Source of the DNA: a virus
Length of the DNA stretch: 26,308 nt
Reading direction: 5' to 3' (one strand)
Virus record (IMG/VR): IMGVR_UViG_3300046007_004136
Location: 1-26,308 of that record
Shown here: piece after piece, positions 1-26,308 of the stretch
How positions within the stretch are numbered: the stretch's first letter is position 1
Layout: every line of letters begins with the position of its first letter
Notes under the pieces: model-generated
The model's database searches: none
What the model saw: only the letters and a program-made list of their open reading frames with translations
Told to the model about the DNA's origin: nothing
Made by a program: the position numbers and the translations under genes

Positions 1-2
1 AC

Positions 3-278
3 TGTATTGCAGACGATTTGTATATTTTTAGTGCCAAGTGGTGTCCTTCCTGTGTTAATTTAAAAAAATTTCTAGATGATAATACAGAGCTACATGACAT
101 ATATAATATTGTGATTCTAGATATAGATGAATCACCAGATCTGAAAAGATATTTCAAAATTAGAGTTGTGCCAACTAGTATCATTTTAAATGATGATGCT
201 GTAGAACTGGCAAGAATAATTGGATATGATCATACTTATCAAATCAAACTACAAAAATTAATGAAACAAGGAAAATAA
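3..278 (+). CDS. Thioredoxin-like protein (5' end probably outside window)
   Basis: Thioredoxin-fold redox protein. The sequence shows the active-site motif WCPSC (a CxxC dithiol) close to the N-terminus, a following acidic strand (ILDIDE), and VVPT, which fits the cis-proline loop that packs against the CxxC in thioredoxins. The reading frame is open to the left edge. A TTG at 18 could start an 86-residue protein, but that leaves only seven residues before the CxxC tryptophan, shorter than usual for thioredoxins, so the real start is more likely upstream of the window. A likely role is reducing disulfides, for example those of the phage ribonucleotide reductase encoded at 11058, but that link is inference. 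It ends one base before the next gene's TTG start. Confidence 0.8.
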   Translation, partial: CIADDLYIFSAKWCPSCVNLKKFLDDNTELHDIYNIVILDIDESPDLKRYFKIRVVPTSIILNDDAVELARIIGYDHTYQIKLQKLMKQGK

Positions 279-279
279 A

Positions 280-1143
280 TTGGACATTGAAATATTTGCT
301 ATTAATGCATCCAAAAAAAGTAATCAACCAAGACAGCTGATATTAAACAATAAGCAATATAAATCAGCAATTGATAGTTTCAAAAATGAAATATCATATT
401 ATGAATTATCTGCTGAAATACATCAAATAGATATTGGTGATTTACCTAACCAAGTAAAATCTAGCATGATTATTATAGCAGATAATACATTTTATGTGGA
501 AGATGATTACTTAAATAAAGTGATCTCTATTAACAACTTATTAAGAGATGGAGGTATATTCTGCGGCCCAACTAGCACACACACACATGCCTCACTTAAT
601 AATGGTGTTCATAAGATAAATCAAAAATATCAAAGATATAATCTTGATTATGGTCATAATGTCATATCAGATATAACTGGTGAAATACACTTATATCCAG
701 ATTTATTATACTGCGCCATATCTGGAAGAGCCTATAACGATTTTTCATATAAGCCAGTAATTTCATATAGGCATAAAAATATCAGTAATAAATTGTTTAT
801 AGCTCAAATGTCTCATAGATATCATGTTTACTATTGTGGCACATTGGGTAAAATAAAATATCTAGATGAAACAGATTTTTCAATGGAAAAAATATCTGAT
901 TTTTATTATGATTCTGGATACCAAGATGGATTATTAGTCAGCAATAAAAACTTAGATGAAAAAAGAAAAGAATTGTGGCATAGATTTGTAGAGTCTCCAG
1001 AAATGCTAGATAATGAAATGCCAAGATGGCTATTAGATTCAAATCCAGACATGGATGGTGATTATTTGGAAAATTTGGTTATATGTAAGTGTAAATATCA
1101 AATAGGATTTTATGAGGGGATGCTATCTAGAAAACTGATATGA
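280..1143 (+). CDS. Unrecognised protein at head of glycan cassette
   Basis: A 287-residue protein I do not recognise. The start is TTG at 280, with AAGGA seven bases upstream; the next in-frame ATG (466) would remove about 60 residues. An N-terminal alpha/beta portion contains an IIIADNTFYVEDDYL segment that loosely recalls the acidic strand end of GT-A glycosyltransferases, but no clear DxD triad is visible, so this is not enough for a call. The middle has a histidine-rich patch (THTHASLNNGVH) and many Tyr residues. It overlaps the next gene, a GT-B-like glycosyltransferase, by ATGA, so it is probably co-translated with it and belongs to the same glycan pathway. No signal peptide or membrane segment is seen. 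Confidence 0.6.
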   Translation: MDIEIFAINASKKSNQPRQLILNNKQYKSAIDSFKNEISYYELSAEIHQIDIGDLPNQVKSSMIIIADNTFYVEDDYLNKVISINNLLRDGGIFCGPTSTHTHASLNNGVHKINQKYQRYNLDYGHNVISDITGEIHLYPDLLYCAISGRAYNDFSYKPVISYRHKNISNKLFIAQMSHRYHVYYCGTLGKIKYLDETDFSMEKISDFYYDSGYQDGLLVSNKNLDEKRKELWHRFVESPEMLDNEMPRWLLDSNPDMDGDYLENLVICKCKYQIGFYEGMLSRKLI

Positions 1144-2105
1144 TTACAATTGATTTATCTAAGTCATCTGGATTTAAGCACCATAGATCTGGATGGCAAT
1201 TTTGTTTGAGTCAGTTAAAAACACTACATTCAAATAGTGGTATTTTTTGCGATGATTTTATTGAAAGATCTTTTTCTTGGTTTTTACATGACCACTTTCG
1301 TGGAAAAAGTATTTATCGAATACCATATAAACATAAATGGATAGGATTTTTACATAATCCACCAAATATGCCAAATTGGTTTAATTATTTTGACTCTCCA
1401 AGTGTGATATTAAACCGCCCAATCTTTCAAGAATCTTTAAAAACGTGTAAACTTTTAGTTGTATTATCTAAGTATCTGAAAGAATGGCTTGAGCCGCGTG
1501 TTGATGTTCCAGTAATAGATCTAAAACATCCGACACAAATTCCTAAATTAAAATGGTGTCCAGACAAATTTATACATCAGCGTTGTAAGCCAATAGTACA
1601 ATTAGGATATTGGTTAAGAAAATTAGATTCACTACATAAATTAAATATAGGAACAGATTATACAAAAATCTGGCTTCCTAGTTCGTATGATTATACTTTA
1701 ACTATGCTCGATGTATACAACAAAACAAATCCAGACGCCCATCAATCTAGATATATGTGGGCTGGAGTATCAATGTTAAAATTTCTAGAAGCTGATCAAT
1801 TTGATGAACTATTAACTAGGGGTGTAGTATTTTTGGATCTATATGATAGTTCTGCTAATAATGCGATCATAGAATCTATGTCTAGAAATACACCAATAAT
1901 AGTAAATAAATTACCAGCAGTAGTTGAATATCTTGGTGCTGATTATCCATTATACTTTGATAATCTTTCTGAGGCTGAATCAAAAATAAGAAACACAGAT
2001 TTAATCATCGAAGCCCATGAATATCTAAAAAATATGCCTAAATACTTTTTAAGTGGCAGATATTTTGTCAATGATTTTAAGAAAAAGTTAGAGAATATAT
2101 TATGA
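1140..2105 (+). CDS. GT-B-fold glycosyltransferase (GT4-like)
   Basis: Probable glycosyltransferase transferring a sugar from a nucleotide donor to an unknown acceptor. The C-terminal third carries a donor-binding half typical of GT-B enzymes: a strand ending in acidic residues (VVFLDLYDSSANNAIIES) followed by RNTPIIVNKLPAVVEYLG, which matches the E-x-M-x-x-x-x-P-I-V layout around the nucleotide-sugar site of GT4 enzymes. The first half has the segment CKLLVVLSKYLKEWL, the usual 'host cell sees the glycan, here is the next strand' position in GT-B proteins. At 321 residues it is a little shorter than many GT4 proteins (about 350-400). It has ATGA overlaps with both neighbours. Acceptor and sugar are unknown. 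Confidence in the fold is good, in the exact family moderate. Confidence 0.75.
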   Translation: MITIDLSKSSGFKHHRSGWQFCLSQLKTLHSNSGIFCDDFIERSFSWFLHDHFRGKSIYRIPYKHKWIGFLHNPPNMPNWFNYFDSPSVILNRPIFQESLKTCKLLVVLSKYLKEWLEPRVDVPVIDLKHPTQIPKLKWCPDKFIHQRCKPIVQLGYWLRKLDSLHKLNIGTDYTKIWLPSSYDYTLTMLDVYNKTNPDAHQSRYMWAGVSMLKFLEADQFDELLTRGVVFLDLYDSSANNAIIESMSRNTPIIVNKLPAVVEYLGADYPLYFDNLSEAESKIRNTDLIIEAHEYLKNMPKYFLSGRYFVNDFKKKLENIL

Positions 2106-2830
2106 AGTTAATTTTTTCACCAGTTCCAAGATCTGGTTCAACAGCTTTATGTGAGTATATAGCATATTCATCTGAAAGTACTTTGTCTGTGGAACCATAT
2201 AATCCAGAGTGCAATGAAAATAGACAAGTAACATTAAAAGATAAGTTCGAAGAAATACAAACATATGATATTATAAAAATATTAGGCTGGCCTCTAGATA
2301 TATTAGATAATTTTGAAATAATAGATGTGGCTGAAAAGATTATTTTTTTATATAGAGAAAGTGTATTTGATACCATGTTATCAAATATTGTATCGATGAC
2401 CTATTCTGGAGACTATAAAATATACTGTAAAAATAGACTAAAAAATAGTTTCAATAGCGATGTAGCTCAATCTTTATTGAACCATTTTTATTCTGAAATA
2501 AGACCACCAATCGACTTAAAAGAATTTGCTGTCTGTTATTTTGATTTCATAAAAAATATTCAATGTTATTACAATTATGTAAAATTTTATCATAGCAATA
2601 AAACCTTAATAGTGAAATATGAGGATTTATATTCTGAAAATCAATCACTAGAACTAGATAAAATAATGCATTTTTTGAATTTGCAAGCAAAAAATATTGA
2701 CAGTTTATCGCTGATGGACACATCAAATAAATTAAATAATTATGATACATATAAAAAAATTATACCAAATCTGGATGAAGTGATGAATTGGCATAAATGT
2801 TTAAATGAAAATGAGTGTTTATCAAAATGA
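2102..2830 (+). CDS. Sulfotransferase family protein
   Basis: Predicted PAPS-dependent sulfotransferase, which would move a sulfate group to a hydroxyl, here probably on a glycan. The N-terminus has VPRSGSTALCEYIA (residues 8-21), matching the 5'-phosphosulfate-binding loop PRSGST seen in this family. Around residues 81-95 is IFLYRE followed nine residues later by a serine (R85, S94), the arrangement of the 3'-phosphate-binding RxxxxxxxxS motif. A later IVKYEDLYSEN also matches the common YEDL segment. At 242 residues it is compact but within range. It sits between glycosyltransferase-type genes, with ATGA overlaps on both sides. No membrane anchor is visible, so it would act in the host cytoplasm. 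Sulfotransferases are not common in phage genomes. Confidence 0.85.
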   Translation: MKLIFSPVPRSGSTALCEYIAYSSESTLSVEPYNPECNENRQVTLKDKFEEIQTYDIIKILGWPLDILDNFEIIDVAEKIIFLYRESVFDTMLSNIVSMTYSGDYKIYCKNRLKNSFNSDVAQSLLNHFYSEIRPPIDLKEFAVCYFDFIKNIQCYYNYVKFYHSNKTLIVKYEDLYSENQSLELDKIMHFLNLQAKNIDSLSLMDTSNKLNNYDTYKKIIPNLDEVMNWHKCLNENECLSK

Positions 2831-3678
2831 AAAACTCAATATATACATCATATGGATTTGGAGTATTGAATAATAAAGAAAATATAGATTGGGTTAACTT
2901 GCAAAAAAATAAGATGATAGAATATTGCAAGAAACATGGACTTGCTTTTAATATAATAGATGAAAAAAATAAATTCATGCAAATTATACTCAATAATTTT
3001 CAGACAGATAAAAAACCTTCTTGTAAAGATTACAATGTATATACATTAAGTGCAATAGCTGCAATATTGGATTTTTGTGATTCTGATTATGACAATTTTT
3101 ATTGGTTACATTTAGATATGGCTATTAACTTAGATAATATTAATATCTTTGATATACTTAACATTGATAATAATCACGTTTATTGCTGGTCAAATAAAAA
3201 ACCAACACAAGAAGACAAGATTGGTTGGGCAAATACAAAAATCGAATGGCTAAAATACCTCATATCTAAAATCAATTTATCGCAAGATGAAGAATTTTAC
3301 ACATTATCTAATGCGTCTCTAATTTTTGCAAACAAACAATCAGCTATGTCGTTTAAGCAAATATTGCTAGAACATCTTGATATATTAAATATCAAAATAG
3401 AAACAAAATGCATTGAGGAAACTATTTTAGAATTAGTGTATTACATATGTAAAAAGAAAAATTTAAATCTAAACATTAAGGAGTTTTGGGGGGCTAGAAA
3501 AACAGGTCCATATGCCCCAGCACAATTTTATGAAGAGTCATTTGATGATCTCTCTATAGATGAAACTGTAGACAAATACAAGAATGCGATATTTATACAT
3601 TTTTGGGGTGAGAGCAAAAAACATATACCAGAATTTTATAGGCGAAAAAATGAAAATAATAATAACACTGTCTGGTAA
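2827..3678 (+). CDS. Probable GT-A-like glycosyltransferase
   Basis: A 283-residue protein that resembles, without proving, a GT-A glycosyltransferase. ATG 2827 is preferred over the in-frame GTG at 2815, because it gives the same ATGA overlap seen at other junctions here. Visible features are an early aromatic strand (SIYTSYGFGV), a central FYWLHLDMAINLDN segment at the position where GT-A enzymes carry their DxD metal site, and a C-terminal AIFIHFWGESKKHIPEF, which recalls the terminal H-F-x-G strand of GT8/GT32-type enzymes. The strict DxD is not present (LDMA), so the assignment rests on pattern and context between a sulfotransferase and a nucleotidyltransferase. It overlaps the next gene by 29 bases. 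No signal peptide is seen. Confidence 0.55.
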   Translation: MKNSIYTSYGFGVLNNKENIDWVNLQKNKMIEYCKKHGLAFNIIDEKNKFMQIILNNFQTDKKPSCKDYNVYTLSAIAAILDFCDSDYDNFYWLHLDMAINLDNINIFDILNIDNNHVYCWSNKKPTQEDKIGWANTKIEWLKYLISKINLSQDEEFYTLSNASLIFANKQSAMSFKQILLEHLDILNIKIETKCIEETILELVYYICKKKNLNLNIKEFWGARKTGPYAPAQFYEESFDDLSIDETVDKYKNAIFIHFWGESKKHIPEFYRRKNENNNNTVW

Positions 3679-4483
3679 AAGTGAAAGATTTACTAAAGAT
3701 GGATATCCAGAAAAATCATTCATCAAAGTTGTAAATAAATACATGATTGAACATGTAATCAATATGTTTGATGGTATCTCACATGATAATATATATTTGA
3801 TCACAAAAAATTGTAATGTGGCTAGTAATAAAATTCTACAAAAGCTATTTCCAAAAATAAATATTAATCCAATATCGCCAAATTCAGATGGTCCGGTTGT
3901 ATCAATATTATCAGCAGATCTAGATATCAATCCAGAAGAAGAAATTATTGTAAGCTATTGTGATCTAGTAAGTATCTTTAATTTAGACAAACTAATTTCA
4001 TATGTTCATACAAATAATGCTGATGGATGTATATTGACACACTGTGGATTACATCCGCATAAATTTTACAATACTAATTTTGCACATGTTAGACATGATA
4101 GCAATAATAATGTATTAGAAATTAAAGAAAAAGGATGTTTTACAGCACATCCAATATTTGAACACGCATCTAATGGAATATATTATTTCAAATCATTCCA
4201 AATGATGAATCATTATTTTAGAAAATTGATAGAATCTGGCAACAGAGTCAATAATGAATTTTATGTAACAATGCCATATAATTTAATTATTAACGACAAT
4301 CTAAAGATATTGATGTATGAAACAGAAGAATATATATGTCTTGGTACACCAAAAGATGTAGAGTTAGTAAATGCATGGAATGATATCATAACTAAGTCTA
4401 ATATAGATAAAGATGAAGACTTTGTGATGGTATACAACTATTGGAAGAAAATATTCAATGATAAATTTTATAGCACCAATTAA
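3650..4483 (+). CDS. Sugar-phosphate nucleotidyltransferase-like protein
   Basis: Likely activates a sugar-1-phosphate with an NTP to give a nucleotide sugar for the neighbouring glycosyltransferases. The N-terminus reads IITLSGKSERFTKDGYPEKS, a variant of the G-G-x-G-x-R-x(n)-P-K signature of this Rossmann-like family. Arg13 and the later P-x-K are kept, while the glycine-rich loop is altered (SGKSER). Around residue 105 the strand VSYCDLVSIF supplies the conserved aspartate that binds metal and nucleotide. A C-terminal segment ICLGTPKDVELVNAW matches the common 'GTP..v..n' closing part of such enzymes. ATG 3650 is chosen because the signature begins there; the 22 residues upstream lie over the end of the previous gene. 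Which sugar and which NTP cannot be read. Confidence 0.8.
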   Translation: MKIIITLSGKSERFTKDGYPEKSFIKVVNKYMIEHVINMFDGISHDNIYLITKNCNVASNKILQKLFPKININPISPNSDGPVVSILSADLDINPEEEIIVSYCDLVSIFNLDKLISYVHTNNADGCILTHCGLHPHKFYNTNFAHVRHDSNNNVLEIKEKGCFTAHPIFEHASNGIYYFKSFQMMNHYFRKLIESGNRVNNEFYVTMPYNLIINDNLKILMYETEEYICLGTPKDVELVNAWNDIITKSNIDKDEDFVMVYNYWKKIFNDKFYSTN

Positions 4484-5531
4484 TAATCTTGGCTATGGTA
4501 TAGCTGGATATAATCTACTGAAAGAATTATATCAAATAGATAATACAATTGCATTATATCCAATTTCAAGACCAGAAAATATGGATGATACCCATATTAT
4601 ATCTATAAGTATTAATAATCAACTTTATTTTGATAAACATAGACCGTGTATAAAATTATGGCATCAACATGATTTACAGACCAAAGTTGGTAATGGTACA
4701 TATTTTGGTTTTCCAATATTTGAATTAACCAAATTTAATTCTCATGAAATAGTCAGTTTATCTCATTGTGATAAAATTATGGTATGTTCTAACTGGGCAA
4801 AAGAAGTCGTAATGAATAATGTGAATAAATTTGATCAATCAGACATTCATGTAATTCCACTAGGTGTAGATGCTACAATATTTAAACCATGCATATTGCA
4901 AAATAAAAGGCCAACTACAGTATTTCTCAATTGTGGTAAATGGGAAGTTAGAAAAGGCCACGATATTATTGTTGAATGTTTTAATAGGGCATTTAACTAT
5001 AATGATGATGTAGAACTGTGGATGTTATGCGATAATCCATTTATAGGCGAAAAAAATAACGAATGGAAAAATCTATATAAAAACTCACAGCTAGGTGAAA
5101 AAATAAGGATAATACCTAGACAGCAAACCCAAAAAGATGTGTATAATATTATGAAACTTTCAGATTGTGGAATATTTCCGTCTAGAGCCGAAGGGTGGAA
5201 TTTAGAGTTGCTTGAAATGATGTCATGCGGAAAACATGTAATTACTACTAACTATTCTGCACATACAGAATTTTGCAATAATCAAAATGCCATGCTTATA
5301 GATGTCGATAATGTAGAGACAGCGTTTGATGGAGTATTTTTTGATGGTAAATGTGGTTTTTGGGCTGAGTTGTCTGATAATCAAAAAGAAGAAACTATAA
5401 GTCATATGAGGCTGGTACATAATAAAAAACAGAGCGGTGAACTAAATATTAATTTAGATGGTATTCAGACAGCAGAAAAATTTTCATGGCAAAACTCAGC
5501 TAAAGGAATATTAAATGCAACTCGACTTTAG
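4458..5531 (+). CDS. GT4 family glycosyltransferase
   Basis: Retaining GT-B glycosyltransferase that extends a glycan from a nucleotide sugar. It has the N-terminal loop NNLGYGIAGYNLLKEL (residues 9-24), a glycine-containing acceptor-side loop of GT4 enzymes. A linker region contains VIPLGVDATIFKP (132-144), a very typical GT4 segment before the donor domain. LNCGKWEVRKGHD begins the donor domain near 157, and PSRAEGWNLELLEMMSCGKHVITTNYSAHTEF (241 onward) carries the E-x7-E donor site. At 357 residues it is a normal full length. ATG 4458 follows GGAAG and overlaps the preceding gene by 26 bases. The stop is TAG. It overlaps the start of the cysteine-peptidase gene by 17 bases, so the glycan cassette and that gene are joined in one transcript. 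Confidence 0.92.
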   Translation: MINFIAPINNLGYGIAGYNLLKELYQIDNTIALYPISRPENMDDTHIISISINNQLYFDKHRPCIKLWHQHDLQTKVGNGTYFGFPIFELTKFNSHEIVSLSHCDKIMVCSNWAKEVVMNNVNKFDQSDIHVIPLGVDATIFKPCILQNKRPTTVFLNCGKWEVRKGHDIIVECFNRAFNYNDDVELWMLCDNPFIGEKNNEWKNLYKNSQLGEKIRIIPRQQTQKDVYNIMKLSDCGIFPSRAEGWNLELLEMMSCGKHVITTNYSAHTEFCNNQNAMLIDVDNVETAFDGVFFDGKCGFWAELSDNQKEETISHMRLVHNKKQSGELNINLDGIQTAEKFSWQNSAKGILNATRL

Positions 5532-6444
5532 TACTCCATCAAAAATTCTAAAGACGTACAAGGATGGATTCGTCGGTAGCATTTGTGATCCAGAAGATAC
5601 TGATAAATTATTGGGTGAATTAAGACATCCATTATTCGGTGCTGCTGCATATAAATTATATGGAACAGGAAAAGGAAAATTATCTCTTCCATTTAAAAAT
5701 CTATTAAAATTCGATCCTAATTTTGGCCCCTCAGAAAGACAGGTAGTTGGTGATTGTGTTTCACACTCTACTCGTAATGCGATAGATATTACTAGAAGCT
5801 GTGAAATTATCAATGGAGAAAATGAGGAATTTGTTGCTCGCGGCGCTACAGAGGGCATATATGGTTCACGCGGACATGGTGGAGAAGGCATGACATGTTC
5901 TGGTGCAGCCAGATTTGTCAAACAAGCTGGTGGCGTACTAATTAGACAAAAATATGACAATATTGATTTAACATCATATCAAGGTAAACTTGCATCGTCT
6001 TGGGGACGAAGCGGGCTTCCTAAGACGCTTATAGAAGAAGCACAAAAGAGGCCAGTAAGAACAGCCAGTTTAATAACAACCGTAGAAGAGGCCAGAGACG
6101 CTCTGGCAAATGGATATGGCATAAGCGTATGTTCAATGTTTGGATTCAGTTCTCGTAGAGATAAGTATGGTATAGCCGCCCCATCTGGATCTTGGGCGCA
6201 CGCTATGGCTTGGATAGCCGCAGATGATACCCATGAAATATATAATGAAACTCTTTTCTTGGTTCAAAATAGTTGGGGAGTTTGGAATAATGGCCCAAAA
6301 CGACACGATCAACCAGATGGAAGTTTTTGGATTAGAGAATCTGTAGCCCGTGATATGTTAGGCTCTAGTGGATCATGGGTGTTTAGTGATGTTGATGGCT
6401 TTCCAGCAAGAAATATAGATTGGACTCTTGATGAGGTATTTTAA
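5515..6444 (+). CDS. Papain-like (C1-type) cysteine peptidase
   Basis: A 309-residue cysteine peptidase of papain type. The catalytic set is visible in the right order: Q76 and C81 in QVVGDCVSH (oxyanion Gln and nucleophile), H229 in GSWAHAMAW, and N252 in VQNSWGVWNNGP, the NSWG signature of the family. There is no signal peptide; the first 75 residues form an N-terminal extension that could act as a pro-region or targeting part. It ends four bases before the next membrane-anchored gene. The coding sequence is visibly richer in G and C (for example CGC, GGC and GCC codons) than the preceding glycan genes, which fits high expression or a different origin. Roles in phage could be virion maturation, cell-envelope penetration or lysis; the sequence does not decide. 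Confidence 0.88.
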   Translation: MQLDFSTPSKILKTYKDGFVGSICDPEDTDKLLGELRHPLFGAAAYKLYGTGKGKLSLPFKNLLKFDPNFGPSERQVVGDCVSHSTRNAIDITRSCEIINGENEEFVARGATEGIYGSRGHGGEGMTCSGAARFVKQAGGVLIRQKYDNIDLTSYQGKLASSWGRSGLPKTLIEEAQKRPVRTASLITTVEEARDALANGYGISVCSMFGFSSRRDKYGIAAPSGSWAHAMAWIAADDTHEIYNETLFLVQNSWGVWNNGPKRHDQPDGSFWIRESVARDMLGSSGSWVFSDVDGFPARNIDWTLDEVF

Positions 6445-6445
6445 T

Positions 6446-6769
6446 ATGAGAAATCTTAAATTTGTAGCTTTATCACTTACATTATTATTGCCATTTATAT
6501 TTCATGGAGTAATACAAACTCAAGATTCTAACTTTAGTTCATCAAAAATAAACATAGAAGATCTTGTGTATAGTGCTAATAATGCTTTTAGTAAGGCAGA
6601 AAAAGAAATATTTGAAATTAAGCCAAAACCAGATGACAATATAATTAGACCAAATCCAGATCCTAAAAAGTGTCCATGCAAAGGAACTGGAAGAATAATA
6701 CACGGTGATGGACATACAACAGAATGTCCATTTCATGGCGCGGGGTTAATAATCAAACAACATCAATAG
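6446..6769 (+). CDS. Small exported/anchored protein with CxCxGxG zinc-type motif
   Basis: A 107-residue protein with an N-terminal hydrophobic segment (FVALSLTLLLPFIFHGVI, about residues 6-23) that should act as signal peptide or membrane anchor. A long acidic/proline linker (KPKPDDNIIRPNPDPKK) leads to a C-terminal cluster CPCKGTGRIIHGDGHTTECPFHGAG. This resembles half of a DnaJ-type zinc module: CxCxGTG followed by CPxH. ATG 6446 follows GAGG nine bases upstream and the stop of the peptidase gene; frame-compatible TTG 6428 and ATG 6431 overlap the peptidase and are less likely. It opens a run of four membrane-anchored small genes. Function is unknown; metal binding is inferred from Cys/His spacing only. 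Confidence 0.72.
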   Translation: MRNLKFVALSLTLLLPFIFHGVIQTQDSNFSSSKINIEDLVYSANNAFSKAEKEIFEIKPKPDDNIIRPNPDPKKCPCKGTGRIIHGDGHTTECPFHGAGLIIKQHQ

Positions 6770-6778
6770 GAGCGAAAA

Positions 6779-6955
6779 ATGAATAAAGTCAAATCTTTAC
6801 TCACTTCAAGACGTTTTTGGGTTGCAACAATTGGTTTAGCAACAGTAGTTTCATCTGAATTATTTGGTGTTCAACTTGATCATGAGCAACTTTTAGCGGT
6901 TACCAGTATTGTTGTAGCATGGGTAGTTGGAGATACAATTAGAGAGACAAAATGA
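6779..6955 (+). CDS. 58-aa holin-like small membrane protein
   Basis: A short gene read directly from the sequence. ATG 6779 is preceded by a strong AGGAG at 6768-6772. The protein begins MNKVKSLLTSRRFWVATIGL and has two hydrophobic stretches, about residues 14-28 (WVATIGLATVVSSEL) and 39-50 (LAVTSIVVAWVV), joined by an acidic loop (QLDHEQ) and closing with the charged tail GDTIRETK. That layout (basic N-terminus with S-R-R-F-W-V, two membrane segments, terminal GDxxRE) is familiar from small phage membrane proteins often annotated as holin-like. It ends in an ATGA overlap with the next membrane protein, and the neighbouring peptidase and anchored proteins make a lysis or envelope role plausible, but holin activity is inference. 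Confidence 0.75.
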   Translation: MNKVKSLLTSRRFWVATIGLATVVSSELFGVQLDHEQLLAVTSIVVAWVVGDTIRETK

Positions 6956-7269
6956 TGAAAGATATTTTAGGTTTATTAACTCCTACTCAATGGATTGTCT
7001 TGGGGTGTGGTGTATTGATGTTAATACTTGGTTCTAAAGATTATGTAGTATCAAATGTAAAAAGTTTGTTTAACAATAAAGAGGAAGTAACACCCAAACC
7101 AACTACCAATACAGATTTAACATCTATAGTAGCAAAGTGGGAAATATTATCAAATGCCTGTAAACAAGCGAATTTACTTGATGCTTACAATAAATTACAA
7201 GAAGTATTTCCAATGTTGGTATCTGTATATACACTAGAAAAAAATAGGAAAACTATTGATGAAAAGTAA
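6952..7269 (+). CDS. Small single-pass membrane protein, unknown
   Basis: A 105-residue unrecognised protein. After a short N-terminus there is one membrane segment (QWIVLGCGVLMLILGS, about residues 13-28), then a lysine-rich stretch, a Thr/Pro linker (EEVTPKPTTNTD) and a soluble helical tail of about 50 residues (SIVAKWEILSNACKQANLLDAYNKLQEVF). The start is the first ATG of a tandem pair (6952, 6955); the first gives the ATGA overlap with the 58-aa gene upstream. The topology of an N-terminal anchor with a helical domain is shared with the next gene, suggesting that the two act together at the membrane. The tail has a regular pattern compatible with helical pairing. No motif gives a function. 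Confidence 0.65.
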   Translation: MMKDILGLLTPTQWIVLGCGVLMLILGSKDYVVSNVKSLFNNKEEVTPKPTTNTDLTSIVAKWEILSNACKQANLLDAYNKLQEVFPMLVSVYTLEKNRKTIDEK

Positions 7270-7699
7270 TTATTTGCTTATTGCTGGATTAGCTCTGGTG
7301 GTTTTTGTATTTCTAAGCAAAATATCTGGAGTAGAAAAGGATGTCACTCCAAGCCTTGGGATACAAAAACCAACAGATGCTATATCACAACAAGTGTCTA
7401 AAATAACTAATATAGTCACAAACGATACTGATAGATTAAATCTAGCAGTGTTTAATAAAGTATTTGCTGATAGAATTATATCATATGATATAGATACGCA
7501 AAAACTAAATCATTTATATACACTAGCTGGTAAATATTTTTTTGGGGATTCACTCAAAGATAAATACGCAGATCTTGACATTTTCTTAATTAATAGTATA
7601 ATAGACACGGTTGGAGATAAAAATCATATACTATCTGATAATGAAAAGTTATTACTACAAGAAAAATTCTATGGAATTGCTTGGTACTTGAATAATTGA
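7259..7699 (+). CDS. Membrane-anchored helical protein, unknown
   Basis: A 146-residue protein with an N-terminal membrane anchor (NYLLIAGLALVVFVFLSKI, about residues 4-22) and a mostly helical remainder. ATG 7259 is preferred to the TTG immediately upstream (7256). It overlaps the previous gene by 11 bases. The tail contains several acidic, helix-compatible stretches (ISQQVSKITNIVTNDTDRLNLAVFNKVF and DNEKLLLQEKFYGIAWYLNN). It shares its architecture with the preceding gene but no obvious sequence identity. It is followed after ten bases by a soluble small protein gene. I recognise no family. A possible role is a spanin-like or envelope scaffold component of the local membrane cluster; that is inference from topology alone. 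Confidence 0.65.
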   Translation: MKSNYLLIAGLALVVFVFLSKISGVEKDVTPSLGIQKPTDAISQQVSKITNIVTNDTDRLNLAVFNKVFADRIISYDIDTQKLNHLYTLAGKYFFGDSLKDKYADLDIFLINSIIDTVGDKNHILSDNEKLLLQEKFYGIAWYLNN

Positions 7700-7709
7700 A
7701 AGGAAAACA

Positions 7710-7937
7710 ATGGATATTTTAGGAGCGGCTGAAAGCAGATTACAATCTATTATAGACGAAAATTCTTTTATTATCAATGTCTTAGTTAAAGATCAATCTA
7801 AGAATAATTCTTTAAATGAATTATTGAATGCTATTAGACAGTATCAAAGTGCTGCATCACAATTAGAAATTGTCAAAAATCTAAAATCACAAGTCCAATA
7901 TACTACAACTAATTCTGATGCAAAAGAATCAACATGA
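7710..7937 (+). CDS. Small helical protein, unknown
   Basis: A 75-residue soluble protein, probably almost all alpha-helix, with a Gln/Ser/Asn-rich middle (NNSLNELLNAIRQYQSAASQLEIVKNLKSQ) whose hydrophobic spacing suggests a coiled coil or helical hairpin. ATG 7710 follows AAGGA about eight bases upstream. Its stop lies inside an ATGA overlap with the next gene, so the two are probably translationally coupled. No membrane segment, cysteines or catalytic motif are seen. It could be a small virion or assembly factor, but nothing in the sequence shows this. Confidence 0.6.
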   Translation: MDILGAAESRLQSIIDENSFIINVLVKDQSKNNSLNELLNAIRQYQSAASQLEIVKNLKSQVQYTTTNSDAKEST

Positions 7938-8302
7938 AAGTAGCATTGACACTAATTGTCGTGCAACAAAATCCTAATGTACAGTATTCGCACGATGATT
8001 TTTTCAAATTCTTACTCACAGAAGATGGTCAATTTCCTAGTAAATATATCTCTACCAAAGATATAACAGATACCGCAAGAGACTTATTTTCTGAATATGT
8101 TAGTGTATATTTTGATTGGACTTCAATTGAGTTGATGGACTTTAGAAAAGTAAATACCACAGATTGTGAAGTAGTTTATGCAATAAAACTACCTAATTTG
8201 CTTGGTATAGAAAAACGTGGAAAATTTGTTTCACACAACAATAAGCCAAATTTCGAAAGTTTTTATGGAAGAATTCTATCAAGAAAATTCAGAATATTCT
8301 AA
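7934..8302 (+). CDS. Possible degenerate Nudix-fold protein
   Basis: A 122-residue protein. The layout recalls the Nudix fold: an opening strand (VALTLIVVQQNP), a 'fLLTEDGQFPSKYIS' segment where Nudix enzymes have L-P-G-G, a helix TARDLFSEYV in the position of the A-x-R-E-x-x-E-E Nudix helix, and a later strand CEVVYAIKLP. The catalytic box is not intact: RE-x-x-EE reads RDLFSE, and the leading glycines and glutamate are missing. If the fold is right, the protein is more likely a binding or structural protein than a pyrophosphohydrolase. It is coupled by ATGA to the upstream gene and overlaps the next by about 38 bases. The assignment is low-confidence; 'unknown' is the safe alternative. Confidence 0.6.
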   Translation: MKVALTLIVVQQNPNVQYSHDDFFKFLLTEDGQFPSKYISTKDITDTARDLFSEYVSVYFDWTSIELMDFRKVNTTDCEVVYAIKLPNLLGIEKRGKFVSHNNKPNFESFYGRILSRKFRIF

Positions 8303-8594
8303 GCTAGATGTGTTAGCACAACTATCTCTATATATTGAAAAAGAGACTAATGAATTAATGTTTGTTTGTGATTGGGACAATACGCAAGATGGGGTGAAAT
8401 ATATATCACAGATCATATTTGAGTTAAAATATGGAGATATTCTAGAAAGAATATTACAACATTTATACTCCCAATGTGTAGAAAATAATAGGCTTGATGA
8501 GTTTAATGAAATCAAGAATAATTTATCACAATTGCATAAAAATAAAATATCGAGCAATAATAGTATCGTAGTGCGCCCAAGGGATATCAAATAA
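8265..8594 (+). CDS. Unknown small acidic protein
   Basis: A 109-residue protein I do not recognise, acidic and probably helical (YIEKETNELMFVCDWDNTQDGVKYISQIIFELKYGDILERILQHLYSQC). ATG 8265 is preferred; a GTG at 8217 in the same frame would overlap the previous gene by 86 bases, whereas 8265 gives a 38-base overlap. Neither has a strong ribosome site. The C-terminus is basic and Asn/Ser-rich. The middle strand-helix alternation with an acidic Asp/Trp/Asp-Asn run is distinctive and could help remote searches. It is followed after 21 bases by the next gene. Confidence 0.55.
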   Translation: MEEFYQENSEYSKLDVLAQLSLYIEKETNELMFVCDWDNTQDGVKYISQIIFELKYGDILERILQHLYSQCVENNRLDEFNEIKNNLSQLHKNKISSNNSIVVRPRDIK

Positions 8595-8615
8595 TTCATC
8601 CAATGAGGGATAATT

Positions 8616-9239
8616 ATGCACAAAATAAAAAAAATAGCTTGGGAAAGTTGGAATTCTAAAGTAGAAGAATCTTTAGCTGATAATGCCCTTAGTGAGGTAA
8701 GCGTAAGTTTGCTAGAAGATTCGGATGACGAGTATCCATTACTTGCACATGATTTGTTATTTCAGAACAAAATAGTTCATACCCCTATAGGTCCATATCC
8801 ACAAGATTCTCTATTGAAACCTTCTGATAGATGGGATTGCTGGATCGGACATACAAATTTTGATGTAACAGTTAATATTGCAGAAATAATTGAAAAAATA
8901 GAAGGAGTTGAAGCCTTAAAAATTATGGGTAGATATTCTTTTTTTATAGGGGTTGCTAGACTATTTAATATTAAGCACGTAAGAAAAGATATAGAAAATG
9001 CTATCTGTAATTATACAGAAGAAGAAATACTATCAGATAATGATCTACGACAAACCGTAGATTTGGTCAAGAAGCAGTTGCAATCTGTCGATTATTGGTC
9101 TATACTAGTGTCTCCAGACGGAGAAGTAGAGTACATCGCTTCTGACAAGATGGATAAAACTTACTTAGACGGACTAAATAAGTTAACGGTTATGAAAAAT
9201 AAAAAGGGTGGAATTATCTTAAGAGGTACTAATGGATAA
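8616..9239 (+). CDS. Conserved-looking phage protein, unknown function
   Basis: A 207-residue protein without a recognised domain. A core segment DCWIGHTNFDVTVNIAEIIEKIEGVEALKIMGRYSFFIGVARLF (about residues 74-117) looks well structured, with a strand-helix-strand pattern, and resembles segments I associate with conserved hypotheticals of large phages; I cannot name the family. The N-terminal 45 residues are acidic and Ser-rich, and the C-terminus has DYWSILVSPDGEVEYIASD, a hairpin-like strand pair. GAGGGA precedes ATG 8616. It shares an 8-bp overlap (ATGGATAA) with the sigma-factor gene, so the two are probably translated together. Confidence 0.62.
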   Translation: MHKIKKIAWESWNSKVEESLADNALSEVSVSLLEDSDDEYPLLAHDLLFQNKIVHTPIGPYPQDSLLKPSDRWDCWIGHTNFDVTVNIAEIIEKIEGVEALKIMGRYSFFIGVARLFNIKHVRKDIENAICNYTEEEILSDNDLRQTVDLVKKQLQSVDYWSILVSPDGEVEYIASDKMDKTYLDGLNKLTVMKNKKGGIILRGTNG

Positions 9240-9693
9240 AAATATTGAAAACTATTTGAAAGACAGCAACATACGTAATATAATAAATTCTGTATCCAAT
9301 AAGTTCATGTATGCATTAGATCATAATGATATATCTTCTATTGCTATGGTAACATTATGGAAATGCATAGAAAAGTATGACCCAACAAAGGGTGCAAAGT
9401 TTACATCTTATCTATATCAACAGCTTTTATATGCTCTTAAAAATGAACTAAAAAAGAAAAATATAGAATATGCTTCGGACAGCATAGAACAACCAATAAG
9501 TTTTTCTATTAAGAATGAAGTATTTGACATATTAGAGAGCCTGCCTAGCGGTATGAAAACTCTATTAGAGCAAAGATTTTTTCATAATATGACCATGACT
9601 GAAATTGCTGACGAGAATGGCTATAGTAGAGAAACAGCAAGAAGAAGATTAAAAAAAGCTATTAGGATGTGTAAAAATCTAGTTAAAAGTTAA
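9232..9693 (+). CDS. Phage RNA polymerase sigma factor (sigma-70-like, two-domain)
   Basis: A 153-residue sigma factor that would direct host RNA polymerase to phage promoters. Region 2 is recognisable at about 34-72 (ISSIAMVTLWKCIEKYDPTKGAKFTSYLYQQL), including the FxxY-like KFTSYLY of the -10-recognition helix. A short linker follows, then region 4 at about 100-146 (ILESLPSGMKTLLEQRFFHNMTMTEIADENGYSRETARRRLKKAI) with a helix-turn-helix at 121-142 for -35 recognition. The absence of regions 1 and 3 and the small size match ECF/phage-type factors. It lies directly upstream of the candidate promoter at 9732-9758, so it may activate the late-type structural gene there; that link is inference. 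Confidence 0.88.
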   Translation: MDKNIENYLKDSNIRNIINSVSNKFMYALDHNDISSIAMVTLWKCIEKYDPTKGAKFTSYLYQQLLYALKNELKKKNIEYASDSIEQPISFSIKNEVFDILESLPSGMKTLLEQRFFHNMTMTEIADENGYSRETARRRLKKAIRMCKNLVKS

Positions 9694-9731
9694 TACCATT
9701 TTGTGTATATAGCTATGGACATGGATTGTAT

Positions 9732-9758
9732 TTAGGATAATTAGGATTATGTTATATT
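9732..9758 (+). promoter_or_regulatory. Tandem 9-bp repeat plus extended -10 promoter candidate
   Basis: In the 86-base gap between the sigma-factor gene and the next gene, two adjacent near-identical 9-mers (TTAGGATAA at 9732-9740 and TTAGGATTA at 9741-9749) are followed directly by TGTTATATT (9750-9758), an extended -10-like element. There is no good -35 at the usual spacing, which fits an extended -10 promoter or one using a bound activator or phage sigma factor. The downstream gene has GGAG at 9769-9772 and a clear start at 9780, and ends at a hairpin terminator, so this would drive a single-gene transcript. Confidence 0.55.
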
Positions 9759-9779
9759 CAAATTACATGGAGCATAATT

Positions 9780-10460
9780 ATGCCAGTTCCTACATCTAAA
9801 GCTAATTATCTAAAAAATACAACAGGTGGCGCTTATAGTAGTACCAGACAGGGTGGAACTATCCTTGGCAATACTACAACAAGCACTGAAAGAATTACCA
9901 AAGCTCTTGCACTCAAGGATAATGCCACAGAATATACAGATGGCACTTTACCAAGAGTGAAAGATAATGGTCTTAGTCACAATCGTAAACCATACTCTAG
10001 TGGCACATTTGCCTATAGCGAAGCTGGTAAATATGTAATTGCAGCGAGTAGTGCTACACTATCTGGTGCTGCTAATACTAATATTCTAATTACTGGTAGG
10101 GGTGATAATACTAGATCTATTGCTCAATTTGAGCATGATTTTGGTGCTACTACTACTAGCTTTATTAGAAGTAATAGATTTGCTAGAAGTGGATATCTCA
10201 ACAATGGTACTAAGCTTCAGTCGCGTAGACTATTCCTTAATGCTGGTGGTACAGCATCTGCTAAACCCACTGCTCTTAATACATTTAGTAGTGGTTATAT
10301 GTGGAGTCCAGTTAATGATAATAAAGCTCGTCATATAGATAATGCCGCTAATCCAACCAGAGCAGTTCCCGGTGAACTAGTTATGAAGGTAGACTTCGTA
10401 ACATTATCTGTGGCTAGTGGTGGCGACTTCTTCAATTATAAAGCAATAACTGGTATGTGA
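9780..10460 (+). CDS. Probable structural (virion) protein
   Basis: A 226-residue protein with no recognised domain but a virion-like composition: rich in Thr, Ser, Gly, Asn and Ala, low in Cys, and with many beta-strand-compatible stretches. The N-terminus is MPVPTSKANYLKNTTGG. The middle contains ITGRGDNTRSIAQFEHDFGATTTSFIRSNRF and the C-terminus SVASGGDFFNYKAITGM. Codons are richer in GC-ending and GCT/GGT triplets than the flanking small genes, as expected of a highly expressed gene. It stands alone between a promoter candidate with repeat and a strong terminator, with GGAG at seven bases from ATG. Candidates are a capsid decoration, tail or fibre protein; the sequence alone does not choose between these. 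Confidence 0.7.
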   Translation: MPVPTSKANYLKNTTGGAYSSTRQGGTILGNTTTSTERITKALALKDNATEYTDGTLPRVKDNGLSHNRKPYSSGTFAYSEAGKYVIAASSATLSGAANTNILITGRGDNTRSIAQFEHDFGATTTSFIRSNRFARSGYLNNGTKLQSRRLFLNAGGTASAKPTALNTFSSGYMWSPVNDNKARHIDNAANPTRAVPGELVMKVDFVTLSVASGGDFFNYKAITGM

Positions 10461-10466
10461 TTTATG

Positions 10467-10510
10467 TTGGTGTGACATAGGGGGTATTAAAAGCCCCCTG
10501 TGTCTACCAA
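10467..10510 (+). terminator. Long hairpin terminator
   Basis: Just after the stop of the structural gene, an 11-bp stem (10474-10484 with 10494-10504; one T-G wobble) with five G-C pairs next to a 9-nt loop is extended by a further TTGGT/ACCAA pairing (10467-10471 with 10506-10510) beyond a small internal loop. The U-run after it is weak (AATAATATCC), so it may act as a transcript-stabilising or bidirectional element as well as a terminator. It separates this gene from the next operon. Confidence 0.8.
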
Positions 10511-10536
10511 AATAATATCCTATAAGGAGTGCTATA

Positions 10537-10869
10537 ATGAATGATGCTTTAAATATTTGGTCACTATTTCACAATATCATAGAAGTACTTGGTATTATAT
10601 TTATACCATTCATTGCTTGGGTTATGTTAACATTGGTTAATCATGGCAAACAAATAATTATTCTTGAAGAAAAAGTCAATGATTCATTAAATAGAAGAAT
10701 GCTGTCTTTAGAAGATAGGGTTGTTGGAATGGAAAGCAGACTAGAATCTAAAATAGATGCAATAGAGAAAAATGTAATTGATTGTAAGATATCAATAAAT
10801 GAAAAGGCATCTTCGTTAAATCATATCATACAAAAAATTGAAATACTACTCAATAAAGTAACACACTAA
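10537..10869 (+). CDS. Small membrane protein with coiled-coil tail
   Basis: A 110-residue protein with one hydrophobic membrane segment (IIEVLGIIFIPFIAWVMLTLV, about residues 14-34) and a long charged helical tail (about 38-105) whose heptad-like spacing (EEKVNDSLNRRMLSLEDRVVGMESRLESKIDAIEKNV) predicts a coiled coil, probably a homo-oligomer. ATG 10537 follows a strong AAGGAG site. It begins the operon after the terminator, and the next small gene starts three bases after its stop. The same N-anchor plus coiled-coil arrangement is common in phage lysis or tail-tape accessory proteins, but no specific family is recognised. Confidence 0.65.
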   Translation: MNDALNIWSLFHNIIEVLGIIFIPFIAWVMLTLVNHGKQIIILEEKVNDSLNRRMLSLEDRVVGMESRLESKIDAIEKNVIDCKISINEKASSLNHIIQKIEILLNKVTH

Positions 10870-10872
10870 CAT

Positions 10873-11055
10873 ATGATACAAATCTTAGTTAATTCTATTA
10901 TCAAAGAGCTTGGAATTAAAAAGAGTTTAGTTGACAAAATCACTACTTTGGCCGATAATGTAAATATCTATCAAAGGGATGATAAGACAGTAATTGAAAT
11001 AAATCTCAATAAGATAACTATCACACTAGAAAAAGATCCATCAGAGAAAGATTAA
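10873..11055 (+). CDS. Small unknown protein upstream of RNR
   Basis: A 60-residue protein. It is likely a helix followed by two to three strands (LVDKITTLADNVNIYQRDDKTVIEINLNKITITLEKD), ending in a charged tail. It lies between the coiled-coil gene and the class II reductase gene, which begins two bases after its stop, so it is probably in the same transcript. The strand-rich second half is regular, with alternating hydrophobic residues. I recognise no family and see no motif. Confidence 0.55.
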   Translation: MIQILVNSIIKELGIKKSLVDKITTLADNVNIYQRDDKTVIEINLNKITITLEKDPSEKD

Positions 11056-11057
11056 AT

Positions 11058-13256
11058 ATGTCACTTAAAGCTCTTATGAATTATACGTTTGTGTCTAAGT
11101 ACGCTAGATGGTGTCCAGAAAAAAAAAGAAGAGAAACTTGGAATGAGGCAGTAGACAGAGTAAAGCAAATGATGATTGACAAATATATTGATCAGTCTAA
11201 TCCGGCCCATAAAGAACTTCAGCAAGAAATTGAATGGGCTTATGAGATGATGAGGAAGAAGAGGGTGCTTGGTTCACAAAGAGCTTTACAATTTGGCGGA
11301 AGTCCTATCTTTAAACACAACGCTAGAATATATAATTGCATTGCCTCATACGTAGATCGCGTTAGATTCTTCCAAGAGTGCATGTATCTATTACTATGTG
11401 GATGTGGTACAGGATTCTCAGTACAAAAACACCATATTAATAAACTTCCTAATTTAGTAAAAACTAAATCTGGAAATAAAAAGTTTACTATATCTGATTC
11501 AATCGAAGGATGGTCTGATGCTATTGGAATATTAGTCTCTAGTTATTTTGAAGATACAGACTTATTTCCAGAATATAATGGTAAAAATATAACATTCGAT
11601 TTTTCTGAAATTAGACCGGCTGGAGCATTTTTACAATCTAGTGGTGGTAAGGCTCCGGGTCCAGAGCCATTACGCAAAGCCTTAAATAATATTAAAAAAC
11701 TATTAGATAAGAGTATGAAGTCTGGAATAGGAAAATTACTTCCAATAGAAGCATATGATATAGTTATGTATAGTGCTGACGCTGTAATTAGTGGTGGAGT
11801 CAGACGTAGTGCTACTATTTGTGTTTTTAGTCCAGACGATCAAGATATGGCAAAGGCCAAAACTGGTAATTGGTTTATTGAAAATCCACAACGCGGTAGA
11901 TCAAATAACTCAGCATTATTATTGAGAAAAGAAACTACTAAAGAACAATTTAATGAGTTAATGCAATCTGTCAAAGATTTTGGAGAGCCGGGATTTGTAT
12001 GGTCAGATTCAACTGAGTTAATTGTTAATCCTTGTGTTGAAATTGGTATGTGGCCCGTAGATATAGAAACTGGACAAACTGGCTGGCAGGCATGTAACCT
12101 AAGTACAATCAATTGTGCCAAAGTAAAAACAGAAAATGATTTTTATGATGCATGTAGGGCCGCATCTATAATTGGAACACTACAAGCAGGATTTAATAAA
12201 TTTGATTATTTGGGTTCTGTGTCAGAAAGAATTATCTCAAGAGAAGCACTACTTGGTGTTTCTATGACCGGAATCATGGAACAATATGATATATGTCTTA
12301 ATGATACCATACAAAGCGCTGGAGCAAATATTGTTAGAGATACCAACGCTAAAATAGCTAACATGATAGCAATTAATCAAGCCGCAAGAACTACATGTGT
12401 TAAACCAGAAGGTACATCAAGCTGCATTTTAGGCACATCCAGCGGTATACATCCTCATCATGCTAAAAGATATATTCGTAAGGTCCAAGCAAATAAAATG
12501 GAACCAATATATCAATACTTCAAATCAATTAATCCAAGGGCATGTGAAGATAGTGTATGGTCAAATAATGATAGCGATGATGTCATTTCATTTTGCGTAG
12601 AGGTTCCAGATGGGTCTAAAATAAAAAATCAAATTGACGCCATACAATTATTAGAGCATGTAAAAAATACCCAAAAAAACTGGGTATTAAATGGTACAAA
12701 CAAGCATTTATGTACACAACCTTGGCTGGTACATAACGTATCAAATACGATAAATATTAAGCCAGAAGAGTGGTCTATTGTTACTGACTACATATATAAT
12801 AATAGAGAATACTTTTGTGGGATATCATTATTGCCAATTACTGGAGATAAAGATTATCCACAGGCACCATTTACAACAGTTTATACTCCACACGAACAAG
12901 TAAAACATTATGGAGATGCTTCATTGTTTGTGAGCGGCTTAATAGAAGTGGCATTAGAACTATGGGAAGATAATTTATGGGCCGCTTGTGATTCCTTGCT
13001 TGGAATAGGACAAAAAATCAAGGGATCAGAAAAGAAAGAATTTGCAAATAGATGTAAAAAGTTTGCAGGTAAATATTTTGATGGGGATTTACGAAAATTA
13101 ACATACTGTATGAAGGACGTATTTAACTGGAAAGAGTGGGTAGATCTAAATCGTGAATATCAAGATATAGATTTCACCAGCGTCATAGAAGAAACAAACA
13201 ATACAAAAGCAGAACAGGAATGGGCTTGTTCTGGCGGAACATGTGAACTAGTATAA
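11058..13256 (+). CDS. nrdJ: Adenosylcobalamin-dependent ribonucleoside-triphosphate reductase (class II)
   Basis: Reduces ribonucleotides to deoxyribonucleotides using vitamin B12, supplying dNTPs for phage DNA synthesis without oxygen or a metal-cofactor subunit. At 732 residues it matches single-chain RTPR length. Visible landmarks are YNC at 92-94 (the first redox cysteine), CGCGTGFSVQ at 114-123, NPCVE at 324-328 (thiyl-radical cysteine and general-base glutamate), QACNLSTIN at 345-352 (second redox cysteine C346), CVKPEGTSSCILGTSSGIHPHHAKRYIRK near 447-475, and a C-terminal WACSGGTCELV with C724 and C729, the flexible re-reducing pair. The loop between C326 and C346 is longer than I recall for the Lactobacillus enzyme. 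The adjacent dUTPase supports a nucleotide module; the thioredoxin-like protein at the left edge could be its reductant. Confidence 0.94.
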   Translation: MSLKALMNYTFVSKYARWCPEKKRRETWNEAVDRVKQMMIDKYIDQSNPAHKELQQEIEWAYEMMRKKRVLGSQRALQFGGSPIFKHNARIYNCIASYVDRVRFFQECMYLLLCGCGTGFSVQKHHINKLPNLVKTKSGNKKFTISDSIEGWSDAIGILVSSYFEDTDLFPEYNGKNITFDFSEIRPAGAFLQSSGGKAPGPEPLRKALNNIKKLLDKSMKSGIGKLLPIEAYDIVMYSADAVISGGVRRSATICVFSPDDQDMAKAKTGNWFIENPQRGRSNNSALLLRKETTKEQFNELMQSVKDFGEPGFVWSDSTELIVNPCVEIGMWPVDIETGQTGWQACNLSTINCAKVKTENDFYDACRAASIIGTLQAGFNKFDYLGSVSERIISREALLGVSMTGIMEQYDICLNDTIQSAGANIVRDTNAKIANMIAINQAARTTCVKPEGTSSCILGTSSGIHPHHAKRYIRKVQANKMEPIYQYFKSINPRACEDSVWSNNDSDDVISFCVEVPDGSKIKNQIDAIQLLEHVKNTQKNWVLNGTNKHLCTQPWLVHNVSNTINIKPEEWSIVTDYIYNNREYFCGISLLPITGDKDYPQAPFTTVYTPHEQVKHYGDASLFVSGLIEVALELWEDNLWAACDSLLGIGQKIKGSEKKEFANRCKKFAGKYFDGDLRKLTYCMKDVFNWKEWVDLNREYQDIDFTSVIEETNNTKAEQEWACSGGTCELV

Positions 13257-13271
13257 CATTGGAGACATATT

Positions 13272-13760
13272 ATGTCAATTGATTTAACAACCTTGATAGA
13301 TTGTTCAGCTATAAATATATCAAATACTACCTATAATCATAGTATCCATTTTAAGAAGCTAGATAAAAATGCTATAGCTCCATCTAAGGCTAATCATACA
13401 GATGCTGGCTATGATTTATATGCCCTAGAGGATTGCATAATACCATCACAGAATAGATTGATGATTAAAACTGGAATATCTATGGCAATTCCAGATGGCT
13501 ATGTTGGTTTAATATGGCCTAGATCTGGATTGGCTGTTAAGCACGGGCTTGATACTATGGCTGGAGTGGTTGATAGTGGTTATCGTGGCGAAGTGTGTGT
13601 TGTGTTACAAAATCATGGATATGAACCATATAATGTTAAGGCTGGGGATAGAATAGCACAAATATTATTTCAATCTATTTTATCTGTACAAATGATAGAG
13701 ACTGAGGAATTAAATAATTCTGACAGAGGACAGTCTGGTTTTGGCAGTAGCGGAAATTAA
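13272..13760 (+). CDS. dut: dUTP diphosphatase (dUTPase)
   Basis: Hydrolyses dUTP to dUMP and PPi, keeping uracil out of DNA and supplying the dTMP pathway. All five trimeric-dUTPase motifs are present in order: DAGYDLYA (44-51), PRSGLA (83-88), AGVVDSGYRGE (97-107, with the catalytic Asp), RIAQILF (127-133) and the flexible C-terminal RGQSGFGSSG (152-161) that closes over the substrate. It therefore looks intact. It carries about 25 extra residues before the first family strand, which is unusual. ATG 13272 follows GGAGA and lies 15 bases after the reductase gene, in the same nucleotide module. It should work as a homotrimer in the cytoplasm. Confidence 0.95.
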   Translation: MSIDLTTLIDCSAINISNTTYNHSIHFKKLDKNAIAPSKANHTDAGYDLYALEDCIIPSQNRLMIKTGISMAIPDGYVGLIWPRSGLAVKHGLDTMAGVVDSGYRGEVCVVLQNHGYEPYNVKAGDRIAQILFQSILSVQMIETEELNNSDRGQSGFGSSGN

Positions 13761-13762
13761 AT

Positions 13763-14860
13763 ATGTCTCAAAATAGAGTTTTCTATGCCTGTCAGGCTGT
13801 ACTGTATAGAAAACGAAATACTAAATCTGGTGGAACTTATGCATACTTAGATGGCGCTCAGTCAGTTGGCGTAAGTAGCACTAGCGAATCTTCATCTATA
13901 GTAGACATTGGTAGATTTCAAAGAAGGTTTCGTTTTGAAAATAAGAACCGTACTCATGAAATTAATATTTCTAGAATAATACCAAGGGGTGGACAATTAT
14001 TCTACTATGATGAAAGTTCTAGTACTAATTATAATCAGTGTCATCTACTATCTAATACAAATCTAGGATGTCAAGGATCAGACACATATACTAATAGTAG
14101 TGGATTAAAAAATTATGATATTATAATAGTATATGGAGAAGATGATGTATCTTTAATACAAGATAGTGCAACACTGACAAAAGTGTCATATAAAAATTGC
14201 CTACTAACAAATATATCATATGATATTGGTGTTGATCAAATCACAGAAACAATTACACTTACTAGTAATATTGTAAAATATGATGACGGTGACGTTGACG
14301 AGTTACCTAACTCAGCTCAAGATGGCGATATTCTAAAAAGACAGCACATTAAAATGTCTTCTACTATCTTGCCAGAAGAAGCCAATCAAATTTTTAAATT
14401 GAATAGTCCACTATCTATAGATAGTAAAGATGTATTTGGTTTACAGTCTATACAAATTGAAGCCACTATAGATTATACAGAATTAAATGATATTGGTATT
14501 TGGAGAGGGGCAGATGATGAGACAGATGTTAATCTGTGGAAGTTTGTAAATTTACCGATTAGTATAACCTGCTCATTAGTTGGCGTCATTAGAAGTATAT
14601 ATCTATATCAAGATATATTACGCTTAGATAAAACATTCGAAGAAAATAAACAAATAAAAATTGTAGCTGATGCTTTAGGCAGTCAATATTTTGTGTGGGA
14701 TTTAGGGACGAAAAACTACCTAGATAATATCTCTACTTCTGGTGGAGATACTGGTGGAGGTAATGTGGAACTAACACTGTCATATAAAAATGATTATAGT
14801 GATTTAGTACAATACAAAGGTGCTACTATTCGTTCAATCTCAAACACTGGGCCATATTAA
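13763..14860 (+). CDS. Probable virion structural protein
   Basis: A 365-residue protein with no catalytic motif and a strongly beta-rich, Ser/Thr/Asp/Asn-rich composition typical of tail or baseplate structural proteins. Segments that suggest packing strands are SSIVDIGRFQRRFRFENKNRTHEINISRIIPRGG and LKNYDIIIVYGEDDVSLIQDSATLTKVSYKNCLL. A Gly-rich joint (STSGGDTGGGNVE, near 328-340) separates a C-terminal segment ending YKNDYSDLVQYKGATIRSISN. There is no signal peptide. It begins two bases after the dUTPase stop, and PhoH begins one base after its end. Structural function is inferred from composition; I recognise no family. Confidence 0.68.
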   Translation: MSQNRVFYACQAVLYRKRNTKSGGTYAYLDGAQSVGVSSTSESSSIVDIGRFQRRFRFENKNRTHEINISRIIPRGGQLFYYDESSSTNYNQCHLLSNTNLGCQGSDTYTNSSGLKNYDIIIVYGEDDVSLIQDSATLTKVSYKNCLLTNISYDIGVDQITETITLTSNIVKYDDGDVDELPNSAQDGDILKRQHIKMSSTILPEEANQIFKLNSPLSIDSKDVFGLQSIQIEATIDYTELNDIGIWRGADDETDVNLWKFVNLPISITCSLVGVIRSIYLYQDILRLDKTFEENKQIKIVADALGSQYFVWDLGTKNYLDNISTSGGDTGGGNVELTLSYKNDYSDLVQYKGATIRSISNTGPY

Positions 14861-14861
14861 A

Positions 14862-15533
14862 ATGAGAAAAAAAAGAACAACAGATTCTAATAAAGAAAAA
14901 AAGCCACCATTAAGAAAAGTATTCAAACCTAAAACACAAAATCAAGTAGACTATATTAGAACAATGTCTGAATGCGATATAACTTTTTGCGTAGGACCAG
15001 CTGGTAGTGGTAAAACAGCTGTGGCCGTTGGATTGGCATGTGAATATTTACTAACTAATAGAATTGAGAAAATTATTATTACTAGACCTGTTGTAGAATC
15101 TGGTCGTGGTTTAGGATATTTGCCGGGAACATTAACAGAAAAGGTATTACCATACTTAATACCCACGTTGGAAGAAATGAAACTATATTTAAGTACTGAC
15201 ACATTTAATAATTACAAGAATACCAATGCCATAGAATTATGCCCACTAGAATACATGAGAGGAAGAAATTTTCACAATTCATTTATGATATTAGATGAGG
15301 CGCAAAATGCCACATATGAACAGATAAAAATGTTCTTAACACGAATTGGCACACAGTCTAAAGCTATCATCAATGGAGATATAACACAGACAGATCTTAA
15401 TGAATATTCTGATGGTGGCTTAGATGAGTGTATAGAAAGATTAAGAGGAGTTGAAGGTGTTGGTATATGTAAATTATCATCAGAGGACATTGTAAGAAAT
15501 AAAATTATTGCTAGAATTATTGCCAGACTTTAG
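14862..15533 (+). CDS. phoH: PhoH-like ATPase
   Basis: P-loop ATPase of the PhoH family, common in large phage genomes; its phage role is not settled, and RNA or phosphate-stress functions have been proposed. Walker A is GPAGSGKT (45-52), Walker B is FMILDEAQNA (141-150, with D145 and E146), and NGDITQTDL (171-179) matches the family's GDxxQxD sensor segment. ITRPVVESGRGLGYLPGTLTEK (73-94) is the characteristic PhoH region. ATG 14862 is selected: an in-frame GTG/ATG region from 14820 would overlap the upstream structural gene and adds no family residues. At 223 residues it is a normal length for a stand-alone PhoH domain. It begins one base after the upstream stop. Confidence 0.93.
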   Translation: MRKKRTTDSNKEKKPPLRKVFKPKTQNQVDYIRTMSECDITFCVGPAGSGKTAVAVGLACEYLLTNRIEKIIITRPVVESGRGLGYLPGTLTEKVLPYLIPTLEEMKLYLSTDTFNNYKNTNAIELCPLEYMRGRNFHNSFMILDEAQNATYEQIKMFLTRIGTQSKAIINGDITQTDLNEYSDGGLDECIERLRGVEGVGICKLSSEDIVRNKIIARIIARL

Positions 15534-15600
15534 TATGTTGTGTGTTTTTTGATTATGATCTATCCATAATGAAGGACAAAGGAAGGTTACGGAGAGCTAT
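15534..15600 (+). promoter_or_regulatory. Short intergenic leader with weak promoter-like element
   Basis: The 67-base gap between PhoH and the zinc-ribbon gene holds a TATGAT (15554-15559), a -10-like hexamer, but no matching -35 at 16-18 bases. A 6-bp inverted repeat ATTATG/CATAAT spans 15552-15570. The GGAGAG ribosome site is at 15591-15596. I consider the promoter possible rather than demonstrated, but the gap is longer than almost all others here. Confidence 0.3.
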
Positions 15601-15942
15601 ATGCCAACATACGATTTTGAGTGTGAGCCATGTGCGTTTTATATAGAAATTAAACAGGGATTTAATGATCCCTCTACTCATACTTGCCCAATCTGTGGAA
15701 AAGAAACATTAGTTAAAGTTTTTATTAATCCACCAGCAATCATGATAAGGGGGGAACCTGTAACAATTGCACAACTAGCAGATAGAAATACTCAAAAAAT
15801 GGGAAAATATGAGTTACAAGATAAGAATGCTAAAAATAATATTCATCAAGCGTCAGAAATCACAGAACAACGTAAACTTAATAGAAGAATTAATAAAATG
15901 ACCCAACAAGAAAAAGTACGTTGGATTAAAGATGGTGACTGA
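15601..15942 (+). CDS. FmdB-type zinc-ribbon protein
   Basis: A 113-residue protein. Residues 1-40 (MPTYDFECEPC...HTCPICGKETLVKVF) form an FmdB-like zinc ribbon: it starts with the typical MPTYDFEC and has the cysteine pairs C8/C11 and C29/C32. The rest is charged and helical, ending in ISEITEQRKLNRR-like basic helices (about 78-105), which may bind nucleic acid. ATG 15601 follows GGAGAG. FmdB ribbons are often of unknown role, and some are thought to regulate transcription. It starts a run of five small genes with 1-8 bp junctions before the recombinase, and it is preceded by 67 bases of non-coding sequence. Confidence 0.82.
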   Translation: MPTYDFECEPCAFYIEIKQGFNDPSTHTCPICGKETLVKVFINPPAIMIRGEPVTIAQLADRNTQKMGKYELQDKNAKNNIHQASEITEQRKLNRRINKMTQQEKVRWIKDGD

Positions 15943-16172
15943 TGAATCATAATTTGAGTAATAGAAAAGAACACCCACATCATGTTATTATTACAATGAA
16001 AATTGATATTAGAAAGATATTACCAGATGGAACGCTTGATCAACAAGTATTAGGAAATAAACTTTTATCTGATTATGGTATATCAAATAAAGCACAATTT
16101 TATTTTTCTGCCGTGTCAGAGGCAGAAGCAATTAAATATCTTAAACAAAAATTGGAGAGATTAAATGGCTAG
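15942..16172 (+). CDS. Small unknown protein
   Basis: A 76-residue protein. Its start overlaps the previous stop by one base (TGATG). The middle (HVIITMKIDIRKILPDGTLDQQVLGNKLLSDYG) suggests a strand-turn-helix fold, and the C-terminal half (SEAEAIKYLKQKLERLNG) is a charged helix. It closes with ...NG and an 8-bp overlap to the next gene (ATGGCTAG). I do not recognise the family. Confidence 0.6.
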   Translation: MNHNLSNRKEHPHHVIITMKIDIRKILPDGTLDQQVLGNKLLSDYGISNKAQFYFSAVSEAEAIKYLKQKLERLNG

Positions 16173-16506
16173 GTGGGAAAATGAAGATGTAAGTGATCTA
16201 AATTTACCAGATCCAGTACATCTTGTCAGAACTTTCTTTGACAAAAACGCCAAAGAGACTAATAATGAAGAAGTAGCATTCGCCAAAAAAACAATTAATG
16301 ACGATAAAGAATTATATTATATTAAATATGCGCGTGGAGAGATTATAGATCCACATCATATAGATAGTAGCATACGCAATACTACATATCCAAAAATATT
16401 CAAAAAGGTTAATAAACAGGCATTCGATTCATATATAAAATTTCTTCAAACAAAAAATCGTTTATACTTTACAATGGCAAGAAGAATAGTAATGGAGCAA
16501 ATATAA
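16165..16506 (+). CDS. Unknown protein
   Basis: A 113-residue, charged, largely helical protein beginning MARWENEDVSDLNLPDPVHLVRTFF. Its middle contains ELYYIKYARGEIIDPHHIDSS, and it ends RIVMEQI. There is no Cys, no membrane segment and no recognised motif. It shares an 8-bp overlap with the preceding gene (ATGGCTAG) and a one-base overlap (TAATG) with the HTH gene downstream, so the three are translated as a tight set. An N-terminal DNA-processing or assembly role cannot be judged. Confidence 0.6.
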   Translation: MARWENEDVSDLNLPDPVHLVRTFFDKNAKETNNEEVAFAKKTINDDKELYYIKYARGEIIDPHHIDSSIRNTTYPKIFKKVNKQAFDSYIKFLQTKNRLYFTMARRIVMEQI

Positions 16507-16820
16507 TGAGAAAAGGACCACTATCTAAAGCAGATAAAGAATTTATTGACGCTAATAGATCTAATATGACACTAGTTGAACTAGCCTCTAAATTACAAAG
16601 ATCAGATAAGGTTGTTGAGACATATTTGAAAACACTTACTCCTACAACTAATACCAATAATGTTGGTTCAGATATAAATCTATACGCAAGAAACAAAGAG
16701 CGTGGTGTAGTTGTTATGACAGAATCTGCTTCAATGTCAGCGGATGAAAAAAAGACTAAATTAGATGTATACTCATCTAGAAAATATAGAGATGTAATTC
16801 ATAAAATTCGGGAGGATTGA
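16506..16820 (+). CDS. Helix-turn-helix protein, possible regulator
   Basis: A 104-residue protein with a helix-turn-helix-like segment in the first half: LSKADKEFIDANRSNMTLVELASKLQRSDKVVETYLKTL (about 6-44), in which TLVELASKLQRSDKVVETYL has the usual hydrophobic spacing of a DNA-recognition helix pair. The second half (LYARNKERGVVVMTESASMSADEKKTKLDVYSSRKYRDVIHKI) is a charged tail with the kind of VVMTE-x-A-S...IHKI ending I have seen in conserved phage hypotheticals. It begins by one-base overlap with the gene before and ends one base before the next gene. DNA binding is inferred from the motif; a transcriptional role is possible. Confidence 0.7.
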   Translation: MRKGPLSKADKEFIDANRSNMTLVELASKLQRSDKVVETYLKTLTPTTNTNNVGSDINLYARNKERGVVVMTESASMSADEKKTKLDVYSSRKYRDVIHKIRED

Positions 16821-16821
16821 T

Positions 16822-17328
16822 ATGATTTGCAAAAGTATAGATGGATACATGGAAAAATTATGCTATCATGATCTTATGATCAGTTGGCAAATTACTCTTA
16901 ATGATGGCACAAAAGCTTATGGAGATTATGACAGAGAAGGATTTGATAATCCTTGGATTAGACTTAAAAGATATTGTGCAGAGAATGATGTATATCCAGT
17001 AAAGGTGGAATTACATATGTTTGGTGCGCCTCATGAGATTTTCTTTGAAGATGAAGAAGGTCTAGATGGCGTGTTTGTTATGCGTGGCATGGCTAAAGAT
17101 CAAGCAATGGATGGAAGTCATTCACAGTCTTTTCAAACAATAACAGTTGGACTTTTAAGAGATGACTGTTCTTGTATAGATGTTGCAAAATATACTTGGC
17201 CTATTAGTCAGTTTGAAAAAAGACATAGTACTAGAGTATTGACAGAAGAAAATGTTGCAAGCATGTTATTTAAAAATGGATCAAAAAAACGAGAACATCC
17301 AGAAATACAAAAGTTGCTCAACGGGTGA
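16822..17328 (+). CDS. Unknown conserved-type phage protein
   Basis: A 168-residue protein, strand-rich in its first two-thirds: WQITLNDGTKAYGDYDREGFDNPWIRLKRYC and YPVKVELHMFGAPHEIFFEDEEGLDGVFVMRGMAKDQ. Three cysteines occur early (C3, C14, C52), and Cys/Asp residues recur in DDCSCIDVAKYTWP near 114. It is not a known enzyme by motif. A strong GGGAGG is placed before ATG 16822. It overlaps the next gene on the other frame. Its last residues read LLNG. Confidence 0.6.
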   Translation: MICKSIDGYMEKLCYHDLMISWQITLNDGTKAYGDYDREGFDNPWIRLKRYCAENDVYPVKVELHMFGAPHEIFFEDEEGLDGVFVMRGMAKDQAMDGSHSQSFQTITVGLLRDDCSCIDVAKYTWPISQFEKRHSTRVLTEENVASMLFKNGSKKREHPEIQKLLNG

Positions 17329-17755
17329 ACCCTGTACCGCAGCACAATATATAGCTGAATTGGTGTGTATTAGGAAAAGAGAAAAAGATAATACTGGTAA
17401 TCTAGAATATAAATTTTGGAATAAATCGCAAAAGGACGAGTATCAGATACAAATCCGAGTTGCCAATAAATTAATAAATAAATATTCAATAGAAGCAGTA
17501 TTACATTATTTAAATACGGCACACGGTAAAAAAACATACTCGTTAGGTTTTTTACATTCATCTAAAAAATTTGTATTGATTTCTAAATATGTTGAAGATT
17601 ATATTAAAATCAGTTTTGAAATAACAGAAGCTGAAAAACAAAAACCAAAAAAGACTCTTGACACAGCAAACATTGACAAATTAGAATATACAACCAGACC
17701 AAAAAATTTAAAAACTACACTCTTGAATAAGATTAGGAAAGCACAAAATGGCTAA
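17252..17755 (+). CDS. Conserved-type phage protein with N-terminal CxxxxxC segment
   Basis: A protein of up to 167 residues. A conspicuous N-terminal block KYKSCSTGEPCTAAQYIAELVCIRKRE followed by EYKFWNKSQKDEYQIQIRVANKLINKY looks like a well-conserved fold core that I associate with other phage hypotheticals, although I cannot give a function. Cysteines in CSTGEPC and ELVC might bind metal. Start is uncertain: ATG 17252 gives 167 residues and a 77-base overlap with the gene before; ATG 17276 gives 159 residues and a 53-base overlap and places the conserved block nearer the N-terminus. The C-terminus is lysine-rich and ends QNG with an 8-bp overlap (ATGGCTAA) to the recombinase gene, so it may take part in recombination or replication. 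Confidence 0.68.
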   Translation: MLQACYLKMDQKNENIQKYKSCSTGEPCTAAQYIAELVCIRKREKDNTGNLEYKFWNKSQKDEYQIQIRVANKLINKYSIEAVLHYLNTAHGKKTYSLGFLHSSKKFVLISKYVEDYIKISFEITEAEKQKPKKTLDTANIDKLEYTTRPKNLKTTLLNKIRKAQNG

Positions 17756-18827
17756 AGAAAAAGATCCAGAATATCTTACAAAGATTCTAAAACAGTATGG
17801 TAATATTATATCTAATGGTCAGCAGATCCTAGAGGAAAAACGTAACTACAAAGTTATATCTGTGAGTCCAGCCATAGATATTGCTTTAGGTGGAGGTATT
17901 CGTGAAGGAACTTGGCTCACACTTACTGGAGATCCAAAAAGCGGTAAGACAACAACTGCAATGCAAATAGCATCTAATTGCCAAAAGGAGGGAAGACCGG
18001 TTATATATTTAGATGTTGAGGGCAGATTGAAAGATATGAACTTTGAAGTAAGAGATTTAGATGCCTCAAAAATGAAAATTATACATCCAGAAGATAAACC
18101 ACTACCAGCAGAGGATTTTTTAGATGTGGCACATAAGTTAATGAGTCATCCAGATTATCATGGTGCGGTACTTATTATAGATTCTATATCCTCATTAATG
18201 CCAGCAAAAGAATTAGATGGAGATATGACCCCCGGTAGGGCTGGATTACCAAAGATTCTATCTATCTTTACTAAAAAGATGGGTCAGCTCTTACCAAGAC
18301 AACGTGGCTTAATAATAGCAATTACACACTTCATAGCAAACACAGCTGGATTTGGTGCCACTAAAATGGCTGATGGTGGTACAAAAATTCAATATCAAGC
18401 AGATACAAGAATGGAAATCAAGAGTGGTGGAGAAAAGCTATCCGCTGTAACTCCTTGGACTAATAATAATCAAGAAAGAATTGGTCAGGTTGTGAACTGG
18501 AAAATTTTATGTTCATCGATGGGGCCACCCGGTGGACAAGTACAAAGTTGGATTAGATATGGTCATGGAATTGATAAAGTGCAAGAGGTATTGATTCTTG
18601 CTCTGGATCTTGGTATGATAGATAAGGCCGGTGCATGGATGACATGTTCCTTTATGGGGCAGCATAAAGACTTAATTAAGAAGATAAAACCAGATTTGGA
18701 TATCGAAGATAGCGAAGCGATAGAAAAGGCTTTTAAGTTTCAAGGACAAGATAACCTATATCAATTTTTAGTATCTAATCCAGAAGTAGTGTCAATATTG
18801 GAAAATAATATTAAGTGTGTGATATGA
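17748..18827 (+). CDS. RecA/UvsX-like recombinase
   Basis: ATP-dependent strand-exchange protein that would coat ssDNA and pair homologous DNA during phage recombination and repair. The RecA core is clear: Walker A GDPKSGKTTT (61-70), the LDVEG segment with the catalytic glutamate (E91), and Walker B AVLIIDSISSLMP (140-152). Loop-type DNA-contact segments follow (PGRAGLPKILSIFTKK and TAGFGATKMADGGTKIQYQ). The C-terminal IRYGHGIDKVQEVLILALDLGMIDKAGAWMTC matches the 'YG.GI...gE..dlg...gii.k.GaW' of RecA. At 359 residues it is a typical length. It lies in the replication block, with an 8-bp overlap upstream and an ATGA overlap with a nuclease downstream. RecA and UvsX are not separable by motif alone. 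Confidence 0.93.
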   Translation: MAKEKDPEYLTKILKQYGNIISNGQQILEEKRNYKVISVSPAIDIALGGGIREGTWLTLTGDPKSGKTTTAMQIASNCQKEGRPVIYLDVEGRLKDMNFEVRDLDASKMKIIHPEDKPLPAEDFLDVAHKLMSHPDYHGAVLIIDSISSLMPAKELDGDMTPGRAGLPKILSIFTKKMGQLLPRQRGLIIAITHFIANTAGFGATKMADGGTKIQYQADTRMEIKSGGEKLSAVTPWTNNNQERIGQVVNWKILCSSMGPPGGQVQSWIRYGHGIDKVQEVLILALDLGMIDKAGAWMTCSFMGQHKDLIKKIKPDLDIEDSEAIEKAFKFQGQDNLYQFLVSNPEVVSILENNIKCVI

Positions 18828-19228
18828 ACATATTAGGACTAGATGGTAAAAACTATAGTTGGAACCCGTCTGCAAATCAAGCAGACACAGAAAATAGATC
18901 ATCATTACATATGATGGCAAAAGACTTATTGAATGAACTATTTCCACATGATAGAGTTTTAGAAGAGGTATCTTTACCCGGAAGTAAGACAAAGTACAGA
19001 AACACTGTATTGAGAGCCGATTTTTTCATACCAAATAGAAATTTGATCATAGAAGTTCATGGAGAGCAGCATTACAAATTCAATAAATTCTTCTTCAAAA
19101 ACAAGTTACATTTTTATCGTGCAAAAGCCAGAGATAATGATAAAAGAGAGTGGTGTGATATTAATTCCATCAAGTTAGTTGAACTAAATTATAATGAGGA
19201 TATAAATGAATGGAGAAGAAAGATTTGA
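18824..19228 (+). CDS. Small endonuclease-like protein (Vsr/HJR-type PD-(D/E)XK)
   Basis: A 134-residue protein. NTVLRADFFIPNRNLIIEVHGEQHYKFN (about 60-87) is the core signature of small restriction-fold nucleases: D66 on the first strand, E77 in IIEVHG, and the Q-H-Y that commonly follows. E47 on the preceding helix could complete the metal site. The fold resembles Vsr and DUF559-type nucleases used in repair or junction cleavage. ATG 18824 gives an ATGA overlap with recA; the GTG at 18815 in frame would overlap more. Adjacency to recA suggests a recombination role, for example cutting branched or mismatched DNA, but the substrate is inferred. Confidence 0.78.
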   Translation: MNILGLDGKNYSWNPSANQADTENRSSLHMMAKDLLNELFPHDRVLEEVSLPGSKTKYRNTVLRADFFIPNRNLIIEVHGEQHYKFNKFFFKNKLHFYRAKARDNDKREWCDINSIKLVELNYNEDINEWRRKI

Positions 19229-19676
19229 AGTATTCAAATCTTCTATTGAAGATTGGATTAATTTGCATGGCATTCAAGCTGTCAAACCTAATCCCGCGAT
19301 AGATGAAATATTGAATATTGGTAGGGATCAACTCAGAAAATTAACTCATAATCAATGCCTAGAGTATGCATATGAATTATATGCATATAGTGAATATTTA
19401 GATAGTTTATTGTGCAAAGAGCAAATTGCCTTCGATTGGGCTGATGATAGCATATGGTATGTGATTGCAGACAAGATAGATCAGTACGGAGATAAATATA
19501 CAAAATGGCAAGAGAAGTACTTTAAAGCAGTTAAGGAAAATCCATTAGCAACACAAATTGTTAAAGTAAAAACTTATTCTAGTGCTAGAATCAAGGTATT
19601 ACAAAATAAAATCAGCACTATCAAAAAGATGTCAGAAATATTATCTAGTTTAGCTAAGAGGAAATATAATGAATAA
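19206..19676 (+). CDS. Possible UvsY-like recombination mediator (unknown)
   Basis: A 156-residue, helical protein with no catalytic motif. Between a recA-linked nuclease and the helicase, its size and layout loosely recall T4 UvsY: a helix with aromatic spacing (CLEYAYELYAYSEYLDSLLCKEQIAFDWADDSIWY), a middle YTKWQEKYFKAVKENPLATQIVKVKTYSSARI, and a C-terminal basic helix (ISTIKKMSEILSSLAKRK). UvsY loads UvsX onto ssDNA coated with SSB. There is no clear residue-level match, so the role is proposed only from position, size and helical style. ATG 19206 follows GAGGA and overlaps the nuclease by 23 bases; the 3' end overlaps the next gene by 8 bp (ATGAATAA). Confidence 0.6.
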   Translation: MNGEERFEVFKSSIEDWINLHGIQAVKPNPAIDEILNIGRDQLRKLTHNQCLEYAYELYAYSEYLDSLLCKEQIAFDWADDSIWYVIADKIDQYGDKYTKWQEKYFKAVKENPLATQIVKVKTYSSARIKVLQNKISTIKKMSEILSSLAKRKYNE

Positions 19677-20070
19677 AACAGAACACATAAAGAACCTATT
19701 AAAAAAAGCAATAGAAACAAATGACGAAGAACTAATTGCACTAGCAAGTTCTTTAATGTCTGAACAAGACACAGCAGCACCAATAGAGAAAAAAGACGAC
19801 AATAATGAATTCATCTTCACTATGCCAAAATCACAGAATGACAACAAAAGAGGGGTGCCTGTAAATGCCATCAAGAAACGTGTAAATACGTTTCAAGATG
19901 ATGGAATAGAAGCCAAAGATATTACTACACCAGATATAAAGCCAACAGAAAGAAAGCGACCAAGGTTTCAACCAATATATCAAACTTGTCAAAAGTGCAA
20001 TAAATCAATTCAGACTCATCCAACACATAAAAGAGATTTCTTTATCTGCGATAGATGTATAGGTAAATAA
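19669..20070 (+). CDS. Zinc-ribbon protein upstream of helicase
   Basis: A 133-residue protein with an unstructured, charged N-terminal two-thirds (acidic patch EKKDDNNEF; basic region near 60-75 and KPTERKRPRFQP) and a C-terminal zinc-ribbon: CQKCNKSIQTHPTHKRDFFICDRCIGK, two CxxC pairs about 17 residues apart. Such short proteins can act as partner or loading factors for helicase or primase, or may bind nucleic acid, but no activity can be read. It has AGAGG upstream and an 8-bp overlap with the gene before; its stop overlaps the helicase start by one base (TAATG), which suggests that their expression is coupled. Confidence 0.68.
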   Translation: MNKTEHIKNLLKKAIETNDEELIALASSLMSEQDTAAPIEKKDDNNEFIFTMPKSQNDNKRGVPVNAIKKRVNTFQDDGIEAKDITTPDIKPTERKRPRFQPIYQTCQKCNKSIQTHPTHKRDFFICDRCIGK

Positions 20071-21530
20071 TGCAAAAGAAAAGCTTGCTAGAAAATGCTG
20101 CATCTGAAAGAGCCGTATTGGCTGGATTATGCCAATATGGCTTAGATGTGTATCTCAATATAGACTTTGTTGATACCGACCATTTTCATAATAGCACCAA
20201 TCAACTTATATTCAGTTGCTTAAAGGCCATAATAAACAATAATATCAAAGTTGATTTAACATCAATTCTATCTGCCGCTAGTGATCTAGGTATTTCTGAA
20301 AAGATTAATACTAAAGATGAAATAGGTTTCATTAGATCATTATTTAATTTCCCTATTCATAAAGAAAATGTTTCCATACATGCAGCTAAAATCGCTAAAT
20401 TAAAATTAGCTAGAGATCTAAAGCAAACTCTTAAAGTTTGCTCTGAGAGACTAGAGACTATAAACGGTGAAGAAGATATCATGGATATGATATCTAGTAT
20501 AGAAGAGCCAATATTAGATGCAACGTCTAGTATTTATCAATCATCTAATAAGTCTACTGAAATCATAGGATCAAATATAGAAGAGTATATTACATACCTA
20601 TGCGACAATCCATCAGATTTTGCAGGTATTCCAACAGGCTTTAGTAGATATGATTTAGCCATAGGTGGTGGCTTGCGTAGAAAATGCGTAGATTTAATTG
20701 CCGCCAGACCAAAAATTGGTAAATCAATGTTTGGTGATGCTGTAGCTTTAAATGTATCCAAAGGACTTAAAATACCAGTTCTTATGCTCGATACTGAAAT
20801 GTCAAAGGAAGATCATCTCAATCGCATGATAGCAAATTTGAGCGGTGTAGAAATTAATAAGATATCTACTGGAAAATTTGGACAATGTGAATTAGATAAA
20901 GAGAAGGTATATAAGGCAGCAGAAGAACTTAAAAGTATTCCATATCACTACATCAGTATTGCTGGTCAGCCATTTGAAAATATAATATCAATCATGAGAA
21001 AATGGATATATCAATATGTAGGATTTAATGAGGATGGCTCTACTAAAGACTGTTTAATAATATATGACTATCTAAAATTAATGGGATCAGAAACAATAAA
21101 CAATTCTATGCAAGAATATCAAGTTCTTGGTTTTCAAATTACTAAACTACATAATTTTTGCGTAAAGTATGATGTACCATGCCTTAGTTTTGTACAATTA
21201 AATAGAGATGGTATTACTAAGGAATCTACAGATGTAGTTTCTGGATCAGATAGATTAATTTGGCTATGTACAAGTTTCTCAATATTCAAGCTAAAATCAG
21301 ATGAAGAAATTGCTGAAGATAGGCAAGAAAATGGAAATCGTAAACTTGTACCAATCGTGTCAAGGCATGGTGGAGGACTAGATGATGGCGATTATATTAG
21401 CATGAAGATGTTTGGCTCTATTGGTAAAATAGAAGAAGGCAAGACTAGAAACGAAATACATCAAAAGGCAAAAAATAAACAAGAAGGATTTGAGATCGAT
21501 GGAGAAATTGACTCAGAAACAGATATATAG
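20070..21530 (+). CDS. dnaB: DnaB-type replicative DNA helicase
   Basis: Hexameric 5'-3' helicase that unwinds DNA ahead of the phage fork and works with the primase encoded next. The N-terminal domain has SERAVLAGLCQYG (12-24), the usual DnaB start. The linker and RecA-like C-terminal domain follow: GIPTGFSRYDLAIGGGL (186-202), Walker A AARPKIGKS (211-219), the DTEMSKEDHLNRM segment at 241 with the catalytic acidic residue, Walker B DCLIIYDYLKLM, and FVQLNRDGITKESTDVVSGSD containing the QLNR DNA-binding segment. RHGGG near the end is compatible with the arginine-finger region. At 486 residues it is a normal length. ATG 20070 overlaps the preceding stop by one base; its end overlaps the primase gene by 32 bases. 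Confidence 0.93.
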   Translation: MQKKSLLENAASERAVLAGLCQYGLDVYLNIDFVDTDHFHNSTNQLIFSCLKAIINNNIKVDLTSILSAASDLGISEKINTKDEIGFIRSLFNFPIHKENVSIHAAKIAKLKLARDLKQTLKVCSERLETINGEEDIMDMISSIEEPILDATSSIYQSSNKSTEIIGSNIEEYITYLCDNPSDFAGIPTGFSRYDLAIGGGLRRKCVDLIAARPKIGKSMFGDAVALNVSKGLKIPVLMLDTEMSKEDHLNRMIANLSGVEINKISTGKFGQCELDKEKVYKAAEELKSIPYHYISIAGQPFENIISIMRKWIYQYVGFNEDGSTKDCLIIYDYLKLMGSETINNSMQEYQVLGFQITKLHNFCVKYDVPCLSFVQLNRDGITKESTDVVSGSDRLIWLCTSFSIFKLKSDEEIAEDRQENGNRKLVPIVSRHGGGLDDGDYISMKMFGSIGKIEEGKTRNEIHQKAKNKQEGFEIDGEIDSETDI

Positions 21531-22539
21531 TATCTGTGTTAAATTGATAGACAATATTCCCAAAATATTGAATACATTTCAAATTGACTACATAGAATAT
21601 CCAAATAGATTTTCATTTCCTTGTCCTGTGCATGGTGGTGATAATCCAGAGGGATGCAGTTTGTTTGTTGATGGTGATTCAGCTAAAGGTAATTGGAGAT
21701 GCTGGACACATAATTGTCAAGAAGAATATACTAGTAATATTTTTGGATTTGTTAGAGGGGCTATGTCTCACACACGAAGAAAAAAAATCTCATTAAATGA
21801 AACTCTATCATTTTGTGAAAATATACTTGGCACAAAATTGAACCACTCTGATATAGAAATACCAACCAAAAATTTAGACATACTAGAAGTCTTTACAAAA
21901 AAACCACAAGATATAGGTAGTGAATTATCTAGATCACAAGTTAGATTAAAACTAGATATACCATGCAAATACTTTATCAATAGGGGATTTCTACCAGAAA
22001 CGTTAAACACATTTGATGTTGGTATTTGTAAAGAAAAAAATAAACCTATGTCTGGCAGATCTGTAGTACCAATATATGATCAATCATATAAATATGTTGG
22101 ATGTGCTGGTAGAGCATTGAACAATGATTTGCAACCTAAGTGGTTATACAGTAAAGGCTTTAAAAAAGCTGTGTTATATGGTATGCATATAGCTAAATAT
22201 GATATATTACAAACCGGTAACATCATTTTGGTAGAAGGTCAGGGCGATGTGTGGAGGATGCACGAAGCTGGATATAAACAAACAGTAGGTATTTTTGGTT
22301 CCAGTATCAGTGATGATCAACTATTACTAATGGAAAATAGTGGAGCATGTAATGTAATTATATTAACAGACTCAGATGATGCTGGTGATATGGCCTATAA
22401 ACAGATAGTCAAAAAATGCGGTCGTAGATTTAATTATTATCGACCACGAATTTCAGCCAAAGATGCTGGCGATATGAAAATATCAGATCTTCAGAAAGAA
22501 CTAGCACCCCAACTAAAAGGAGTAATTGATGCAAACTAG
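21499..22539 (+). CDS. dnaG: DnaG-type DNA primase
   Basis: Makes RNA primers for the phage fork. The N-terminal zinc-binding part is visible: FPCPVHGGDNPEGC (40-53) and NWRCWTHNC (65-73), giving a C-H-C-C type set (C42, H45, C68, C73). The TOPRIM catalytic domain has IILVEGQGDVW (242-252, with E246) and IILTDSDDAGD (287-297, with D291 and D293), the metal-binding glutamate and DxD. At 346 residues it is short for DnaG and lacks a clear C-terminal helicase-binding domain; interaction with the helicase may use other surfaces. ATG 21499 is preferred over the in-frame TTG 21490. It overlaps the helicase by 32 bases and the kinase gene by 11 bases. Confidence 0.9.
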   Translation: MEKLTQKQIYSICVKLIDNIPKILNTFQIDYIEYPNRFSFPCPVHGGDNPEGCSLFVDGDSAKGNWRCWTHNCQEEYTSNIFGFVRGAMSHTRRKKISLNETLSFCENILGTKLNHSDIEIPTKNLDILEVFTKKPQDIGSELSRSQVRLKLDIPCKYFINRGFLPETLNTFDVGICKEKNKPMSGRSVVPIYDQSYKYVGCAGRALNNDLQPKWLYSKGFKKAVLYGMHIAKYDILQTGNIILVEGQGDVWRMHEAGYKQTVGIFGSSISDDQLLLMENSGACNVIILTDSDDAGDMAYKQIVKKCGRRFNYYRPRISAKDAGDMKISDLQKELAPQLKGVIDAN

Positions 22540-23413
22540 AATTTTAGCTTTTGCTGGTCATAAACAGGCTGGAAAAACCACATGTTCTAATTTTTTACAT
22601 GGCTATCAACTTAGGGCTAATGGCGTAATTGATGGATTTGATATTACTACAGATGGAAAGCTAGTTATAAAAACGGCAATCATAGATGATGATGGCAAAG
22701 AGAAAGAAGGATTGGGATTATTAGAGACTAACAGATTAGATGCAGAGTTTGCAGAGTGGGCGGTATATAATATGTGGCCGTTCATTAAGAACTATTCATT
22801 TGCCACACCACTCAAAGATATGTGTATCGGTTTATTTGGCTTACAACAAGAAAATATATATGGCAATAATTCCATGAAGAATGCCAATACATTCTATAGA
22901 TGGGAAGATATGCCATCTGTTATTACAGATAAAGATTTACTTGCAAATCCAGAAATCAAAAAATTAGTAGACAGCGGAACTCTACATTATCATCCAAGAG
23001 GCAAGATGACACATAGAGAATTTTTACAATTCTTTGGCACAGATATATGTAGAAAAATATATGAGGATATCTGGTATAGTAGACTATTGAATGATATTAA
23101 TCATGAGCAACCACTAGTGGCGATTGTAGATGATTGTAGATTTATCAATGAAGTAAATGCTATACAAAAGGCTGGTGGTAAAGTGATCTATCTAAGTAGA
23201 AATTTATATGATGACAATCACAGCAGTGAAGCCGAGTTAAAACAATGTAATAGCTTTGATGCAACTATCGATAATCAAGATCTATCTATACATGAAACTA
23301 ACATAAAGCTTATTGAGATATTAGATAGCTGGGGCTGGCTAGGTAAAGAGATAATACCAAATAATAAGTCAATGCTACAAAAGGTTGGTGGCATACATAA
23401 AATAAAGGAATAA
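22529..23413 (+). CDS. Deoxynucleoside monophosphate kinase
   Basis: Phosphorylates dNMPs to dNDPs using ATP, for phage DNA synthesis. The P-loop is AGHKQAGKTTCS (9-20). The segment MTHREFLQFFGTDICRKIYEDIWYSRLL (about 172-199) matches the LID/substrate region of T4 gp1-type kinases, and AIVDDCRFINEVNAIQKAGGKVIYLSR (about 206-232) is the VDDxRFxNE motif that follows. At 294 residues it is somewhat longer than T4 gp1, with extra sequence before the middle part (IIDDDGKEKEGLGLLETNR). ATG 22529 follows AAGGAG; the adjoining TTG 22526 is rejected. It sits in the replication block just after primase. Confidence 0.88.
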   Translation: MQTRILAFAGHKQAGKTTCSNFLHGYQLRANGVIDGFDITTDGKLVIKTAIIDDDGKEKEGLGLLETNRLDAEFAEWAVYNMWPFIKNYSFATPLKDMCIGLFGLQQENIYGNNSMKNANTFYRWEDMPSVITDKDLLANPEIKKLVDSGTLHYHPRGKMTHREFLQFFGTDICRKIYEDIWYSRLLNDINHEQPLVAIVDDCRFINEVNAIQKAGGKVIYLSRNLYDDNHSSEAELKQCNSFDATIDNQDLSIHETNIKLIEILDSWGWLGKEIIPNNKSMLQKVGGIHKIKE

Positions 23414-23414
23414 A

Positions 23415-24437
23415 ATGATCATTACATATATTCGATCATCCAGTTATAACAATTATGAATATTGTCAGATGCAATATTTTATTACATATGTTTTAGGACA
23501 TCAAAGCATATCTGGTAAAAAAGCACAGCTTGGTACTATTGTACATAAGGTAATGGAGTGTTTAGCTAAATGTAAACAAGTACTACAATCTAGCAACACA
23601 AAAAAATCTTTATCTATTAATGATGATGCAATTGGTGATATATCATTTACTGCTAATTCTTTGTTTACTAAATCTTTTGTGGATAAACTCATCATTCGAA
23701 GTTATAACAGCTATACAAGCAAATGCAGTCATGATTATCATGCAGCAGACTTGACTTTCTGTAAAGATTTAGTTAAAACAGCGTTAGAATATAACGATGG
23801 ACAATTTGATCCACGCAATAGAAAAATTATTGCCGCAGAACCACAGTTTGATCTACCAATAGAAACAGATTGGGCTAAGTATGAGTATAAATTGCCAAAT
23901 GGAAAAATAGTTAAAGGCCAGTTAGCTATTAAAGGTACTATCGATCTTGTAACAGAAGTAGATAAAGATGTAATAGAAATTATAGATTGGAAAACCGGGA
24001 AAAGACTTAATTGGGCAACCGGAGAAGAAAAAACATATGACAAGCTATGTCAAGATCCACAATTAATGTTATACAACTATGCTACATCCAAGCTTTTTCC
24101 AGAGTACAAACAATCAATCATGTCTATCTTTTTCATTAAAGATGGTGGACCATTTAGCATGTGTTTTGATGAACAAGATCAAAATAATTTCTTATCCATG
24201 CTAGAATCTAGATATAAACAAATTCAACATAATGATTTTCCTAAGCCTATTTCCCATGATAGATCTAATTTTAAGTGTACAAAATTGTGTCACTTCTACA
24301 AGAACAATTGGCCGGGAACAAATAAACCAATGTGCAATTATGTTGAAGATCATTTAAGAGCTTTTGGATATGATGAGACAGTAGAAAAATGCACTAATGA
24401 TAATTTTGATATAGGATATTATTCAGCACCGGGTTGA
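23415..24437 (+). CDS. Cas4/RecB-like PD-(D/E)XK nuclease with likely Fe-S cluster
   Basis: A 340-residue exonuclease-like protein. The RecB-type nuclease motifs are present: GTIVHKVME (40-48, H44), IKGTIDLV (172-179, D177), EIIDWKTGK (188-196, D191 and K193) and QLMLYNYA (216-223, Q216 and Y220). Four cysteines are placed as in Fe-S members of the family such as Cas4 and AddB: C17 near the N-terminus and C288, C292 and C307 at the C-terminus. A 4Fe-4S cluster is therefore plausible. It would process DNA ends, perhaps feeding ssDNA to the recombinase at 17748. It starts one base after the kinase gene; six bases separate its last codon from the next gene. No CRISPR array or other cas gene is present. 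Confidence 0.88.
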   Translation: MIITYIRSSSYNNYEYCQMQYFITYVLGHQSISGKKAQLGTIVHKVMECLAKCKQVLQSSNTKKSLSINDDAIGDISFTANSLFTKSFVDKLIIRSYNSYTSKCSHDYHAADLTFCKDLVKTALEYNDGQFDPRNRKIIAAEPQFDLPIETDWAKYEYKLPNGKIVKGQLAIKGTIDLVTEVDKDVIEIIDWKTGKRLNWATGEEKTYDKLCQDPQLMLYNYATSKLFPEYKQSIMSIFFIKDGGPFSMCFDEQDQNNFLSMLESRYKQIQHNDFPKPISHDRSNFKCTKLCHFYKNNWPGTNKPMCNYVEDHLRAFGYDETVEKCTNDNFDIGYYSAPG

Positions 24438-24439
24438 TT

Positions 24440-24922
24440 ATGCTAGAAGTAAAAATCACAGAATCAATGAAAGAACGAGCTTTTCAAAAGGCCAAAGATA
24501 TGGGTAAATTGGTAAATTCTATTACTAATGGTGATGGTAATTTAGCTGGATTTTTAGGAGAAGAGATAGCTAATTCTGTTATTAATGGCACGATTAATAA
24601 TACTTATGATTATGATATAATTAAAGAAGGAAAAAAATATGACGTAAAAACAAAAAGATGTACAAGCAAACCAAAAGAATATTATGAATGTTCGATAGCG
24701 GCATATAATACTAAACAAAAATGTGACACATATGTATTTGTAAGAATAGAATACAAAAACAATAATTGGGGCAGAGCTTGGATTTTAGGATTTTTTCCTA
24801 AAAAAGAATATTTTCAAAAGGCAATATTATTGAAACGTGGAGATATCGATCATAGCAATGGTTTTATTGTAAAAGCTGACTGTTATAATATGGCAATCAA
24901 GGATCTTCATCAATATGGCTGA
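24440..24922 (+). CDS. Second small PD-(D/E)XK-type nuclease
   Basis: A 160-residue protein with the restriction-fold core LAGFLGEEIANSVING (35-50, with E41) and TYDYDIIKEGKKYDVKTKRCT (55-75, with D59 or D68 and K70), the E...D...DxK spacing of this nuclease superfamily. A likely function is DNA cutting in recombination, for example junction resolution or repair. ATG 24440 is the first ATG; the frame also allows TTG 24434, which would overlap the previous stop. Its end overlaps the next gene by 8 bp (ATGGCTGA). Another restriction-fold nuclease lies at 18824, so this block encodes three such proteins. Confidence 0.75.
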   Translation: MLEVKITESMKERAFQKAKDMGKLVNSITNGDGNLAGFLGEEIANSVINGTINNTYDYDIIKEGKKYDVKTKRCTSKPKEYYECSIAAYNTKQKCDTYVFVRIEYKNNNWGRAWILGFFPKKEYFQKAILLKRGDIDHSNGFIVKADCYNMAIKDLHQYG

Positions 24923-25823
24923 GTTACTTGACCTACACAAAGAATTTCATCTTGGCAATTTATTCACATATAATGTTGGCAAAGAATTAGCTAATTTGCT
25001 ATGTGATAAATTCAGAGTAATTCTAAAATATGATAGTAAAGAATTACCAGTATTTAATGATGATTTACTAAACATTGAAATAGCAACTTCAAGAGAAACA
25101 CACTCTATACCTCATAATTTTTTTAGAGATGATGTTTATGCTATATTTCAAAACTATTTCATGTTAGATAAATGGGAATATCCAATATATAACCCACTAT
25201 CATATCCAATGCCAATAGGTACGTTTGTAGATTTTGATCAATTTAAATCTATAGAAATTAAACCAATTCCAGAAAGAAAATATGATTTTTCTTTTATTGG
25301 ACAAATACCACATACTGGCACTAGAGATTGTTTCAAAAGAAACATAGAGCAATTAGTATTAAAAACTGGTAAAAAGTTTAGATATGTATTAGAATTTACT
25401 ACTGGTTTTAATGGCGGCTTATCTCATGGAGAATATGTCGAGTTATTAAATGATTCGAAAATAGCACTGTGTCCACCCGGAGCATATAGTCTAGAAACAT
25501 TTAGATTTTTTGAGTGCATAAAAATGGGGGCGATTCCGATGGTTGAAAGATTGCCTAAACTGTGGTATTATGAGAATGCACCGTTCTTCAAGTGTAGGTG
25601 GCATGAGTTAGATTTTTATTTATCTACATCATTGAACTACTTAAATAGTATTACATCCAGAAGTATGTTTGAAAAATTAGCCATATATAATATGCAGATA
25701 TTAAATGAGCAACAGCTTGCATTACATTTATATACTGTTTTACAACACAGAAATAATATAGATAAAACAATTATACAATCAGAAATACAAAAAATAAGAA
25801 GAGAGCTAGAACAATATGTCTAA
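24915..25823 (+). CDS. Exostosin-like (GT47) glycosyltransferase
   Basis: A 302-residue protein in which the segment YVELLNDSKIALCPPGAYSLETFRFFECIKMGAIPMVERLPKLWY (about 174-218) is the GT47/exostosin signature: the S-K-I-A-L-C-P-x-G strand, the R-F-F-E helix and the G-A-I-P-x-V turn of the donor site. YDFSFIGQIPHTGTRDCFKRNI is another typical exostosin part. No membrane anchor is seen, so it would act in the cytoplasm. It sits between a nuclease gene and the polymerase, far from the glycan cassette, with 8-bp overlaps on both sides (ATGGCTGA, ATGTCTAA). This placement is unusual and might mean modification of DNA or of a virion component; sugar and acceptor are unknown. Confidence 0.82.
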   Translation: MAELLDLHKEFHLGNLFTYNVGKELANLLCDKFRVILKYDSKELPVFNDDLLNIEIATSRETHSIPHNFFRDDVYAIFQNYFMLDKWEYPIYNPLSYPMPIGTFVDFDQFKSIEIKPIPERKYDFSFIGQIPHTGTRDCFKRNIEQLVLKTGKKFRYVLEFTTGFNGGLSHGEYVELLNDSKIALCPPGAYSLETFRFFECIKMGAIPMVERLPKLWYYENAPFFKCRWHELDFYLSTSLNYLNSITSRSMFEKLAIYNMQILNEQQLALHLYTVLQHRNNIDKTIIQSEIQKIRRELEQYV

Positions 25824-26308
25824 TATTGCATTAAATTGTAAAACACATTTTAGTTTACTAAATGGCTTATCACAATGTGACGACTTAGCAAAGAGATGTA
25901 AGGAATATGGATATGATGGCTGTGTTATAGCAGATAAGAACACAATATCTGGAGCGGTTGAATTTCATCAAGCCTGTATGAAAAATGGCATTAAGCCAAT
26001 TATAGGATGCGATTTTAATCAATTTATATTGATTGCAAAAAATAAATCTGGATGGTTTGAATTAATGAAAATAGTTTCAGATATAGACCATATGCTTTTA
26101 GAGGATATTGCTAAAACAAATAATATCTTATGTATGTCTAATGACATAAATCTAGAAAAGATATTTCTAGCCAACTTTATTAAATGCGACATAAAGCAAT
26201 ATGCCATATATTATGTTGATCAAAAGGACGTAGAATGTCATCGTATTTTATTGTGTGCAGATCAGAAGACAACATTGCCAAATATCAAGAAAAAGATAAG
26301 AAATAATG
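25816..26308 (+). CDS. dnaE: DNA polymerase III alpha subunit-like, PHP domain (3' truncated by window)
   Basis: The first 164 codons of a C-family DNA polymerase, which would be the phage's replicative polymerase; the rest lies beyond the window. The start is ATG 25816, overlapping the preceding stop by 8 bp. The PHP domain is recognisable: LNCKTHFSLLNGLSQCDDLAKRCKEYGYDGCVIADKNTISGAVEFHQACMKNGIKPIIGCDF, aligning with the HTxYSLLDG...GIKPIIGxEx pattern of DnaE. The metal-binding histidines of the first motif (HxH) and the second (DHG) are replaced (NCK and DKN), so the PHP domain is probably not an active nuclease. The palm domain with the polymerase aspartates is not in the window. It ends the replication block here. 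Confidence 0.88.
   Translation, partial: MSNIALNCKTHFSLLNGLSQCDDLAKRCKEYGYDGCVIADKNTISGAVEFHQACMKNGIKPIIGCDFNQFILIAKNKSGWFELMKIVSDIDHMLLEDIAKTNNILCMSNDINLEKIFLANFIKCDIKQYAIYYVDQKDVECHRILLCADQKTTLPNIKKKIRNN

Follow-up and report, generated by a model that had tools for sequence, protein, structure and literature searches.

Long co-directional runs of glycan genes, nucleotidyltransferases among them, are found in the polysaccharide islands of Synechococcus phages (S-SM2 and Bellamy; Kyanoviridae), and phage-encoded glycosyltransferases (GTs) are likewise involved in the virion glycosylation of mycobacteriophages (Che8-type GTs). The mycobacteriophage systems comprise few GTs and, to our knowledge, no sulfotransferase. 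Sulfotransferase genes of the Sulfotransfer_3 type occur in OM43 phages and in S-SRM01, where no function has been assigned to them (PMC10580990). The locus described here resembles each of these systems in part. In the stretch of S-SM2 that was seen, however, a sulfotransferase is annotated nowhere, and the layout reported below, a fixed frame of GT genes around an exchangeable slot, was not seen there. The host of the mycobacteriophages differs from that of the phage carrying the present cassette, and the cassette's own sulfotransferase gene, although of the same type as those of OM43 phages and S-SRM01, is instead embedded in a conserved GT locus.

The window, i.e., the whole stretch of DNA analyzed, is an IMG/VR virus contig of 26,308 bases, whose gene content includes a sigma factor, ribonucleotide reductase, PhoH, a RecA/UvsX-like recombinase, DnaB helicase, primase, and the start of PolIII alpha. 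At 97% identity, the window is covered from end to end by two contigs of about 105 kb, and eight other IMG/VR contigs match its first 8 kb, wholly or partly, at 96–98% identity. At positions 280–5531, adjoining the replication and nucleotide genes, the initial annotation had described six consecutive, overlapping genes, five of them with glycan-type functions. The ORF map bears this out, with six + strand ORFs (g1 to g6), each overlapping the next; the g1/g2 and g2/g3 overlaps are of the ATGA type (4 nt). The five glycan-type assignments are upheld by Pfam cut-offs for g3, g5, and g6, with weaker support for g2 and by a motif only for g4. Because g1 folds confidently as a GT-A enzyme, all six genes of the cassette now appear to be glycan-related. 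The features are as follows:

3–278, + strand: thioredoxin-like protein (Pfam Thioredoxin_2, 2.1e-8; truncated at its 5' end by the contig boundary)
280–1143, + strand: g1, GT-A fold (GT2-like) glycosyltransferase (predicted structure and Foldseek)
1140–2105, + strand: g2, probable GT-B glycosyltransferase, remotely SenB/GT4-like (family profile; overlaps the end of g1)
2102–2830, + strand: g3, predicted PAPS-dependent sulfotransferase (Sulfotransfer_1/3, Stf0/NodH-like; PF00685 and motifs)
2827–3678, + strand: g4, probable GT-A glycosyltransferase (acidic DxD-like motif; ORF opens at 2815)
3650–4483, + strand: g5, predicted sugar-1-phosphate nucleotidyltransferase (Pfam, PHROG, signature residues; ORF opens at 3584)
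4458–5531, + strand: g6, GT4 glycosyltransferase (PF13692, PHROG 2170)
5515–6444, + strand: papain-like protein (adjoins g6; motifs GDCVS, HAM, and QNSWG read from the sequence)

The thioredoxin-like gene directly precedes the cassette and has a similar neighbour in locus L277. The papain-like gene, which has 153 related viral stretches, served as a synteny anchor, and its product lies, as far as is known, outside glycan function. A hydropathy scan of the six cassette proteins (maximum KD19 1.32) revealed no transmembrane segment in any of them, which points to a cytosolic glycan assembly without export parts.

The fold of g1 was modelled with AF2 from a 21-sequence alignment (pLDDT 85.2, pTM 0.82); this depth was needed, as an alignment of three sequences gave a pLDDT of only 37. 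In Foldseek searches the model matched the GT-A glycosyltransferases TarP, RmlT, TarS, and SpsA (E values 3e-6 to 1e-4), and its agreement with GT2 GT-A structures (probability 1.00, TM about 0.4) denotes a fold class and not close kinship. Viral GT2 proteins, including the Che8 GT, which resembles g1 in its GT-A fold, were among the matches, and one member of the g1 family matched Glyco_trans_2_3 (1.2e-4). On the predicted structure, g1 is a GT-A glycosyltransferase. The product of g2 is probably a GT-B glycosyltransferase, as 10 of the 22 members of its family match Glyco_transf_4 (best 5e-4; the g2 of the window is weak on its own) and there are weak matches to SenB. In distant phages, g2 corresponds to the C-terminal part of longer proteins. 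These were considered as g1-g2 fusions, an idea that found no support, as the g1 profile gave no match to their N-terminal part; judged by eye, that part resembles other GT types. Using tblastn, g1, g2, and g4 had no match in 50,697 reference phage records.

The sulfotransferase call for g3 stands. In the window it matches PF00685 (Sulfotransfer_1) with an E value of 1.9e-5 and 24.6 bits against a curated cut-off of 22, while the g3 of near-identical relatives reached 18.6 bits in a six-frame search, below that cut-off. Over 15 sequences of the g3 family the only invariant residues are R10, G12, E31, R85, and S94. Of these, R10 and G12 belong to the 5'-phosphosulfate-binding P-loop (PRSGST), while R85 and S94 form the 3'-phosphate-binding motif, an Arg followed by a Ser some 8–9 residues on; both PAPS-binding motifs are thus kept. 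E31 is common to the Stf0-type members, and in Stf0 this Glu is the catalytic base. The same 15 sequences match Sulfotransfer_3 (nine), Sulfotransfer_1 (four), and Stf0 (three), and a homologue with the same motifs is present in a huge uncultured phage. Compared with the bacterial LPS/Nod-factor and Stf0 carbohydrate sulfotransferases, g3 shares the RSGST P-loop, the R...S 3'-phosphate motif, and the aligned Glu, although the identity is low. As a single sequence, g3 matched no solved structure. Its family profile (A7) matched the LPS sulfotransferase NodH in the PDB at 3e-11, a value to be partly discounted because A7 takes in Stf0-type sequences gathered by iteration; the stricter A10 profile, made from cassette sequences only, gave weak matches, nearly all of them to sulfotransferases, and reached just 0.014 (E value) against PDB sulfotransferases. 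A search of 294 genomes of the planctomycete phylum, run without a positive control, gave no match to g3. Taken on its sequence features, g3 is likely a PAPS-type sulfotransferase.

The start of g4 is likely at 2827 and not at 2815, based on homology and an ATGA overlap. Residue D101, in an acidic motif that reads HLD in the window and DLD in the relatives, and a C-terminal H262 are invariant in g4 and five relatives. No Pfam family was matched, and the PDB search returned unrelated matches only; g4 is probably a GT-A glycosyltransferase, a motif-based assignment and the weakest call of the six. For g5, the likely start is 3650 and not 3584, since homology begins there and an RBS-like stretch is present. 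The nucleotidyltransferase assignment made initially is confirmed, as g5 is above the cut-off for both NTP_transf_3 (PF12804; 1.7e-6) and NTP_transferase (PF00483; 3e-5) and retains the substrate-binding motifs. It also matches PHROG 3980 (E value 3.6e-40) and PDB 4evw (6.6e-5), and is 33% identical to the pyrophosphorylase of S-SM2. In this family an N-terminal S-G-x-S-x-R-F...K signature is followed by a metal-binding Asp and by a sugar site made up of EK and G-x-YYF. The residues S8, G9, S11, R13, F14, and K22, together with D105, E160, K161, G176, and YYF, are common to g5 and its cyanophage homologues, and g5 is a predicted sugar-1-phosphate nucleotidyltransferase. The product of g6 matches PF13692 (5.6e-16; 59.5 bits, cut-off 27), PF00534 (56.7 bits, cut-off 26.4), and PHROG 2170 (2.6e-25). 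It has 87 related loci and is kept throughout the phage group; with 55 members among the papain-anchored loci, g6 is commoner than the g1-g2 pair.

Loci were gathered with the papain-like neighbour and g2 as anchors, and near-identical ones were collapsed, leaving 17 diverged loci, among which the identity of the g2 proteins does not exceed 91%. Among redundant loci, g2 directly follows g1 in 77 of 77 profile matches. In all 17 diverged loci, g6 lies downstream of the g1-g2 pair with zero to five genes between g2 and g6. A scattering of the genes across every relative, the pattern named initially as refuting a cassette, is accordingly not seen, since g1-g2 and g6 keep their order, and the cassette is not a chance assembly, because eight contigs at 96–98% identity keep the stretch and the order recurs in the 17 loci. 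Thus g1, g2, and g6 make up a fixed frame, and the slot between g2 and g6 varies in content and is probably exchanged between phages. Sulfotransferases of two families occupy the slot in eight of the 17 loci. The g3 type is that of the window, L277, L279, L283, L294, and L293, where it is joined to an FkbM methyltransferase domain; L285 and L291 have a Sulfotransfer_2 gene instead. A g4 gene (probable GT-A) is present in the slot of L135, L277, and L295; further slot genes recognized by Pfam are SPASM/radical SAM, CTP_transf_like (cytidylyltransferase), DUF6473, and FkbM methyltransferase, and L294 has a YfbR-like hydrolase. Scans with the A5 and A4 profiles matched near-identical contigs only. 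The initial claim of a complete set is not supported. The set is not conserved, because g5 occurs in the slot solely in the window's own species and is missing from every other g1-g2-g6 locus; moreover, no sugar kinase was recognized within the cassette, and no APS kinase or other PAPS-making enzyme matched above the cut-off in four near-identical contigs.

The accompanying claim that such a cassette is unusual in a phage has to be divided. Cyanophage glycan islands with nucleotidyltransferases, as in S-SM2, and phage sulfotransferases without an assigned function were already known (PMC10580990). What is unusual is the layout, in which fixed GT genes flank an exchangeable slot for tailoring genes, often with a sulfotransferase among them, and for which we found no description in the literature searched (a limited library); the g1-g2 pair is without match in the reference phage collection. 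This layout suggests that the phages diversify a sugar coat by swapping tailoring enzymes. The embedding of g3 in a conserved GT locus suggests a glycan substrate, and the recurrence of sulfotransferases at one defined position in that locus yields a concrete substrate hypothesis, namely the phage-built glycan.

We propose, with a probability of roughly 0.5, that this locus, consisting of a frame and an exchangeable decoration slot, serves to build and tailor a glycan in the cytosol of the host, and that the likeliest acceptor would be a virion protein. In the proposed scheme, g1 (GT-A), g2 (GT-B), g4 (GT-A), and g6 (GT4) would add sugars to the acceptor one after another, and g5 would convert a sugar-1-phosphate to the NDP-sugar for one of the GT steps. 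The putative sulfotransferase g3 would transfer sulfate from PAPS to the glycan or to a terminal sugar, and this PAPS must be host-made, because an APS kinase was not matched above the cut-off. The slot genes would fix the final decoration, be it sulfate, methyl, an extra sugar, or another group, and a virion acceptor would make the particle surface differ between phages. A virion protein is preferred because export machinery is lacking and because there are phage precedents, among them the virion glycans of mycobacteriophages, as cited second-hand in PMC12619734. Gene position does not suggest virion decoration, because in the near-identical genome G005 the cassette sits with replication-type genes and the large tail-type genes are on the opposite strand. 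In favour of the proposal, the same genome has a second glycan island at 62.3–77.9 kb (reverse-complement coordinates), which encodes GT4, GT2, and a GT10 fucosyltransferase (FucT) as well as an epimerase, an aminotransferase of the DegT type, and a further nucleotidyltransferase.

Remodelling of a host surface or secreted glycan, for receptor masking or superinfection exclusion, is an unlikely but the best surviving alternative; it would use cytosolic precursors and host export. The sugar-nucleotide enzymes of G005 are compatible with it, as are the closest solved folds of g1, the cytosolic wall-polymer GTs TarP, RmlT, and TarS, and the NodH match of the g3 family profile, Stf0 members included. 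However, the cassette encodes no membrane protein, and so no flippase or polymerase, and no GtrA/B-type genes were noticed. Hypermodification of the phage DNA, in which a sugar, sulfated or substituted, would be placed on the bases and give nuclease protection, appears improbable. Base modification by GT and sulfotransferase is mentioned in PMC10829341, the cassette adjoins replication and nucleotide genes, and the hydrolase in the L294 slot is YfbR-like, but among nine related contigs thymidylate synthase was matched in one and a Tet/JBP oxygenase in none (with the positive control silent too). A small metabolite, glycosylated or sulfated, as the product of the cassette, or a cassette that is for the most part cargo without function, is more doubtful still: the SPASM radical SAM genes in some relatives' slots, typical of peptide or small-molecule modification, and the weak SenB similarity of g2 are offset by the retention of the stretch in eight near-identical contigs and of the gene order in 17 loci, and no peptide precursor gene was seen.

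With regard to the host, G005 also encodes three DUF1501 proteins and one DUF1559 protein, and full-length DUF1559 is present in five of 15 related phage contigs. DUF1559 matches that are likewise full length and of similar strength come from genomes of the planctomycete phylum, and the relatives of DUF1501 are mostly from Planctomycetota and Verrucomicrobiota. Because the longer relatives of the window (97% identity) carry these planctomycete-type DUF1559 and DUF1501 proteins, the host is probably a planctomycete, a group for which very few phage studies were found in the literature searched. It is tentatively possible that planctomycete phages bear on their virions a glycan that is protein-linked and sulfated, and that the exchange of cassettes between fixed GT genes swaps its terminal chemistry. 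A host from the Verrucomicrobiota was judged less likely, as that phylum gave DUF1559 matches of short length and lower strength, whereas those in planctomycetes and in the phages are full length.

Additional glycan genes, together with a conserved neighbour of the cassette and planctomycete-type proteins, were located in the window and in related viruses, as follows.

Window 24915-25823, + strand: GT47/RXYLT1_C-type exostosin-like glycosyltransferase (PF24785, E value 1.1e-7, above the cut-off)
Window 5515-6444, + strand: papain-like conserved protein (motifs GDCVS, HAM and QNSWG)
L093:1808-2284: second sulfotransferase-like ORF (motifs PRSGSHS and RNPIERFRSM)
L093:2289-3158: GT2 gene (PF00535, 9.2e-7)
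L157:1184-5759: a pair of related GT17-like genes along with methyltransferase-like genes
L141:6389-8957: three HIRRGD fucosyltransferase-like genes in tandem
G005, reverse complement 62340-77925 (loci L170, L171): second glycan island, bigger than the cassette
G005, reverse complement 8575-9507, 20145-22723 and 30825-32096 (loci L173, L172): phage-borne DUF1559 and DUF1501 proteins

The exostosin-like glycosyltransferase, whose gene is followed directly 3' by that of PolIII alpha, has homologs in about 38 related loci. In distant phages (L299-L308, L338-L341), the domain of g2, the probable GT-B glycosyltransferase, forms the C-terminus of proteins of 600-880 aa, the N-terminal parts of which, judged by eye, resemble other glycosyltransferases.

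In near-identical contigs, the sulfotransferase-like ORF, which had no match in a Pfam search, and the GT2 gene both lie 5' of where the window begins. In L157 and L141, two other relatives, the glycan genes close to g6, the GT4 glycosyltransferase gene, are of different kinds, as listed above. The papain-like protein, also without a match in Pfam, adjoins g6 in many relatives; in some relatives its length is 640-690 aa.

In G005, a viral genome near-identical to the window, the second island is flanked by replication genes on one side and by large structural-type genes in opposite orientation on the other. The DUF1559 protein is pseudopilin-like and the DUF1501 proteins (n=3) have twin-arginine starts, both being planctomycete-type; one DUF1501 gene is immediately 5' of the cassette.
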